Source of the DNA: Halobacteriales archaeon YIM A00013
Lineage (GTDB): Archaea > Halobacteriota > Halobacteria > Halobacteriales > Haloarculaceae
Assembly (NCBI GenBank): GCA_025041195.1
Contig: JAKCFM010000002.1
Location: forward strand, 248,001-312,000
DNA: 64,000 nt
Reading direction: 5' to 3'
Positions 1-64,000 of the stretch are shown here, piece after piece (the first letter of the stretch is position 1; each line of letters starts with the position of its first letter). Below the pieces are notes generated by a model that searched no databases, was not told where the DNA came from, and worked only from the letters and a program-made list of their open reading frames with translations. A program made the translations under genes and the position numbers.

Positions 1-359
1 GTCTCGGCCTGTTTCAGCGCGAGATCGAGCGCTGCACTCTCAAACCCCCACTGGCGATAGTTTCGGAAGACCGACTGCGATGGCGTCGATTCCTCGAACA
101 GATCGATCGACGAAACGTGCTCAGAGAACGTTTCGATCGTCCACGTTCCAATAAGCGAGTCCGGTGGGCCAGCGGCGAGAAACGCCACGTGATCGTCCGT
201 TTCGTAGGTTACATCCTCACCCGAACCGATCTCGCCGTCGCCGAACAACGAAATGACGGTCGTTGTTCGAGGAAAGCCACTCGAAGTGGCTCGTTTGCGT
301 TGGGTTAGCTCAGCCTCCTCGATCCGGAGTTCGAGATCGGCTACCTGTTCGAAGGACAT
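1..359 (-). CDS. Enolase-superfamily-like protein, N-terminal part (runs off left edge)
   Basis: This minus-strand reading frame opens with ATG at 357-359 and stays open to base 1, so only about 119 N-terminal residues are visible. The translation contains GEIGSGEDVTYE and later WGFESAALDLALKQAE, which resemble the N-terminal capping region and the start of the barrel in mandelate racemase/muconate-cycloisomerase-like enolase-superfamily proteins. The metal-binding residues would lie beyond the window, so activity cannot be judged. It is adjacent to a large sugar-catabolism island that has another enolase-superfamily member at 26367-27818. The family call rests on weak pattern similarity; an unrelated halophile protein is possible. 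Confidence 0.5.
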   Translation of the reverse strand, partial: MSFEQVADLELRIEEAELTQRKRATSSGFPRTTTVISLFGDGEIGSGEDVTYETDDHVAFLAAGPPDSLIGTWTIETFSEHVSSIDLFEESTPSQSVFRNYRQWGFESAALDLALKQAE

Positions 360-463
360 TGCTGTCCACTTCGGTAGCCTGACTGATAAAGATGGGAGCG
401 AAACGGGAGCTGCCACGTGTGCCGTCAAATGCTCCTCCCACAGCCATCGATAATTGCTATCAG

Positions 464-1621
464 TTACTGTGTGCGGTGTTTGGGACGCACCGGTGAGTGA
501 ACTGTCTCGGCAACCACAAGTCCAATAAATAATACCGTCAGCACAGTGAGTGCCACGATAGAAAGAATGTAGAGCGTTACCGGAAGCAGCCCAATGGTAA
601 GGGCTGTAACGACCAGTCGGCGTCGGTCGACGGTCCCGTGATCCCGATATCGGAACGCGTTGTGTCCGATGAGATAGAGTGCACCGCCACCGTAGAGGGC
701 GACGGCGGCGACCGCCGGCAGCGGCGTGTCGATGTGGGCGAGGGTCTGCTCAATGCCGAGTGCAATGTAGATAATGCTGCCAACAATCAGCAGATGAATG
801 TAGCTGTACGAATCGCGTGCGAGCGCCGACCGTTCAGGACCGCGAGCGCTGGCCAGTCGTTGTTCGGCAGCGAGCACGACGTAATCGAAGTAGAGCCACC
901 ATAACGCAATGACGAGAATGATCCCGAGAACCGCTCCAACGACGATGGTGAGCGTGAGTGAAATGCCGCTGGCCCCAACCCCGATGGCGATGAGCGATTC
1001 GCCAAGCGCGATGATGACGACAAGTCGATGGCGCTCAACAAAGTGTGAAACCGAGACGTGAAATCCCTCGACGCCGCGGAACCACACGACGCCGTAATCG
1101 AGGGCGAGCGCAACGATCCAGAGGAGGCTTTCGAGCGTGCCGGTGACGAATCCAGCAAGCACGAGAACCAACGGACCACCAAGAAATCCGGGCGCCGACC
1201 GGAGCACCGCATCGTGCGTCTCGGGCGACGTCGCCGTTGCGTACAACGACACGTGCAACAGACGGACGACGAAATAGGCACTCCCGAACAAGACAGCGTC
1301 GTCACCGAACGCGTTGGGAACAGCGAGTGCAACGATGGCCATGGCTGTCATCGCAGTCAAGATGACCACACGAGCGCGTAGTTCCGCTTCAGCAGGAATC
1401 ACACCAGTGAGCCAGGAGTAGGTGACCCAGGCCCACCACAACGCTGCGAACAGTGCCCCGCCGCGGAGCATCCCCACCCACGTCAGATGAGTTATGAGAA
1501 ACCCCGTAACCTGCGTGAATGCGAACACAAATACGAGGTCGAAAAAAAGCTCAAGGGGTGTTACGTCCTGTTCCTGTTCGATTGTGGACCCACCATCGTC
1601 CGGAACGGTTGCGTCTGTCAC
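464..1621 (-). CDS. LtrA-family (low temperature requirement A) membrane protein
   Basis: This 385-residue integral membrane protein has the LtrA signature near its N-terminus (TPLELFFDLVFVFAFTQVT, about residues 21-39), followed by roughly ten hydrophobic segments. A conserved acidic/His patch (VERHRLVVIIALGESLIAIG) in mid protein also fits the family. LtrA proteins (PF06772) are widespread in bacteria and haloarchaea; their biochemical role is not established. The gene is monocistronic, convergent with nothing obvious, and separated from the carboxylesterase at 1680-2321, which reads the same way, by only 58 bp, so it may be the distal gene of that transcript. Nothing suggests a link to the sugar cluster. 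Confidence 0.85.
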   Translation of the reverse strand: MTDATVPDDGGSTIEQEQDVTPLELFFDLVFVFAFTQVTGFLITHLTWVGMLRGGALFAALWWAWVTYSWLTGVIPAEAELRARVVILTAMTAMAIVALAVPNAFGDDAVLFGSAYFVVRLLHVSLYATATSPETHDAVLRSAPGFLGGPLVLVLAGFVTGTLESLLWIVALALDYGVVWFRGVEGFHVSVSHFVERHRLVVIIALGESLIAIGVGASGISLTLTIVVGAVLGIILVIALWWLYFDYVVLAAEQRLASARGPERSALARDSYSYIHLLIVGSIIYIALGIEQTLAHIDTPLPAVAAVALYGGGALYLIGHNAFRYRDHGTVDRRRLVVTALTIGLLPVTLYILSIVALTVLTVLFIGLVVAETVHSPVRPKHRTQ

Positions 1622-1679
1622 CTGTTACGTGAGTTGTGTGCGACCACAGTTGTTTGTTCCGGTATAAACGACTACGAAA

Positions 1680-2321
1680 TCAAGTTGAAGCGAGACTGTT
1701 GATCATTTCGGAGACGAACGCAAGTTCGTCCTGATTGATTCCGTGACCCATCCCCTGGTACAGTCGTTTGGTCACGTCAGCGTTGAGACGTTCGAAAACC
1801 GTCGCAGATTCGTCTACGCGTTGGCGAGGGATGTGCGGGTCGGCGTCGCTACAGCCCAGAAACACCGGTGTTCGTTCGAGTGAGCCCGAATACTCCTCAG
1901 GAGACACACGTTCACCAATGAGGCCACCACTCAAGACCGCCAGTCCGCCATACCGAGCTGGATTGCGAGCGACGTATTCGCTCGCCAGACACGCGCCCTG
2001 TGAGAATCCAAGCACCAGCACACGTTCTTGAGGGATGTCATTCGCGGTGATTTCCGCAAGCGCACTTTCGATGGCCGCGAGTCCGGAGGAGCGACCGGGT
2101 TCGTTCATCGACACTGGCGCAGTGAACGGGTTCGGATACCACGTATTGTTGGCCGCCTGTGGCGCCAGCAACGCCAAATCGCTGGTTGGAAGCGCTTCGC
2201 GGAGTTCAAGAATACCCTGTGCCGTCGCACCGCGGCCGTGGACGAACACACATGCAGCTCCAGCCGCTGAAAGCGGGCGTCCCGCGGTGGCGAGTGATTC
2301 TCCCTGGTGTGGTCCGTCCAC
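1680..2321 (-). CDS. Alpha/beta hydrolase, phospholipase/carboxylesterase type
   Basis: The 213-residue protein matches the small carboxylesterase/lysophospholipase family (PF02230). Visible landmarks are the oxyanion strand FVHGRGATAQG, the nucleophile elbow GFSQG (Ser in LVLGFSQGACLAS), a probable acid in GCSDADPHIP, and the catalytic His in QGMGHGINQDE. It therefore looks catalytically complete and probably hydrolyses short-chain or acyl-thioester substrates in the cytoplasm; there is no signal peptide. GTG at 2319-2321 is the only start upstream of the conserved strand because an in-frame stop lies just before it. Such esterases are often found beside oxidoreductases and glycosidases, but no specific role in this cluster can be read. 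Confidence 0.8.
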   Translation of the reverse strand: MDGPHQGESLATAGRPLSAAGAACVFVHGRGATAQGILELREALPTSDLALLAPQAANNTWYPNPFTAPVSMNEPGRSSGLAAIESALAEITANDIPQERVLVLGFSQGACLASEYVARNPARYGGLAVLSGGLIGERVSPEEYSGSLERTPVFLGCSDADPHIPRQRVDESATVFERLNADVTKRLYQGMGHGINQDELAFVSEMINSLAST

Positions 2322-2475
2322 GTTATATCACCGCTATTCGATCGGCGATTGGGGTAATTGGGTCTTCCAGACAACGCATTTGCTAGCGATCATCGGTCGT
2401 GAGTGGGATAGGTGTATCCCTTCGGATGGAGGACAAAATAAATAAGATAGTTGGAACCTATATAACCGTATGAAA

Positions 2476-2499
2476 CGGTGTTTCACGTGTCAAACACCG
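2476..2499. promoter_or_regulatory. Perfect 8-bp inverted repeat, operator or terminator candidate
   Basis: CGGTGTTT (2476-2483) and AAACACCG (2492-2499) are perfect reverse complements separated by 8 bases. The site lies between the end of the GH4 gene and the start of the esterase gene, upstream of an AT-rich stretch at 2440-2455. It could be a regulator-binding site for the esterase transcript or a hairpin ending the GH4 transcript. There is no clear T-run, so the operator reading is slightly preferred. Confidence 0.4.
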
Positions 2500-2601
2500 G
2501 TCTAAACAATCCTTGGCATGCAATAAAAAATGTTCTCAGTACGATACAGCGTTGGACCGGTCTAGGACGCAAACGGTCTCACGATGGATCCCCATCATAG
2601 A

Positions 2602-4029
2602 TCATTCCTGGAGCACCCTCGCACTTGAGCAGTCGTACGCCGAGAGATACTCCCTCTCGACTTCGACGAGCCTGGAAAACAGTTCCTGTGCATCCGCTCG
2701 TCGAATGGTCACGAGCGGATCGTTGAGAAACGCCTGAAACGCGAGATCGAGATCGCCATCAAAGCCGGCTGTTATGAGCGTTTCCTGGTTTGTAACGTGC
2801 GTTTCGACGATCGAACGAACGGTGGATGGAAGCGAGCCCGCACACAGGGGAGTGACGCCACTCCCCGTTATCAGGGCGTTCGTCTCCACCACGACATCGT
2901 CGGGGAGGTTGCTGATCTGTCCAACGTTGGGATGGTTGAGATGGGTCTTGATCGGTTCGAGTCCACACAGCGCCCGCATGATGTCGACGACTTCTTCCCC
3001 CGAATCAGTGAGCTCGAACGCCGCTGGATCGTCGAGAAATGCCGCCAATTTGTCCGGGCCATCTTCGTCACCCACGCGCGCAGAACTCGGCGTCAGTCGA
3101 ATCCCCCAGCGTTCGATTGCAGACGGCTCGTCGATGTCCAGATACCACGGGACGAACTCCGCGAGATGTCGATCGCCGGCCGCACCGAGCACGCCAAAGC
3201 GGTCGTACAGATCGAACGCTATCTGAAAGTTATTAACCCAGTAGGATTCGCCCGCAAGCGAGCCCGGCTCGTTTGCCGGAAGCGGAGAGCGCTCTGTGAG
3301 TTCAGCATCGAGATGGCCGAACAGATCATGACCCTGCCAGCTGGCCTCGTCGATCCACGTACAATGATTTATTCCTTTGACGGTTAAGTCGATTTCCGAC
3401 CGACTGATCTCCCGGTCTACCCCACCGTAGCGCTGTGCAATGTCTGCGAACAGCTCCTGAAACGGGAACACCTCGTGACAGAGCCCAATGGCGTTTATCG
3501 ACGGATACTCCGCGTACAACGCTCGCGTACAGACTGTCATCGGATTCGTGTAGTTGATCACCCACGCGTCGGGACAGACCGAGCGGACGGTGTCTGCAAT
3601 GGCTCGATACTGCGGAACTGCTCGCAACGCACGCATCGTCCCACCCGGACCAACGGTGTCACCGACGGTCTGGTAGATGCCATACTCCTGTGGAATGTCC
3701 AGATCGTGTTTGAACGTTTCTGCCGGCGGGTCCTGAATCGAGCAGATGACAAAATCCGCATCCGCAAGCGCTGCTTCCATCTCCTCGTGAGCCGTAAACG
3801 TCCAGGTACCATCGACATCCTCGCGATCCATCACGCCGTTTGCGAGCGCTGCATTCCGTTCTGCGGCCCCGATATCTACGTCATACAGCGCCACGCTCCC
3901 ACTGAGATCGGTCGTCTGTGCCAGATCGTTGATGAGCGTGTGGGCCCAGCCCTGACTCCCACCACCGACATACCCAATCTGCAGTTCCGGACGATCATCT
4001 CTCGAGTCGCGGACGCCTAACTCGTGCAT
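2602..4029 (-). CDS. GH4-family NAD-dependent alpha-galactosidase/glycosidase
   Basis: Glycoside hydrolase family 4 enzymes cleave glycosides by NAD+-dependent oxidation at C3, elimination and reduction, using a divalent metal. The protein shows the family dinucleotide loop (GYVGGGSQGWAH), NYTNPMTVCTRAL, the metal-binding GLCHEVF motif and GINHCTW. It is 475-484 residues, normal for the alpha-galactosidase/alpha-glucuronidase branch. Three in-frame ATGs exist (ends 4056, 4044, 4029). I chose 4029 because an AT-rich TATA-like element (about 4055-4064) then sits about 26 bp upstream, typical of leaderless halophile genes. It is divergent from the amidohydrolase at 4165. Exact sugar specificity is not readable. 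Confidence 0.88.
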   Translation of the reverse strand: MHELGVRDSRDDRPELQIGYVGGGSQGWAHTLINDLAQTTDLSGSVALYDVDIGAAERNAALANGVMDREDVDGTWTFTAHEEMEAALADADFVICSIQDPPAETFKHDLDIPQEYGIYQTVGDTVGPGGTMRALRAVPQYRAIADTVRSVCPDAWVINYTNPMTVCTRALYAEYPSINAIGLCHEVFPFQELFADIAQRYGGVDREISRSEIDLTVKGINHCTWIDEASWQGHDLFGHLDAELTERSPLPANEPGSLAGESYWVNNFQIAFDLYDRFGVLGAAGDRHLAEFVPWYLDIDEPSAIERWGIRLTPSSARVGDEDGPDKLAAFLDDPAAFELTDSGEEVVDIMRALCGLEPIKTHLNHPNVGQISNLPDDVVVETNALITGSGVTPLCAGSLPSTVRSIVETHVTNQETLITAGFDGDLDLAFQAFLNDPLVTIRRADAQELFSRLVEVEREYLSAYDCSSARVLQE

Positions 4030-4164
4030 GCCAATCAATTGCATTCTGGAGAGCATAATAATTACCGATCGAACAACAGTTACGGTCGACTCCGCACAGA
4101 GTTGCTCCTTTCAACGGCCAGATGATGGGAAACAGTTACGAAGACAGCCGTCACACGCTGGAAC

Positions 4165-5037
4165 GTGATCCTTGATTCACATACACACACGTGGGGCCCA
4201 CCCAGTCCATCGCACCCCTGGGTAAACGAATCGATCGTCCGTGATGTTGGCGAGTACAGTGTCGGCCCGATTTTTGAAAACGACGCACTGCTCGCGGAAA
4301 TGGACGCCAGTGGCGTTGATACGGCAGTCGTCGTGGGCTATCCGATCTGTGACTGGCGCGACAACTGGTACACGATCGCGGCCGCGCGCAGTCATGATCG
4401 CCTCTACGGCGTGGTTATGATCGACCCGTTTGCAGAAGATGCCGCTACGCAGCTCAGAACAGCGATGGAAACCGACGGCGTGCTTGGCGTCCGACTCGGC
4501 GGGCTCTGTCCGTACGACCGAATGTGGGAGACGTTCGACACTGGTGCCGAGTGGCTGCGGGCAGCGATCGACGAGACAGCGTTCTGGGAGGCCGCCGCTG
4601 ACACTGACGCCCTCGTTCAGGTGCTGGTGCATATCGACCAGCTCGATCAAGGTATCGAACTCGTCGAACGCCACCCAGAACTCACGTATCTGTTCGATCA
4701 TTTTGGCTACGCTAATCCCGAAACATCGCTCACTGGTGGCTCTTTCCAGCAGTTTGGCGAGTTGGCCGCGTTCGAATCCGTGGGGGTGAAAATTTCAGAG
4801 GTAGTTCACCAGTCTGCGGAGTCCTATCCGTACAACGATATGCACTCCCATGTCGACTGGCTGCTCGATGCATTTGGCCGTGAGCGAGTGGTCTGGGGAT
4901 CGGATTATCCAAACGTCAGCGACGAAACGACCTACGAACGGACGCTGACCTGGCTGGACCACGTGGAAACGCTGTCAGCGGTGGATCGACGGTGGCTGAC
5001 CGGGCGATCGTTTCGTACACTGCTTGGACTGGACTGA
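4165..5037 (+). CDS. Amidohydrolase-2 family metal-dependent hydrolase
   Basis: This 290-residue protein of the amidohydrolase-related TIM-barrel family (PF04909) starts with the metal-binding DSHTHTW motif right after a GTG start at 4165. Further barrel landmarks are HIDQLDQGIEL, LFDHFGYANPE and GSDYPNVSDE, the last being the conserved Asp near the C-terminus. Family members include lactonases such as L-fucono-lactonase and 2-pyrone-4,6-dicarboxylate lactonase, so a sugar-lactone hydrolase is a reasonable inference in a cluster of NAD-dependent sugar dehydrogenases. It is divergent from the GH4 gene with 135 bp between the starts. A second family member is encoded at 23197-24084. Confidence 0.85.
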   Translation: MILDSHTHTWGPPSPSHPWVNESIVRDVGEYSVGPIFENDALLAEMDASGVDTAVVVGYPICDWRDNWYTIAAARSHDRLYGVVMIDPFAEDAATQLRTAMETDGVLGVRLGGLCPYDRMWETFDTGAEWLRAAIDETAFWEAAADTDALVQVLVHIDQLDQGIELVERHPELTYLFDHFGYANPETSLTGGSFQQFGELAAFESVGVKISEVVHQSAESYPYNDMHSHVDWLLDAFGRERVVWGSDYPNVSDETTYERTLTWLDHVETLSAVDRRWLTGRSFRTLLGLD

Positions 5038-5377
5038 ATTGGCGCGTCGATCTCGATCGATGCACTCGAAGGCGGGACCTCTCACAGGATCCGGCATTGC
5101 CGGACTCGCGTGGCTACCGGCTGTAACAGCGGCCGTGCGTGCTCGCTCCAAACGAACGCCGAAACCAGCCGCCGCCACCGGTGCTGACCAGATCGAATGG
5201 ACTGCTGAGTAGGACTGGGACAGCCAGATTCCATTACAGCAGTACATACGTAATCCGCGACGTTGTCCGGTGATGGTGGACGGGCCGATGGTGGCTGTGA
5301 GTGGTTCGAGTACGACCGAACGACACGACCGACTGATGGTGATATTTTATACTGATTCGAACATAACAATCAAAAGG
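5038..5377. other. Intergenic stretch without a convincing gene
   Basis: No reading frame here has family landmarks; open frames on either strand look like chance frames in GC-rich DNA. An AT-rich segment around 5343-5350 (tattttat) lies about 30 bp before the ATG at 5378 and is the likely promoter of the former DUF2264 gene. Confidence 0.5.
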
Positions 5378-6358
5378 ATGAATATGGTAGCAGAGAATCC
5401 GTTAGTAGACCGTGCGGATTTCGAACGAGCGATCCAGCAGCTCGTCGCTCCACTGATACCACACAGCAGCGATGGCTATGCCCGCGTTCGACCGACAGCA
5501 ACAGGCGCACAGTTCCCTGACGTATCCGCTGAGCTGGAGGGTGTTTCCCGCCCGCTGTGGGGTGTCGTTCCGCTTTGTGTCCATGGATCGTTCGAGGGCT
5601 GGGAGCGGTTTCGACGCGGACTCGTGAACGGCACTGATCCGTCCCATCCTGAATACTGGGGTGCAGCCCGATGATTACTCACAGCAGTTCGTTGAGGTGG
5701 CTGCGATCGGTGTCGACCTCGCATACACCCCAGATCAACTTTGGGAGCCACCGTCGTCGAGTGAGCAGTCACACCTGGTGGAGTGGTTGCAGGGGATCAA
5801 TGCCTTCACTCCACGAAAACAACTGGTTGTTCTTTCGGGTGATGGTAAACGTCGGCCTCCGGTCGGTCGGTGCGCATCACGACTGGGCCACGACGCAGAC
5901 AGATCTCGAACGGCTCGAATCGTTCTACGAACGTGATGGGTGGTACACGGACGGCCCCGCAGCCGACGGCGGGTGGTAGATTACTTTCTCGCCTGGGCGA
6001 TGCATTTCTACGGGCTGCTCTACGCTGACTGTGTCGGTGGGGACGACCCCGAGCGAGCGAGTCGATTTCGCGAGCGTGCCTGTGCGTTTGCGACGGAATA
6101 CGGCCACTGGTTCGACAGCGCGGGGCGCGCACCACGACACTCGTCGACCAGGAACCAAACACCAATCTCATGCACGGACGGATAGTTCCAACGCTACGGG
6201 AAACGGTAGACGCAGGCGACCACTGGTTTGCAACCGCGATGCTGGCGAGCCCGGACGGCAAATCGGACTGGAAGAACCAACCGGTTGTTCGCCGGACGGA
6301 CGCTGGATTCACCGTCGTCCATGATGGAACGACGCTTCTTACGTGTACACACGACTGA
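5378..6358 (+). pseudogene. Broken DUF2264 family gene
   Basis: Pieces of a DUF2264 protein appear in order but in changing frames. The first piece starts at ATG 5378 (MNMVAENPL) and contains RPLWGVVPL. A second covers FVEVAAIGVDLAYTP and NAFTPRK. A third reads NNWLFFRVMVNVGLRSVG and RDGWYTDGP, and a fourth reads RVVDYFLAWAMHFYGLLYAD. Switches fall near 5660, 5820 and 5985. After about 6160 most of the C-terminal half is missing; RIVPTLRETVDAGDHWF (from 6179) may be the remaining tail. DUF2264 proteins are found beside polysaccharide-degradation genes, consistent with the cluster. At least three frameshifts plus a deletion make a functional product very unlikely, unless the sequence itself has errors. 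Confidence 0.8.
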
Positions 6359-6454
6359 ACTGATCCAGAAGAAAAGGATGTCCAGTCGGTTGTCGCCCAA
6401 CAGCTGGATTGACCTGGTTCTGAACAATTAAATAGCCAGCTACAGTCTGATACG

Positions 6455-7300
6455 ATGATGCAAGTAGTTCGCTACACCCGTGGTACCGCTCCAGCCTGGG
6501 GGATCAAATCTGGCGAGACGATTCACGCGCTTGCAGGCGTTGAAAACGGCGAGCCAATGCTGTCAGACTGGACGAATCCAAGCTTCAGAGATCGTATCGA
6601 ACGTGCCGTGACAGAAGGAAGTCTCCCACAGGTGCCAACGGATTCGGTGTCGCTGCTCGCGCCGATTGCGACGCCCGGGACGATCATCTGTGCTGGACTC
6701 AACTATCGGGATCACGCAGCAGAACAGGACGAGGAGCTCCCCGAGCAACCGATGCTCTTCTCGAAGGCAAACAGCGCGGTGACGAATCCCAACGATCCAA
6801 TCGTCCACCCCGGGGGTGACGAGCAGGTCGATTATGAGGTCGAACTCGCTGTGGTGATGGGTCGGCGCGCGTCCGCAATCGAACCAGACGAGGTGTACGA
6901 CCACGTCGCCGGCTACACGGTGCTGAACGACGTGAGTGGGCGAACCGCACAGTTTGAAGACGGCCAGTTCTTCCGTGGCAAAAGCTACGACACGTTTGCC
7001 CCACTGGGGCCAACGCTCGTCGTTGATGATATCGACCCGAACGCACTCGATGTCGAACTTCGTGTAAATGGAGAAATAAAACAATCCTCGAACACTGAAC
7101 AGTTCGTCTTTGATGTCGGCGAACTGGTGTCGTACATTTCGCAGTCACTCACCCTCCAACCAGGAGATATAATCTCCACTGGCACCCCCGGCGGTGTCGG
7201 AATTTTCCGTGAGCCGGTTGATTGTCTCGACCCCGGCGACAGCTGTGCTGCCACCATTGAAGGTATCGGAACCCTGAGCAATCCAGTCATTGGAAAGTGA
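6455..7300 (+). CDS. Fumarylacetoacetate hydrolase (FAH) family enzyme
   Basis: The 281-residue protein has the FAH-fold core: GTIICAGLNYRDHAAEQ, then YEVELAVVMGR with metal-binding Glu residues, DVSGRTAQ, GKSYDTFAPLGP, and the closing STGTPGGVGIFREP. This layout matches 2-hydroxyhepta-2,4-diene-1,7-dioate isomerase, 2,4-diketo-3-deoxy-sugar-acid hydrolases and acylpyruvases. In sugar-acid pathways a FAH enzyme cleaves 2,4-diketo-3-deoxy acids to pyruvate plus a second product, which would fit with the dehydrogenases here. That role is inference. ATG at 6455 is followed at once by a second ATG at 6458; either could be used. A second FAH gene lies at 28804-29550. Confidence 0.85.
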   Translation: MMQVVRYTRGTAPAWGIKSGETIHALAGVENGEPMLSDWTNPSFRDRIERAVTEGSLPQVPTDSVSLLAPIATPGTIICAGLNYRDHAAEQDEELPEQPMLFSKANSAVTNPNDPIVHPGGDEQVDYEVELAVVMGRRASAIEPDEVYDHVAGYTVLNDVSGRTAQFEDGQFFRGKSYDTFAPLGPTLVVDDIDPNALDVELRVNGEIKQSSNTEQFVFDVGELVSYISQSLTLQPGDIISTGTPGGVGIFREPVDCLDPGDSCAATIEGIGTLSNPVIGK

Positions 7301-7480
7301 AACGATAACAAAAATCCCAACGCCCGTCCGCAACCACCGAGGAGTGAGTATAGCCCCCTTTTGTCCGGAATGTAGCACTCATCCGAATTATCCATTACAG
7401 CAGTACTTCTGTCACCAACCCGGGGATGCGACGGAGGGACAGCGCATTCACCCCTCCGCGTATTAGCACGAACGATAGAT

Positions 7481-7506
7481 AATTTCTATTGTTAGTAATA
7501 GAAATT
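7481..7506. promoter_or_regulatory. Perfect 10-bp inverted repeat upstream of the transport/catabolic operon
   Basis: AATTTCTATT (7481-7490) and AATAGAAATT (7497-7506) are perfect reverse complements separated by six bases, in an AT-rich island within GC-rich DNA. It lies in the 344-bp gap (7301-7644) that otherwise has no gene, about 140 bp before the epimerase gene that opens the long plus-strand operon. The shape fits a dimeric regulator site (TrmB-, IclR- or Lrp-type proteins control halophile sugar genes), but no regulator gene is visible nearby. Confidence 0.55.
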
Positions 7507-7644
7507 AATGGTGTGGGACCCAATACTGTCGCGTGTATAGTGTCTGCTTTACTGCCTGGGTATTGATCAGAACCGCCATAGTTGACCGTGTGAGTGGTAA
7601 CTGGTCGGCCCTAGGTACAAGCGAGCCGCCGGCGAACTCGTCCC

Positions 7645-8532
7645 ATGCAGACCGCAGTGATGAGCAAACTGTTCGGTGAATACAGCCTGGACCAGGCGTG
7701 TGAACTGACAGCAGCGGCGGGATACGACGCGATCGAGCTGATGGGCAAAGCGCCACACTTCGGCCCCGAGACGACCCAGGAGACCGCCAGGGAACTCCGA
7801 GCCCACCTCGACGAACTGGGATTGGAGGTTGTTGGCCTTGCAACGTACACTGGTTACTACGCAAACCGCGAGAAAAATGACGATGAGCGACGTGACGAAC
7901 TCGACGCGCTTGAGCACTACTGCGAACTGGCCGAGCTCCTTGAGTGTGAGCTGATCCGGCATAATCCCGGCGGACCACCAGAACACCGGGCGACAGAGGC
8001 TGACTACGCCCAGGCAGCAACCTGGCTGCGCCGAGCAGCCGATCGGGCGATCCCGTTACAGATCGGGATCGAAATTCATCCCCACTCGATCGTCGAAACC
8101 GCAAGCACGGCCGTCGAGCTGTTTGAACGGATCGACCGCGACAACGTCGTTGCGATTCACGACGCCGGCAACATGTACACCTCAGACGCTCACTATGGGC
8201 CCGATTCGATCTCGACGCTTGGCGATTGGCTGGGTCACTGTCACGTGAAAGACGAACTCCAGATCGCAGACTCAGACGCCTACGGGGCGTACTCTGTCGA
8301 GCGAGCCGACGGCGAGACGTTGTTTCGATCCTGTCTGCTCGGAACTGGTGGCACCGACCAGCAACCGCTGTTCGAGGCGCTGTCTGATCGCGGGTACGAC
8401 GGCGCCCTTACCGCCGAGTGTCACTTGGCAGCGACGCCAACGCTCGACGCATCCGCGATTGCCAGCCACGAGCGACGAGCAATTGAAGCGCTCTGGACCG
8501 GATCCACTCCACACCAGAACGGTCGGTTGTAA
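7645..8532 (+). CDS. Xylose-isomerase-like sugar isomerase/epimerase (TIM barrel)
   Basis: This 295-residue protein belongs to the AP endonuclease-2/xylose-isomerase-like TIM-barrel family (PF01261). It has the N-terminal GYDAIELMG strand, metal-ligand Glu in GIEIHPHS, His/Asp in AIHDAGNMY, HCHVKDEL and a late Glu in LTAECHLA. These are the usual Glu-Asp-His-Glu metal set of sugar (phosphate) isomerases/epimerases. Such proteins pair with Gfo/Idh/MocA dehydrogenases in inositol and keto-glycoside pathways, and three cluster dehydrogenases follow. It is the first gene of a long plus-strand run to 22046 and follows the inverted repeat at 7481. An alternative ATG is six codons downstream. Confidence 0.82.
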   Translation: MQTAVMSKLFGEYSLDQACELTAAAGYDAIELMGKAPHFGPETTQETARELRAHLDELGLEVVGLATYTGYYANREKNDDERRDELDALEHYCELAELLECELIRHNPGGPPEHRATEADYAQAATWLRRAADRAIPLQIGIEIHPHSIVETASTAVELFERIDRDNVVAIHDAGNMYTSDAHYGPDSISTLGDWLGHCHVKDELQIADSDAYGAYSVERADGETLFRSCLLGTGGTDQQPLFEALSDRGYDGALTAECHLAATPTLDASAIASHERRAIEALWTGSTPHQNGRL

Positions 8533-8620
8533 TTGATAGTACCAGCCAACGGAGCTGCTTTCAGCTCTGTCTTTGTGAACAGAACAGGATTGAATAGTGG
8601 TGACAGCCAACATGCAGACA

Positions 8621-9679
8621 ATGTCTGTTACGGTTGCGTTCGTCGGGACCGGTCCTGACCCGAACAATCCGGAGTGGGGCACCAGTGCAGCAATGGCCTA
8701 CCAGCACGCCCAGGCCTACGATGCGAACGAATCGTGTTCGCTCGTGGCCTGCGCTGATCTCGTTGCCGACCACGCGCTGGCGTTCGCGGAACGATTCACC
8801 ATCCCCGAATCGAACGTGTACGAATCCTACGATTCGATGGTCCGAGACGTTGAACCCGATGTCGTCTCGGTCTGTACACCAGTGCCGACACACGCCGAAA
8901 TCGTCCTCGATCTGCTTGATTCGGGTGCTGTTGGGGCGATTCACTGTGAAAAGCCGATGGCGGACACCTGGCGCAACTGCCAGCGAATGGTTGATAGAGC
9001 GCACGCAGAGGACGTGCAGTTGACGTTCAACCACCAGCGCCGATTTGCAGAAACGACGGCCCGTGCGCAATCGCTGATCGACGACGGTGCGATCGGTGAG
9101 CTGGTGCGATTCGAAGTCGGTGGGAAGAATCTCTTCGACTTCGGGAGCCATCTGATCGATCTCTGTACGCACTTTCATGACTCCGGAGAAGCATCGTGGG
9201 CACTCTGTCAGATTGATTACCACACCGAAAACGTCCGCTATGGAACGCACAACGAAAACCAGGCCATCGCACACTGGCGATACGACGACGGTATGGATGC
9301 GGTGCTCACTACGGGGGAGATGGCACCGCCCGAAAGCCACCTGCTCCGACTCGTCGGTACTGACGGTTGGATCGATCTCTGGCCCCAGGATGACAGCGAT
9401 GTGGGCCTCAGAATCAACCGTGCCGGCGAGACCGAAGCAATCTCGACGAACGATGCCGCGATGCTCCAGCACGCGATCGATCACGTGATCGACTGCCACG
9501 AAACGAACACAATACCGGTTTTCGGTGGCGAAGAAGTACAACACGCGACGGAGATCGTGTTTGGATGCTGGGAGTCGGCTCGCCAGCGTGGGCGCATCGA
9601 CTTTCCGCTGTCTGCAATCGACAATCCACTCGCGGCGATGGTCGAAAGCGGGACGATCACGCCGGCATCCGACGGATGA
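8621..9679 (+). CDS. Gfo/Idh/MocA-family NAD(P)-dependent oxidoreductase (copy A)
   Basis: An N-terminal Rossmann fold begins at VTVAFVGTGPDP, followed by the CEKP motif (AIHCEKPMAD) whose Lys is part of the catalytic site, and by GSHLIDLCTHF, which carries the catalytic His/Asp in the C-terminal alpha/beta domain. Total length is about 352 residues, normal for the family. GTG (8597) and ATG (8612) are possible earlier starts; ATG 8621 sits closest to the Rossmann strand. These enzymes oxidise or reduce a sugar hydroxyl, often at C1, C2 or C3. The stop overlaps the next gene's start (ATGA at 9676), so the two are co-translated. Confidence 0.85.
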   Translation: MSVTVAFVGTGPDPNNPEWGTSAAMAYQHAQAYDANESCSLVACADLVADHALAFAERFTIPESNVYESYDSMVRDVEPDVVSVCTPVPTHAEIVLDLLDSGAVGAIHCEKPMADTWRNCQRMVDRAHAEDVQLTFNHQRRFAETTARAQSLIDDGAIGELVRFEVGGKNLFDFGSHLIDLCTHFHDSGEASWALCQIDYHTENVRYGTHNENQAIAHWRYDDGMDAVLTTGEMAPPESHLLRLVGTDGWIDLWPQDDSDVGLRINRAGETEAISTNDAAMLQHAIDHVIDCHETNTIPVFGGEEVQHATEIVFGCWESARQRGRIDFPLSAIDNPLAAMVESGTITPASDG

Positions 9680-10683
9680 CGGTCGCCGTTGGATTTTGTT
9701 CTGGCGCTCACGTTCACACCGAGCTTCTCATCGAGCTGTTCCGTGCGCACGACGGGGCAACGATTGTGGGACTGGCAACCGACAACCGAGAGCGTGACAG
9801 CGGGCTCACAGAGCGCCACGGGATCACCGTCCGCAGCCCTGACCGGCTGTTCGAGCTCGCCGACGCCGTCTGTGTCTGCTCAACGACCGCCACGCACGAT
9901 CGCTGGGTGCGCGCCGCGGCCGATGCAGGCGTGGCCGTGCTCTGTGAAAAACCACTCGCGACGAAGATGGAGACGGCGCGGTCGCTGCTGGCAGCCTGTA
10001 CCGAGGCCGGTGTCCAGCTCGGCATGGTGATGCCACTGCCGTTCAGCGAACCTGCCAGGCGGGCAAAGCAGATCTACGACGACGGACGGCTCGGTACGCC
10101 ACAGCTACTCGTCGGAACGAACCGCGCAAAGCTCCGCAATCGTCACGAAACCGGGTGGTCGGCCGATCCAGACGCCGCGGGCGGTGGGGCAGTGATGGAC
10201 CACACCGTGCACATCGTGGATCTCGTCCGGTGGCTCACCGGTCGGGAAATCGTCTCCGTCCACGCTGAGCTGGCGACGATGCACGACGCACTCGACGTCG
10301 AAGACGTGAACGTGCTCTCGATGGCGCTCGATGACGGAACACCGTTCTCTCTGGATGGCTCCTGGGATCGCCCCTCGAACTGGGAGTACTGGGGTGATGC
10401 GACGCTCACAATCTGTAGCACTGACGGCGAGCTCACCGTCGATTGCTACGGCGAAACGATTCGGGAAACCCAAGCGACCGGTGACCAGCAAGGGAGTGTG
10501 TTGCGCTATGCGGGTGCCGAACCGATGGCGGGCGTCGTGGACGATTTCATCAACGCTGTTGCATCGGCGCGACCACCACTGATCGACGGCCACGATGGCG
10601 TCCGGGCCCTGGCCGTCTGCGTCGGCGCGTACGAGTCAGCAAGAACGGGAGCACCCGTCTCGATTCCAGTTGCCGAGCGGTGA
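9676..10683 (+). CDS. Gfo/Idh/MocA-family oxidoreductase (copy B)
   Basis: The 335-residue product starts MTVAVGFCSGAHV, where the glycine loop is shortened, and carries AVLCEKPLAT and GGGAVMDHTVHIVDLVRWLTG-type catalytic motifs (Lys, His and Asp all present). It begins four bases before the end of copy A, an ATGA overlap that fixes the start at 9676 rather than further upstream. The pair may form a heteromeric or sequential dehydrogenase couple; this is inference. It precedes the ABC permease genes in the same orientation, so substrate uptake and oxidation look co-expressed. Confidence 0.85.
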   Translation: MTVAVGFCSGAHVHTELLIELFRAHDGATIVGLATDNRERDSGLTERHGITVRSPDRLFELADAVCVCSTTATHDRWVRAAADAGVAVLCEKPLATKMETARSLLAACTEAGVQLGMVMPLPFSEPARRAKQIYDDGRLGTPQLLVGTNRAKLRNRHETGWSADPDAAGGGAVMDHTVHIVDLVRWLTGREIVSVHAELATMHDALDVEDVNVLSMALDDGTPFSLDGSWDRPSNWEYWGDATLTICSTDGELTVDCYGETIRETQATGDQQGSVLRYAGAEPMAGVVDDFINAVASARPPLIDGHDGVRALAVCVGAYESARTGAPVSIPVAER

Positions 10684-10766
10684 ATCCGTACAAAAAAGCT
10701 GTGGAGGACGCGCCGACCGTTTGTTCCATCCACAGTCCTAAGCGGCTCGCTCGCGGTGGTCAACCC

Positions 10767-11786
10767 ATGCAGTATATCGTGAAGCGAACGGTGCAGGCGG
10801 TTATCACGCTATTGTTCGTCGTCACGATCTCGTTTTTTCTCTACCGATTGCTTCCCGGTGGCCCGGTTGAGGCGATGCAACAACAGCTCGTACAGGAAGC
10901 GATGGCCGATGGCGGACAGGTGAACGTCCAGCGAATCAACCGAATGGTCGCAGTGAGGACTGGCATCCGCCCGGATGAGCCACTCTATCAGCAGTATCTT
11001 AGCTACATGGAATCCATCGTGCTGCACCAGGATTTTGGCACGTCGATCTGGAAGAACGAGCCGGTTTTTGAGCTGCTGTTCACCGCAATGCCATGGTCGG
11101 TGTTCATCAGCATCTACGGCCTGTTGTTGGGCTTTGGCGTCAACGTGCTCCTCGGAGCCGTGATGGCCTACCACGAAGGCGGGCGGTTCGACCGCGCAAT
11201 GTCGGTTGTGGCGACGATCACTTCTTCGGTGCCGTACTACGTCGTCGCCATCTTGTTCCTGGCATTTCTCGCATTCGAGGCCGGGCTGTTTCCAACCGGT
11301 GGGCGGTACAATCCGGCGACGACACCGGGATTCAATCTGCCGTTCATGGCGAGCGTCGTCTATCACGCAATCTTGCCGATCGCGACGGGCTTTGTCGTTG
11401 GGTTTGGAACACAGGCGCTTGCGATGCGTGGCAACAGCGTTCGCGTGCTCGGTGAGGAGTATATCCGGGTTGCGCAGCTCCGAGGGCTCGGTGAGTTTCG
11501 GATCGCCACCCGATATGTCACTCGAAACGCGATTTTGCCGCTGTACACCTCGCTGATGGTTGGTATTTCTAGTATCTTCAGCAGCTCGATCATCATGGAG
11601 CAGCTGTACAGCTACCCCGGCGTTGGCTGGTACACGTTCGGTGCGCTCGAACACCGTGACTACCCGCTTTTGATGGGCGTATTTTTGTTTTTCACAATCG
11701 TGACGCTACTCGGCGTACTGGTGGCTGATCTCACCTACGGGCTGATCGATCCGCGCGCAAACACCGGCGATACGGAGTCGTACTAA
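10767..11786 (+). CDS. ABC transporter permease, DppB/OppB type
   Basis: This 339-residue inner-membrane permease of the peptide/nickel uptake branch begins MQYIVKRTVQAVITLLFVVT, the usual first transmembrane helix of DppB-type subunits. A large external loop follows, then five further membrane helices and the EAA-type cytoplasmic loop EEYIRVAQLRGLGEF that docks onto the ATPases. ATG 10767 was chosen because upstream in-frame codons encode no membrane segment. With DppC, two ATPases and the lipoprotein at 18148 it forms a full importer. In halophiles this family also imports oligosaccharides, which fits the enzymes here better than peptides. Confidence 0.9.
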   Translation: MQYIVKRTVQAVITLLFVVTISFFLYRLLPGGPVEAMQQQLVQEAMADGGQVNVQRINRMVAVRTGIRPDEPLYQQYLSYMESIVLHQDFGTSIWKNEPVFELLFTAMPWSVFISIYGLLLGFGVNVLLGAVMAYHEGGRFDRAMSVVATITSSVPYYVVAILFLAFLAFEAGLFPTGGRYNPATTPGFNLPFMASVVYHAILPIATGFVVGFGTQALAMRGNSVRVLGEEYIRVAQLRGLGEFRIATRYVTRNAILPLYTSLMVGISSIFSSSIIMEQLYSYPGVGWYTFGALEHRDYPLLMGVFLFFTIVTLLGVLVADLTYGLIDPRANTGDTESY

Positions 11787-11791
11787 CCACC

Positions 11792-12904
11792 ATGGACGGA
11801 CACGATATCGACGACAGACAAACCAGGACCGACCTCTTTGACGTTCCACCAGAGGAGCGCCCATCACCCACATCACGGACCGAACGCTGGTATCGCACCC
11901 TCGATGTGTGGGTGTTATCCCCGCTACGTGTGGCGATGACCGACTGGCGGATGCCCGTTGGGGCGACGATCCTCACCGCATTCGTCGTGCTCGGAACGGT
12001 CGGTGTTCGACTCATCAGTGCTCCGGCAGTCAGCGAAGCGCCCGTCTACACGGGTGCGTTTCGCGGCGGGATGGGAGCGATCACGAGCAGTGGTGGCTGG
12101 ATCGATATCGTCTCGCTATCACTCGGACAGACTGGACTCACACTCCCATGGGTGGCACTGTCGTTACCGCTCGGCACTGATCGGTTCGGCCAGGATCTTG
12201 CCCGGGGGCTCATCCACGGAACGCCAGCGATGTTGAAGATGGCGCTGGCAGGTGCGGTGTTTGCAACCGGCGTCGCACTGCTCGTCGGTACCGTCGCTGG
12301 CTATCGAGGAGGCGTGATCGACAGCGTGTTGATGACGATTACCGACATCGTGATGACGATCCCCGCGCTGCCGCTCATCGTCTTGCTCGCAGCCGTCTAC
12401 CAGCCGACAGATCCGTTTGTGATTGGGGTGTTGCTCGCGATCGACAACTGGCCGGGTCTCGCCCGAGCACTCAGATCGCAGGTGCTCACAATCCGAACCG
12501 AGTCGTATGTTGAAGCCGCGCGTGCGATGGGCCTCTCACCAGCAACGGTGCTCAGACGCGACGTGATTCCACAGCTGATGCCGTACACGCTGATCAACGC
12601 CGCCAACGCCGCCCGGGCGGTCATCTTCGAGTCGGTTGCGCTCTACTTTCTGGGACTGCTCCCGATCGGGTCGACGTTCAACTGGGGTGTGATGATGAAC
12701 CAGGCCTATCAGGCCGGCGCGCTCTCGAACATCGATCGGGCGGGCCACTGGCTCTTCGCCCCAATGTGTTTACTCGTCGTGTTTTCATTCGGACTGATCG
12801 TCTTCTCACAGGGACTCGATCGCGTGTTCAACCCACAGCTCAGGGCGCGCCACTCGAACACGGTTGGTGGTGACGACGAAATGAGCGTCCCTGCCGGTGA
12901 GTGA
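11792..12904 (+). CDS. ABC transporter permease, DppC/OppC type
   Basis: The 370-residue protein has the cytoplasmic N-terminal extension typical of OppC-type subunits, a first helix near GATILTAFVVLGTVGVRL, and the membrane core with the EAA loop ESYVEAARAMGLSPATVLRR. GTDRFGQDLARGLIHGTPA upstream of the core is a family hallmark. It starts five bases after the DppB-type stop. The two ATPase genes follow only after a 650-bp gap with two small divergent membrane-protein genes, an unusual interruption for this operon type. Confidence 0.9.
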   Translation: MDGHDIDDRQTRTDLFDVPPEERPSPTSRTERWYRTLDVWVLSPLRVAMTDWRMPVGATILTAFVVLGTVGVRLISAPAVSEAPVYTGAFRGGMGAITSSGGWIDIVSLSLGQTGLTLPWVALSLPLGTDRFGQDLARGLIHGTPAMLKMALAGAVFATGVALLVGTVAGYRGGVIDSVLMTITDIVMTIPALPLIVLLAAVYQPTDPFVIGVLLAIDNWPGLARALRSQVLTIRTESYVEAARAMGLSPATVLRRDVIPQLMPYTLINAANAARAVIFESVALYFLGLLPIGSTFNWGVMMNQAYQAGALSNIDRAGHWLFAPMCLLVVFSFGLIVFSQGLDRVFNPQLRARHSNTVGGDDEMSVPAGE

Positions 12905-12930
12905 GCGAATCACGAGCATTCAGGCACGAA

Positions 12931-13167
12931 TCACGCGGACGATCCACGGCGCGCACACAGAATGAGCGTTCCACCAGTTATCGCCCCAAGCACACCGAGC
13001 GTCACGAGATCGATGACTGCAATCACGACGGTTGCGGTATCGGTCGTCACGACCAACGAACCCAGCACAACCACAGTGAACGCACAGCAGATGCCGAAGA
13101 TGATTCGTAACTGTGCTGAACGCCCACAGAGCCTGTCTACTACTGTCGGTCCAGATCGATCACGCAT
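12931..13167 (-). CDS. Small two-helix membrane protein, unknown function
   Basis: This 78-residue protein has two hydrophobic helices (IIFGICCAFTVVVLGSLVV and IDLVTLGVLGAITGGTLILC) and a basic tail. I picked ATG at 13165-13167 because an AT-rich box (13192-13199) lies about 27 bp upstream, the distance expected for a leaderless halophile gene. It reads against the surrounding transporter operon and is divergent from the small membrane gene at 13257. No family is recognised. Confidence 0.55.
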   Translation of the reverse strand: MRDRSGPTVVDRLCGRSAQLRIIFGICCAFTVVVLGSLVVTTDTATVVIAVIDLVTLGVLGAITGGTLILCARRGSSA

Positions 13168-13256
13168 GCTATCGGGCTCGCAACCGAGCCTCTTAATCAC
13201 TCTGACTGGTGGGTCCGACACAATCTATAGTTACCACCGGACCGAACTGAAACGAT

Positions 13257-13469
13257 ATGCGCACACTCGATCGGCTCACAGCCCTCGAACGCTCACTCCG
13301 GGCGGAAACGAGCCCAGTGGGACGCCTGCTCATCGTCGGTGGCTGTACGCTTATTCTGCTCGGCGCTACGGTTCTGAACGGCGCTATCGCCGGCATGTTC
13401 GGCATCTGGGGGCTGACGGCGCTGTGGCTTGCCGTCGTGGCGACAGCCGTTCAACAGGTTGCGTCCTGA
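13257..13469 (+). CDS. Small two-helix membrane protein, unknown function
   Basis: The 70-residue product has a charged N-terminus and two hydrophobic segments (LLIVGGCTLILLGATVLNG and GLTALWLAVVATAVQQV). A TATA-like ctatagtt lies at about 13223-13230, near 27-30 bp before the ATG, so the start is well placed. It is divergently transcribed from the similar-sized gene at 12931-13167, with which it shares a short bidirectional promoter region. Location between permease and ATPase genes is odd. Function unknown. Confidence 0.55.
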   Translation: MRTLDRLTALERSLRAETSPVGRLLIVGGCTLILLGATVLNGAIAGMFGIWGLTALWLAVVATAVQQVAS

Positions 13470-13560
13470 GGCTGTCGCGCACGACGAACAGTGTGTCCAA
13501 GTATCAGATGAGAGAAGATTCATGGTTGGGTGTTACCAATGTGACGACGAATGGGGGTGG

Positions 13561-14652
13561 ATGCTCGTGACTGACCGATCGCACGGGGAGTCAACCGGGA
13601 CTGGCACGGCCGTGAACGAATCACCGCCGGACGACGACACCATCGTCCAGATAGAGGATCTGACAGTAACGTTTGCAGGCGACCGCGGTGTGGCACGCGT
13701 CATACAGGAGGTATCCATCGAGATCGAGCGCGAAGAGATTCTCGGTGTTGTCGGCGAGAGCGGCTCCGGGAAATCGATGTTTGCGAGCGCGTTATTGGAC
13801 GCGGTGGTTGCGCCCGGTCGAACGACCGGCTCGGTGGTGTTCAATCCCCGATCTGGCGAGCCGTACGACGTGCTGGAGCTCACTTCCGACCGGCTACAAC
13901 GCGTTCGCTGGGAATCGATCGCCATGGTGTTTCAGGGAGCGATGGCGTCGTTCAACCCGACGATGCGAATTCGCGACCATTTCGAGGAGACGATTCGCGC
14001 TCACGGGAAGAACCACGGCGAACGAATGGCGCACGCGCACGAACTGCTGTCTGCACTCCATCTCGATGCCGACCGAGTCCTCGAATCGTACCCCCACGAG
14101 CTCAGCGGTGGGATGCGCCAGCGGGCGTTGATCGCGCTAGCGCTCGTGCTTGAGCCCGAACTGCTCGTGATGGACGAACCAACGGCCGCGCTCGATCTGC
14201 TCATGCAACGGTCGATCATCGATCTGCTGGCGTCGCTGCAACAGCAGTTCGATCTCACTATCGTGTTCATCACACACGACCTCCCGCTGGTCGCCGGCCT
14301 CTCAGACCGGCTCGCGGTGCTGTACGCGTTCGAGATCATCGAGTGCGGACCGACGGGATCGGTGATCGAAGACGCCGGCCATCCGTACACGCGGGCGCTC
14401 TTGCGCACCGTTCCGAACGTTGACGTTCCGGTTACCGAGATGGAACCAATCGAGGGACGATCACCGGATCCGACGGACGCACCCACTGGCTGTTCGTTTC
14501 ATCCCCGCTGTCCGCTGGCCGATTCGGACTGTGAATCGACCGATCCGCCGTTCGAACGGCTAGAAACCGACCACGACGTCGCGTGTTATCACACGGAGCA
14601 GTCGCGTGACAGCGTCGAGTACACGCTCCGTGATGAGGAGGTCGGCCCATGA
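13561..14652 (+). CDS. ABC transporter ATP-binding protein, DppD/OppD type
   Basis: This 363-residue ATPase has Walker A (GESGSGKSMFASAL), Q-loop (MVFQGAM), ABC signature (LSGGMRQRALIALAL), Walker B (LLVMDEPTAALD) and the H-loop (FITHDL). The C-terminal oligopeptide-transporter extension has a Cys pattern (GCSFHPRCPLADSDC) typical of OppD/DppD, which may bind a cofactor or metal. ATG 13561 fits the usual N-terminal length. The stop overlaps the start of the DppF-type gene (ATGA at 14649). It powers import by the permeases at 10767 and 11792. Confidence 0.9.
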   Translation: MLVTDRSHGESTGTGTAVNESPPDDDTIVQIEDLTVTFAGDRGVARVIQEVSIEIEREEILGVVGESGSGKSMFASALLDAVVAPGRTTGSVVFNPRSGEPYDVLELTSDRLQRVRWESIAMVFQGAMASFNPTMRIRDHFEETIRAHGKNHGERMAHAHELLSALHLDADRVLESYPHELSGGMRQRALIALALVLEPELLVMDEPTAALDLLMQRSIIDLLASLQQQFDLTIVFITHDLPLVAGLSDRLAVLYAFEIIECGPTGSVIEDAGHPYTRALLRTVPNVDVPVTEMEPIEGRSPDPTDAPTGCSFHPRCPLADSDCESTDPPFERLETDHDVACYHTEQSRDSVEYTLRDEEVGP

Positions 14653-15974
14653 GCGACGACACGATCGTTACGCTCTCGGATGTGACCGTCGAGTTCGGAT
14701 CACCCGGACTGCTCGACCGACTCCGTGGCCGCACGGAAAATAGCGTGCGTGCCGTTGATTCAGTGTCGCTCGAAATCGAATCGAACGATGTCCTCGCACT
14801 CGTCGGTGAATCCGGCTGTGGGAAAACCACGCTCGGGAAAACCGCCGTTGGCCTCCAGCGCCCGACAGATGGTACCGTCAGCTACCGCGGACAGGACATC
14901 TGGGCGGCGAGAGATGGCGACAGCGCGGCGACGCAATCGTTCGAAGAGATTCGACACTCGCTGCAGATCGTGCACCAGGACCCGGGGAGTTCGCTCAACG
15001 GAAACCGGACGGTGCTCTCGTCGCTCAGCGATCCGCTCCGCCGGTGGCAGCCATCGCTGAGCGCAGCCCAACGAGAGGCAACGATCCATCAGGTGTTAGC
15101 ACGCGTCGGCCTCACTCCGGTTGAGACGTACGCCACCCGGTTTCCACACCAGCTCAGCGGTGGCGAGCGCCAGCGAATTGCTCTCGGTCGAGCACTGCTG
15201 GTACAGCCCGATCTCATCCTGGCAGATGAAGCGGTGAGCGCGCTCGACGTGTCGCTGCGGATCGAGATGATGGATCTCATGCTCGAACTCCAGTCGGTGG
15301 TCGAAACGTCGTTTCTGTTCGTTTCGCACGATCTGGCGAACGCCCGATATCTCACGGAACGGGCCGGCGGGCGAATCGGCGTCATGTATCTGGGCAAGCT
15401 CGTCGAGATCGGCACCCCAGCTGAGATCATCGAGTCACCACAGCATCCGTACACGAAACTGCTTCGCTGGGCGACCCCAGAACTCGATCCAGCGACGGCC
15501 CGTCAGGCGAAAACAGAGACGCCACCAGTGCGGTCGATCGACGTGCCGGATCCGACAGCGCTGCCTGGCGGCTGTCGATTCCACCCACGCTGTCCGAAAA
15601 TGCTCCCGCCGGAAACGGTTGAGATCGACCAGGAGGCGTACAACGAAGTGCTCGACGTGAGAGAGCGACTCGACGACGGTGAGCTGTCCGAACCGAGCGC
15701 ACTCCTCGCCACCGATGATCCGACACAGCAGGGACTCTACGACGAACTGTTTTCGGTGGAGCTCGGGGGCCAGAACCGCGAGGTCGTCGAACGAGCGCTT
15801 CGTGCCGTCCTCGACGAGGAGCCCGAACAGGCGTCCGAACTGCTTCGATCTCGCTTCGAAAGCATCTGTGAGCGGTCCGAGCCGACGCTTCCCGACGGCG
15901 AACATCCCGTTGCCTGTCATCTCAAGACGGCCGAATCAGCAGCGGACAGTTCGGACGGACGGACCGAGGACTGA
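14649..15974 (+). CDS. ABC transporter ATP-binding protein, DppF/OppF type
   Basis: This 441-residue ATPase shows Walker A (GESGCGKTTLGKTA), Q-loop (QIVHQDPGSSLN), signature (LSGGERQRIALGRAL), Walker B (LILADEAVSALD) and H-loop (FVSHDL). The C-terminal part has the oligopeptide-transporter Cys cluster (GCRFHPRCP) and then an unusually long acidic insertion before a final Cys/His (HPVACHL), seen in halophile homologues. It overlaps the preceding ATPase by four bases and should form the heterodimeric motor of the importer. Confidence 0.9.
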   Translation: MSDDTIVTLSDVTVEFGSPGLLDRLRGRTENSVRAVDSVSLEIESNDVLALVGESGCGKTTLGKTAVGLQRPTDGTVSYRGQDIWAARDGDSAATQSFEEIRHSLQIVHQDPGSSLNGNRTVLSSLSDPLRRWQPSLSAAQREATIHQVLARVGLTPVETYATRFPHQLSGGERQRIALGRALLVQPDLILADEAVSALDVSLRIEMMDLMLELQSVVETSFLFVSHDLANARYLTERAGGRIGVMYLGKLVEIGTPAEIIESPQHPYTKLLRWATPELDPATARQAKTETPPVRSIDVPDPTALPGGCRFHPRCPKMLPPETVEIDQEAYNEVLDVRERLDDGELSEPSALLATDDPTQQGLYDELFSVELGGQNREVVERALRAVLDEEPEQASELLRSRFESICERSEPTLPDGEHPVACHLKTAESAADSSDGRTED

Positions 15975-16080
15975 TCACGACAGCAAGCCATCGACCCGGA
16001 CGATGGGTATAATAGCCAGCCTGTCGTACGTGTGGTATGGTGACGAGCGCCAGTCTGTGGTCTCACGAGGTGAGCGTCGT

Positions 16081-17058
16081 GTGAACGTCGGGGTGTTTCT
16101 AAACCAGTATCACGAACCCGGTGGCGAGTGTCCACCTGCTGAGACGTTCGAACAGGTATCGCTGCTCGAATCGGCCGGCTTCGATTCGGTGACCGTCGGC
16201 GAGCGACACCTCCACGAAGAAGGATTCATCGAACCGATCACGCTACTCGCCGCGATTGCCGGTCGGACGGAAACGCTCGAGCTCGGAACGGCTGCGCTGG
16301 TGCCTGCATTGCACGATCCGCTTCGGCTAGCCGAGCAGCTCGCCGAGATCGACCGGCTCTCCGATGGGCGCGTTCGATTTGGTGGAGCGCTTGGCTACCG
16401 GCCGGCTGAGCTCGCTGCGTTCGGCGTAGAAGCCGATGAGCGTGTCGGCCGATTCATCGAGGCGATCGGCCTGCTCGACACGTTCTGGGAAGGCGACCAC
16501 GTCACGCACGATGGCGATCATTTCACATATGACGATGCGTTCGTGCGACCTGCACCGGGATCAATTCCGATCTGGATCGGTGGCCACGCGGATATAGCGA
16601 TCAAACGGGCGGCGTATCGAGGCTCGGGCTGGATTGCGAGCGCATCCTCACCGATCGAGGAGCTCGAAGCACAGATTTCGGTGTATGAGGACGCACTCGA
16701 TGAGTTCGACAAAGATCGATCGAGCAACGACGTGATACTGATGCGCGATTGTTTCGTCGGTGAAACCAGCGACCAGGCCCGGGAAACGATCGAACCCCAT
16801 CTGACGCGGCTGTATGAGTGGTATGCGCGGTGGAATCAGACCTACATGGACGAGAACGACGTTGCGGTCGACTACGATGATCTCAAAGCAAAGTTTATCG
16901 TGGGAACGCCAACCGACTGCATCGAATCGCTCGAAGCGTACGACGCACTCGGCGTCGATCACGTGATTCTCCGGGTGCAGTTCCCTGGCCAGCCCCACGA
17001 GCCGACGATGGACTGTTTGCAACGAATCGGCTCGGAGGTGCTCCCAGCAGTCCAATGA
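16081..17058 (+). CDS. LLM-class flavin-dependent oxidoreductase
   Basis: A bacterial-luciferase-like TIM barrel (PF00296) of about 325 residues. It begins MNVGVFLNQYHEPGG, followed by GFDSVTVGERHLHEEGF, LELGTAALVPALHDPLRLAE and RVRFGGALGYRPAELAAFG, the classic F420/FMN-binding segments. GTG 16081 was chosen because the first strand starts there; ATG 16003 would add 26 residues without family similarity. Halophiles use F420 widely, so an F420-dependent sugar or alcohol dehydrogenase is as likely as an FMN monooxygenase. The stop overlaps the next oxidoreductase by four bases (17055). Confidence 0.82.
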   Translation: MNVGVFLNQYHEPGGECPPAETFEQVSLLESAGFDSVTVGERHLHEEGFIEPITLLAAIAGRTETLELGTAALVPALHDPLRLAEQLAEIDRLSDGRVRFGGALGYRPAELAAFGVEADERVGRFIEAIGLLDTFWEGDHVTHDGDHFTYDDAFVRPAPGSIPIWIGGHADIAIKRAAYRGSGWIASASSPIEELEAQISVYEDALDEFDKDRSSNDVILMRDCFVGETSDQARETIEPHLTRLYEWYARWNQTYMDENDVAVDYDDLKAKFIVGTPTDCIESLEAYDALGVDHVILRVQFPGQPHEPTMDCLQRIGSEVLPAVQ

Positions 17059-18086
17059 CCTCGGTCGGCTACATTGGACTCGACCACCATCATCGTGAGC
17101 CGTATCTCGAAACGATCAATCAGCTTGGACTCGACGTAACGGCCGTTGCTGGTGATCCCAGCGTCGAACTCTCCAACGCTGACCAGGCGAGCCGGTATCA
17201 GGAATACGAGTCGCTACTGGAATCGGAGCCGGTCGATCTCGTCTGGATTACTGCGTCGAACCGAACCACACCAGCGGTGATTCGCGAGGCCGTCAACCGG
17301 GATATCGACGTATTCTGTGAAAAGCCGGGCGCACGCACCAGCGCGGAGCTTGCGGCCGTCGCTCCGGACGTTCACGACAGCGATGCCACGGTTGGATTCG
17401 CCTACGCATGGCGTGGCCATCCACATAGCCAGCAGCTGCGCCAGCTCGCAACCGATGGATTCTATGGCGACCTCCGTGGCGTTGACACTCGATTCGTCGC
17501 CTCACGGCTCGAAAACCGCGACCACTCACACTATCTCTACGATCCAGCCCAGAGCCGTGGCGGAATCGTCCAGTGGCTTGGCGTCCACTGGATCGATCTC
17601 TGTGGGTGGATACTTGACGATCGGATCGAGCAGGTCGCGGCCTCACTGCAGTACGGAACTGAAGGGATTGCCGTTGAAGACGGAGCGATCGTCCAGTTCG
17701 AAACGGAACGTGGGACAACCGGGACGGTGACCTGTGGCTACTATCTGGACGATGGTCGCTACGACACCCATATTGACATCTTCGGCGATCGAGGCCGGAG
17801 CCGGTGGGAGCCAATCAGTGAGACGTTCTCGTTCGACGGCGAAACGACGATCAACCTCGACTCGAATCGAGAGGAAACACCCAGCCAGATCACGCACGAA
17901 TACACCCAGACCGACGGCTACGGTGGTGCCTGGGGCCAGTCGTTCATCGAGGAGTTTCTTGCGGCGTGCAATGGTTCTGCCACCGTGCCGGCAGATATCG
18001 ACGATGCCATCGAAGTGCTGTCGGTGCTTGATGCGATTTATGCCGCCGACAGCTCTGACCAGTGGGTGCCAGTCGAGCACCATTGA
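17055..18086 (+). CDS. Gfo/Idh/MocA-family oxidoreductase (copy C)
   Basis: This 343-residue protein starts SVGYIGLDHHHREPY, with a His-rich nucleotide loop in place of the usual GxGxxG, then has VFCEKPGART (catalytic Lys) and WLGVHWIDLCGWI (His/Asp pair). The FAYAWRGHP segment is typical of sugar-binding family members. It overlaps the flavin oxidoreductase gene by four bases and is followed by the binding-protein gene, so it is likely expressed with the importer. The substrate is unknown. Confidence 0.83.
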   Translation: MTSVGYIGLDHHHREPYLETINQLGLDVTAVAGDPSVELSNADQASRYQEYESLLESEPVDLVWITASNRTTPAVIREAVNRDIDVFCEKPGARTSAELAAVAPDVHDSDATVGFAYAWRGHPHSQQLRQLATDGFYGDLRGVDTRFVASRLENRDHSHYLYDPAQSRGGIVQWLGVHWIDLCGWILDDRIEQVAASLQYGTEGIAVEDGAIVQFETERGTTGTVTCGYYLDDGRYDTHIDIFGDRGRSRWEPISETFSFDGETTINLDSNREETPSQITHEYTQTDGYGGAWGQSFIEEFLAACNGSATVPADIDDAIEVLSVLDAIYAADSSDQWVPVEHH

Positions 18087-18147
18087 ACGATCCCAGTCGG
18101 CCGACACAAAGTTTTTTGATCGGTGGTTCGAAGTTCGCTGTAGCCGT

Positions 18148-20046
18148 ATGGGCACTGATACCAGTAGTGATGGGAGCAGCCCTGGAGAGACCGTTTCCCG
18201 TCGGAAGTTTTTAACGGCGCTCGGTGTCGGAGGAGCAGCAGGTTTAACTGGCTGTTCAATGGTAGACACACCGTTCGGGGCTGGGGGTCGTGCCGGCCTG
18301 GATGAGGCGATGAGCATCTCGATCCCCCCGACGGACATCAACTGGAATCCGTTCGCCACCGAGGGATTTTCTGAGAATCTCGCCAACTGGGTGTTTGAGT
18401 GGGGCGCAGTGTTGTTTCACGAAAACGCCCGGCTAGAGCCCTGGGCCTACGACGACTGGGAGTACGATTCTGCAAGCAATGTCCTGACCGTCACCCTTCG
18501 CGACGATCTCGCCCAGTGGAGTGGCGATCCGTACACCGCCCGCGACCGGTACACCTATCAGGAACTGGTCAGACTGCAGTCGCCCGAGTCGAGTCAGTTC
18601 GAGCGGATCGAACTCCGTGATCCAACGACGATCGCCTACCATTTTAAAACTCCAACCAACCCAGACATTTTTACAAACTACGAATTCGTCAGACCGCTGT
18701 ATCAGGGTCGCTCGCGGTGGCAACCGTGGCTTGAGCGCTATCAGGACGCGACGACAGCCACTGAACGCGACGCAATCACCAAGGAGCTGACCGAGCTTTC
18801 CATCTCGAATGCGGAGTTCATGGACGCTGCGACGGGGACGGGTGCCTACCGGTTGACCGAGGTGAGCGACGTGAGCGCGACGTTAGAGCGCTGGGACGGC
18901 CATCGCAACGGCGCGTCGATCGACATCGACACGCTCCGGGTGCAGTTCGCACCGAGTCAGGCCAGATTCGGACAGCTGCTGACACAGGACCGCGCTGATA
19001 TCGGTCGTGGCATCTTTCCCGTGGAGTATCGTGGAGCTGCACCGACGCATCTCGAAACGCTCTCAGAACATCCCACGCTTAACAACGTAAAGCTGCTCAT
19101 CAACTGGAACAATCGCCCGGCGCTCCGCGACGTGAACGTTCGACGGGCGATGGCCGCAGCCATCAACACCGAGCCGATCGCCGCGGCAGCTGGCAATGGC
19201 GAGCCAATCCCGGTCCATTCGGGGATGGATCCATCGTTCAATCGGACGTATCTCGGTCCCCAGCGCCAGCAGTATATCGACTACAAGCCACGCGCTGCCG
19301 ATCACGAGCTTGCCGAGCGATTTCTTGAGCGGTCGGGCTACTCCCGACAGCACGGCACGGTGGTTCGACCCGATGGCAATGAACTCCAGCCGTTGCGATT
19401 TGTCACCGACACGGATGACCAGTGGTTCATCGCCGGGAAGTTTGTTGCCGCACAGCTCAAGCAGTTTGGCTTTCCGGTCGAATTTCGAACGGTGGACCGA
19501 TCGACGAAGCTTGATATCATCTACGAACACCAGCGAATGGACGAGTGGGATCTCTCGACGGAGAGCCATTATGCGGGTAGCACGCTCCATCCGTTCTCAT
19601 ATTTCGATTATCGGACGTTCTGGGGGTGGCGGCTCGGGCCGGCGACGTTTACGGCGGATGCCACGCTCAACGCAACAATCGAGGAGTGGCTCGATGGCGG
19701 TGAAACACACTCGCCGTACAATGGCAAGCCGTTACGGCCGGAGATTCCGACGACGGTTGGGCACCTCGATCGCGAGGGATCGACGACCACGATCAACGTC
19801 TACGAGTTGATTAACGAGATCCGATCGCCGGTCTCCGAGGAGCGCGCAACCGAGATCGTTCGACAGCTGAGCTGGGCGTGGAACTTTCTCCTACCCGATA
19901 TCGACACGTACGTCGTTCTTGGTGGAATGTGGGGTGATACGAACCAGTACGACTGGCCACAGCAGTCCTGGCAGTACACCGGAGCGAACAACGCCAGCGT
20001 CTATTACACCGTCAAGCATGGGCTGGTCTCACCCGTGGAGGAGTAG
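18148..20046 (+). CDS. ABC transporter substrate-binding lipoprotein (family 5), Tat-exported
   Basis: The 632-residue protein is a solute-binding family 5 (peptide/nickel/oligosaccharide) receptor. Its N-terminus has a twin-arginine motif (SRRKFL, Arg18-Arg19), a hydrophobic stretch and a lipobox (LTGC, Cys36), so it is exported folded and lipid-anchored, as usual in halophiles. Downstream are NWNPFATEGF, LTVTLRDDLAQWSGDPYTARD and NVRRAMAAAINTEPIA, all family landmarks. ATG 18148 is the start that puts the Tat motif near the N-terminus. It completes the importer encoded from 10767 to 15974; the dehydrogenases around it suggest a carbohydrate ligand, but that is inference. Confidence 0.9.
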   Translation: MGTDTSSDGSSPGETVSRRKFLTALGVGGAAGLTGCSMVDTPFGAGGRAGLDEAMSISIPPTDINWNPFATEGFSENLANWVFEWGAVLFHENARLEPWAYDDWEYDSASNVLTVTLRDDLAQWSGDPYTARDRYTYQELVRLQSPESSQFERIELRDPTTIAYHFKTPTNPDIFTNYEFVRPLYQGRSRWQPWLERYQDATTATERDAITKELTELSISNAEFMDAATGTGAYRLTEVSDVSATLERWDGHRNGASIDIDTLRVQFAPSQARFGQLLTQDRADIGRGIFPVEYRGAAPTHLETLSEHPTLNNVKLLINWNNRPALRDVNVRRAMAAAINTEPIAAAAGNGEPIPVHSGMDPSFNRTYLGPQRQQYIDYKPRAADHELAERFLERSGYSRQHGTVVRPDGNELQPLRFVTDTDDQWFIAGKFVAAQLKQFGFPVEFRTVDRSTKLDIIYEHQRMDEWDLSTESHYAGSTLHPFSYFDYRTFWGWRLGPATFTADATLNATIEEWLDGGETHSPYNGKPLRPEIPTTVGHLDREGSTTTINVYELINEIRSPVSEERATEIVRQLSWAWNFLLPDIDTYVVLGGMWGDTNQYDWPQQSWQYTGANNASVYYTVKHGLVSPVEE

Positions 20047-20051
20047 CTGCC

Positions 20052-22046
20052 GTGGCACGTGACGGGTTGGGAGGGTTTCAGCCCAACGTTGATGGCTTCT
20101 ACGACGTGCACGCCGAGCTGCCACGATATTTCCGTCAACGGCTTGAGCGCCAGCTCCGTGCCGGTGACCGTCGCCGCGCACGAATCGACTCTCGGGAAGC
20201 GTTGAACCAACACCGCCAGCAAATGAGACGCCAGCTCGTGACGACAGTCGGCGGACTGTTCGAGCGCACGCCACTCAATACGATGCGAACGGGTGCGTTC
20301 GAGCGAACAGCGCACGCCGTTGAGACTGTTGTGTTCGAGAGTCTCCCCGACGTTCACGTCACGGCAAACTGCTATCGACCTGTCGATTCGTCCGAGCCCG
20401 TTCCCGGCGTCTTGTTTCTCTGTGGGCACGCACCAGCGGGAAAAGCGGCGCCCGCCTATCAACGCGCGTGTATCGAGCTCGCTCGCAACGGCTGTGCCGT
20501 GCTCGCGGTTGATCCGATCGGACAGGGGGAACGACAGCGAGCCACTGACCGTGCGAATCCGAACACCTCGCCGGTGACGATTCACACGCGGCTCGGAGGC
20601 GGATGCACACTCGCAGGCACGAATCTGGCCAGATATCTGATCTGGGATGCGATACGGTCACTCGACGTGTTGCAGTCGTTTCCGTTCGTCGCAGCCGACC
20701 AGCTCGGCGTGCTGGGTAACTCAGGTGGTGGGCTCCAGACCGCTTACTGCATGCTGCTCGACGATCGAGTCGCAACCGCCATGCCCTGTTCGTTCGTAAC
20801 CGCGAAAGGTGTCTATGCAAAAACCGGACAGGCACAGGACGCTGAGCAGATTCTCCCGGATGCAGTCCGAGTCGGGCCCAGATACGACGATTTTCTCACG
20901 TCGTTCGCACCAAAACCGCTCTGTATTGGGACATCACAGTCGGATTTCCTCCCGATAGCTGGTGCACAACAGTCCTACGAGCGAGCACGGACGGCCTATG
21001 CGCTCTACGATGCCACCAAGTCGCTTGCACTCGTGGTGTCGGATTCGACGCACGGACTCGGACCAACGCTTCGAACCGCTGCAGTCAACTGGTTTCGCCA
21101 CCAGCTACTGGATGAATCGACGGCCGTCTCACCACGGAAGTCGACAGTTGAATCGGAAGCGACGCTCGCCTGTCTCCGCGAGGACTCCGTGTTCGAGGCG
21201 TTTGCGAGCGAACGAGGCGTCAGTGATCTAACGGCTGAAACCGTTCGGTCCCTGCACCCAACCACGCCGGCCACCACCACAAGGCCCTACGCAGAAACCC
21301 TGCGAAAGCGGATCCGCAGCCGCTTCGAGCTTGACCGCACGCGGCCATCGCTCTCACCGCGTCGTCTCGACACGGAGACGGCCGACGGGCTCGTCTGGGA
21401 GAAGCTGTTTTTCGAGAGCGAGGATGACGTGCACACGACGGCGATTGCCGTCCGAACACCGGGGACGGCGCCGTCCTGTCCGACGATCGTCGTGCTGGAC
21501 CGTGGCACCGCGGAGCTACCCGAGTATCGAGACGACGTGGCGGCCCTCGCTCGTAATCGGGGATTCGTCCTTGTGTTCGATCCTCGCGGGATGGGTGGCG
21601 TTCGAGCCCGGCCGGTCAATACGCCCCAGAACAACGGTGGCGAGTATTTCGACATCCACGGAACGGTGTACAAACTGGCGTCCGACGCGCTCATGACAGG
21701 CTGTTCGTTGCTCGGATTGCGCGTGTTCGACGTGGTGCGTGCGCGTGAGTATTGTGCTGAGCGGTTCGATCAGCCAACTGTTGGACTTGTTGGCGCAGGA
21801 ATAGGTGCGTTCTATGCGCTATTTGCTGCGGTGAGCGACCTCGCGTTCGAACCGGTCTGTGTCGAGGCGGTTCCGCCGTTCTACGAACGAGCAACCACTC
21901 CCGAGACGGTCGTCAATCCGGGACTGCTCTGTTACGGCGTCATCGGATCGCTCGATGTGCCACAGCTCATGGCTGCGCTCACCGAGCGAGACGTTCGACG
22001 CGTTGATTTTCCCGAGGACGGGCTTGCGATCGATTCGCTCACGTAG
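20052..22046 (+). CDS. Double alpha/beta-hydrolase, acetyl xylan esterase-like, second half degenerate
   Basis: At 664 residues this is about twice a single hydrolase. The first half (to about residue 350) has LFLCGHAPAGK, DPIGQGERQ, the nucleophile elbow GNSGGG and DSTHGLG, so a complete Ser-(Asp)-His set as in CE7/CE15-like esterases. The second half repeats the fold (VLDRGTAELPEYR, VFDPRGMGGV), but the elbow reads GAGIGA, lacking Ser, and no C-terminal catalytic His follows. The second domain is therefore probably non-catalytic. GTG 20052 follows the binding-protein stop by five bases. It likely removes ester groups from an imported saccharide. The last 8 bases overlap the convergent gene at 22039. 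Confidence 0.78.
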   Translation: MARDGLGGFQPNVDGFYDVHAELPRYFRQRLERQLRAGDRRRARIDSREALNQHRQQMRRQLVTTVGGLFERTPLNTMRTGAFERTAHAVETVVFESLPDVHVTANCYRPVDSSEPVPGVLFLCGHAPAGKAAPAYQRACIELARNGCAVLAVDPIGQGERQRATDRANPNTSPVTIHTRLGGGCTLAGTNLARYLIWDAIRSLDVLQSFPFVAADQLGVLGNSGGGLQTAYCMLLDDRVATAMPCSFVTAKGVYAKTGQAQDAEQILPDAVRVGPRYDDFLTSFAPKPLCIGTSQSDFLPIAGAQQSYERARTAYALYDATKSLALVVSDSTHGLGPTLRTAAVNWFRHQLLDESTAVSPRKSTVESEATLACLREDSVFEAFASERGVSDLTAETVRSLHPTTPATTTRPYAETLRKRIRSRFELDRTRPSLSPRRLDTETADGLVWEKLFFESEDDVHTTAIAVRTPGTAPSCPTIVVLDRGTAELPEYRDDVAALARNRGFVLVFDPRGMGGVRARPVNTPQNNGGEYFDIHGTVYKLASDALMTGCSLLGLRVFDVVRAREYCAERFDQPTVGLVGAGIGAFYALFAAVSDLAFEPVCVEAVPPFYERATTPETVVNPGLLCYGVIGSLDVPQLMAALTERDVRRVDFPEDGLAIDSLT

Positions 22047-23100
22047 GATCGGACGGTGGGACCGAGACGGTCGAACCGGTGTTGCCTGCAGTGTACGCTG
22101 CGGTGACGAGTTCGAGCGCATCACGACCGTCGTGGCCGCTCACTGGAGGCTCCGTCCCATTGTGGACGCTCTCAGCGAACGCCTCAATCAGCCGCTCACC
22201 CGCCGGGCGACGCGCCGGTACCGAGAGCTCGTGAAACGTCTCTCCGGCGCCTAGTTCGGTCGCCTCGTTTGTCCGTATATAGAGTGGATCACCAATGATG
22301 AGTTCGCCAGCAGTGCCGTACACCCGGTCGCCACGCACCGTTCGTTCGGGGGGGCCATCGAGCAAAAACGAGCTCGCCTCGATAATTCCGATCGCCCCGT
22401 TTTCATACCGAATCGTCGCGACGCTGAAATCCTCGACGGCAACCGGGCTCGCAAACGTATCGTACTCACAGGCGACCCGCTCGGGTGCAAGGTCAGTGAG
22501 GTAGTTCATGGCGTCAACGTTGTGAATGACGTTCGTCGAGAGAATACCACCGCCGCTCGTTTCCATCGATTTGCGCCAGTCAGTTTCAACCCTCCCCGTG
22601 TAGCCGCCATCCCAGTACGCGTCGGGTTTGCGCGCCCAGACGGTGAGCTTCGTCCCGACGATCTCGCCGAGATAGCCCGCTTCGATCAGCTCGCGAGCAC
22701 GCCGATACGTGGCGCGAAACCGGTAGGTGTCACAGACACCAAGCGTCACCCCTGCGTCCTGGCACGCATCGATTACCTCTGTCGCCGAGTCGAGATCGAC
22801 CGCGATCGGCTTTTCGACGAGCACATGATGGCCGGCGCGTGCACCAGCGATTGCCTGTGGCGCGTGGAGATGATGGGGGGTCGCCAGATACACCACGTCG
22901 ATCGCCTCCATTTCGAGCAGCTCGTCGTACTCTGTGGCCACCGAACAGTCAACGCGGTCGGCCACGTCGGTGGCGAGCGATGGTTCTACATCCATCGCTA
23001 CGCCGATTTCGACGCCACTGGCGCGCTGAAACTGCTCTGCACGGCGCTTTGCCGTTATCTCTCCGCAGCCGACGATCGCCACTGTGAGTGGCTGAGACAT
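22039..23100 (-). CDS. Gfo/Idh/MocA-family oxidoreductase (copy D)
   Basis: A 353-residue protein starting MSQPLTVAIVGCGEITAKRR with a canonical dinucleotide loop, then VLVEKPIAVDLDSA (catalytic Lys) and GGGILSTNVIHNVDAMNYL (His/Asp). It is closest in layout to sugar and inositol dehydrogenase-type members. ATG at 23100 begins right at the first beta strand; an earlier ATG at 23136 would add 12 residues. The gene ends inside the tail of the convergent esterase gene and is divergent from the amidohydrolase at 23197. Confidence 0.85.
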   Translation of the reverse strand: MSQPLTVAIVGCGEITAKRRAEQFQRASGVEIGVAMDVEPSLATDVADRVDCSVATEYDELLEMEAIDVVYLATPHHLHAPQAIAGARAGHHVLVEKPIAVDLDSATEVIDACQDAGVTLGVCDTYRFRATYRRARELIEAGYLGEIVGTKLTVWARKPDAYWDGGYTGRVETDWRKSMETSGGGILSTNVIHNVDAMNYLTDLAPERVACEYDTFASPVAVEDFSVATIRYENGAIGIIEASSFLLDGPPERTVRGDRVYGTAGELIIGDPLYIRTNEATELGAGETFHELSVPARRPAGERLIEAFAESVHNGTEPPVSGHDGRDALELVTAAYTAGNTGSTVSVPPSDPT

Positions 23101-23196
23101 GCGTTCGCTGTGGAATTCTCCGGTCTCGTATTTCAACGTTTGGCCGAGCGCGCCATAGAACTATACCGTCCCCGACCGAACCGCCGAAACGAATCC

Positions 23197-24084
23197 ATGG
23201 ACACGCGTGAGCGGTTTCTCGACGCCGCCATTACCGAGCCATCTGCCCAACCAGTAGACACGATCATCGACGCACACACCCACATCGGACAGGTGCGTGT
23301 CGATGCGCTCCCGGTGTCTCCGTCTCGCCTCGTGGAGTATATGAACGCTCATGGCGTTGATCAGGCCGTCGTCCATCCGCTGGTCTCACCGCTGTCAACG
23401 AGTCATTACGTCACAACACGAGACGTGCTCAGTGCGGTGGCCAGCTACCCCGACCGGCTCATCCCGTTCTGTTCGGTCGATCCACGAATGTACTACCGGT
23501 GGGGTGAGGATCGATACGCCGCGGTCATTCGTGAGTATGTCGAGCTGGGAGCCAGGGGGTTCGGCGAGCTGAAATGCGATCTCCCGCTGGATCACGAGTA
23601 TATGCACGTATTGTACGACATCTGTGCCGACGAAGGGCTGCCGGTGTTGATTCATATCGATGCGGTCTGCTGTACTGATTCGGTCGGACTGCCCGCCGTT
23701 GAGTCGCTGTTACAGCAGTATCCGGGCGTCGATTTCGTCTTTCACGCTCCGGGCTGGTGGGCACACATTTCGGCCGATGTCGAGCAGATCGGTGGCTACC
23801 CAGACGGCCCCGTCGAACCCGGCGGCCGCTGTGACGAGCTGCTCGGAACGTACGACAACTGCTGGGCGGATTTCTCCATGACATCCGGCTTCAACGCGCT
23901 CACACGCGATGAAACCTACGGAGAGGCCTTTCTCCGTCGCCATCACGAGAGTCTTCTATTCGGATCGGACTATCTCCAGCCTGGGCAGTCGATCATGCAG
24001 TTTGGCTTCTTTTCGGCGTTCGACCTCGAACCAGCCGAGTGGGAACGGATCTGTTCGGGAAATATCCGCTCGATTCTGGCCTGA
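23197..24084 (+). CDS. Amidohydrolase-2 family hydrolase (second in cluster)
   Basis: The 295-residue protein shows the metal-site motif IIDAHTHIGQV, a mid-barrel HIDAVCC, a FHAPGWWAH segment and the late LLFGSDYLQPGQS Asp motif, all of the amidohydrolase-related family PF04909. ATG 23197 places the first metal-binding motif near residue 25. Family members act as lactonases or decarboxylases of ring compounds, and a sugar-lactonase role would fit with the dehydrogenases. An AT-containing segment before the start (23155-23166) may hold the shared divergent promoter with copy D. Confidence 0.83.
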   Translation: MDTRERFLDAAITEPSAQPVDTIIDAHTHIGQVRVDALPVSPSRLVEYMNAHGVDQAVVHPLVSPLSTSHYVTTRDVLSAVASYPDRLIPFCSVDPRMYYRWGEDRYAAVIREYVELGARGFGELKCDLPLDHEYMHVLYDICADEGLPVLIHIDAVCCTDSVGLPAVESLLQQYPGVDFVFHAPGWWAHISADVEQIGGYPDGPVEPGGRCDELLGTYDNCWADFSMTSGFNALTRDETYGEAFLRRHHESLLFGSDYLQPGQSIMQFGFFSAFDLEPAEWERICSGNIRSILA

Positions 24085-24091
24085 TCGTGGC

Positions 24092-25027
24092 TCACTCGGG
24101 GCGCTCAACGGTGACGGGACCCCCTTGATCGATCGATTCGAGCACTGCACGCGTCGCCCGGAGCGTCGTGATCGAGGACTCGATCGAGCAGTCGACTCCG
24201 GATTCGACACCGCCGTTCTCACACAGATTGCGCAGCACCGTTCCGGGGCCAAGACGATGGTCAGCAGTCAGCGGTCCAGCGTTGGCGGGTGTCATCGTCA
24301 CTGGTGTGCCCGTGTGGCTATCATACGACAGGTGGCCATCCCCTGCGAGCTCGAACCGATGCGACGGATCGAACGCCGACTGATCAGTCAGCCGGGCCTC
24401 AATGTGGCCCACCGCCGATCCACACCGGAGCGTTACGATCGCTGCGGTCAGTCTCGGACCATCGACCGTTCTCGCAAACACTCGCTCGATTGGTCCACAC
24501 AGCCACCGACAGAGATCGAGTTCGTGAAACACCACGCCGAACACAAGATCAGCGAGCGGAGAGCCCTGCGAGAGCAGGGTGGGCGCGACGAACTGTCTGA
24601 ACGTACGCACAGTTCCAACAGTGCCGATCGCGCCCGTTCGCACGCGTTCTGCCGCCGTGGTTGCTGGCGGCGACACCCGGTGGTCGGCTACTGCAACGAG
24701 CCGCCCCGACGAATCGGCTGCCATTGCGGCGATTGACGCCGCTTTGTCACCGGTATCGGCGATGGGCCCCGGGCAGATGATGTCACAGCCCGACCGACAG
24801 AGCTGGGCAATCGTCGATCGACGATCCGACAACGGCGTGCAGAGTATGACCGTCGCCGGGGCGTTCGCACACAGCGCATCGACCGAATCGTGTGTCGTTA
24901 CAGCACGATTGTCGACGGCAGCACTCGTCCCCACAACAGCCACCAGCTCGACGCCATCCCGTTCTCGACACTGCAGTGCGTACGCGCGCGCCAGTCCGGC
25001 GTCTCCAAGCACCCCAATTTCGGCCAT
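24092..25027 (-). CDS. Gfo/Idh/MocA-like protein lacking the catalytic lysine (copy E)
   Basis: The 311-residue protein has the family fold: AEIGVLGDAGLARAYALQ, a Rossmann domain, and VVFHELDLCRWLCG with the His/Asp pair. The usual (C/V)EKP motif, however, reads ICPGPIAD, so the conserved Lys and Glu are gone. It may be inactive, regulatory, or use a different mechanism. It is about 30-50 residues shorter than its relatives. The gene is convergent with the amidohydrolase (7 bases apart) and divergent from the aminotransferase at 25138. Confidence 0.75.
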   Translation of the reverse strand: MAEIGVLGDAGLARAYALQCRERDGVELVAVVGTSAAVDNRAVTTHDSVDALCANAPATVILCTPLSDRRSTIAQLCRSGCDIICPGPIADTGDKAASIAAMAADSSGRLVAVADHRVSPPATTAAERVRTGAIGTVGTVRTFRQFVAPTLLSQGSPLADLVFGVVFHELDLCRWLCGPIERVFARTVDGPRLTAAIVTLRCGSAVGHIEARLTDQSAFDPSHRFELAGDGHLSYDSHTGTPVTMTPANAGPLTADHRLGPGTVLRNLCENGGVESGVDCSIESSITTLRATRAVLESIDQGGPVTVERPE

Positions 25028-25137
25028 CGAACTGTATCGGCCCCGCCAGCACCATAAATATTCGTCACCGTATCGAACTACATTTCAACCCCACACAGTA
25101 GTGAATTATTATTAGCGATCCGGCCGATCAGATACGT

Positions 25138-26370
25138 ATGCCGAAGCTCGCGCTCCACGGTGGCGACCCGGTTGGCGAGGCCCTGACAGTTCCGAACTGG
25201 CCCCAGAGCACCGAGCAGTCGAAGGCGAACGTCCTGGATGCTGTCGAATCTGGTGCCTGGTGTCGGTCGTACGACGATGCCGAGTGGGTAGACCGGTTCG
25301 AGGAGTCGTTTGGCGCGTACCACGACGCCACCCACGCGATCGGTGTTGCCAACGGAACGGTTGCGATCGAGCTCGCACTCCGGATGCTGGACGTTCAGCC
25401 CGGCGATGAGGTGCTCGTTCCACCGTACACGTTTATCGCAACCGCCAGCGCCGTCACCTCTGTCGGAGCGGTCCCGCGGTTCGTGGACGTCGACCCGCGG
25501 ACGTACAACGTTGATGCTGCTGCGATCGCCGACGCCGTCACCGACCGAACGGTAGGGGTGATCGGCGTTCATATCGCCGGCTATCCGATGGATTTCGACG
25601 CGCTGCTGCCGGTGGTTCGCGAGCACGACCTGTTTTTGATCGAGGACGCCGCACACGCCCAGGGGACGGAATGGAACGGTCGGAAAGTCGGTGCGATCGG
25701 CGACGTTGGGACGTTCTCGTTCCAGGAATCGAAAGCGCTTGCTGGCGGAGAAGGTGGGATGGTGGTGACAGACGACGCGGTGCTTGCCGACCGAGGTGAG
25801 CTGTTGTGCAACATTGGTCGCCGGTCGAACAGCGTCTATCACCACTACGAGCTGGCATCCAACTGCCGGATGACGGAGTTTCAGGGTGCAGTGCTGTGTG
25901 CACAGCTCGAAAAGCTTCCCGAGGAAAACGAACGACGGCGCGAGAACGAACGCCTGCTCAGATCGGAAATCGATGCTATCGATGGAATCGAGGCGAAACC
26001 CGACGACGAGCGCATCACCGCGCGTGGCTACTGTCTGTTCGATCTCCAGTACGACAGCGACGCGTTCGGTGGACTTTCTCGTGATCGATTTCTCGAAGCA
26101 CTCACCGCAGAACAAATCCCGGCAAGCACTGGGTACGCCATGCCGATGTATGAACAGCCAGCGTTCAGCCGCTCACGGGTGGCCGCGCTCGTTCCGCCGG
26201 AGGCAACTGTGCCACGGTATCGACACCTTCACCTGCCCGGCGTCGAGCAAGTCACTCGACGCAACGTCAGTCTCACGCACACCGTGTTGCTGGCCGATGA
26301 GCCGGGCATTCAATCGATCGGTACCGCCATACGAAAAATCCAGTCGAACGTGGACTCATTGATCAATTAA
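25138..26370 (+). CDS. DegT/DnrJ/EryC1/StrS-family PLP aminotransferase
   Basis: The 410-residue protein carries the family's PLP-site features: HAIGVANGTVAIELALRML (phosphate loop), VPPYTFIATASAV, FLIEDAAHAQG (Asp pairing with the pyridine nitrogen) and FSFQESKALAGGEGG with the Schiff-base Lys. Such enzymes aminate keto-sugars. Beside multiple Gfo/Idh/MocA dehydrogenases it could convert a keto-sugar into an amino sugar, as in 3-amino-3-deoxyglucose pathways, or run in reverse to deaminate one. That is inference. It ends four bases into the convergent enolase-superfamily gene (26367). Confidence 0.87.
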   Translation: MPKLALHGGDPVGEALTVPNWPQSTEQSKANVLDAVESGAWCRSYDDAEWVDRFEESFGAYHDATHAIGVANGTVAIELALRMLDVQPGDEVLVPPYTFIATASAVTSVGAVPRFVDVDPRTYNVDAAAIADAVTDRTVGVIGVHIAGYPMDFDALLPVVREHDLFLIEDAAHAQGTEWNGRKVGAIGDVGTFSFQESKALAGGEGGMVVTDDAVLADRGELLCNIGRRSNSVYHHYELASNCRMTEFQGAVLCAQLEKLPEENERRRENERLLRSEIDAIDGIEAKPDDERITARGYCLFDLQYDSDAFGGLSRDRFLEALTAEQIPASTGYAMPMYEQPAFSRSRVAALVPPEATVPRYRHLHLPGVEQVTRRNVSLTHTVLLADEPGIQSIGTAIRKIQSNVDSLIN

Positions 26371-27818
26371 TCATCGGCGTGGACGATTGAGTCGACGTTC
26401 CAGGAATCGACCGGCGTGCATTGGTCTGACGCCACGGTTACCGTTCGACCGAACGGCGCCGCAAGCACGGAGTCCAGCTGAATCGATCCAGATTGAACAT
26501 TGAGCGTTACAAACCCCTGCTCGTGGCGTCGATAGAGGTCTGGATGGCCCGAGAGTGCAGCCTGTTGTGTGGAATCTCCGAAGGCACTCAAGCCACGATA
26601 GTAATGATGGCCGTTTCGCTCGACGTGATCCATACCGAGCGTTGCCATCACGGCGAGATCCTGCTCGCGTTCGATCGGCCCGAGCGTGGTGAGATCTTCA
26701 CCGCTCATCACATACTCCCCCCCATCGCGCCGGCGTCGATGCGCAAGCAGACAGCGATTGGCGATCCCGTTGAACACGCCCTTGCAGTTTTTGTGGCTCG
26801 TTCCGTCGTAGCCGATATCGAGTGCGTGTTGCACGCTGGTGAGTGAATCGTCGGACTCGTCGATGATGACGGCCGGTCGATCGTCCCAGTCAGCAAACGT
26901 TGACGCGGTCTCGTCGGTGAACGATTCGTCGCGAGCCAGCGGCTGTTCGACGTACTTGACGCGGTCGAGCAGCGGCGAGGACGCCGGATCCACAGAGAGG
27001 GCTCGATACTGGCGCTTGAACGCTCTGGCGCTCGAATAGCCCTCATTGGCATCGAGCGTAACGACATACTCGTCGATGGGAGACGATTCGAGCACCGCGT
27101 GAATCCGACCCAGTCGCTGTGCGTCCGCGTCGGTCGCGGCAAGCTTGATTTTGAAATGCGTCACCCCATCAGTTCGAACGTACTCGGCAAGCGTCTGTGG
27201 ACGACCATCTTCGAGTCGTTCATCCGGCGTGAGATCGTCGTCGTCGAGTGGATCACTCAGTCCGACCGTGTGTCGAATCGCCGTTGATCGAACGGGCGCA
27301 TCTGGAAGCAACGTCGTCGGTTCGATTCCAGCAAGCTCATCGTATATCGCTCCGAGATCGATGCCGAGGTCGTTCTCATGGACTGCCGTTGGAAACGGCG
27401 TCTCCATTCTGCGACAGTACGCGTCGATGACGGCCTGTTCGAGCAGACTCACGCCGAATCTCCACAACAACGGTGGATACGACCGACCAGTTGCCCACGA
27501 TTGAACGCCATTGTACAGCGATTGCCAGAACGCAAACACGGTCTGTCCGGTCGTCCGTTCGGCGACCGACGCCGCTGTTGAGAACACGTCGATCATCGCC
27601 GCAATTCCCGTTTCCAGCGACATCGACGGGTCCTTGTAGAACCACATCGGAGCAAGCGCTCCCATGCTCTGGCCGGAGGCCGTCTCACCATTTATCCGTG
27701 CTGTAACCCCCACCAGCATCTGTGGCCCTGCCGTTGCCTCCACACCACCGAAATGAAACGGCATCCGTCGCTGGAGTGCTCTGACGTGCAGCTCGGTTTC
27801 GCTCACTGAAACCGTCAT
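26367..27818 (-). CDS. Enolase-superfamily protein (mandelate racemase-like)
   Basis: The 483-residue protein is long for the family but has its core: FKIKLA (KxK-type base), VTLDANEGY (first metal Asp region), VKYVEQPL (Glu ligand) and VIIDESDDS (third ligand). A late EDLTTLGP segment may correspond to the C-terminal catalytic region. These enzymes abstract a proton alpha to a carboxylate, typically dehydrating sugar acids to 2-keto-3-deoxy acids. This would feed FAH- or aldolase-type cleavage. The extra length lies in an N-terminal segment with Trp-rich YPPLLWRFGVSLLEQAVIDA. It is convergent with the aminotransferase. Confidence 0.8.
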   Translation of the reverse strand: MTVSVSETELHVRALQRRMPFHFGGVEATAGPQMLVGVTARINGETASGQSMGALAPMWFYKDPSMSLETGIAAMIDVFSTAASVAERTTGQTVFAFWQSLYNGVQSWATGRSYPPLLWRFGVSLLEQAVIDAYCRRMETPFPTAVHENDLGIDLGAIYDELAGIEPTTLLPDAPVRSTAIRHTVGLSDPLDDDDLTPDERLEDGRPQTLAEYVRTDGVTHFKIKLAATDADAQRLGRIHAVLESSPIDEYVVTLDANEGYSSARAFKRQYRALSVDPASSPLLDRVKYVEQPLARDESFTDETASTFADWDDRPAVIIDESDDSLTSVQHALDIGYDGTSHKNCKGVFNGIANRCLLAHRRRRDGGEYVMSGEDLTTLGPIEREQDLAVMATLGMDHVERNGHHYYRGLSAFGDSTQQAALSGHPDLYRRHEQGFVTLNVQSGSIQLDSVLAAPFGRTVTVASDQCTPVDSWNVDSIVHADD

Positions 27819-27922
27819 AGCGCCAGTTCAGCAGTTGCGATAATAAACCATGGTGACGGTCCCAGCTGGTGTGTCGTCAGTGCCACCGGTAGGATTAGCA
27901 CGGCTGGCACACATTGTGAGGT

Positions 27923-28759
27923 ATGCTCCGGATCGAACCGCTCGGTGACGACGATCTGGCCCCGGCGATGGCGCTCTCGACGCAGGCCGGCTGGAATCAG
28001 TGTCCAACCGACTGGGAGCGGCTGTTCAAACTCGCTCCGGACGGCTGTTTCGGTGGCTACGTCGACGGCGAGCTGGTTGCGACCACAACAGTGATCACGT
28101 TCGATCGAGCCGTGGCCTGGATCGGGATGGTGCTGGTGGCACAGGCCCACCGACAGCAAGGCTTTGGGTCGGCGCTGTTCGAACGTGGACTGTCATACGC
28201 GCGCGAGCAGGCGGACGCTGTCGGTCTCGATGCAACGACGGCCGGGCGAAGCCTGTACGAACGGGCGGGCTTTCGAGAAACGCACACGGTCGAGCGATGG
28301 GCGGGGCGTCCCACAGAAGCGGTGAGCACCACGGCTGCTATCGAACCAGTAACCGAGATTGCTCCCGTGATCGACTGCGATCGAGCTGCGGTTGGCTCCA
28401 ATCGCGCAGCGTTGCTCACCTCGTTATTCAACGCCCGGGAAACGACGGTGCTGCTTGCGGGCACCCACACCAATCCGCTGGGCTACGTCGTCGTTCGACC
28501 GGGTCGAGAAGCACCCCAGATTGGCCCGCTCGTGGCACCAGACGCCAGCATCGCCTCGGTACTCCTCGGTGGGGTTGCGCACCAGACAACCATTGCGAAC
28601 TGTCTGGTCGACGTGATCGCAAGCGAGCGAACGAGCGACCTGCTCAGGGCGCACGGATTCGGGCGCCAACGCGTTCTCACACGGATGACCCACGAATCCG
28701 ATGATCCACTGCTCAGCGATCCGCACGTCTGGGCGATCGTCGATTTTGCCCTGGGATGA
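27923..28759 (+). CDS. GNAT acetyltransferase, two-domain (YitH/HolE-like)
   Basis: The first domain (residues 1-130) has the acetyl-CoA motif VAQAHRQQGFGSALFERGL (Q/RxxGxG/A) followed by LDATTAGRSLYERAGF. The second domain (about 145-278) contains GYVVVRPGREAPQIGPLVA and AHGFGRQRVLTRM, the arrangement seen in YitH/HolE-type GNAT proteins of about 280 residues. The acceptor is unknown; in this cluster it might acetylate an amino sugar made by the aminotransferase, but nothing in the sequence proves that. It is followed 44 bp later by a FAH gene. Confidence 0.8.
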   Translation: MLRIEPLGDDDLAPAMALSTQAGWNQCPTDWERLFKLAPDGCFGGYVDGELVATTTVITFDRAVAWIGMVLVAQAHRQQGFGSALFERGLSYAREQADAVGLDATTAGRSLYERAGFRETHTVERWAGRPTEAVSTTAAIEPVTEIAPVIDCDRAAVGSNRAALLTSLFNARETTVLLAGTHTNPLGYVVVRPGREAPQIGPLVAPDASIASVLLGGVAHQTTIANCLVDVIASERTSDLLRAHGFGRQRVLTRMTHESDDPLLSDPHVWAIVDFALG

Positions 28760-28803
28760 GTCAGAACACGTATTGATACGGGGTGACAACACACTCGGTA
28801 TCG

Positions 28804-29550
28804 ATGCGAACCGTACGATTCAGCGATCCAGCCGGACAGCCCCGATCAGGAACGTGGACCGACGACGGCATCGTAACGCCGGCAACGACGTACGATCCAG
28901 CGGCGGTGACGCTCCTTCCACCAGCACAACCGACCAAAATCGTCTGCCAGGCGGGCGGCTACGCGGACCACCGGCTCGAATCCGGCCGCGAGGAACGACC
29001 GGATCGCCCCGAACTATTTTTGAAAACGCCAAACTGTGTCGTCGCCCCCGGTGGGACGATTGAGCTGCCACCCAATCGCTCACCGATCGAGTACGAGGCG
29101 GAGATCGGTGTGGTCATCGACGAGCAGTGTCGCAGCGTCGACGAATCGGCTGCCATGTCATACGTCGCCGGCTTCACCTGTGTCAATGATATTTCCAACC
29201 GCCCTGATCAGCGCGAGGAGCGAAACTGGGTTCGCGGGAAGGCGTTCGACGCTTCCTGTCCGATCGGTCCAGTTGTTGCGAGTCCTGACGACGTTCCAGC
29301 CGACGCAACGCTCGAGCTCAGAGTAAACGGCACGACCGAACAGCAGTCGTCTCGTGACAATCTGCTCTTTTCGATTCCCGAGCTCATCGCCGAAATCAGT
29401 GCGCTGATAACGCTTGAGCCAGGCGATGTCGTCGCCACTGGGACCCCATTTGGCCCTGGCGAACTCACTGCAGGAGACACCGTTGCTGTCGAGGTTGAGG
29501 GCGTTGGCGTGCTAGAAAACACCGTCAAACGAGCCGACCACGACCGCTGA
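28804..29550 (+). CDS. Fumarylacetoacetate hydrolase family enzyme (second in cluster)
   Basis: A 248-residue FAH-fold protein. It carries KIVCQAGGYADHRLE at the usual GLNY position (variant), IEYEAEIGVVID with metal-ligand Glu residues, CVNDISNRPDQ, GKAFDASCPIGP and the closing VATGTPFGPGELTAGD. ATG 28804 gives MRTVRFSDP, matching the family start; GTG 28783 is less likely. It could isomerise, decarboxylate or hydrolyse a diketo acid. Its stop (29550) directly abuts the stop of the convergent oxidoreductase (29551). Confidence 0.85.
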   Translation: MRTVRFSDPAGQPRSGTWTDDGIVTPATTYDPAAVTLLPPAQPTKIVCQAGGYADHRLESGREERPDRPELFLKTPNCVVAPGGTIELPPNRSPIEYEAEIGVVIDEQCRSVDESAAMSYVAGFTCVNDISNRPDQREERNWVRGKAFDASCPIGPVVASPDDVPADATLELRVNGTTEQQSSRDNLLFSIPELIAEISALITLEPGDVVATGTPFGPGELTAGDTVAVEVEGVGVLENTVKRADHDR

Positions 29551-30471
29551 TCAGTTCGGTGAACTGCCAGAGTGTGCAACGTAGGGTTGGTAGCTCTCCA
29601 GAAACACCTCGCCGTCGGCGTGGATGTCCGCGAGTGTCGGGCTCGTCGGCTCAATGCGCTCGGTATAAGTGAGCGCCCCGCGGGTTGCGAGCAACAGCCG
29701 TGCACCATCGAGCACCCGTGCCGATTCGTCGATCGATCCCTCGATCGTCGCTTGAAAGCCAGCAAGATACGATTCGTACATCGATCGGCGCTCGTCACCA
29801 TCGCTGCCCTCGATTAGTGTCGTCCGGGTTGTATCGCCAACGTCGAGCAGGCCGAACACGCCCGGGTCGTCGCCACCATCGAATCGGATCGTCGTCACCA
29901 CGTCATTTTCGAACGTCACCTGGACGGTCTGTCCGGGCTGGCTCGTGGGGCTGACCGATCGCCAATCCGCACCGGCGAGTCGACGGGCAGTTGCAGTCAG
30001 ATGCGCGCCGTAGTAGAACGAATGGTTGTACCCAGCCATCCAGAGCTGGCGTTCGACGACGCCAGTGGGCCACTCCAGCAGGGTTGGATGGTATCCCAGA
30101 GCTGATCCCCCGTACAGCGGTGTCTGTCCCGCAACGTCCGCAAGCCGAGCGAGCGAGTCAAGATCGCCAGCGACCGGTTTATCAATCAACACCGGCACGT
30201 CGGCCTCCAAAAACGGTGTGGCCAGCGACACGTGAGTGTCCCAGTTCACCGACAACACCATGACACCATCCACGTGATCAACCATCGACGACGGCGAGTC
30301 GACGATCGTGGCGTCGTGTGTCCGTGCAAACGTCTGCAGCGTTGCTGGCTCACGAACTGCACCCCCGTCCCACACCCCGGCAATCGTCATCGACGGCATG
30401 CGCGCAAGAATCTCCGCAAAGGCCGACGGATGACTGCTGTCTAGCCCCAGGATGCCGATTCGATGCATCAT
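29551..30471 (-). CDS. Gfo/Idh/MocA-like protein, catalytic His motif not seen (copy F)
   Basis: The 306-residue protein starts HRIGILGLDSSHPSAFAE, with a Ser/His-containing nucleotide loop, and has VLIDKPVAGDLDSLA, which retains the motif Lys. At the place of the HxxD pair I see only YGGSALGYHPTLLEWPTG, so the second catalytic residue is uncertain. The C-terminal domain is shorter than in copies A-D. It marks the right end of the catabolic island; the next gene is the first Orc1/Cdc6-like gene. Confidence 0.75.
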   Translation of the reverse strand: MMHRIGILGLDSSHPSAFAEILARMPSMTIAGVWDGGAVREPATLQTFARTHDATIVDSPSSMVDHVDGVMVLSVNWDTHVSLATPFLEADVPVLIDKPVAGDLDSLARLADVAGQTPLYGGSALGYHPTLLEWPTGVVERQLWMAGYNHSFYYGAHLTATARRLAGADWRSVSPTSQPGQTVQVTFENDVVTTIRFDGGDDPGVFGLLDVGDTTRTTLIEGSDGDERRSMYESYLAGFQATIEGSIDESARVLDGARLLLATRGALTYTERIEPTSPTLADIHADGEVFLESYQPYVAHSGSSPN

Positions 30472-30731
30472 ACACAGTGTCGGCCGTCACCGAGGTAAAG
30501 CTACGGTTGACGGTGACCGATCTGCATTTGGTCGTGTCCGTCCGAAAAATCAGCGCTGAACGGACGGTTCCCAGTGGTTTCGAATCGCCGACGGAGTGCA
30601 TATATTTTCGATCGTAGTTTGTCAATGTCAAATAATAGAGCGAGTATAGGGGGAGTAAACCGGTGATAATCTGATATCCACTGAAGCCAGGAACAGAGTA
30701 CACTTTTCCGATTGGACAGTGATCCTCAGCT

Positions 30732-31760
30732 ATGATCCGGGATGCTCGGGTGTTGCGAGCTGGGTTCGTTCCGCGGGAGATCGAGCACCGGGACGCCGAG
30801 CTCAACCATCTTTCTAGCGTGTTCGAGCCGATCAAGGCTGGTGATCCCGCTGACACAGCACTGGTGACCGGGCCGAGCGGGGCTGGCAAGACGTGTCTCT
30901 CGAAGTTCGTCACCGAACGGCTGCGCGAGGAGGTGCTGGCTATCGAAACGACCTACATCAACTGCTGGCGCAACTACACGCGATTTCGGGTGTTCTATCA
31001 GTTGCTCGATGATCTGGGTGAGACGATCGACATTCACCGGCAATCGACGCCACACGACGAGCTGATCGCCCGACTCCAGAACTACGATGGCCCGCGGCGG
31101 ATCGTCATTCTCGACGAGGCGGACCAGCTGGAGGATCCGTCCGTGTTGTACGATCTACACAGTCTGAATCGATTTGCGATCATCTGTATCGCCAACCGGG
31201 AGACCGAGCTGATGAGTCACGTTGACGATCGGCTCCGCAGTCGCCTCCAGTCTAGCGAGCACATTCGCATGGAGAAGTATCACCACGAGCAGCTCACAGA
31301 CATCCTGCAAGCACGCGTTCGGTGGGGGCTTGATCCCGAGGTGATCACGGACGACCAGCTCGCCACGATCGCAAACAGTGCCGCGGGTGATGCGCGCCTG
31401 GCGATCGGTATTCTTCGGGCGGCAGCAAGCGGGGCAGCCCGGGAGAACCGCGAGCGAATCACCGACGAGTTGCTCGACCGAGCGGCCACTGATGCACAGG
31501 CACAGCTCCACCAGCGGAGTCTCGATTCGCTGACGCCACACCAGCAGACGGTGTACGACATCGTTCGAGCGCACGAACCGCTGAGTCCCAGCGAGATTTA
31601 TGAGCACTACACTGCAACGGTCGATGACCCGCGGACGAAACGCACGGTCAGAACGTATCTTCAGAAGATGGTGCAGTACAATCTGCTCGTCGCTGATGGC
31701 GCAAGCCGCGACCGGGAGTACGCACTCATTGATTCGGCGGCCGTCTCAACGCCGACGTGA
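30732..31760 (+). CDS. Orc1/Cdc6-like AAA+ ATPase (module copy 1)
   Basis: This 342-residue ATPase has Walker A (GPSGAGKT, residues 47-54), Walker B (VILDEADQ, Asp128-Glu129), sensor-1 region CIANRETEL, sensor-2-type GDARLAIGILRAA, and a C-terminal winged helix (SLTPHQQTVYDIV to KMVQYNLLVADG). It is shorter than chromosomal Orc1/Cdc6 origin proteins and lacks a long N-terminal extension. It matches the protein at 56050-57078 in length residue for residue and in most of the sequence. In that second copy it is directly followed by the RecA-like, helical and PolB2 genes; here about 3.9 kb of foreign genes intervene. A role in loading or recruiting the module on DNA, rather than origin firing, is inference; no origin repeats were seen nearby. 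Confidence 0.88.
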   Translation: MIRDARVLRAGFVPREIEHRDAELNHLSSVFEPIKAGDPADTALVTGPSGAGKTCLSKFVTERLREEVLAIETTYINCWRNYTRFRVFYQLLDDLGETIDIHRQSTPHDELIARLQNYDGPRRIVILDEADQLEDPSVLYDLHSLNRFAIICIANRETELMSHVDDRLRSRLQSSEHIRMEKYHHEQLTDILQARVRWGLDPEVITDDQLATIANSAAGDARLAIGILRAAASGAARENRERITDELLDRAATDAQAQLHQRSLDSLTPHQQTVYDIVRAHEPLSPSEIYEHYTATVDDPRTKRTVRTYLQKMVQYNLLVADGASRDREYALIDSAAVSTPT

Positions 31761-31855
31761 GCTGCGAACAGCACAAGGACGGAGCAATTCCCTCACGGAG
31801 AGCCGTTCGTTGTGGAAGGCATAGTAGTACTAACGTGAGAGTGTTGGATAGTAAC

Positions 31856-32407
31856 ATGATAGCGACACTCACGAGCACGGTGCTTCAATTCGCCATCGAA
31901 GGGCTTGTTGGGCTCATGCTCTCCCTCTGTATCCTGGTGTTGTACGTTCTATCGCCCGCTTCCGGCGGAGACGACAGCGCAACGGACGCACGCTCTGATC
32001 CGTACTTCGAGGACAATACTGAGCTCTGCCATGATTTCACGAACAGTGACGTCCAGCAGTGGCTCCGGACGGATGGCGGGATGGACCGGCTCGAAGACTG
32101 GATCGATGCCGACATGGCCCAGTCCGTTCACGACGGGGCGGATGAATCGCACTACGCAGTGCTCAATGGCTGGTGGTATACGATGGCCACGGAGCTTGGA
32201 TTTGCTCACACGGCTGATGCGGCGCACTCGAAGCGCACAATCGCTGTGACATTCACAGCAGCGTATAGCAATCATTCAGTCCGTGTTGGAGATGTCTCGG
32301 AGTTTGGCAGCGTGATCGGAACGTCGCCGTTCATCGTCGAATACACCCGGAACCGAGCGAGTGAGACCGAGTTTCTTGAAGAACGGACCGAGAGCCAACT
32401 GCTTTAG
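31856..32407 (+). CDS. Unknown protein with N-terminal membrane anchor
   Basis: The 183-residue product (ATG 31856) has one hydrophobic segment (LMLSLCILVLYVL, about residues 20-32) followed by an acidic soluble domain with two short Trp-containing motifs (WLRTDGG, NGWWYTMATELG). I recognise no family. It lies in the block inserted between the module's Orc gene and RecA-like gene, together with an ABC exporter and its TetR regulator, and is convergent with the ABC permease gene. Confidence 0.6.
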   Translation: MIATLTSTVLQFAIEGLVGLMLSLCILVLYVLSPASGGDDSATDARSDPYFEDNTELCHDFTNSDVQQWLRTDGGMDRLEDWIDADMAQSVHDGADESHYAVLNGWWYTMATELGFAHTADAAHSKRTIAVTFTAAYSNHSVRVGDVSEFGSVIGTSPFIVEYTRNRASETEFLEERTESQLL

Positions 32408-32492
32408 GATCTGCAGATGACGTCGAAAAATCGATGGCACAGACATGTCGAGGGAATCTGGACAATGAACGTCTTGATCGTGGATATCCTGA

Positions 32493-33281
32493 TCATCCAT
32501 TAATGTCCCGTCGCTGAAATCGACGTTGACTGAGGAACACGAGCACAACGGTTGCGATAAGTAAGATAAAAGTAGAAACCACATCATAACTGCCATTAAT
32601 CAAGATCGATGATGGATCGTAGTACGCACGTGGACTGATATACGCTATCCACGACTGCCCCGTCCCCGACGCTACAAACCTGATCGTATTGAGAACGACT
32701 ATGATTCCAGCCCCAATTCGCTGTGCAACGGTCACTCGATTGTACAACGTTGATAGGTAGATACCGATCGCAGAACAGATGAGCAGATATGGGATTGCAA
32801 GCACATGAGCCATCACTAAGCGAACTGGATCAACGGACTCTCCGATACCAAGGGCTGCAACGTAGATAACAACCACCAGGGCACCATTCACAGTTATAAT
32901 AGGGACGAACAACGAGACAAATTTCTCTGCAAGAAGACGTGATCGTGAGAATGGGAGCAATAGGAGAAGATCCATCCGGGCGTGTTCGATATCGTCAGCG
33001 ATCAGACCTGCAGCAGTGTACGCGAAATAGATCCCGAGAGCCCAGATCACGACGAAACTATAGACCTCCGCCGCGAGCCATCCTTCAATAGTGGACAACT
33101 CGACGATGCCAAACACTTCGAGCATAACCTGTGGGATCGCATCCACCGCTGAGCGTAATTGCTCCTTTGGTAGCGACTGAAAATATGACAGCAAAAATAC
33201 TATATATAGACTAACACTTGCTGTAAGCCCAACTGTCCAACGGAGTCGTTGGGTCGCTTCATACCGAGCCGTCTCAAACAT
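32493..33281 (-). CDS. ABC-2 type exporter permease
   Basis: About 262 residues with six predicted membrane helices and the layout of ABC-2/CcmB-type permeases: N-terminal MFETARYEATQRLRW, the GLIADDIEHARMDLLLLLPF coupling segment, and C-terminal helices ending with an Arg-rich tail. ATG at 33281 (overlapping the ATPase gene by 8 bases) is preferred; an ATG at 33302 would add seven residues. It pairs with the ATPase at 33274-34194 and is controlled, by position, by the TetR gene at 34293. Such pairs export drugs, lipids or peptides; the cargo is unknown. Confidence 0.82.
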   Translation of the reverse strand: MFETARYEATQRLRWTVGLTASVSLYIVFLLSYFQSLPKEQLRSAVDAIPQVMLEVFGIVELSTIEGWLAAEVYSFVVIWALGIYFAYTAAGLIADDIEHARMDLLLLLPFSRSRLLAEKFVSLFVPIITVNGALVVVIYVAALGIGESVDPVRLVMAHVLAIPYLLICSAIGIYLSTLYNRVTVAQRIGAGIIVVLNTIRFVASGTGQSWIAYISPRAYYDPSSILINGSYDVVSTFILLIATVVLVFLSQRRFQRRDING

Positions 33282-34194
33282 TTGCTTGCTCCCCGCTATC
33301 ACTGGTCACGTATGGCTTCGTCTCTCCATAGTAGTGCATGAACACGTCTTCGAGCGGAGGCTCGCTGATCTCTACATCGAGAATCTCGTAGTTCGCAAGC
33401 TGTCTACAGAGCGTGGTGTAGTCACCGGCGTAGGTGAACTGCGTTTCATCACCCATCGATGTGATGTCAATCACACCATCAATCGCCGACAGATCCATGT
33501 CTTCGCCGTCGATTACCTGAACACGAACGCGTTTTCCGCCGCGATTAACCAGTGATTCGATATCCTCAAGTCCAACAAGACGTCCCTCGCGAAGGATTCC
33601 CACACGATCACAGACGCGACGGACCTCGCTCAGAACGTGCGACGAGAAGAAAATTGTCGTTCCATTTGCCGTTTCATCTCTGATGAATTCGTTGAACTGT
33701 GCCTGGTTTAGTGGATCGAGCCCGGAAGTCGGCTCATCCATGACGACGAGGTCCGGATCGTGCATGAACGCCTGGATAATGCCGAGGAGTTGCTTGTTCC
33801 CACTCGAATACTCACGAATCGGTTGATCGAGTGGCGGTTTGAACGACTCAAGAAGCTCCGTCCGTCGTTGGTCTCCCTTGACCGTTGCGTAGTAATTGAG
33901 CAGCGCGTTGCCCGTAACAGCCTCGTTAAATCCGAGTTCAGCCGGGAGATACCCGATCCGTTGTTTCACGTCGATAAACGCGTCCTCGTCGCTCACATCC
34001 GCGCCGAGTACCGAGGCCGTTCCAGTGGTTGGATCAAGCAATCCCAGAATCGTCCGGATTGTCGTCGTCTTTCCGGCTCCATTTGGGCCAAGGAAGCCGA
34101 ATATCTCTCCTTTCTCAACGGTGAATGATAGGGAATCGACGCCAAGGACTGACCCGTAGTCTTTGGTTAGATCGGTCACGGTGATTGCTGTCAT
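33274..34194 (-). CDS. ABC exporter ATP-binding protein
   Basis: The 306-residue ATPase shows Walker A (GPNGAGKTTTIRT), Q-loop (IGYLPAELGFNE), a signature variant (EYSSGNKQLLGIIQ, where LSGGQ reads YSSGN), Walker B (LVVMDEPTSGLDP) and H-loop (FFSSHVLSE). The last 80 residues are the C-terminal extension common in ABC-2 drug/lipid exporters. It starts 98 bp from the divergent TetR gene, with a long palindrome between, which is typical local repression. The downstream permease overlaps it by 8 bases. Confidence 0.88.
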   Translation of the reverse strand: MTAITVTDLTKDYGSVLGVDSLSFTVEKGEIFGFLGPNGAGKTTTIRTILGLLDPTTGTASVLGADVSDEDAFIDVKQRIGYLPAELGFNEAVTGNALLNYYATVKGDQRRTELLESFKPPLDQPIREYSSGNKQLLGIIQAFMHDPDLVVMDEPTSGLDPLNQAQFNEFIRDETANGTTIFFSSHVLSEVRRVCDRVGILREGRLVGLEDIESLVNRGGKRVRVQVIDGEDMDLSAIDGVIDITSMGDETQFTYAGDYTTLCRQLANYEILDVEISEPPLEDVFMHYYGETKPYVTSDSGEQANV

Positions 34195-34229
34195 GTCTTT
34201 TTCTTCGCACTATTACTACCTAACTGTTT

Positions 34230-34257
34230 CGGTTAATGGAGTATACCCCGTTAACCG
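34230..34257. promoter_or_regulatory. 28-bp palindromic operator between TetR gene and ABC exporter
   Basis: CGGTTAA (34230-34236) and TTAACCG (34251-34257) flank a symmetric core containing GTATAC; 24 of 28 positions are symmetric. It sits in the middle of the 98-bp divergent intergenic region. The most likely ligand is the TetR protein encoded at 34293, repressing both directions. A TATA-like ttatttatt lies just to the right at about 34262-34272. Confidence 0.75.
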
Positions 34258-34292
34258 CCTAGTTTATTTATTAACCAACCGAATAGCGTGAC

Positions 34293-34913
34293 ATGGCCGG
34301 ATTTAGCGACGAAGAACGCGCACGCATCAGAAAGGAACTCATTCAGACAGGCCGCAGCCTGATGTTTACTCATGGTCCAAAGAAAACCACAATCACAGAC
34401 ATCACTGATGCAGTCGGAATCTCCAAGCCAATGTTCTACCGATTTTTCGACGCAAAAGCGGATCTGTATCTCGTGATTCTGCAACAGGCGAGTGAGGAAT
34501 TTTACGAGAATGTTCAAGAAGAGTTAGACGAAGTGACAGACCCTTGTGAAGGACTAAAACGGGTGCTCTGGTGTTACAGGGAGTATCTCGAGACCAATCC
34601 GCTCGTCCAACAAACATTTACGCAAGACAATTACCGAAAGATATTCCGAAACGTCTCCCCAGAACTATTACAGGAAATTCAGCAGGAAGGTGTGGCGAAC
34701 ATCATGCCTTTCATTGAGGCGCTGCAAGAGCGGAGTGACGGGCCGTTTGCAGAGCGTGATCCAGCAACGGTTCTCGGGGTCTTGAGTACGATTGCCCTAC
34801 AGGTGCTGCACAAGGACAGGTACGAGGAGTATGAAGAAGGGTACTACGACCAGATAATGGACCTGCTCATCACATCCCTAGCAGAAGGACTGACCACATC
34901 AGAAACGCCGTAA
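34293..34913 (+). CDS. TetR/AcrR-family transcriptional regulator
   Basis: The 206-residue protein has the TetR N-terminal HTH (RKELIQTGRSLMFTHGPKK, TTITDITDAVGISKPMFYRFF), followed by a helical ligand/dimer domain. It is divergent from the two-gene ABC exporter and preceded by a long palindrome, so it probably represses the exporter until a ligand binds. Base composition here is more AT-rich than in the sugar island, which fits an acquired cassette. Confidence 0.9.
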   Translation: MAGFSDEERARIRKELIQTGRSLMFTHGPKKTTITDITDAVGISKPMFYRFFDAKADLYLVILQQASEEFYENVQEELDEVTDPCEGLKRVLWCYREYLETNPLVQQTFTQDNYRKIFRNVSPELLQEIQQEGVANIMPFIEALQERSDGPFAERDPATVLGVLSTIALQVLHKDRYEEYEEGYYDQIMDLLITSLAEGLTTSETP

Positions 34914-35146
34914 TGTCGAGCAGCTATATTCTCACGTGAAGAGTGGATTGTAGCTGGTACTGTGGACGTGGCCAACTTCTCACGAAGCGTCGATGGATAT
35001 ATACAGACGGGTGGATGTGCGGATCAGGAGCTCATTTCCGACTGAGGTCATGTATCATCGTTCACCTTTTGGGTGGAAGATCCAAACAAAATACTACAGT
35101 ATAAGATGGAATACAATTATTCACTATGAGATTGCATCCCATCATA

Positions 35147-35347
35147 ATGAAAGCTATATGGGAGTCGCTATCTCGATGGGACCGTGATAGAATCATCACA
35201 GTGGCCATTGCGAGTGTTGGATTGTACATCGGAACTGCTATCGGTCAATCAGAGACAGAGCAATTGATTTTAACCGTGAGTTTATCCACAGCCATGGTGT
35301 TGGCATACAATATAATGTCGATATTAATGGGAAATGCTATACAGTAA
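35147..35347 (+). CDS. Small membrane protein, unknown
   Basis: A 66-residue frame (MKAIWESLSRWDRD start) with two hydrophobic segments (IITVAIASVGLYIGTAIG and LILTVSLSTAMVLAYNIM). It lies in an AT-rich 731-bp gap (34914-35644) that has no other convincing gene. An ATG seven codons upstream is also possible. It could be a real tiny membrane protein of the exporter cassette or a chance frame. Confidence 0.4.
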   Translation: MKAIWESLSRWDRDRIITVAIASVGLYIGTAIGQSETEQLILTVSLSTAMVLAYNIMSILMGNAIQ

Positions 35348-35587
35348 CTATTTCATGCCACTATTGCCTGTCAGCTACCTGCCCTACCGTACTCGTGGAG
35401 GTTAGGACCCACATGTAAAATACGGCATGAGACCCCATTATGAGGAAATCACCCAACAATCGGGAGGTGTCTCCTGCGCTTCTACATCGGTCACGGAGCT
35501 CCAGACGTTCCAATCGGAATCTCTGAAAATCAACTACAGGGTCTATTAGCAGTGCATAGACCCGTACGTGGATGAGCAGCCGTTTCA

Positions 35588-35644
35588 TGAAATCCCAGAA
35601 ACGACACGCCGTCGCTTATTCCCGAGCGCAGCGTTATCGCAACC
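35588..35644 (+). promoter_or_regulatory. Conserved promoter block of the RecA-like gene (module copy 1)
   Basis: The 57 bp before the ATG at 35645 match the 57 bp before the second copy (57158-57214) almost base for base, with no length change. Shared blocks are CCAGAAACGACACGCC, a TATA-like CGCTTA(T/A)T about 27-31 bp before the ATG, and GTTATC just before it. The spacing predicts a leaderless transcript. Sequence upstream of this block differs between the copies, so the conservation marks a functional boundary. Confidence 0.65.
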
Positions 35645-36448
35645 ATGAACGATACCAACGGCTCCGATCGACGGCTTGCAGCGTCACAGCCGACTGCAGG
35701 AGCGACGCGTAATCGAGCGCTGTGCAGCGACGGATCGGTACCAGACGGTGCGACAGTGTTTCCAACGCTTGCGCCGGAGGTGACGCTCCTTGATGGCGAC
35801 GGTGACCGGATCGTTGCGCCGCTACAGTCGCTCGTTGTCGATCATCTGTTGTTGAACGATGGCCCGGCGTTCTGGATCGACGTTCACGGCTACGCCACGA
35901 CGACACAGTTCGCCCGGATCGCACCCAGTCGACAGCTGCTTGATCGCGTGCACGTCGCGCGTGGATTCACCCCCTACCAGCATTACAGCGTCTGCTGCGA
36001 TCTTCCGGCGGCGATTGCGGCCCATTCCGAGGAGCCAGCGCTGATCGTCGCGCCGGCACTGGACGCCCATTACCAGCACGAGGACACGCTCGCGACGGAG
36101 CAGGCACAGACGCTGCTGGGTCGTGTGCTCGCACGGCTGCGCCGATGTGCCAGAGTGTACGACGTGCCCGTGCTCGTTGGACGCACCACCAGCAGTTCGG
36201 CCACCGAGCCGATCGCAACGATCGCTGATCGACAGTTGCGCTGTGAGCAAACGCCCATGGGCCCACAGTTCGTCGCTGACGAATTCGAAACCACGCTGTA
36301 TCCCGTCGGCGATGGGTTCTATCAGACGACCTTCGCCTACTGGCGGGCACTGCTGGCCACACGTGCCAGACAAATTGACGACATGCAGCCAACCGCCAGA
36401 CCGAGGACGCCGGATCCACTCAGCGCACTCCAGCACGGGGGACGATAA
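35645..36448 (+). CDS. RecA/RadA-fold protein without Walker A (module copy 1)
   Basis: The 267-residue protein aligns along the RadA core: AFWIDVHGYATTTQFARIAP occupies the place of the RadA strand and catalytic-Glu loop, then LLDRVHVARGFT, LIVAPALDAHYQHED, VLARLRRCARVYDVPVLVG and TLYPVGDGFYQTT follow in RadA order. No GxxxxGK(T/S) is present and the catalytic Glu position is not conserved, so ATP hydrolysis is unlikely. Inactivated RecA homologues linked to PolB2 polymerases have, as I recall, been described in archaea and compared with bacterial ImuA, so an accessory role in damage-tolerant synthesis is plausible inference. It is two bases from the helical-protein gene. Confidence 0.75.
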   Translation: MNDTNGSDRRLAASQPTAGATRNRALCSDGSVPDGATVFPTLAPEVTLLDGDGDRIVAPLQSLVVDHLLLNDGPAFWIDVHGYATTTQFARIAPSRQLLDRVHVARGFTPYQHYSVCCDLPAAIAAHSEEPALIVAPALDAHYQHEDTLATEQAQTLLGRVLARLRRCARVYDVPVLVGRTTSSSATEPIATIADRQLRCEQTPMGPQFVADEFETTLYPVGDGFYQTTFAYWRALLATRARQIDDMQPTARPRTPDPLSALQHGGR

Positions 36449-36450
36449 GG

Positions 36451-36741
36451 ATGGGACGCACCAATCCCACCTACCGCGATCTGTTTAGCTCGCTTGCGGA
36501 TCGCTGGGCAACGTTCCGACGAGCGCTCCGGTCGCGCGATCAACCACGGTTCGATCAGTTGTTCGACTACGCCCGCGAACACGCTGACGCCAGTGGCCTG
36601 TTGAACCACCAGGAGCCGCTGCTCCCTGCGCTGGTCAGCATCGATCTCGAACAGGAACGCCGGCTCGATGAGCACGAACGGCGACTGGCACTGGTTGAGC
36701 AGCGACTTGCTGACAGTGAATCCGGAGACGAAGAAGACTGA
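36451..36741 (+). CDS. 96-aa helical protein of the PolB2 module (copy 1)
   Basis: The protein begins MGRTNPTYRDLFSSLADRW and is predicted all-helical; the C-terminal third (about residues 65-90) is a charged heptad-like coiled coil rich in Glu/Arg, ending in acidic residues. It matches the 97-aa protein at 58030, diverging mainly after residue 80. It starts two bases after the RecA-like gene, so the two are surely co-translated. A bridging or tethering subunit is likely but unproven. Two broken relics of the same gene are at 37701-37793 and 53884-53979. Confidence 0.8.
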   Translation: MGRTNPTYRDLFSSLADRWATFRRALRSRDQPRFDQLFDYAREHADASGLLNHQEPLLPALVSIDLEQERRLDEHERRLALVEQRLADSESGDEED

Positions 36742-36762
36742 CGGCCGCGTGAGAACACGATA

Positions 36763-37437
36763 TCAGCTTGTCGACGTGAACATGAACAGCCAGAGCAGGC
36801 TTTTCTCCGAATCCACCAGGATAAGTGTTTCATCCCAGTGCGGTATCCCGTCAAACCATTCGGACCACTGGATTTCTTCGAGTCGATAGCCAGTGATCTG
36901 CTCATATCGCCCTCCAATCACAGCGTCAGTAAACTGACGACCAAGCGCTTTTGCCGTCGCATCCGTCCCACTGAACGATTCATATGCACCACCACGAATC
37001 AATAGCCACGCAAGATAGCCATCGACGAAGACTGGATGGTACGAATCGAACGTCTGTGAATCGTCCGTGGCTCTCGAACGATGGTTAGTATCACTATACC
37101 AATGATAGCCAGAGAAGCCATTCTCCGTGTTTAACTCCGGAATAGCCTCGTTGAGTTCGGGTGAACGGAGGAAATCCTCCAGGAACGCCGTCGTGCTGAG
37201 CAATCCATGAACATTCGCATTCGGTGTTTCTTCAACGTATTCGAGGACACCCTCCTCATCGACGATTTCGAACTTCCGGAGCACGGCCTTCCCAGTTCTC
37301 GTGATGGCATCAATCTCAGAAATGACCGCAGTAATCGAGTCGTTCTCGACTGGAAGCTCCTCCAGCGTCAGTCGAGTAACGAGCTGTTCGTACTCCGCGT
37401 TGCTCAGGGAGTCACGGTCTTCATCCAGCAGGGACAT
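36763..37437 (-). CDS. Unknown soluble protein inserted in module copy 1
   Basis: The 224-residue acidic protein has no signal or membrane segment. Visible features are an N-terminal charged helix (DSLSNAEYEQLVTRLTLEELP), GFSGYHWYSD and a Trp-rich C-terminus (IQWSEWFDGIPHWDE, SLLWLFMF). I recognise no family. It reads against the module and ends 21 bp after the helical-protein gene, occupying the space where PolB2 follows directly in copy 2. It is therefore part of an insertion. Confidence 0.6.
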   Translation of the reverse strand: MSLLDEDRDSLSNAEYEQLVTRLTLEELPVENDSITAVISEIDAITRTGKAVLRKFEIVDEEGVLEYVEETPNANVHGLLSTTAFLEDFLRSPELNEAIPELNTENGFSGYHWYSDTNHRSRATDDSQTFDSYHPVFVDGYLAWLLIRGGAYESFSGTDATAKALGRQFTDAVIGGRYEQITGYRLEEIQWSEWFDGIPHWDETLILVDSEKSLLWLFMFTSTS

Positions 37438-37700
37438 GGATACAACTACTATCCAATTCTATATCAATAGTTGGTAACGGGATATGTACGACCGGTCAGC
37501 TATTGGTCCGTCGTCAGTGGTTGTGAAGTTCATTCAACCACCTCAAGACCGTCACGTTCGGAGCGGGACGCAAGCGCCGGCTCGATTGATACATCCTGAA
37601 TTTCAATGATTTATTCTCCCCGCGGTCTGCATTCAGCACCCAATCTACCGTGACCGACACAGCTCACATGATGATGGCTGACTCCAAGGAGGAAACACAC

Positions 37701-37793
37701 GCGCGATCATCCTCGTTGATCAGCTTTTCGAATATCCCTGTGACCACACCAACGCCAGTGACCTGTTGAATCATCAGAATCGACTTCCTGGGC
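37701..37793 (+). pseudogene. Relic of the module's 96-aa helical gene
   Basis: Within the 380-bp gap 37438-37817, the bases from 37701 translate, with one frameshift, to RDHPR then DQLFEYPCDHTNASDLLNHQNRLPG. This matches RDQPRFDQLFDYAREHADASGLLNHQEPLLP of the intact gene. No start or coiled-coil tail remains. The relic lies in the plus orientation upstream of PolB2, where the helical gene would be in an uninterrupted module. The rest of the gap shows nothing recognisable. Confidence 0.75.
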
Positions 37794-37817
37794 GTTTCAA
37801 GCGGATAAACTGGATCC

Positions 37818-38231
37818 CTACGACTCCTCAGCCGTCGCTGCCGCTCGAACCGCCGGCGAATGCGCGGCAATTTCGACCACGAGTTCGTGGAGTTTCACAT
37901 CGAATGCCGGGTTGGCGAGCTGATAAAAATCCGAGTTGCCGTGCGTGTGTGCCACCTCCACGATGTCGTACTCGATGAGCGTCGCAATCTGCTCACGGAA
38001 CGTGTTCGGCGTGATCGACGCCCGTTCACAGAGCGTCGAGGTCGGGAGCGGCCGCACGGCGTTCTGTAGGGCCTGAATGATTCTGAGTTTGCTCTCGGGC
38101 GTGAACACGGTCAGCAACGGCGACTCTTCGAACGGCGCTTCGACGAACTGGGCGTCGGAATCGACCGCGTTCGTCTGTGTCGTCGCATCCACTCGATCAG
38201 AACCATCCGATGACGGATTCGACTGAGCCAT
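37818..38231 (-). CDS. Winged-helix transcriptional regulator
   Basis: The 137-residue protein has an acidic Ser/Thr-rich N-terminus and then a winged HTH (PESKLRIIQALQNAVRPLPTS, ERASITPNTFREQIATLIEY, VEVAHTHGNSDFYQLANP), of the type common in halophile single-domain regulators. ATG at 38229-38231 is preferred since an AT-rich box (aacttatg on the minus strand, about 38255-38262) lies 25-30 bp upstream; an ATG at 38285 would lengthen it by 18 residues. It sits divergently in front of PolB2 copy 1, so it may control that gene; this is positional inference only. Confidence 0.72.
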   Translation of the reverse strand: MAQSNPSSDGSDRVDATTQTNAVDSDAQFVEAPFEESPLLTVFTPESKLRIIQALQNAVRPLPTSTLCERASITPNTFREQIATLIEYDIVEVAHTHGNSDFYQLANPAFDVKLHELVVEIAAHSPAVRAAATAEES

Positions 38232-38485
38232 ACCCAGAGATGCGAACACAACTGCATAAGTTTGCTGATCAGAATTAGTTTCCATCCGCAATTGATTTCG
38301 GACGAATGGATCAATTATGTCATAGATTCGGTTGGATCGATGTTCGACAGCGATGCGGGACCTTCCACCGCAACACACGAGACGAGCGCTGTCACACCCA
38401 TGGGAGCTGATATGCGATATGCAATTCGGGGGCGATTGAACCAGACCGTCGGTTCCAGGCACGTTCATAGTGGGGAACTCGTCGT

Positions 38486-38550
38486 GTGAAATCCTGGAAA
38501 TCCGGAAACAGCCCGATGTTGCTTATCCGCGCACCCGACGTAGCTGACCC
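38486..38550 (+). promoter_or_regulatory. Probable promoter of PolB2 copy 1 transcript
   Basis: TGAAATCCTGGAAA (38487-38500) resembles the TGAAATCCCAGAAA box upstream of the RecA-like gene, and GCTTATCCGCG (38521-38531) resembles its TATA-like GCTTATTCCCG. The TATA-like box is about 27 bp before ATG 38551. Because insertions cut PolB2 copy 1 from its operon, an own promoter is needed; this one appears related to the operon promoter. Confidence 0.45.
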
Positions 38551-38634
38551 ATGAGACCCCCCAGCGAATGCACAGTCACTCGATTGAGCCGGCCAGCAAC
38601 CACAGAACGCCACAGTCACCTGACAGCGCACTAA
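38551..38634 (+). CDS. 27-codon upstream reading frame coupled to PolB2 copy 1
   Basis: ATG at 38551 opens a 27-codon frame that ends TAA at 38632-38634; the final A is the first base of the PolB2 ATG (TAATG). The start is at leaderless distance from the TATA-like box at 38521. It could be a leader peptide that couples translation, or simply leftover sequence of the insertion. It has no counterpart in copy 2, where the helical-protein gene overlaps the PolB2 start instead. Confidence 0.4.
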   Translation: MRPPSECTVTRLSRPATTERHSHLTAH

Positions 38635-40775
38635 TGGCCTACACGTTCGACTTTCTCGACGACGGTCGCGTACTGGCGTGGGAGCTCACAGCCGACGGCG
38701 TCGACTACACAGTCAAGACCGGATACGCGCCCAGATTTTTCGTTGGGCCCCGCTCGCCGAAGACCGATGTCGATCTCGACCCTCTCAAGGAACTCTACGA
38801 GAACCATCCGGACGTCGTCGCCGTCGAACGCCTCGAACGTCGGCCAGGCTTTCGTCGTGAGCACGAATCCGTGCTGGCGATCGACGCCACCCACGTTGGT
38901 GCAATCGCTTCGCTTGCCGAACAGGCACGACAGCTACCTGCCATTCCGATCGGTGACGTCACGACATTCAACGTCGATTTCTCCAGGGAGTTCCGATACT
39001 GTCTGGAAACTGGCCACGATCCAACGCCCGCTCGCAGTCCAACGACGCTCACGCTTTCCGTTTCACTCCCCGAAACCGCTGGCGAGAAATACGGTGAACT
39101 CACCGTCGGGGAGAAAACGGTGACTGGTGAACCCGAAACAATCCTTGCGGCCGTCCAGACGGCAATCGACGATCGTGACCCCGACGTACTCATCTGCTCA
39201 AGTGCTGACATCATCCCAACGCTCTACTCGATGGCCGACGACGACGCGCTCGACTGGTTCTCACTGAGTCGCTGGCCCGGTGTCGAGTACCAGCAGCTTG
39301 CGACGCGATCGTCGTACGCGAGCTACGGGCAGATCGGGCATTCGCCGGCGCGCTACAACGTTCCCGGTCGTGGTATTGTCGATTGCTCGAACTCGTTTTT
39401 TCTCGGTCAGGCAAATCTCGATGGGATTCTTGATCTGGTCACCAGGTCACGAAAGCCACTTCAGGAGGCTGCCTGGGCGTCAATCGGGAACATCCTGACG
39501 GCGATCCAGATCTGTGAAGCGCACGATCAAGGCGTGTTGGTTCCGAATCATTCCTGGCGACACGAGCAGTTCAAATCGATGGGCACGCTTCACAACGCCG
39601 ATAGGGGCGGATTCACCTTTGCGTCGGAGGTGGGCCTTCACGAGAACGTACACGAACTCGATTTCGCCAGTCTCTATCCGAATATCATCTGCACGCGGAA
39701 CGTCTCGCCGGACGTGATTCGATGTGACTGTCACGCTGATCGCAGCGACGTTCCAGAACTCGGCTATTCGATCTGTGAGGAAGCGGGCTATCTCGGTGAC
39801 GTGCTCCAGCCGCTGATCGACGATCGCCAGGCGATCAAGGCCGAGCTCCGGCGAGAGCGAACAAGCGACCATCCCGATGCAGATCGAATCGAGTCGTTGT
39901 CCGGTCGGTCGGATGCGCTGAAGTGGATACTCGTCGCCTGTTTCGGCTACCAGGGATTCAATAACGCGAAGTTCGGACGCATCGAGTGCCACGAGGCGAT
40001 CAACGCGTTCGCTCGCGAGATCCTCCTCACCGCCAAAGACCACCTTGAGGCCGGTGGCTGGCGGGTCGTTCACGGCATCGTCGATTCGATCTGGGTGACA
40101 CCAGATCCAGACGCTGCTGACCAGCAACCGCTCGAAGAGATCGCCGCGACGGTTACCGAGGCCGTGGGCATCAAACTGGAGTATGAGGGCGAATTCGACT
40201 GGGTGGCGTTCGTCCCACAGCGCAACAGCGATGCCGGGGCCTTGACGAAATATTTCGGCAAGCACGCCGACAGAGACGAGTTCAAAATCAGGGGGATTGA
40301 GGCCAGACAGCGCTCGACGCCGTCGTTCATCGAATCGTTTCAAACCGAGTGTCTGGACTGTCTCGACAGGACCCGCTCTCCCGAGGCCGTGATCGGTGTG
40401 CTTGAGCGCGCAATTGCTCGGCTTCGGCGTGGCGACGTCGATCCCGCCGAACTCGTCGTCCGGAACCGAGTCTCAAAGCCAGCTAACGCTTACAGTCAGT
40501 ACACCACAAATGTCGCAGCACTCGAACGGGCTCGCGACCAAGGACTCACGATTCATCCCGGCCAGGACGTTCGGTATGTAGTCGTGAATGATGACAAACA
40601 ATCGCGCGACCGCGTGGCGCTCGCTCACGAAGCGCTGGATCGATACGACGCCGAGTACTACGTCACCGAACTCGTGCGAGCCACAGAGAGCATTCTCTCG
40701 CCGTTGGGGTGGAAACGAGACCGAATCCAAGCAGAGTTAGAAGGGACCGAGGAAGTAGACCTCAGGAGCTTTTGA
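38634..40775 (+). CDS. polB2: PolB2-type family B DNA polymerase (module copy 1)
   Basis: The 713-residue protein has the family B palm: motif A LDFASLYPNII (Asp343), motif B LKWILVACFGYQG (Lys430) and motif C GIVDSIWV (Asp484). Both catalytic Asps that bind metals survive, but the first Asp of the usual DTD is Ile and the NSxYG part of motif B is changed. The N-terminal exonuclease region (TLTLSVSL; DPDVLICSSAD) has lost the exonuclease acids, so proofreading is absent. These traits define PolB2, an archaeal polymerase linked to damage tolerance. It equals copy 2 in length. Its last codons and TGA (40773-40775) lie inside the degenerate terminal CRISPR repeat at 40768-40799. The gene is cut off from its partner genes by a 1.9-kb insertion. 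Confidence 0.9.
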   Translation: MAYTFDFLDDGRVLAWELTADGVDYTVKTGYAPRFFVGPRSPKTDVDLDPLKELYENHPDVVAVERLERRPGFRREHESVLAIDATHVGAIASLAEQARQLPAIPIGDVTTFNVDFSREFRYCLETGHDPTPARSPTTLTLSVSLPETAGEKYGELTVGEKTVTGEPETILAAVQTAIDDRDPDVLICSSADIIPTLYSMADDDALDWFSLSRWPGVEYQQLATRSSYASYGQIGHSPARYNVPGRGIVDCSNSFFLGQANLDGILDLVTRSRKPLQEAAWASIGNILTAIQICEAHDQGVLVPNHSWRHEQFKSMGTLHNADRGGFTFASEVGLHENVHELDFASLYPNIICTRNVSPDVIRCDCHADRSDVPELGYSICEEAGYLGDVLQPLIDDRQAIKAELRRERTSDHPDADRIESLSGRSDALKWILVACFGYQGFNNAKFGRIECHEAINAFAREILLTAKDHLEAGGWRVVHGIVDSIWVTPDPDAADQQPLEEIAATVTEAVGIKLEYEGEFDWVAFVPQRNSDAGALTKYFGKHADRDEFKIRGIEARQRSTPSFIESFQTECLDCLDRTRSPEAVIGVLERAIARLRRGDVDPAELVVRNRVSKPANAYSQYTTNVAALERARDQGLTIHPGQDVRYVVVNDDKQSRDRVALAHEALDRYDAEYYVTELVRATESILSPLGWKRDRIQAELEGTEEVDLRSF

Positions 40776-40928
40776 CCCTACGAGGATACGTCTGGAAACA
40801 GGCACAACCCTCACGACAACATCTTTGGCCCAGCTTCGACCCCACAAGGGTGCATCTGTAACGCAACGACAACGACTAACATCCGGTAGCTTTTTGAGGC
40901 TTCGACCCCACAAGGGTGCATCTGTAAC
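40768..40928 (-). CRISPR. CRISPR array 1 remnant (two repeats plus degenerate terminal repeat)
   Basis: Two identical 30-nt repeats lie at 40833-40862 and 40899-40928. A degenerate 32-nt version at 40768-40799 overlaps the end of PolB2. Spacers are 33 and 36 nt. On the plus strand the repeat starts GCTTCGACCCCACAAGGG and ends CTGTAAC; its complement ends GGGTCGAAGC, like halophile type I-B repeats. Orientation (minus strand, leader at right) follows from the degenerate repeat at the left end. No cas gene is next to it; its repeat differs from array 2 in the middle and at the far end. Confidence 0.85.
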
Positions 40929-41100
40929 AACCGTCCATATTGAGGTTACAAGCCCTATTATGGAAGATGTGGGTCTGTCGTTTCCGTCGACCCTCAATTC
41001 TGGGTCTCCCCCCGGGGGGTCGACGGAACCCTATCGTACTTTCTTCCCCCCGTCGGGTCTGGTTTGGAAATGTTCTTTTTCCACTTTCACGGAGGATTGG
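40929..41100 (-). promoter_or_regulatory. Leader of CRISPR array 1 with conserved hairpin
   Basis: Starting 53 nt from the last repeat is a 47-nt inverted repeat (40982-41028) with a perfect 12-bp stem, TTCCGTCGACCC pairing with GGGTCGACGGAA, and a loop holding CCCCCCGGG. Array 2 has the same element at the same distance. On the minus strand the 53 nt between include an AT-rich patch (ccataatagg, about 40953-40962). The leader's outer limit is not defined. Confidence 0.65.
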
Positions 41101-41543
41101 AGTATCCCCCTCGGTATATGGCGGGGTGCCTACTCTTGGCCTGAAGGGTTCGCATCCCCCACAACGAATGGGTATAGGTCTGTAATTTCCGGGACCTCGT
41201 CGAGTACCTGCTCTGTGTCCCAACCGCCGCTACTTCTGCGAGCCGGATGCTGTCTATGCATCTCTTTTCCCCTCGTCCAGCGGACGCTGGGTGAGCTGTA
41301 CGTCCTATGATTCCCTACAGCCGCCAGCTGCCCGAGGCTGGACCTCACGGGCAAGGGAGCTTGGTGACTCCGGGTAGGCTCGATGTCGATAGCATCAATC
41401 GACACCGCGTGGCGAAGCTACCGCGTCCCGCCAACTGACATATAGCCAGCAACGGTCACAGAAACCTTCGCTCGTATACCTCATTAGATTTCTTGCCACT
41501 TGCTACCATTGAGCATTATACTATAGTAGGCCGACTAGCCTCT
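41101..41543. other. Gene-free stretch between array 1 leader and TnpB
   Basis: No reading frame here looks coding. From about 41310 the sequence is rich in short GC hairpins and may be the left end of the TnpB-bearing element. In a typical type I-B locus cas6 would begin in this area; no cas remnant could be recognised. Confidence 0.4.
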
Positions 41544-42776
41544 ATGGAAACAACAAAAAAGGAGGTAAATCGGACGATCATCTGCAAGTTAGCATCCTCA
41601 CAGCGAAAAGACGAGCACGTCCAAACTACCATTGATGCCTGGCAGGAAATGGCTGGCTGGTTCTCCGACCAGGCGATGTCTTTCCAACCGTCTCAATGGA
41701 GTTCACCGACGAGTTCGAACATCATAAATAACACACTCAAACGTGAATTTCCCGGCGATAACGGTATTATGGCGGCTCACGCCCAGCAAGCAGGCATCAA
41801 GGTCCTGGAAGCCTACAAATCCTGGAACAGTAACGGGCGACCGTCAGATTCTCATCCGAGTGGCCAGTTTGGCGACGCTACCTATATGCGGTTTCGTGTC
41901 GATTATTTCGAGCTTGCTGCCAACGATTCCGGGTACGGAGTGAAGTTAAAGCTCAGTCCGGGCGTTCACGAGTGGTTTCGGATCATTGGTGGCGAGCACC
42001 AGCACAGGGATCTTGCGCGAATTCTCGACGAGAATGACCAAATGACCCATGGTTCAGCCGAACTGCACCGACAAGTAGACAGCTTGCTGTTTCTGCACAT
42101 CACGACGAAAGAACAGGTGGCAGTTGTCACCCCTGACCTGGATGAAGTTGACCACGTCGTCGGGGTTGACCTGGGTGAACGGACAATCTACACCGCTGGA
42201 GCAATTTCGTCACTCGATGGAGATTGGAGCGAGGTCTCGAAAGACCAACCTGCTATCGAACCAGGCCGAGAGTTTCGCCACCATCGCGATCGACTGACAG
42301 ACAAACGATCACAACTGCAAGCCGCCGGCGATCTTCAGGGAGTAAAAGCGTGTGAAGACGAGCATGCCCGATATACGGATCAAGTGACGCACCAGGCTTC
42401 GCGCGCGGTCATTGAATACGCCGAACAGTTTACCCCATGCGTGATTGTGCTCGAAGACCTCACCAACTACCGCGAGACAGCCCACGACCCGATCCACGAG
42501 TGGCCATTTCACCAACTCCAAGAAAAAATCCGCTATAAGGCCAAAGAACAAGGAATACCCGTCGCGGATATTGATCCAGCAGGAACGAGTAACACATGCC
42601 ACCAGTGCGGAACCATGGACCGAGCGTTCCGGGACCGAAATGAGTTCGAGTGTGAGTGCTGCGGGCTCGAATATCACGCCGATGCGAACGCAGCATTCAA
42701 TATCGCCAAATTATGGGTGCTGCGCTCACAGCACGATGATGTTTCGAGGATCAACGATTGTTCCATGTGGATCTGA
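41544..42776 (+). mobile_element. tnpB: TnpB (RNA-guided nuclease of IS200/IS605-type element), no TnpA seen
   Basis: The 410-residue protein has the TnpB RuvC triad (GVDLGERTIYTAG with the first Asp, IVLEDLTN with Glu, YHADANAAFNIA with the last Asp) and a four-Cys zinc ribbon (CHQCG and CECCG). All key residues are intact. ATG 41544 gives METTKKEVNRTII, the usual start; TTG 41493 is unlikely. No TnpA transposase gene is adjacent, so it is a solo TnpB of IS1341 type. The guide (omega) RNA would be expected to overlap the 3' end and the AT-rich 42777-42988 stretch, which has no gene. It lies just beyond the array 1 leader. Confidence 0.88.
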
Positions 42777-42988
42777 TCCTGTATACAGCTTGGCGTAGTC
42801 GAGGTGAACGGTCGAAGGAATATACTGGATAGCTGATACTAATACAGCTTCAAAAGTCTATCTTCCTCAAAATTGGCCAGTAATCAGTGTATACGATATT
42901 CATATCCGAACTTAGGAGAGTATACTCCAACTAAGTAGTACTGAGGAAGATTTTATATATTATTTGACCATAGATAACCATACAATTT

Positions 42989-43567
42989 ATGCCTAAATTC
43001 AGCCTGATATCGTCAGGGAAGATGGAATTGACATTCCCAGAGGAAAATCCAAATGTCGACGTTTGGGTCAAAGAAACGTTCGTCAGGGGTGATGAAAAAG
43101 AACGGGCAATCCTTACAGGAGATACGTATGAACTCCTAGCGAGGAAGAGTGACAGCGGAATCAGGGACTACCTCAACCCAAATTCGATAGATCTTACATT
43201 CGATGGAGAAGATAAGGTGTGGTTTGTCAATGTCGATGGCCTCGATCATCTCGCAGAGGTTGCTGATCAGCACGATTTTGCAGTAGCAACCGAAACCGAC
43301 ATCTTCCCGCTCTCTGAGGCGGTTACACATATTCAGAGGGGGGCTTCAATTGAGGTGGATTACTGCCAGAAGGCGGACAATAAGCTGAATTCGAAGCACG
43401 GAGAGATTCGCTCGACGAACACCAACATTCCGAAGATCGAATTCAAGCGAGAGGACAACCATAGAATGTGGGTCAAACCCGACGAAAATGGGAAGATCTG
43501 CCTATACACCCGTGATTCAGATTACCCCTTAGTGGGCACCGTCACATCTCTTACAATCGAAGATTGA
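42989..43567 (+). CDS. Unknown protein, 192 aa
   Basis: The soluble, charged product starts MPKFSLISSGKMELTF and has beta-rich alternating segments (SIDLTFDGEDKVWFVNVDGLD, IFPLSEAVTHIQRGAS, VGTVTSLTIED). No signal peptide, membrane helix or known motif is visible. An AT-rich upstream area (42940-42975, with tttatatatt) gives a good TATA-like element before the ATG. It is convergent with the gene at 43571 with three bases between stops. No family is recognised. Confidence 0.65.
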   Translation: MPKFSLISSGKMELTFPEENPNVDVWVKETFVRGDEKERAILTGDTYELLARKSDSGIRDYLNPNSIDLTFDGEDKVWFVNVDGLDHLAEVADQHDFAVATETDIFPLSEAVTHIQRGASIEVDYCQKADNKLNSKHGEIRSTNTNIPKIEFKREDNHRMWVKPDENGKICLYTRDSDYPLVGTVTSLTIED

Positions 43568-43570
43568 GTG

Positions 43571-43876
43571 TCAATCCCAGAATTCGATTCCTCTATCCCT
43601 TCTTATTTCACAAGTTCGCTGCCACTCGTTGATCGTGTCCGCTACTTTGTGGTGCATGAGATCGGTCTGCGGCTCGAACCGGATTGAGAGCAGATTTCCC
43701 AGGGTTTCTGGGCTGAAGTCCCTCCCTTCAGTTTGTTTCAGGTAGAGTGGCCCAAGGCCCGCACGGATAGCCCACTCAACAATCTCGTTTTTAGTCTCTG
43801 TGTCCAGCTCCGAAGCTATACTTTGAGCGATTTCGTCCGGGTCACGCTCTCGGATTTTGCATTCGTCCTCTGTCAT
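43571..43876 (-). CDS. Unknown acidic protein, 101 aa
   Basis: A mostly helical 101-residue protein (EIAQSIASELDTETKNEIVEWAIR-type N-terminal helices; C-terminal NEWQRTCEIRRDRGIEFWD). No motif is recognised. It is convergent with the 192-aa unknown gene and its start is near the possible short gene at 43937 on the other strand. Composition resembles other halophile accessory proteins. Confidence 0.55.
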   Translation of the reverse strand: MTEDECKIRERDPDEIAQSIASELDTETKNEIVEWAIRAGLGPLYLKQTEGRDFSPETLGNLLSIRFEPQTDLMHHKVADTINEWQRTCEIRRDRGIEFWD

Positions 43877-43936
43877 TCTATTCCAATCTCAATTTCAGAC
43901 CGCCTAATTAACAATCCATATGTGTACAGTATTAGC

Positions 43937-44158
43937 ATGGGGCAAACACGTAGGACATTCATTGGGTCCACCGTAGGATTCCTAACATGGGTCGGGTGGG
44001 AATCGACAGAGACAGCATCGCGTAAGGATCTTCCTGTTCGTAGCTGGCTGGGTGGACTACCGTCCGGGTGGGAGGCGATCAGATCTTTCTATGAATCGAC
44101 ACGTTGCTCTACGTCTGTAGGGCTACTTCGCTCTCCGGAGACCCCACACCGTATTTAG
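43937..44158 (+). CDS. Short frame with Tat-like N-terminus, probably truncated
   Basis: A 73-codon frame begins MGQTRRTFIGSTVGFLTWVG, which resembles a twin-arginine signal, but the following sequence ends after 50 residues without any recognised domain. A TATA-like taattaac lies about 30 bp upstream (43904-43911). It is either a remnant of an exported protein gene or a chance frame. Confidence 0.3.
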   Translation: MGQTRRTFIGSTVGFLTWVGWESTETASRKDLPVRSWLGGLPSGWEAIRSFYESTRCSTSVGLLRSPETPHRI

Positions 44159-44173
44159 ATTAACGTCGTTAGA

Positions 44174-44368
44174 TCAAAGAGTCCACATGAGCGATCCACC
44201 AATCTTGTCTGATTCTACATTACCCTCGTCGCGAAGTTGTCGGAGACGATGGTCAGCCCCTTGCCATTCAATTCCTAGATACTCTGCTATATCACTCGTC
44301 CCAGCGGGTTGTGTTGCTTGCACTGCCTCAATCACTTCGTCGTAAGTGATTCCTTTTTGAGTTGGCAT
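44174..44368 (-). CDS. Small winged-helix DNA-binding protein
   Basis: A 64-residue protein (ATG at 44366-44368) of a single HTH: ITYDEVIEAVQATQPAGTS, DIAEYLGIEWQGADHRLRQL, then DEGNVESDKIGGSLMWTL as the wing. This pattern is common in small halophile regulators. It overlaps the start area of the divergent broken HTH gene at 44383. Confidence 0.6.
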   Translation of the reverse strand: MPTQKGITYDEVIEAVQATQPAGTSDIAEYLGIEWQGADHRLRQLRDEGNVESDKIGGSLMWTL

Positions 44369-44382
44369 GGTCGAGGATTGAA

Positions 44383-45120
44383 AGCCCACAAAGCGAATAT
44401 GATGCTCGCGCCGTCGAACGCTATCAGAACCTCGTCCGCCAGCACACCCACATCGAGTTCCCCGAACTGCTGACCGGGAAGGCACTCGAGGTGCTGTACT
44501 ACCTCGACCAGCCGCAAACCGTCTCCGAGATCGCCGACCGGAGCGACAACTACCACAACACGGTCAACCGCGTCCTCAAGCGGTTTCGTGACCGTGGTCT
44601 CGTCGGACGGCCGACGGGTACGAGTTCAACGACGACTTCGATCGCCTCCACGCGTTCGCCCGTGAACTCGCACACCATCTGCATCGCCACCGCCTCGAAG
44701 CCGTTGCCCCGAAGGGCATGATTCTCTGAGAGGACTACGGCGAATTCCTCGCTCAGACCGAGACAGAGATCGACGCTGCAGGGTTCCACCGGCCTCGCTC
44801 GATTCGCGGCCTTCGACCTCCAGTTCCTGCTCACTGGCCACCACTACTATCTCTACTCCGAGGACCTCGACGCAGTCTCGCCGGCGGAGCTGTGTTGTCA
44901 CACGCTGTTAATCGACGACGGCAGCCGCCACCGCTCGTACTGTCTCCTTCTACTCAGCCACGTCGATGAGGAGGACCTCCGAGAGCAGGCGACGAAGTTT
45001 GACCTCGAAGACGAAATCGACGCCTTGCTCCGTTACCTCGAGACGCACGGCGAGGTCGATGACGAGCGGCTCCCGAAGTGGAACGAGTTCCAGGAGCTGA
45101 CGGCTGATTACGAGGTGCGA
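44383..45120 (+). pseudogene. Broken HTH regulator gene (two frameshifts and a stop)
   Basis: In-order pieces of one protein occur in three frames. From 44383 come FPELLTGKALEVLYYLDQP and the HTH QTVSEIADRSDNYHNTVNRV. After about 44615 the frame changes to GYEFNDDFDRLHAFARELAHH and LEAVAPKGMIL, then TGA where Trp is expected. After about 44785 it changes again to FDLQFLLTGHHYYLYSEDLD, SYCLLLLSHVDEEDLREQ and KWNEFQELTADYEVRL. The codon pattern and helices remain coherent across the breaks, so decay is recent. The protein was probably a DNA-binding regulator with a C-terminal sensor domain; family not named. Confidence 0.75.
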
Positions 45121-45166
45121 CTATCCAGAGACCGAACATCGTCACCAGCCGTGCTGTCTGCCAGCG

Positions 45167-45601
45167 TCAGTTCGGATCGTAGGGATTCGTTGCTGTATCG
45201 AGCCGATAGACGTCCTCGACAGCGTCAAAATCGTCGTCAAACGCATACAGGTAGCTGAGCCCCTCGGTTTGCATATACGCGACAATGCAGGCGTCGACGA
45301 AGGAGAGCGGTTCGTGTTGGCGAAAGTGGGATTTCCCTGTCGCGAGCGCGTCGGTGGTGAGTGATTCGATGTGGAAGCGGGCGTTTTCTTCGATGCGATC
45401 GAGGAGATCGACGGCTGCATCGTGGCCGGCGTGGGTCGTGAGGCCGTTGAGCGTTTCAGCGAGGATGTAGTCGAGGATGACTGCCTCCGGGAGGGTTCCA
45501 TTGTCGATGCCCTGGAGCACGGGAAGGGCGGCATCGTGGGATCCATCCCGCTGGTATGCGGCGGCAAAGAGGACCGTCGTATCGATCAGTGCACGAGGCA
45601 T
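45167..45601 (-). CDS. vapC: VapC-type PIN-domain toxin (ribonuclease)
   Basis: The 144-residue PIN domain has the acidic site residues: LIDTTVLFAAA (Asp6), the mid Glu in YILAETLNGL, SFVDACIVAYM (Asp) and FDDDFDAV. It would cut RNA (often tRNA) when freed from its antitoxin. It directly follows the antitoxin gene with no gap, as expected for a vapBC operon on the minus strand. The length and residues look intact. Confidence 0.88.
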   Translation of the reverse strand: MPRALIDTTVLFAAAYQRDGSHDAALPVLQGIDNGTLPEAVILDYILAETLNGLTTHAGHDAAVDLLDRIEENARFHIESLTTDALATGKSHFRQHEPLSFVDACIVAYMQTEGLSYLYAFDDDFDAVEDVYRLDTATNPYDPN

Positions 45602-45853
45602 TTACTCGATGTCGACGCCCCAGGCGTCGTGATCGCTCGTTACATCGGTCGGCTCCTCACCAGCGTAACCGTCGAAGTCGGCGAACGTGCCCGTTTGCTG
45701 TTGGATCACTTGGACCCGGACGCTCCCGTCGTCTTCGAGATGCCAACGAAGGTGATCACCATCGTCGATATTGAGTTCCCGCCGAATCCGTGCGGGGATA
45801 TTTGCCTGGTTTCCAGACACCTTGCTTTCTGCGTCAATTCTGTCGCTGCTCAT
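45602..45853 (-). CDS. vapB: VapB-type antitoxin (AbrB/SpoVT-like)
   Basis: The 83-residue protein begins with the AbrB-type swapped-hairpin DNA-binding domain (RIDAESKVSGNQANIPARIRRELNIDDGDHL), followed by an acidic tail (EEPTDVTSDHDAWGVDIE) that should wrap the PIN toxin. It is upstream of and adjacent to vapC in one operon and probably represses its own promoter. Confidence 0.85.
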   Translation of the reverse strand: MSSDRIDAESKVSGNQANIPARIRRELNIDDGDHLRWHLEDDGSVRVQVIQQQTGTFADFDGYAGEEPTDVTSDHDAWGVDIE

Positions 45854-45949
45854 ACCTACCGGTATGTGGCCGACCGGGAAAAAGCCTAGTGTGCCGCCAC
45901 ACTACCCAGTAACAGAAAAGCAATTCCGACGAAGCGGATGGTGATCTAC

Positions 45950-46112
45950 CCTGGTTCGTTGGAAGCCGGCCATCTGGTCGGGGAACGCAGCCCCGTTTGA
46001 TTTCGTGGTCGACGCGCCGCAGATGCTTGCAGCCGCCTTCGGGTGAGCGCTGCTGCCAGTCGCGACAGGTACACGACTCGTCGACGACGTCGACTTCGAT
46101 CTCGTGAACCAA
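45950..46112 (-). pseudogene. Fragment of a SWIM zinc-finger gene
   Basis: The minus-strand translation VHEIEVDVVDESCTCRDW, then GGCKHLRRVDHEI and VPRPDGRLP is the CxC...CxH SWIM zinc finger of halophile proteins. Upstream sequence is gone: at about 46100 it meets a serine-recombinase fragment reading the other way. Downstream of the motif the frame loses similarity. It is a leftover at a recombination junction. Confidence 0.65.
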
Positions 46113-46550
46113 CCGATTGGAACAATCGACGAAGACGATTGGATGGCCGAAATGATGTTGAATATGATGATGATCTTCGCAGATGCCGAACGGAAGATGA
46201 TCCGTTCAAGAGTCCAGGAAGGTATCGAAACCGCCATTGAGAAGGGAAAGCACGTCGGTCGCCCACCATTCGGCTACACCTTTGAGGACGGTTTTCTCCA
46301 GCAGATTCCTTCGGAATATGTACGGGCTCAAACCTTCATCCGCGAGGTTCGTAAAGGTCGTGAGAAACAAGCGACTGCTGAGTTCTTCGACATCCCAACA
46401 TCGAAGATGCGGAGTATCCTCGAACGAGCAGAGGCCAACTACGACATCCCATTTGATAATAATCAGTGGAAAATCGAACGAGCCAAGGTCACAACCGGTG
46501 AGAAGACACTACACCACTTACTGAGTGAAGAAGGTAATTACCCGAAGTGA
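46086..46550 (+). pseudogene. Serine recombinase (resolvase) missing its N-terminus
   Basis: The frame has the end of the resolvase catalytic domain (DEDDWMAEMMLNMMMIFADAERKMIRSRV), the EGIETAIEKGKHVGRPPFGY linker region and a C-terminal DNA-binding HTH-like part (KQATAEFFDIPTSKMRSILER). The first 80-90 residues with the nucleophilic Ser are absent, replaced by SWIM-gene sequence in reverse. The product cannot recombine DNA. It overlaps the S9 peptidase gene end by 13 bases. Confidence 0.75.
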
Positions 46551-48295
46551 TAATCAAGGAAGTCAATAATAGCGTTCCAACACTGGGTTTGCTTCTCACG
46601 CGATTTGGATTTGTGGCCCATTTCCTGGATTTCAATATATTCGTACTCATCCCCTCTGGTCCATCCCTTGTTCTGGAGTACTTGCTCGAAGATTCGTGGT
46701 TGGTCTGCGTTTGAATCTTCTTCGCCGTGGATCATGAGCAGTGGTGAACCAACCTCTCCGTCCATATGCGTTATCGGACTCATCGCTTCGTACTCTGCGC
46801 TTTGGTCGTCTGGATCTCCGAGCTGCCGACGGAGGTTCCCCAATGTAATCTGTCGAAGATCTACGACTCCTGTATCTGCTACGAATGCATCCCACGTGTT
46901 GGGGTACAAAACCGCCTGCATGTACACGTTGTATCCTCCGTGAGAGTGGCCATACGCAGCTACGTGGTTGGGGTTAACGTCCTCTTGTTGCCGAAGCCAT
47001 GTTCCAGCAGCGTTGAAGATGTCGTGTTCTGCAGGTGTCCATCCCGAAGCAGGGCAATTGGCCAGCAGCACTGTATATCCCTGATGCACAAGCAACTGCA
47101 CCTCTGGGCGGAATCTTCGGGTCCACTTCGTTGTCATACCATGAAAGAACACAACTGCTGGGGTTTCACGGTCTCTATCAGACGGTCGGTAAAGCAAACC
47201 TCCGGCGGTGTCTCCGTTCAGAAGTGGGAACTGTATCTCCGTCGGCTCAACAAACACATCAGGACCAATTTCTCGGTCCTCATATCCAGTACCGAATAGC
47301 ACGGTTGTGTCTGCAGTCTGTAAATTATGGTAGAGGACTTCGTATGGCCGATGTTCCTTGCTCCGTTGCAACACAAACCCTGCCCCATCCACTGTGGCCT
47401 CAGTGCCAGAACAATTCAAAAATATCCCCGAACACGGCACATCCCTTACGTTGCCTTCCATATCGATCATTGCAGTCGCTGACCTGGGGGGAGCACCGGC
47501 CAAAATCGCGTTACCCCCATGTAAGAATGCGACAGCTCCCATATCTGCAACCCACTCTACCGATTCATCATTCACATCGTATATCCCGCACATCCGACCA
47601 TCGCGCCAGTTTCCATCGTCACGCTCGACGAGCAGTTTGTGCTTGTGTGGGTGCCACTGCACAGGGGTGAGCCGCTTCCTATGATCCGAAAGATCCACAC
47701 GAACGGGATCACTGCCGTCTGCCCGTGCAATATAGGTAGTAAGGCCGCTCACAAACGTAGCTTCAGCTGTATTGGTCTGTGGTGGGTTGGACGTGTAGGC
47801 AACAAATTCTCCGTCTGGACTAACGGTACAAGTGGCTGCGATTTGCGTATCGAGCCCAGGAAACTCTAAGAAGTCACCATACTTATCGGTAGCTGGATTT
47901 CGCCAGCGGAGCGTGGTATCATCCACCCGGTAGTAGATCATCTCAGTAGCTGGGTTCACAGCCCATAGCAGGCCATCTTCTGGAATCGAAAATAGCTTCT
48001 CTTTTTCCCCTTCTATTGGCGAGCGATACACACAAGAGCTGTTACCTTCCGCTCCTCGATAGAGAACAGCTTCGCTATCCGCGGCCCATAGGTACGAAAC
48101 GCTCTCGGGGTGGAGTGGGATCTCACCATCGGTGAATTGGTGACGCCGACCAGTGGGGAGATGAATGCCGTACAGCTCAAAGCGTCCAGTCGTATTCCAA
48201 TTGCACGCAACCCACTCGCCATCTGGCGAAGCCTTCGGAAAGTATGCCGTTGGAATTGAGAAAAACGTCTCGATGGGTTTGGTTAGGTTTGTCAT
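46538..48295 (-). CDS. S9-family (prolyl oligopeptidase-like) serine peptidase
   Basis: The 585-residue protein has an N-terminal beta-propeller-like region (repeats such as FPKASPDGEWVACNW and TVSPDGEFVAYTSN) and a C-terminal alpha/beta hydrolase with AVVFFHGMT, the nucleophile elbow GHSHGG, the acid in MIHGEEDSNAD, and a catalytic His in QEMGHKS. That is a full Ser-Asp-His set. No signal peptide is seen, so it is likely cytoplasmic and acts on short peptides or esters. It is flanked by decayed genes, suggesting it came in as part of an accessory segment. Confidence 0.85.
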   Translation of the reverse strand: MTNLTKPIETFFSIPTAYFPKASPDGEWVACNWNTTGRFELYGIHLPTGRRHQFTDGEIPLHPESVSYLWAADSEAVLYRGAEGNSSCVYRSPIEGEKEKLFSIPEDGLLWAVNPATEMIYYRVDDTTLRWRNPATDKYGDFLEFPGLDTQIAATCTVSPDGEFVAYTSNPPQTNTAEATFVSGLTTYIARADGSDPVRVDLSDHRKRLTPVQWHPHKHKLLVERDDGNWRDGRMCGIYDVNDESVEWVADMGAVAFLHGGNAILAGAPPRSATAMIDMEGNVRDVPCSGIFLNCSGTEATVDGAGFVLQRSKEHRPYEVLYHNLQTADTTVLFGTGYEDREIGPDVFVEPTEIQFPLLNGDTAGGLLYRPSDRDRETPAVVFFHGMTTKWTRRFRPEVQLLVHQGYTVLLANCPASGWTPAEHDIFNAAGTWLRQQEDVNPNHVAAYGHSHGGYNVYMQAVLYPNTWDAFVADTGVVDLRQITLGNLRRQLGDPDDQSAEYEAMSPITHMDGEVGSPLLMIHGEEDSNADQPRIFEQVLQNKGWTRGDEYEYIEIQEMGHKSKSREKQTQCWNAIIDFLDYHFG

Positions 48296-48496
48296 CTGAA
48301 TATCTGAACAAATATCGAGCGTATGGGAACAAGAAGGGAACTATCGTCACCGAGTACATCGGCAAGGCCGACTCCTGGATTCTCTTAGCCTTGTACAACA
48401 TTGGATAGTGGTATGCACCTCTTGGTGTTGTACAAGGCACTGGAATGATCGAGAACAGTTATTACAAGTTCTGAAGTAGTGATATTCTCTTAGACA

Positions 48497-49012
48497 ATGG
48501 GTTGGAACACCTCAGCGCTTTTCATTAAGAACCGATCGGTCGATGAGGTCGTCGGCTTGCTGCCGGACATCGTAGACAACGAGCCGACCGGCTGCTCCGT
48601 GTTTGCTGATCAGGCGACGAGTCATCACCCGGGAGGTCGGCTCTATCTCGCCAAGACGGGCGCGTGGTGTCAGCTGTGGGATCCAAATCAGCACTTCGCC
48701 CTGGATCCGGACATGATCGTGACCAAAGTTGGTTCCGAGTTTCTGATGAACACGACTGTACTGGGGGTGATATTCTCGAGCGTTACGGATATTTTCGGGT
48801 TCTGGCTTTCCGTTAACGGTGAAGTGGTTCGCCAGGCGGTCTTTAAGTTGGGCGATCCTGTTGTTGAGCACGGAGAGCCGCTGCCCGTTGAAGCTCGGAT
48901 GCCGGTCCCGAGCACTGGTCATGTGGAGTATCTGTGGCAGATCATCGAATCGGAGACCGACGTGACCTACGACCTAGAGATCCCGTTCGAGATCTACACT
49001 GTCGATGCGTGA
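48497..49012 (+). CDS. Unknown protein, 171 aa
   Basis: The soluble protein starts MGWNTSALFIKNRSVDEV and contains FGFWLSVNGEVVRQAVFKLG and GEPLPVEARMP. The alternation of Trp/Phe strands and the G-x-LP-x-E element remind me of immunity-type proteins or DUF6461-like domains that accompany polymorphic toxins, but this is a weak resemblance. No toxin gene is adjacent. A TATA-like element (ttattaca, about 48459-48466) precedes the start. Confidence 0.6.
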   Translation: MGWNTSALFIKNRSVDEVVGLLPDIVDNEPTGCSVFADQATSHHPGGRLYLAKTGAWCQLWDPNQHFALDPDMIVTKVGSEFLMNTTVLGVIFSSVTDIFGFWLSVNGEVVRQAVFKLGDPVVEHGEPLPVEARMPVPSTGHVEYLWQIIESETDVTYDLEIPFEIYTVDA

Positions 49013-49151
49013 CGTTGTCCTGATGGCGGGATATAGCTTGGGTGAGCCTGGAAATAACGATGTTTGACAGCTGTCCGCATTTCTCTCGTTCGGAGTTGAA
49101 TAAGACACGTGGGTTCTATAGGAAGCGGTTCATTTCCTCTGGACGGTCACC

Positions 49152-50255
49152 ATGGGTATCGAACTGATCTACCACGATTTCGACGACGAAACCCCAAAAT
49201 CCCCGTTTGAAGACACAATCGTCAGACTCTCGGACGGAGCTACACTCGATATCGCGTGTCCGTATCTGGGACTCGACGTTCTTCAATCCATCACCGACCG
49301 TGCTCAAACGTGGCGCCTAGTAACCGACGTCCAGGAGTGGTTTCGCTCTCACTCGGGAGAACGCAGAGGGTTGCTGGAGTTCGTACGATCGAACAGCGGA
49401 TCGATCCACGATTGTCGGGGCCTGCACGCGAAGGTCCTCGTCGGAAACGGCGCTGGGCTGGTCGGTTCGGCAAACGTCACATACGGCGGTCTCGTGAGGA
49501 ACCCTGAGATGGCTGTGCTGTTCGAGGATGCTGGCGAGGTGGACGAACTCGCTACGTGGTTCGAGGACATTTGGAGACGCACTAGAGCACCCGATTTCGA
49601 TGACCTGGACGCCTATTTAACCGAAATCGAATTGCTCGAACCCGAGGAGCGATCGAGTCCAGCGTTGCCTGATACCGGACCGTCAATCGAAGCATCACTC
49701 CAACGACTCGGCGAGTCTACGATCGAGGTCAACGAGACCGCTCACAGCCGACTCGTGGATACCGTCAGCCAGTCCCCGAGCAGAGATTGGATGGAGGCCT
49801 ACTTCGACTGGGTCGCGGAAGTGATCGAGTGCACCGGACTCGACGAGTCGGACGAGCGAATCGCGACGACAGTTCCTGCTTCGTCGCCACGACTGCCCGT
49901 TAATGTGAATCACAGATACGTACTTGCAGCATTCCCCCAGCAGGAGCAAATCGGGATAATCCTCCCGAACGACAGCAAGGCACTGGACGAACTCGAGAAG
50001 TTCGTCAGCAACTTCGGCCCCTTCTCGACGAACTCGGACGAGGATCCGTACTGGTTCAAGTTTCCAGGTGATCCTGCTGAATTTATCTCCAAGGATATCA
50101 AAGCGGACTGGCGAGAGATCGTTCGTAATGAAGCCCAGCGGGGTGAACGATCTGAATATCGTCACTACCACGAACCAGCAGCGTACAGAGTCGCTGTCGA
50201 CGATCAATACCGCGAGAATGTCTTAGATAGGGCGTTTCCCTCGCGAAGCGACTGA
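49152..50255 (+). CDS. Phospholipase D-like protein with a single HKD motif
   Basis: The 367-residue protein carries one PLD motif, LHAKVLVGNGAGLVGSANVT (His92, Lys94, Asn108), in an N-terminal domain of about 160 residues. A unique C-terminal domain follows with no recognised fold. Single-HKD proteins act as dimers and include nucleases (Nuc, BfiI-type) and helicase-associated PLD domains. A DNA- or RNA-cleaving defence role is possible in this accessory region, but no partner helicase or methyltransferase gene is next to it. ATG 49152 is the only good start. Confidence 0.78.
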   Translation: MGIELIYHDFDDETPKSPFEDTIVRLSDGATLDIACPYLGLDVLQSITDRAQTWRLVTDVQEWFRSHSGERRGLLEFVRSNSGSIHDCRGLHAKVLVGNGAGLVGSANVTYGGLVRNPEMAVLFEDAGEVDELATWFEDIWRRTRAPDFDDLDAYLTEIELLEPEERSSPALPDTGPSIEASLQRLGESTIEVNETAHSRLVDTVSQSPSRDWMEAYFDWVAEVIECTGLDESDERIATTVPASSPRLPVNVNHRYVLAAFPQQEQIGIILPNDSKALDELEKFVSNFGPFSTNSDEDPYWFKFPGDPAEFISKDIKADWREIVRNEAQRGERSEYRHYHEPAAYRVAVDDQYRENVLDRAFPSRSD

Positions 50256-51107
50256 CTCAGCTTCGCGATCACGGGTGCAGTATATTTCCAATATCATTCG
50301 AATACGAAATAAAATCGTGACGATCGACGACGTTGTAGACACCAGTCAAGCAACCTCTCCGAAGCTATCGGAATGCAGGTAGAACCCGAAGATCCCGATG
50401 ACTTTATCGAGGAGTTCGGGATCGAACAGAACTGTGAGGATGGCGCAATTAAGCTCGCGTCATAATGCAATTTGAGCTTATTACTAGGGTTGAAATAAGT
50501 CCTACAAAAATCTGATGCGCCAGATCACGATGCGCTGACCGGACCGATCGGACGACGTGCGTGTCTATAACCGATAACACTTGCCTAGTCCATCTGTAGA
50601 AATAAGGAAACTCTAACCTCAGCAAGCCAGGGTCGAGGAGATCATTCCGGATGGGCTACTATGAGACGATGATACCAGGTGAGATGTTGTATACCACGGG
50701 TCTGTAGGTCTCTGTGTCCATCAGATCCTACTCCAATGCCAACCGACACACCAACACCTACGATGGAGCCGACTCACAAAGGTGTTTGACGACGACATGG
50801 GTATTGAGCGAACTGTTGAATGACGGATGAAGATGTACCTGTCAAAGATGGATAGGGCCACTATCTGCACCGGGCTGAGAGTGTTCACAATCAGACCATC
50901 AGTATGAATTTTAAAGATTTGGCATTTCTCGAACTCAGAGTCCGAAAAAATTGACTCGATGCAGTCTATAGCCGAAGTTCTCTCCGGAGTTGAATGATGA
51001 TACTGTGTATTGGAATTGTATTCAAGTTTCCACTATTAGTTCGCTTGTATGGTTAGTAATCGCGCAGATGAGATAATCACACTGCAAATCAGAACCAGAT
51101 AGTAGGG
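50256..51107. other. 852-bp stretch without an intact gene
   Basis: The sequence is AT-rich in parts and contains only short frames, for example a 30-codon frame from 50372 (MQVEPEDPDDFIEEFG). Nothing has family landmarks. It looks like decayed DNA between accessory genes. Confidence 0.5.
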
Positions 51108-51530
51108 TTACCACCACCCCTGTGACTCAGTTTGTCCCTTTTTAATATGCACAGCCGCAGGATCCTTGGGAAGATCATTTATGTCCTTTCCCACTACTTT
51201 ATCACCATATAATACTTTAATCGAAAGCTCTTCATATGGATTAGTTTCTTTTGTTGCTGTTACAATAATGTCTGCATCAGATTTATTTACAAAATACGTT
51301 TCTTTACCCCACCCAGCGATTACTTCATTATCATTCTTTGTAGCGAGGTTTCCATTCCATTCACAAGTACACTCAACTATTATATCGTATCCCTCTGGTT
51401 CTGGTTGGTCAGGGAATCCCGCAATACCTAAATAAACGAACAGGCCAATCCACGTCACGTAGCAGTATAGGAGAAAAGCATTCCGTTTCTTGTGTCCTTC
51501 CTTTAACCCAGGTAATTTGGTGACTTTCAT
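51108..51530 (-). CDS. Membrane-anchored unknown protein, 140 aa
   Basis: The protein has a basic N-terminus (MKVTKLPGLKEGHKKRN), one transmembrane helix (FLLYCYVTWIGLFVYLGIAG) and an external domain of about 100 residues with a possible CTCEW disulfide pair. The DNA is noticeably AT-rich compared with its surroundings and codon use differs, suggesting recent acquisition. No family is recognised. Confidence 0.6.
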   Translation of the reverse strand: MKVTKLPGLKEGHKKRNAFLLYCYVTWIGLFVYLGIAGFPDQPEPEGYDIIVECTCEWNGNLATKNDNEVIAGWGKETYFVNKSDADIIVTATKETNPYEELSIKVLYGDKVVGKDINDLPKDPAAVHIKKGQTESQGWW

Positions 51531-51790
51531 CGTTTTATAATATTTTAGATGTCATATATTTACTAATTTCGATATACATCTACATCTGGTACTGGATACT
51601 TGTGGTTATCTGTGTTTCATACTTACCCGACAACGAGGGATGACTTCTGATGGTCCGACAGTAACTACTGTTCTTTATATATTTAGGCCACTATTAATTA
51701 CTCCCTTAAGAAGGATAAACGCGAGTAGCAATAGTAATCTTGGCGAAGATGGCCCAAGTACCGAGGGTCGCGACTATCAGATCCGTCTAC

Positions 51791-52206
51791 CTATAGGACT
51801 TCCAGATCATTGGTCGTCTCAAAAAGAGGGATTGAATCAGCCGTACTTTCATCACGGATATCAGCGACGAGACACTCTGTCAACCACTCGTTCCAACAGT
51901 CTGCTTTTGAAGCGGGACGTTCGGGTGATTGGAACTCATGACCACCAGACTCGGCGAGAATCTCCGGCTGCAGTCCTGCTGGTATTGGATTCAATTTGGG
52001 CCTGCATGACCGATCTCATGAAGAATTCGGTTCGGGACGAATTCACGGTTCACACAAAGTCGTTGATACTGTTCTTGTGCATGAATGAGCCCAACGAGGT
52101 TTGCTTCAAATTCCTGTCGATACATCTCATATCCGTACAATCCCTGCTCAAGTTCGTCAACGTCAATAATCCAGACGTACAGCGGCTGATTGCTCCGGTA
52201 CGTTGT
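51791..52206 (-). pseudogene. Broken gene downstream of the terpene synthase
   Basis: After the terpene synthase TAA, the same minus-strand frame stays open and reads PLYVWIIDVDELEQGLYGYE, EFEANLVGLIHAQ and FVPNRILHEIGHA, ending at a TGA (51991). A shifted frame then continues NPIPAGLQPEILAESGGHEF and KADCWNEWLTECLVAD to 51791. Together they look like one protein of about 130 residues with a frameshift and no clear start. HEIGH resembles an HExxH metal site, but the family is not recognised. It may once have been the third gene of the terpene operon. Confidence 0.45.
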
Positions 52207-53193
52207 TTACTGGGTGTGGTCGTATCGGATTGCTTCTTGTGACCATCTCAGATTCCCGCTCATCAATTGTTCAAGGCCATCACAGTACGCGGTAAGGTTA
52301 CTGTCCGTCTTTGCAGTGAGCATCTCGGCGTGTTTACTGAACCGACGAACTTCCGTATTGATCATTTCACAGGCCTCAGTGATTGCCGTCTGGAGCGAAC
52401 AACCCCGATCGTTGCAAATGACAAGCACCAGATTGTTCACTTCCCCATTAGCCAGCTCTCTCTGAAGGGAGTACAGATCGTTTGTCCACGCGATGACGTT
52501 GCCTGCGTTCTTTCGAAGGGCCGCGAACTCCGGTCGCTGGGAGACAGCTGCAGGAATAACGCAATCCCGGGTCATCTCAACGAAGGCAAGGACCGCGTCC
52601 ATCGCCGCTGCTAACCGACGGTGTTTGATGTATGCTTCACAGTCTGGAATCTGCCCGGCACAACGGGTATGGACCTCCCACAGGATTCCATCGAAGTATG
52701 TCCGGTGCTGTTTAGTCCACCGATTCTGCCACACTGGTGGCATGCGATCCCGGGCTCGCTGATACACATCGGCGAATGCTTGCACAAGTGGCTGCCCATC
52801 CGGTTGTCGTGATGCATCCACAAGCACCTCCCGAAATGGCCGTTGAAATCGTTTGATAGCAGACGGATCGGCCCCGTGTTCGGTTCGATCGAGACAGTCG
52901 TCAAACGCAAATAGCCAGACTGTCCAGTCACTACACAGCTCCAGCGTTGAGCGTGGCGCGTTTGGATGGGCCAGACAGGTAAGGCGTGATACTTGGGCAA
53001 TGGCTTCTGGAGAGTCCACAAACGTCATGATCTCCGACTCCTGAGCCCATTGACGAGTATGTGCAGTGACGTTCTCGAGATGAGGACTGATCTCGGTGGC
53101 GGCCGAATAACAGAGGTTCGGAGTCTCAAGATGTGACGCTATTCTGGCTGGGGGAGGAGACCGTTCACACTGCTGTTTGAGGTTTTGATGCAT
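52207..53193 (-). CDS. Class I terpene synthase (cyclase)
   Basis: The 328-residue protein has both metal-binding motifs of class I terpene cyclases: the Asp-rich FAFDDCLDRTE (Asp98, Asp99, Asp102) and the NSE triad NDLYSLQRE (Asn238, Ser242, Glu246), plus the C-terminal NLRWSQEAIRY signature. Length and spacing match bacterial sesqui/diterpene cyclases, so an active enzyme converting a prenyl diphosphate to a cyclic terpene is likely. Motifs are those of cyclases and not of squalene or phytoene synthases (no DxxxD pair twice). It follows an SRPBCC-like gene by six bases. The product cannot be predicted. Confidence 0.85.
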   Translation of the reverse strand: MHQNLKQQCERSPPPARIASHLETPNLCYSAATEISPHLENVTAHTRQWAQESEIMTFVDSPEAIAQVSRLTCLAHPNAPRSTLELCSDWTVWLFAFDDCLDRTEHGADPSAIKRFQRPFREVLVDASRQPDGQPLVQAFADVYQRARDRMPPVWQNRWTKQHRTYFDGILWEVHTRCAGQIPDCEAYIKHRRLAAAMDAVLAFVEMTRDCVIPAAVSQRPEFAALRKNAGNVIAWTNDLYSLQRELANGEVNNLVLVICNDRGCSLQTAITEACEMINTEVRRFSKHAEMLTAKTDSNLTAYCDGLEQLMSGNLRWSQEAIRYDHTQ

Positions 53194-53199
53194 AACTAA

Positions 53200-53622
53200 C
53201 TAGGTATCTGAACGAGCCTCTCGGACAGCAGCGATCGGCTCATTGTCCGTCCAATCCGGCGTAAGATCGTCCACAATACTTCGGGTGACGTCTGCCGTCC
53301 CACTCACGTGCGAGCAGTCGCCCGTTATCTGGAGGTGACGCTGAATCGTTCCATCCAGATTGCTCCCCAATGTTATTGTCGTTGCTGTTGGCGTGGAAAC
53401 AGCGTTTACATGCGGGTCGATGCCAAGAGAGACTGTCGATGAGCCGACGTTGGATGCATTGCTATACGACCCTGGCCGGGAGTCATGTGCCTTTCCAAGT
53501 ATCATGCCTGGCCAGTACTCTGAAATCTTTGGTAGAACCGATAATACCGAGCAGATATCGGTGGCCGGAGCGTTAATGGTGGCTGTCTGTACGGTCGTTT
53601 GGGCGTTTGTGTCTGTTTGCAT
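53200..53622 (-). CDS. SRPBCC-like small ligand-binding protein
   Basis: The 140-residue protein starts like a polyketide-cyclase/START-type domain (TATINAPATDICSVLSVLPKISEYWPGM), then has beta strands and a C-terminal helix. Such proteins bind hydrophobic ligands. It lies directly upstream of the terpene synthase in one transcript, so it may bind or modify the terpene product. The family assignment rests mainly on the N-terminal pattern and is moderate. Confidence 0.6.
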   Translation of the reverse strand: MQTDTNAQTTVQTATINAPATDICSVLSVLPKISEYWPGMILGKAHDSRPGSYSNASNVGSSTVSLGIDPHVNAVSTPTATTITLGSNLDGTIQRHLQITGDCSHVSGTADVTRSIVDDLTPDWTDNEPIAAVREARSDT

Positions 53623-53883
53623 TAGCTACCGAATTTCAATTGCTTACGATGTGTCCGATACGGAACCTGGCATTTATCGAGCTGTACCCGCCCACGCTGG
53701 CCGGAAGAGTGGTTTTTTCGAAACTCTGGGATAAGTCAACCATCCTTATTTTTTAGCTGATAAGTTATACCCATTCATAGCTAATCCGCAAAATGCCTTA
53801 CTAAAACAGATTTTATTATGTTAATTAACTAATACCTATAGCTATTTACTACTGAATTGAGTAGATTGTACCCTGCGTCACAG

Positions 53884-53979
53884 GTTGAGAGGATGCTTTT
53901 CATGCTCGTGAACATGCCAACGCCAGCGGCCAGGTGAATTACCAGGAACACGCTGGTCAGAATCGATCTCCAACAGGAC
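53884..53979 (+). pseudogene. Second relic of the module's 96-aa helical gene
   Basis: Bases 53884-53979 match the central part of the helical gene of the PolB2 module (the GAACA-GCCAACGCCAG, CCAGGAACACG and GGTCAGAATCGATCTC blocks), with an internal loss of about 18 bases and an in-frame stop. It is immediately followed by a broken TnpB gene. No polymerase or RecA-like remnant is adjacent. It lies about 2 kb upstream of module copy 2, in the same orientation. Confidence 0.65.
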
Positions 53980-53983
53980 CGTC

Positions 53984-54861
53984 TCTCGATTACTCCAAAG
54001 ACAGATACATGAGTTCTGCTGGCGCGTTCCTCAGACCGGACATGGGGACGCCTTCTGGATTCCGCTCCACATCAATTCTGCACAGGAACCGCTCTGGTCG
54101 GACCTGCTCGACAGTGACGTGTCGGTCGGGAGTTCCGACTGCAAGATCACGCACCAATTGGGTGCTTCAGATCGGGATGGCATTCCGATTCAATCGTACA
54201 TCTACGACGGTGGACGTGTCCGCTATCCCCCGAGAAGAGATGTTCACTACGCTCAAACAATTGCAAGAGGGTGACAATGCACAGTGGCGTATTGATGAGC
54301 ATTTTGAGCATTACCAAAACACTTTGGTGGATATTATCGAGAAGGCGTCCCGGCAGGCCATTGGGTATTCAGACAGTTCAAGAATCTGGTTATCATGCTC
54401 GAAGACTTGTCGTGCGTCCGCAAGTATCTCGACTACGGGAAGTGGATGAACTGACGACTCTACAACTGGGTGTTCGCATGTCTCATTGAGGTATTGAGGA
54501 TGAATTCTGTGAGGTGAGTATCTCTGTTCAGTTCGTGAACCCAGCGTACACGTCTAAAACGTATCATGCCTGCGGCCATATCGGCTCTCTACACTCGCAG
54601 GAAGCGTTCCGATGTATGAATGGGGAGTGTTGGATTACGGTGTATCAAGCGGACATCAACGCGGTCGCCAAAACGTCGTTCTGGCAGGCAGCTAGATTCC
54701 AACGGAATCTAGCGACGGTGGCGAACATCGCTGGTCGCCCTAACTCATGTGGGGAGCGAGCGTTCCTTGGGAACCGGAACGCGATGATTCGCCACGGGAC
54801 GGAAGCACTTGTGACAGTACCACAGGAAATCGCACGCCTAGTCGGCAATCCCGACAGATGA
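53984..54861 (+). pseudogene. Decayed TnpB gene
   Basis: Pieces of a TnpB protein appear in order with several stops and frame changes: HYQNTLVDIIEKASRQAIGY, then QFKNLVIMLEDLSCVRKYLDYG (RuvC Glu), VQFVNPAYTSKTYHACGHIGS (zinc ribbon) and ADINAVAKTS (last RuvC Asp). Many breaks mean no functional product. Its right end hairpin at 54920 is still recognisable. Confidence 0.8.
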
Positions 54862-54919
54862 CGCTTGCATCGTTTCAGTCCTGGAACTCCCCTTGACCTG
54901 GGACCTCCCTTGTAGAGGA

Positions 54920-54946
54920 CCCCGCCGTTTACGGCAGGAAGGATGT
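54920..54946 (+). repeat. Right-end hairpin of the decayed IS200/IS605-type element
   Basis: CCCCGCCG, TTTA and CGGCAGG form an imperfect stem-loop followed by AAGGATG, the usual 3' end of IS1341/IS605-type elements and of the associated guide RNA. It is 58 bp past the TnpB relic. Confidence 0.65.
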
Positions 54947-55115
54947 TTCCAGATAATGCCTACTGGCATGTTTTAGGCGCGGTTGCACACTAGTAGCTTT
55001 GACTGTGGTCGGCGACTCTGGTCAAATTCCGAGACGGCTAAGTGAATAAATTATGGAAACTCACATCCTTTTAATGCATATAATAAAAGAACCTATTACG
55101 AGTGGAGTAACTATC

Positions 55116-55655
55116 ATGACTTCTTTCAGAGCCACGTTCTGTCCGGACTGTGGTAGCGAGCTCGGCACACAATGGCTTGAACACAAAGAACGACCGTATT
55201 GTGAGTCCTGCGATCGGATCATTTTCCAGCGGCCGATTCCATGCGCTGACATTGCGGTCATTGATGGAGATTACGTTCTTCTCATCAAACGGACCAACCA
55301 ACCCCATGCTGGAAAATGGGCATTACCAGGTGGCGTTCTCGAAGCTGGCGAATCACCTGCAGTAGGTGCTACCCGCGAGCTCAAAGAAGAAACGGGGCTT
55401 TCCATCGCTCCAACAGACCTGACTATCATTGGCGGCTATACGGCGGCTGCACCTCAAGGGTGGTACAATGCTGGATATATCTATGCTGTCCTATACGACG
55501 ATGTAAGCGGTGAACCATCATCTGGTGGTGATGCAAGGGAGACACGGTTCTGGGATCTTGATGAACTTCAGGCATCTGATCAGGAACTTCGTCCCGAGCC
55601 AGATGATGAATCACATATTAAAAAATCGGTCAATGTACTTCATGAGGATCAGTAA
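55116..55655 (+). CDS. Nudix hydrolase with N-terminal zinc ribbon
   Basis: The 179-residue protein has an N-terminal zinc ribbon (FCPDCGSEL and YCESCDR) and a full Nudix box, GGVLEAGESPAVGATRELKEETGL, matching GX5EX7REUXEEXGU. It should hydrolyse a nucleoside diphosphate derivative. ATG 55116 is preferred since the zinc ribbon starts nine residues later; the ATG at 55053 would add 21 residues. It stands alone upstream of module copy 2. Confidence 0.88.
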   Translation: MTSFRATFCPDCGSELGTQWLEHKERPYCESCDRIIFQRPIPCADIAVIDGDYVLLIKRTNQPHAGKWALPGGVLEAGESPAVGATRELKEETGLSIAPTDLTIIGGYTAAAPQGWYNAGYIYAVLYDDVSGEPSSGGDARETRFWDLDELQASDQELRPEPDDESHIKKSVNVLHEDQ

Positions 55656-56049
55656 TATTCTCTATATCCTGGGCCAAAATATAATACCAACAATTATCAC
55701 ACCTCACATAGGTTTGTACTTCTAATGCCGGACAGATCTGCGCTCTGTATCCGACCTGGGGCATCGCTCACATCGATTCCATTCGGTGTAGTGGTTCCAG
55801 ATTCCATCTGGATTCAGCGGTTCGTGGTCTCAAATGTTATGGCGACGACGATCGGAACAGATCGTTAGTAGATGAATATGTTGAATTGATGATTGCTTAT
55901 GATATCTAGGAGAGTAAAGTGACTGGCGACTATATTACTATTAAATTTGACCAATATGCATTCAGCCGCTAATTAAATAGCTACAAAATAGCCCATAGAA
56001 GGGGTTTTTAAGAGGATATGCTTATTTGGCCGGATAGAAATTGTTAGAT
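55656..56049. promoter_or_regulatory. AT-rich region upstream of Orc gene copy 2
   Basis: No gene is seen. The last 80 bases contain ggtttttaagagg (TATA-like, about 56002-56014) and cttattt (about 56021-56027); the second lies about 25-30 bp before ATG 56050 and is the likely promoter of the four-gene module. No origin-type repeats were found. Confidence 0.45.
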
Positions 56050-57078
56050 ATGATCAGAGATGCTCGAGTGCTACGGGCCGGGTTCGTCCCTCGAGAAATC
56101 GAGCATCGGAATGCCGGGCTCAATCATCTTTCCAGTGTCTTTGAACCGATCAAGAGTGGTGAACCTGCTGACACAGCTCTGGTGACTGGTCCTAGTGGGG
56201 TGGGAAAGACGTGTCTCTCGAAGTTCGTTTCCGAACGGTTGCGTGAGGAGGTACTGGACGTCGAAACCACCTACATCAACTGCTGGCGCAACTACACGCG
56301 ATTTCGCGTTCTGTATCAGATTCTGGAGGATCTCGGGGAAACGATCGACATTCACCGGCAATCAACTCCTCATGATGAACTGATTGCAAGAATAGAATCG
56401 TACGACGGCCCCCAACGAATAATCATTCTTGATGAGGCCGACCAGCTCGAAGATCCATCGATCCTATACGATCTCCATAGCCTGGATCGATTTGCGATCA
56501 TCTGCATAGCGAATCGAGAGACAGAACTAATGTCTCACGTCGATGACCGACTCCGCAGTCGGCTACAGTCAAGCGAGCATGTTTGCCTGGAAAAATACCA
56601 CGACGAACAGCTCATCGATATCCTTCAGGCCCGAGTTCGGTGGGGGCTCGAGCCCGATGTGATTTCTAACGACCAACTCGCGACGATCGCGAATAGTGCG
56701 GCTGGGGACGCCCGCCTAGCGATCGGCACGCTCCGATCAGCTGCAAGTGCAGCAACTCGAGAAAATTGCGATCGGATTACTGACGAACTGCTCCAACAAG
56801 CAGCGACTGACGCCCAAGACCAACTCCATCAACGGAGTCTCGACTCGTTGACGCCACACCAGCAGTCCGTTTACGCCATCGTTCGCGAGCATGAGCCACT
56901 AAGTCCTGGTTCTATCTACGATCGCTATACGGACAGAGTTGACGAGCCCCGGACGAAACGCACGGTCAGAACGTATCTGCAAAAGATGGTTCAGTACAAT
57001 CTGTTGGTTGCCGACGGATCAAGTCGTAATCGCGAATATGCACTCGTCGATTCAGCCGTCGTCTCAACACCTCCCTGA
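56050..57078 (+). CDS. Orc1/Cdc6-like AAA+ ATPase (module copy 2)
   Basis: At 342 residues it matches copy 1 without length change. It has Walker A GPSGVGKT (residues 47-54), Walker B IILDEADQ (Asp128-Glu129), sensor-2 region GDARLAIGTLRSA and the C-terminal winged helix (LTPHQQSVYAIVREHEPLSPG). ATG 56050 aligns with copy 1; the TTG at 56041 does not. The DNA differs from copy 1 more in third positions than in protein, suggesting selection on the product since duplication. The next gene (RecA-like) starts 136 bp later with its own promoter block, and the run continues to the PolB2 gene and the CRISPR array. Confidence 0.88.
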   Translation: MIRDARVLRAGFVPREIEHRNAGLNHLSSVFEPIKSGEPADTALVTGPSGVGKTCLSKFVSERLREEVLDVETTYINCWRNYTRFRVLYQILEDLGETIDIHRQSTPHDELIARIESYDGPQRIIILDEADQLEDPSILYDLHSLDRFAIICIANRETELMSHVDDRLRSRLQSSEHVCLEKYHDEQLIDILQARVRWGLEPDVISNDQLATIANSAAGDARLAIGTLRSAASAATRENCDRITDELLQQAATDAQDQLHQRSLDSLTPHQQSVYAIVREHEPLSPGSIYDRYTDRVDEPRTKRTVRTYLQKMVQYNLLVADGSSRNREYALVDSAVVSTPP

Positions 57079-57157
57079 TTCCGGAAGCTGATTTCTGAAA
57101 TGGAATATTGGAGAATTCACTGTCGTAGCAAGCGCTCAGCGATGATCAGCTGTCACC

Positions 57158-57214
57158 GGAAATTCCAGAAACGACACGCCTCCGCTTAATCCCGAGTGCA
57201 GTGTTATCTCAACC
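57158..57214 (+). promoter_or_regulatory. Conserved promoter block of the RecA-like gene (module copy 2)
   Basis: This matches 35588-35644 of copy 1 with identical spacing to the ATG (54 bp from AATYCCAGAAACGAC to the start codon). The TATA-like CGCTTAAT is about 27-31 bp before the ATG. In this copy the block lies in the 136-bp gap behind the Orc gene, so the RecA-like, helical and PolB2 genes can be expressed apart from Orc. Confidence 0.65.
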
Positions 57215-58027
57215 ATGAACGATACCAACGTCTCTGATCGACGGCTGGCAGTTTCACAGCCTGCCTCTGGAGCGAAGCGTAATCGCGATTTACGTCGTGA
57301 CGCATCGTTACCAGACGGCGCGACAGTGTTTCCGACGCTCGACGCAGGTGTGACGCTACTTGATGGTGACAACCGGGTCGTCGCGCCGATCCAGTCGCTG
57401 GTGATCGATCATTTGCTGATGAATGATGGTACGGCATTCTGGATCGACGTTCACGGTTACGCCACCACAACACAGTTCACACGGATTGCTCCCAGCCAGC
57501 AGCTTCTCGATCGCGTCAAGGTGGCGCGGGGATTCACTCCGTTTCAGCACTACAGTGTTGTCTGTGATCTTCCAGTAGCCATCGATAGCCACCCCGACGA
57601 TCCAGCACTGATCGTCGCACCGGCACTGGACGCTCACTATCGAAACGAGGACACGCTCGCTACCGAGCAGGCGGAGACACTCTTGGGTCGTGTGCTTGCG
57701 CGACTGCGCCGGTATGCCAGAGCGTACGACGTGCCTGTGCTCGTTGGACGCACCACCAGCAATCTAGCCACCGAGCCGATCGCAACGATGGCTGACCGGC
57801 AGATCCACTGTGAGCAAACCTCGATGGGGCCGCAGTTCGTCGGTGACGAGTTCGAAACGACGCTGTATCCCGTCGGCGATGGTCTGTATCAGACGACCTT
57901 TGCCTACTGGCGGGCGCTGCTGGCCGCTAGGGCCAGACGGGTCGGTACACCGATCGACGACAGCCAACCGACCGTCCGACCGAAGGCACCAAAGCCCCTC
58001 GCAACACTCCAGCATGGAGGCCGATAA
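57215..58027 (+). CDS. RecA/RadA-fold protein without Walker A (module copy 2)
   Basis: The 270-residue protein matches copy 1: AFWIDVHGYATTTQFTRIAP in place of the RadA ATPase loops, LLDRVKVARGFTPFQHY, LIVAPALDAHYRNED and VLARLRRYARAYDVPVLVG. The P-loop is absent here too, so loss preceded the duplication. Differences cluster at the N-terminus and in a C-terminal tail three residues longer. It is two bases from the helical-protein gene. Confidence 0.75.
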   Translation: MNDTNVSDRRLAVSQPASGAKRNRDLRRDASLPDGATVFPTLDAGVTLLDGDNRVVAPIQSLVIDHLLMNDGTAFWIDVHGYATTTQFTRIAPSQQLLDRVKVARGFTPFQHYSVVCDLPVAIDSHPDDPALIVAPALDAHYRNEDTLATEQAETLLGRVLARLRRYARAYDVPVLVGRTTSNLATEPIATMADRQIHCEQTSMGPQFVGDEFETTLYPVGDGLYQTTFAYWRALLAARARRVGTPIDDSQPTVRPKAPKPLATLQHGGR

Positions 58028-58029
58028 CG

Positions 58030-58323
58030 ATGGGCCGCACTAATCCAACGTACCGTGATCTGCTCAATTCTCTCGAAGATCGCTGGGCTGAGTTCCGACG
58101 AGCGCTACGCACGCGCGATCAACCTCAGTTCGATCAGTTGTTCAACTACGCCCGCGACCACGCCGATGCCAGTGGCCTATTAAATCACCAGGAGCCGCTG
58201 CTCCCCGCGTTGATCAGCATCGATCTCGAACAGGAATCACGATTGGATGAGCACGAACAAAGAATCGAAGCCCTGGAAGCTTCGATCGGGGAAGATCTGG
58301 AGACATCTGATCGTGGCCTATAA
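58030..58323 (+). CDS. 97-aa helical protein of the PolB2 module (copy 2)
   Basis: It begins MGRTNPTYRDLLNSLEDRW and has the helical core (FDQLFNYARDHADASGLLNH) and coiled-coil tail (LDEHEQRIEALEASIGEDLE). It overlaps the PolB2 GTG start by 11 bases, so translation is coupled. This overlap probably shows the ancestral module layout, which insertion disturbed in copy 1. Confidence 0.82.
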   Translation: MGRTNPTYRDLLNSLEDRWAEFRRALRTRDQPQFDQLFNYARDHADASGLLNHQEPLLPALISIDLEQESRLDEHEQRIEALEASIGEDLETSDRGL

Positions 58324-60454
58324 ATTCGACTTCCTAGACGACGGTCGTGTGTTAGAGTGGGAGCTCACAGCCGATGGAGCCGACTATACAGTCCAAACCG
58401 GATACACACCTAGGTTTTTTGTCGGTGCTCGCTCGTCGTCTGTCGATGTGGCCCTCGAGGCCCTCGTTGAACTGTACGAGAACCACCCGGACGTTGCCGC
58501 CGTCGAACGCCTTGAGCGTCGGCCAGGCTTCCGTCGCCAGCACGAATCCGTGCTGGCGATCGACGCCACACACGTTGGTGCAGTCCCCACTCTTGCCGAA
58601 CAGGCACGACAGTTGCCTGCCATTCCGATCGGTGACGTCACGACGTTCAACGTCGATTACTCCAGGGAGTTCCGGTACTGTCTGGAAACTGATCACGATC
58701 CAACGCCCACCCGCAGTCCAACGACGCTCACGCTTTCCGTTTCGCTCCCCGAAACCGCTGGCGAGAAATACGGTGAACTCACCGTCGGGGAGAAAACGGT
58801 ATCTGGCGACCCCGCAACAATCCTTGCGGCCGTCCAGACGGCAATCGACGATCGCGACCCCGACGTACTCATCTGCTCAAGTGCTAATATCATCCCAACG
58901 CTCTACTCGATGGCCGACGACGACGCGATCGACTGGTTCTCACTGAGTCGTTGGCCTGACGTTGAGTATCAGCAGCTCGCGACGCGATCGTCGTACGCGA
59001 GCTACGGCCAGATTGGGCATTCGCCGGCGCGCTACAACGTTCCCGGTCGTGTTATCGTCGATTGCTCGAACTCGTTTTTTCTCGGGCAGGCGAATCTCGA
59101 TGGGATTCTCGATCTGGTCTCCCGGTCACGAAAGCCGCTTCAGGAGGCTGCCTGGGCATCGATCGGAAACATCCTGACGGCGATCCAGATCTGTGAGGCG
59201 CACTCACGAGACGTACTGGTTCCCAATCACTCCTGGCGACACGAGCAGTTCAAATCGATGGGAACGCTTCACAACGCCGACAGGGGAGGGTTCACCTTTG
59301 CGTCGGAGGTGGGCCTTCACGAGAACGTTCACGAACTCGATTTCGCCAGTCTCTATCCGAACATCATCTGCACGCGGAACGTCTCGCCGGACGTGATTCG
59401 GTGTGACTGTCACGCTGATCGCAGCGACGTGCCCGAACTCGGCTATTCGATCTGTGAGGAGGAGGGCTATCTCGTCGACGTGCTCCAGCCGCTGATCGAC
59501 GATCGCCAGGCGATCAAGGCCGAGCTCCGGCGGGAGCGAGCAAGCGACCATCCCGATGCAGATCGAATCGAGTCGTTGTCCGGTCGATCGGATGCGCTGA
59601 AGTGGATACTCGTCGCCTGCTTTGGCTATCAAGGGTTCAACAACGCGAAGTTCGGACGCATCGAGTGCCACGAAGCGATCAACGCGTTCGCTCGCGAAAT
59701 CCTCCTCACCGCCAAAGACCACCTTGAGGCCGGTGGCTGGCGGGTCGCTCACGGCATTGTCGATTCGATCTGGGTGAAACCAGAACCAGAAGCTGCTGAC
59801 CAGCAACCGCTGGAGGAGATCGCCGCGACGATCACTGATGACGTGGGCATTGAACTGGAGTATGAGGGCGAATTCGATTGGGTGGCGTTCGTGCCACAAC
59901 GCAACAGCGATGGCGGGGCCTTGACGAAATATTTCGGCAAGCACGCCAACAGAGATGAGTTCAAAATCCGGGGGATCGAGGCCAGACAGCGCTCGACCCC
60001 GCCGTTCATCGAGGCGTTTCAAACCGAGTGTCTAGACTGTCTCGACAGGACACGTTCCCCTCAAGCAGTGCTTGGGCTGCTCGAACGGGCTATTGCTCGC
60101 CTTCGGCGTGGCGACGTCGATCCCGCCGAACTCGTCGTCCGGAACCGAGTCTCAAAGCCAGTCAACGCCTACAGTCAGTACACCACAAATGTCGCAGCAC
60201 TCGAACGGGCTCGCGACCAAGGACTCACGATTCATCCCGGCCAGGACGTTCGATACGTGGTCGTAGACGACGAAAAGCGATCCCGAGATCGCGTGGCGCT
60301 GGCGCATGAATCTCCCGAGCGGTACGATGCATCGTACTACGTCACCGAACTCGTGCGAGCCACAGAGAGTATTCTCTCGCCGGTGGGATGGAAACGGGAG
60401 CAAATCCACGAAGAGTTAGAGGAGTCCGAGGAAGTAGACCTCAGGAGCTTTTGA
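58313..60454 (+). CDS. polB2: PolB2-type family B DNA polymerase (module copy 2)
   Basis: This 713-residue polymerase (GTG 58313, in line with ATG 38634 of copy 1) has the same active-site picture: LDFASLYPNII (Asp343), LKWILVACFGYQG (Lys430), GIVDSIWV (Asp484) and no exonuclease acids. The protein is nearly identical to copy 1 over most of its length, with more changes near the N-terminus and after residue 560. Retention of the two metal-binding Asps in both copies argues for activity, probably low-fidelity or damage-tolerant synthesis as reported for PolB2/Dpo2. Its SF-stop (60447-60454) is formed by the terminal CRISPR repeat. It ends the four-gene module. Confidence 0.9.
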   Translation: MAYKFDFLDDGRVLEWELTADGADYTVQTGYTPRFFVGARSSSVDVALEALVELYENHPDVAAVERLERRPGFRRQHESVLAIDATHVGAVPTLAEQARQLPAIPIGDVTTFNVDYSREFRYCLETDHDPTPTRSPTTLTLSVSLPETAGEKYGELTVGEKTVSGDPATILAAVQTAIDDRDPDVLICSSANIIPTLYSMADDDAIDWFSLSRWPDVEYQQLATRSSYASYGQIGHSPARYNVPGRVIVDCSNSFFLGQANLDGILDLVSRSRKPLQEAAWASIGNILTAIQICEAHSRDVLVPNHSWRHEQFKSMGTLHNADRGGFTFASEVGLHENVHELDFASLYPNIICTRNVSPDVIRCDCHADRSDVPELGYSICEEEGYLVDVLQPLIDDRQAIKAELRRERASDHPDADRIESLSGRSDALKWILVACFGYQGFNNAKFGRIECHEAINAFAREILLTAKDHLEAGGWRVAHGIVDSIWVKPEPEAADQQPLEEIAATITDDVGIELEYEGEFDWVAFVPQRNSDGGALTKYFGKHANRDEFKIRGIEARQRSTPPFIEAFQTECLDCLDRTRSPQAVLGLLERAIARLRRGDVDPAELVVRNRVSKPVNAYSQYTTNVAALERARDQGLTIHPGQDVRYVVVDDEKRSRDRVALAHESPERYDASYYVTELVRATESILSPVGWKREQIHEELEESEEVDLRSF

Positions 60455-61130
60455 CCTACAACGGTTCAACTGAAACCCTTGTGCGATTGCTTCGTCTGCG
60501 GTGTGTGTTGGGCTTCGACCCGACTAGGGTTCAACTGAAACACCAGTACTACTGGTCGCTCAAACCATGGGATTTGCTTCGACCCGACTAGGGTTCAACT
60601 GAAACTTTTCCCCTCCGCCGCTATATGGCTCTCGCCAATCTTGCTTCGACCCGACTAGGGTTCAACTGAAACGCTGAGTTCTGAGTCGTTCATGCTTCGC
60701 CTTTGTCGGCTTCGACCCGACTAGGGTTCAACTGAAACTGGGCAACGGAAATCTGTTGCTCACGCTCGAAGGTGCGCTTCGACCCGACTAGGGTTCAACT
60801 GAAACTGATCGATCATCGTTGCCAGTATTTGCGTACGGTGAGCTTCGACCCGACTAGGGTTCAACTGAAACCGTTTTGGAAGACGTGGGTCATCCAGACG
60901 TGCCAGAGGCTTCGACCCGACTAGGGTTCAACTGAAACAAGGAATGCGACTGGTGCCACTTCCAGGATGAGTGCGCTTCGACCCGACTAGGGTTCAACTG
61001 AAACCAATCCATCCGAGTCGACGTACTCGGTCGCTTCGCTTCGACCCGACTAGGGTTCAACTGAAACTCTCGTGCAGCGACGACACTCAGTCATCGCTGT
61101 GCTTCGACCCGACTAGGGTTCAACTGAAAC
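60447..61130 (-). CRISPR. CRISPR array 2, type I-B repeat (ten repeats plus degenerate terminal repeat)
   Basis: Ten identical 30-nt repeats start at 60512, 60576, 60643, 60709, 60776, 60842, 60909, 60975, 61038 and 61101; a degenerate 30-nt one occupies 60447-60476 and contains the PolB2 stop. The ten spacers are 33-37 nt. On the plus strand the repeat starts GCTTCGACCCGACTAGGG and ends CAACTGAAAC. Its complement begins GTTTCAG and ends GAAGC, the halophile I-B pattern. The degenerate end at left and cas genes at right place the leader at 61131 onwards, so transcription is on the minus strand toward PolB2. Confidence 0.97.
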
Positions 61131-61300
61131 CATTGGCGAATCGGCGGCCTCATACGGGTGATGCACATGCATCTCCATCAAGATTTCCATCGACCCCCAA
61201 TCTCCCCCAAACCCCCGGGGGGTCGATGAAACGATCTCAAAGCTGATGGCCACCGCCGGAACTTCGAGCGGAACCAGAAGATATCGGCGGGGGCTTGTCC
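61131..61300 (-). promoter_or_regulatory. Leader of CRISPR array 2 with conserved hairpin
   Basis: A 47-nt inverted repeat (61185-61231) begins 54 nt from the first repeat: TTCCATCGACCC pairs with GGGTCGATGAAA in 11 of 12 positions, with CCCCCGGG in the loop region. It has the same length and distance as in array 1. A smaller GATGCA/TGCATC repeat lies at 61160-61173. The leader's outer limit toward cas6 is not clear; the remaining stretch to 61510 shows no gene. Confidence 0.7.
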
Positions 61301-61510
61301 GTGATGAGGCGGTGGTCCAGCCAACACCAGGACCCCACAATCTAGCGTCAGCAGTCAGCTCTGGGCGGCCGTCTCGGACTGTTTCCATGCCGTATTCTCG
61401 ATCGAGAGTGTCAGCTATTCGCCCGTACTATGCCCCCGTCTGCTGTCCCGTTCGTGGGCGAGCTTGCAGAGACAGTCTCGTTCGAACACTCCGGCGTGAG
61501 GCAGACAGCA

Positions 61511-61518
61511 CTATATAA
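61511..61518 (+). promoter_or_regulatory. TATA box of the cas operon
   Basis: CTATATAA lies 46 bp before the cas6 ATG in an AT-rich patch, giving a predicted start of transcription near 61540 and a short leader. It is the only good TATA-like sequence between the CRISPR leader and cas6. Confidence 0.6.
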
Positions 61519-61563
61519 CATCTTTTAACGTGTCAGCTACCATTTGGTGATAGAAGTGATACG

Positions 61564-62322
61564 ATGAGAGTACTCATCGACCTGCAGGCAGAGATGGCTG
61601 CGTCCTACGATCCGGAGTACCACGGTCGGCTCCGGGCGCGTATCTGGGACGCCCTCCGTGACACGGCGTACGACGAACACGGTGTAGAGACACCTGGGTT
61701 CGTCTTCTCGAATCCATTCCCGTGGGGAGACCTCGAGGAGGGAGACGAACGCCACTTGCTCGTCGCCGCCTCACGCGAGGAGCAGTTAGCACACATCACG
61801 GCCGATCTCCTCGAGAATCCCGACGTACACGCGGGGGCGATGCCATTCCGCGTCACGGACGCAACGCCGATCGATCCAGATGTCGGCCCACCGGGCACCG
61901 AGGGCGTCCTTGAAACCGCGACCGGTGTGTACGCCGTTACGCCACCGCAATACCTCGAGAATCCTGACGAACACGACGACGAGACGTTCTGGCGACCGGA
62001 CCACGGGATGGAGGCGTTTTTCGAGCACGTGGAGACGCAACTTCAGCGCAATCATGACCGGTTCATGCCTGCGGGTGATCCGGGGCCGACGGAGGTTACC
62101 GAACCGCTGTTCGAGGAGTTCGAGTTGATCAAGACGTACTGGCTCGATGTGCAACTCTCCAGCGGAACGGAGTGGAAAGTCCTCGTCTCGAAGTGGCGCT
62201 TTCCCTATCGCGTGCGCGACGATCACCATCGCCGGCACCTCAACCTCGCACTAGACGTCGGCATTGGCCGCCGGACGCCGCTCGGCTTCGGCTTTCTCAA
62301 CAAACAACTCGACGAAGAATGA
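61564..62322 (+). CDS. cas6: Cas6, CRISPR pre-crRNA endoribonuclease
   Basis: The 252-residue protein has the Cas6 RAMP layout with the C-terminal glycine-rich loop VGIGRRTPLGFGFLNKQ and starts MRVLIDLQAEMAASYDPEYH. It cuts the repeat in array transcripts to make crRNAs with an 8-nt 5' handle; the last ten bases of both repeat types (GGGTCGAAGC) are identical, so it could process both arrays. It is the first cas gene and overlaps cas8b by four bases (ATGA at 62319). It reads away from the array across a shared 430-bp region. Confidence 0.9.
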   Translation: MRVLIDLQAEMAASYDPEYHGRLRARIWDALRDTAYDEHGVETPGFVFSNPFPWGDLEEGDERHLLVAASREEQLAHITADLLENPDVHAGAMPFRVTDATPIDPDVGPPGTEGVLETATGVYAVTPPQYLENPDEHDDETFWRPDHGMEAFFEHVETQLQRNHDRFMPAGDPGPTEVTEPLFEEFELIKTYWLDVQLSSGTEWKVLVSKWRFPYRVRDDHHRRHLNLALDVGIGRRTPLGFGFLNKQLDEE

Positions 62323-64000
62323 GTGAAGAACTTCCCGATGACGACGCCCTGATCGAGCAACGGTTGCTCGACAGGCCGGTGACGTCTCTGCGGGACATCC
62401 AGTACACGTACGGTGTGCTGGGCGATCTGGCAGCACCTGTCGATCACGAGTACGCCACGTTCCTCACTCCGGCACAGTTCGAGGGGACGCTCGACGTGGA
62501 CGACGAAGAGGCCAAGCAGGGCCGCGTCATCGTCGCATACGTCGATCTGTCAAATCCTGACGACCCGTCCGTAGACCGTGTGGAGCCGGTCAAGTATCGC
62601 CAGTCGCTTCGGCCGAAGCTCGCCCACGCACGGAAGAGTTCGTACTGGAAGCGCGATTTCAGCATTACCTTCCAGACTGGAGATGGGGCGGAACCCGACC
62701 GGTTGGCAGACTACATGGAGTATCGGTTTACCGAATGGCCGGTACAGGTGGAGCCTAAGATTGTAGAGGCGTTGACGGACGAGAGCGGACAAACAATCGT
62801 TGAGGCTCTCGAAAAACTCGGCGAAGATGCCGATGCGATGAAAGCTCTCCGAGAGAGGGTTTTTGAAATCGACCCAGACCCTGCGGTTCTGATGACCGTC
62901 CGCGCGCGCGTTGACGAGAACGGAGGCTATCTCTGGCCGGGAGAAATCGACGTGTTCAACGACCTCCTCAAGCATCGAAAGACCGCGGACTACCGTGAGT
63001 CGAAACAGCACAAGGGAATGAGTGCTGGAAGCGGCTCCGCCACGGCGAGCGGCTCCGGCATCGACATGGTCACCGGCGAGGATAGCGAGTTGGTCGGTAT
63101 GGCGGAGGATCCGCTCAACTACTACCGGGTCAAGCAGGTCGAATGCTTCCCGGGAATGCACATCGAAAATTCATGGCTCTCGCATCCCGTGTCGGCAGAG
63201 ACCGCCCTCCTGATCGAGAACTCTGAGGATCTCGTCGACGCCTGTGGCTCGTCGAGTGGCCGATTCACGGTCTTTCATCTCCCGTACCTCACCGACAAGA
63301 TGACCGCGGACGACGCCCGGCTCCTGAACGCTATCCTGACTGACATCGGGAACGGCGTCACCGACGGAAGCGTCCTCCGCCACTTCTACGGCAAGACTCT
63401 CAAAGAGGACGGTGGCGAAGGGTACCGGCGGAGGCTCCGATTCCACACGATCGTTCTCGACCAGTACCAGAACAAGCGGTACCGCGTGTACGCCGAAGAG
63501 CCGGCTGCGATGGCACAACCTCTGTTCGATCTCGCCGAGGCACACAACGCCGAACTCCGACATGGCGTCTTCGGCGGGGCTGGACTGCCGACGACAGAGT
63601 CGACTGACTCCACGTCGGACGAGGACAACGCTGCGTTCCGGCTGATCAATACGGGAATGTCGGAACCGGATCGCGTCGACGGCATCGCGACGGGACAGTA
63701 CCTCGCGGAAACCCTCCCCCCCTTCGAGGACGCGAGCAGCCGCGACCCGTTGCCGGCCCTGATGACGTCGATCCACTCCGACGAGCAACTTTCGGAAGAA
63801 GAGGTGTTGCAGCTGTACGCCAAGCGGTTGGCAGCGGAAGAGCTCGACGGCGAACGCGAGGCGTACTTCGAGGAGGTCGCCGCAGAACAGTACGCACAGC
63901 TCCGCGCCCTCTCACGAGCCGAACTCCTCAACGGAACGACTTACCACAACACCATGACAGAAGACACGACAGACACATCACGGACGATACTGGCAGACGT
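62319..64000 (+). CDS. cas8b: Cas8b, large Cascade subunit of type I-B (runs off right edge)
   Basis: The frame opens at ATG 62319 inside the cas6 stop and stays open to the end of the window (about 560 residues). The translation has RLLDRPVTSLRDIQYTYGVL near the start, SLRPKLAHARKSSYWKRDFS, NYYRVKQVECFPGMHIENSW and FRLINTGMSEPDRVDGIATG, consistent with halophile Cas8b (Csh1-like). A Gly/Ser-rich linker lies near residue 235. The position after cas6 is the standard I-B order, so cas7, cas5, cas3, cas4, cas1 and cas2 are expected beyond the edge. Cas8b recognises the PAM and holds the effector complex together. Confidence 0.88.
   Translation, partial: MSEELPDDDALIEQRLLDRPVTSLRDIQYTYGVLGDLAAPVDHEYATFLTPAQFEGTLDVDDEEAKQGRVIVAYVDLSNPDDPSVDRVEPVKYRQSLRPKLAHARKSSYWKRDFSITFQTGDGAEPDRLADYMEYRFTEWPVQVEPKIVEALTDESGQTIVEALEKLGEDADAMKALRERVFEIDPDPAVLMTVRARVDENGGYLWPGEIDVFNDLLKHRKTADYRESKQHKGMSAGSGSATASGSGIDMVTGEDSELVGMAEDPLNYYRVKQVECFPGMHIENSWLSHPVSAETALLIENSEDLVDACGSSSGRFTVFHLPYLTDKMTADDARLLNAILTDIGNGVTDGSVLRHFYGKTLKEDGGEGYRRRLRFHTIVLDQYQNKRYRVYAEEPAAMAQPLFDLAEAHNAELRHGVFGGAGLPTTESTDSTSDEDNAAFRLINTGMSEPDRVDGIATGQYLAETLPPFEDASSRDPLPALMTSIHSDEQLSEEEVLQLYAKRLAAEELDGEREAYFEEVAAEQYAQLRALSRAELLNGTTYHNTMTEDTTDTSRTILAD

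Follow-up and report, generated by a model that had tools for sequence, protein, structure and literature searches.

Two polB2 genes followed by CRISPR arrays

The window, a stretch of 64,000 nt from Halobacteriales archaeon YIM A00013, lies within a 746-kb contig (C2) of a genome of three contigs and contains two polB2 genes, copies A and B, each followed by a CRISPR array (Table 1). Both copies are assigned to the PolB2 family by their DNA_pol_B domain and their position in the PolB2 tree. The dN/dS ratio between them is ~0.14, and purifying selection acts on both; their DNA similarity ends exactly at TGACC (40777/60456). The order of the cdc6-type gene and polB2 B is also found in a plasmid of Actinarchaeum halophilum. 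In the window, the cdc6-type gene (stretches 30728-31753 and 56046-57071) and a gene of 270 aa located 5' of polB2 (35571-36679 and 57141-58258) each occur in two copies with 77-80% DNA identity, and the replication module upstream of and including polB2 appears to be present twice as a whole. Motif C of the polymerase encoded by copy B reads GIVDSI, the usual form in B-family polymerases being DTDS, and Pfam searches found no exonuclease domain in this protein. No PolB2 relatives were found among the viral contigs searched. A B-family polymerase near an Orc/Cdc6 gene on a plasmid is also known from Halobacterium NRC-1, where the polB2 of pNRC200 is linked to an orc/cdc6 gene and is non-essential (PMC1906834). 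Unlike this and other haloarchaeal PolB2, the clade described here is at most ~69% identical to the remaining family members and has an I-B array behind it.

Table 1. Features of the two polB2 regions and their CRISPR arrays in the window.
Feature	Positions	Strand	Remarks
Paralogue of Orc1/Cdc6-type AAA gene	30732-31760		Paralogue of the gene at 56041..57078
polB2 copy A	38568..40775	+	735 aa, ends AGC TTT TGA; protein 91% identical to copy B
Degenerate terminal repeat, array A	40768..40799	-	8-nt overlap with polB2 stop end; GCTTTTGACCCTACGAGGATACGTCTGGAAAC
Oldest spacer, array A	40800..40832	-	32/33 nt identical to A. halophilum counterpart
Array A, intact part	40833..40928	-	Two repeats (40833, 40899), one spacer; repeat GCTTCGACCCCACAAGGGTGCATCTGTAAC
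Orc1/Cdc6-type AAA gene	56041..57078	+	In the replication module of polB2 B, upstream of the polymerase gene; Pfam AAA_22 and Cdc6_lid
polB2 copy B	58247..60454	+	ORF of 735 aa, ends AGC TTT TGA; Pfam DNA_pol_B 1.7e-22
Degenerate leader-distal terminal repeat, array B	60447..60476	-	8 outer nt (60447-60454) form the 3' end of polB2 with its stop; GCTTTTGACCTACAACGGTTCAACTGAAAC
Array B, intact repeats	60512..61130	-	10 type I-B repeats of 30 nt with spacers; repeat GCTTCGACCCGACTAGGGTTCAACTGAAAC
Leader side, array B	61131..61250	-	Similar leaders at other arrays of the genome
cas6, adjacent I-B locus	61564..62322	+	Pfam Cas_Cas6_C 2e-7

Both arrays are of the haloarchaeal type I-B, with 30-nt repeats of the GTTTCAG...GAAGC type and spacers of 33-37 nt. 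Rfam model CRISPR-DR24 matches them on the minus strand (array A above and array B slightly below the gathering score), and Rfam searches of the region returned nothing besides CRISPR repeats. Array B has a leader and an adjacent cas6, the gene after which lacks a Pfam match; a second array, ~10 kb away on the same replicon and not in contact with polB2, has the same repeat and leader. Like other haloarchaeal I-B arrays, including those of Haloferax and Haloarcula plasmids, the arrays combine these repeat and spacer lengths with a leader or leader-like motif and, at array B, with cas6 nearby. Array A differs in being a three-repeat remnant with a leader-like sequence, followed by a TnpB-like gene on the leader side. 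A palindrome (TCGACCC...GGGTCGA) is found in both leaders (40987-41026 and 61190-61225), ~60 nt from the first repeat. The non-coding stretch between leader A and the TnpB-like gene (41094-41480) shares 94-99% identity with the A. halophilum plasmid, compared with ~81-83% for the flanking genes, and has no Rfam match. Across the genome (contigs C1-C3), we counted five Cas6-like genes and over a dozen arrays of I-B type, with several arrays arranged as divergent pairs. Searches of phage and plasmid records for protospacers of the A and B spacers found none; the sole match was the oldest spacer, common to array A and A. halophilum.

The polB2 stop codon lies within the terminal repeat

The leaders lie to the right of both arrays, which places polB2 at the leader-distal end, convergent with the array. 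Together with the minus-strand CRISPR-DR24 matches and the position of cas6, this bears out the original prediction that the repeat overlapped by the gene is the leader-distal one. In A and B alike, the terminal repeat takes in the last 8 nt of polB2, so that the stop does lie inside the terminal repeat in both copies, as had been proposed; GACCTCAGGA directly precedes the repeat in each case. Both terminal repeats are outermost, are separated by one spacer from the next repeat (64-65 nt spacing), and have diverged mostly in their distal half, with both halves diverged in A. Degenerate terminal repeats are also present at most other arrays of the genome.

In whole-repeat alignments, the 30-nt stretch of B scored 40/60 against the repeat of its own array and the 32-nt stretch of A 36/60 when aligned with five types of I-B repeat, compared with a mean of 18.5 (sd 2.7, maximum 26) for the ends of 76 array-less PolB2 genes used as a control. 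The gene-side half alone, set against random window positions, gave p ~3e-4 for A and ~7e-3 for B. The repeat likeness of both polB2 ends thus exceeds chance. The gene end had been described as GCTT(C/T)GACC; this likeness holds, but the literal match does not, since the true end, GCTTTTGACC, is one base longer than GCTTCGACC and an indel is needed to align the two.

The PolB2 C-terminus across haloarchaea

Phe735, the last residue of both copies, corresponds to a conserved Phe/Tyr column in 79 PolB2 proteins, including those without an array. Most relatives continue for 1-7 variable residues after this position, and in several separate array-less lineages (L009, L059, L043/L064, L061, and L081) the stop follows it directly. 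In the PolB2 of a Halobaculum magnesiiphilum plasmid, which adjoins an I-B array, the C-terminus reads PSLGEFG, as it does in an array-less relative with 95% identity. A conserved Phe735, array-less genes that stop directly after it, and the unchanged Halobaculum C-terminus together argue against the suggested repeat origin of the C-terminus, for which we find no support; judging from these comparisons, the protein does not appear to be built from the repeat, and at most the stop codon could be.

The original prediction had named array-less PolB2 genes with the same end as the observation that would make the overlap a coincidence. None of 136 array-less PolB2 genes carries the GCTTTTGACC end, the nearest being L043 and L064, which end TTC TGA CCC. 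Array-less L043, L061, and L064 all end with Ser-Phe-TGA and have a common downstream flank, although L061 is placed elsewhere in the protein tree, and this common flank suggests that recombination has taken place where the gene ends.

Conservation of the junction

The joint end of gene and array is not confined to the window. The polB2 of A. halophilum plasmid CP071308, 82% identical to copy B, has the same end as A and B, and the terminal repeat behind it is identical to that of array A. A genome of the same genus (G183) contains a 99,700-base contig matching this plasmid, and among 292 haloarchaeal genomes the joint-end pattern was detected only in the genome studied here and in the A. halophilum-like one. 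In the tree of 79 PolB2, copies A and B and that of A. halophilum form one deep branch, to which a long branch of 0.41 changes per site leads. The three genes have inherited the junction from a common ancestor, and its presence in two paralogues and in the A. halophilum plasmid shows it to be old.

Within the last 200 nt of polB2, copy A and A. halophilum differ at 6 positions, compared with a mean of ~36 per 200-nt window elsewhere in the gene. As the terminal repeat and the oldest spacer are near-identical as well, the gene end, terminal repeat, and spacer have behaved as a block, either exchanged or kept between the two. The newer spacer and the repeat variants differ between A and A. halophilum; that the block was kept while the leader end turned over is expected from array polarity. 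The proposal that the shared end fixes the array's trailer beside the polymerase is therefore supported: the junction is common to both paralogues and A. halophilum, so the trailer stays next to the gene and travels with its 3' end.

Array trailers at other gene ends

We found no I-B array directly downstream of polB2 at any of 136 further haloarchaeal PolB2 loci, with a short flank at a few of them. Direct-repeat matches downstream of L022, L051, L223, and L240 were considered as CRISPR arrays and rejected as not array-like; those of L223 and L240 read as origin-like repeats. The H. magnesiiphilum plasmid gene (L190, 1134-3397) has an I-B trailer ~17-26 nt after its end. Its protein is ~50% identical to most other PolB2 and belongs to a second lineage, which adjoins an I-B trailer independently.

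Tight joins also occur with unrelated genes. On two Halomicrobium plasmids (NZ_CP039376 and NZ_CP044130), a convergent grpE-labelled gene has part of its stop codon inside the degenerate terminal repeat of an I-B array, comparable to polB2, with a gap of -1 nt; unlike in polB2, only one base, the G of TAG (TAG-CTTCGATC), is common to the gene and GCTTCGATC. The distance from trailer to convergent stop is 6 nt in Haloarcula pNG300, 27 nt at a Halorubrum CopG gene, and 46 nt at a Haloferax glycosyltransferase gene, and is larger in other annotated plasmids; the set is small and non-random, and these values are examples, not a rate. The grpE-labelled and pNG300 genes were considered as one family, which was rejected as blastp gave no match between them. 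Trailers seem often to lie close behind other genes, so that tight placement would not be peculiar to PolB2.

Origin of the junction

We consider it probable (roughly 70%) that a type I-B locus joined the edge of the polB2 module trailer-first and that ordinary decay of the terminal repeat did the rest. In an ancestor within the genus, the locus would have joined, trailer end first, the 3' edge of a plasmid module comprising cdc6, small ORFs, and polB2, at or beside the last polB2 codons. A few bases are common to both partners there (..AGC TTY in polB2, GCTTC.. in the repeat), which would explain the 8-nt overlap between gene and outermost repeat. On the array side, the gene-side half of the terminal repeat would then have drifted, since this half is not known to be needed, while PolB2 coding and the stop held the gene side. 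Spacer acquisition is not known to involve the outer half of a terminal repeat, nor crRNA formation to depend on it, and no spacer follows it; it may thus merge with a gene end at no cost to either. Arrays A and B would subsequently have grown apart, with turnover at the leader ends, while the junction stayed, its common bases held by purifying selection on both polB2 copies. We infer recombination at short homology as the route, with the TGA either having arisen from TTCGA by a small change or having been there already. Microhomology end joining has been described in Haloferax (PMC7521656), but the GCTT homology is too short to prove it here. Among the PolB2 found, the A/B/A. halophilum clade has no array-less member that would show the state before the join.

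Several other origins are conceivable. The repeat may simply be truncated, with GCTTTTGACC being plain PolB2 sequence that happens to resemble a repeat end. A Phe-TGA-CC end in array-less L043 and L064 fits such a coincidence, as does the gene-end 10-mer, which by itself is matched equally well in the same register at 2/103 other gene ends. Yet in A the likeness continues unbroken from the array side through GACCC as far as the stop codon (p ~3e-4), and in B the GCTT has stayed at precisely the 30-nt register, which makes chance an unlikely explanation. Somewhat less credible still is that the repeat supplied the C-terminus or the stop, the join having removed a tail of a few residues and TTCGACC having become TTT TGA CC. 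This would agree with the 1-7 extra residues of most relatives and with the TGA spanning the repeat's T/GA in both copies, but array-less lineages also stop after Phe735, the tail is variable, and the residues through Phe735 are those of the family, leaving only the stop as possibly repeat-derived.

The original prediction had also raised the reverse possibility, an array founded on the gene end. In that event, Cas1-Cas2 would have put a spacer at a repeat-like gene end that was copied into a repeat. The terminal repeat is indeed the oldest and lies on the gene. However, the repeats are of a common haloarchaeal I-B type (CRISPR-DR24) present in many plasmids without an adjoining polB2, and array B marks the outer boundary of a CRISPR-Cas locus of ordinary kind, in which cas6 lies beside the leader, with the same repeat and leader in the second array of the replicon, so that founding on polB2 is hardly to be expected. 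Of the earlier interpretation as a whole, the base sharing and the fixed trailer hold, whereas the repeat-derived C-terminus is not supported and founding on the gene end is unlikely.

Functional coupling has also been considered: polB2 might anchor the array, its stop freezing the divergent terminal repeat against array collapse, and/or antisense transcripts of the array might tune polB2. In favour of such coupling are the two independent PolB2 lineages at I-B trailers, the retention of the junction in all three genes of the clade, the proposal that divergent terminal repeats guard against collapse (PMC8047081), and the outcome of a simple motif scan, in which no strong minus-strand terminator was found between array and gene (nearest match within polB2, 60277-60292). 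Set against this, 136 other PolB2 loci have no adjoining array, other genes lie equally close, and terminal repeats diverge without any gene beside them, and we regard such coupling as very improbable. We give scarcely better odds to the broader idea that the stop pins the terminal repeat against collapse and that a functional link exists between PolB2 and the I-B system, such as antisense control or the repair of gaps once a spacer has been inserted.

Implications

Degenerate leader-distal terminal repeats are well described in Streptococcus thermophilus, S. agalactiae, and others (PMC8047081, PMC4466440). Those described here are alike in that the outermost repeat has diverged mainly in its leader-distal half and that it and the oldest spacer are stable while the leader end turns over, but differ in that a convergent gene uses the diverged half for its last codons and stop. 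The junction has the look of an immune locus whose edge came to lie tightly against a gene end, as is also seen with unrelated genes, and calls for no new mechanism: it is neat but ordinary, and the odds of a functional link are small. If true, a link between PolB2 and type I-B systems would explain the two separate PolB2 lineages at I-B trailers, and the finding would matter more if such a link were shown. As it stands, the locus is a clear case of a protein gene defining the edge of a CRISPR array, and a warning that terminal repeats and last spacers are easily overlooked where gene annotation covers them. The unit of gene end, terminal repeat, and oldest spacer provides a marker for the settling and moving of accessory CRISPR loci on haloarchaeal megaplasmids.
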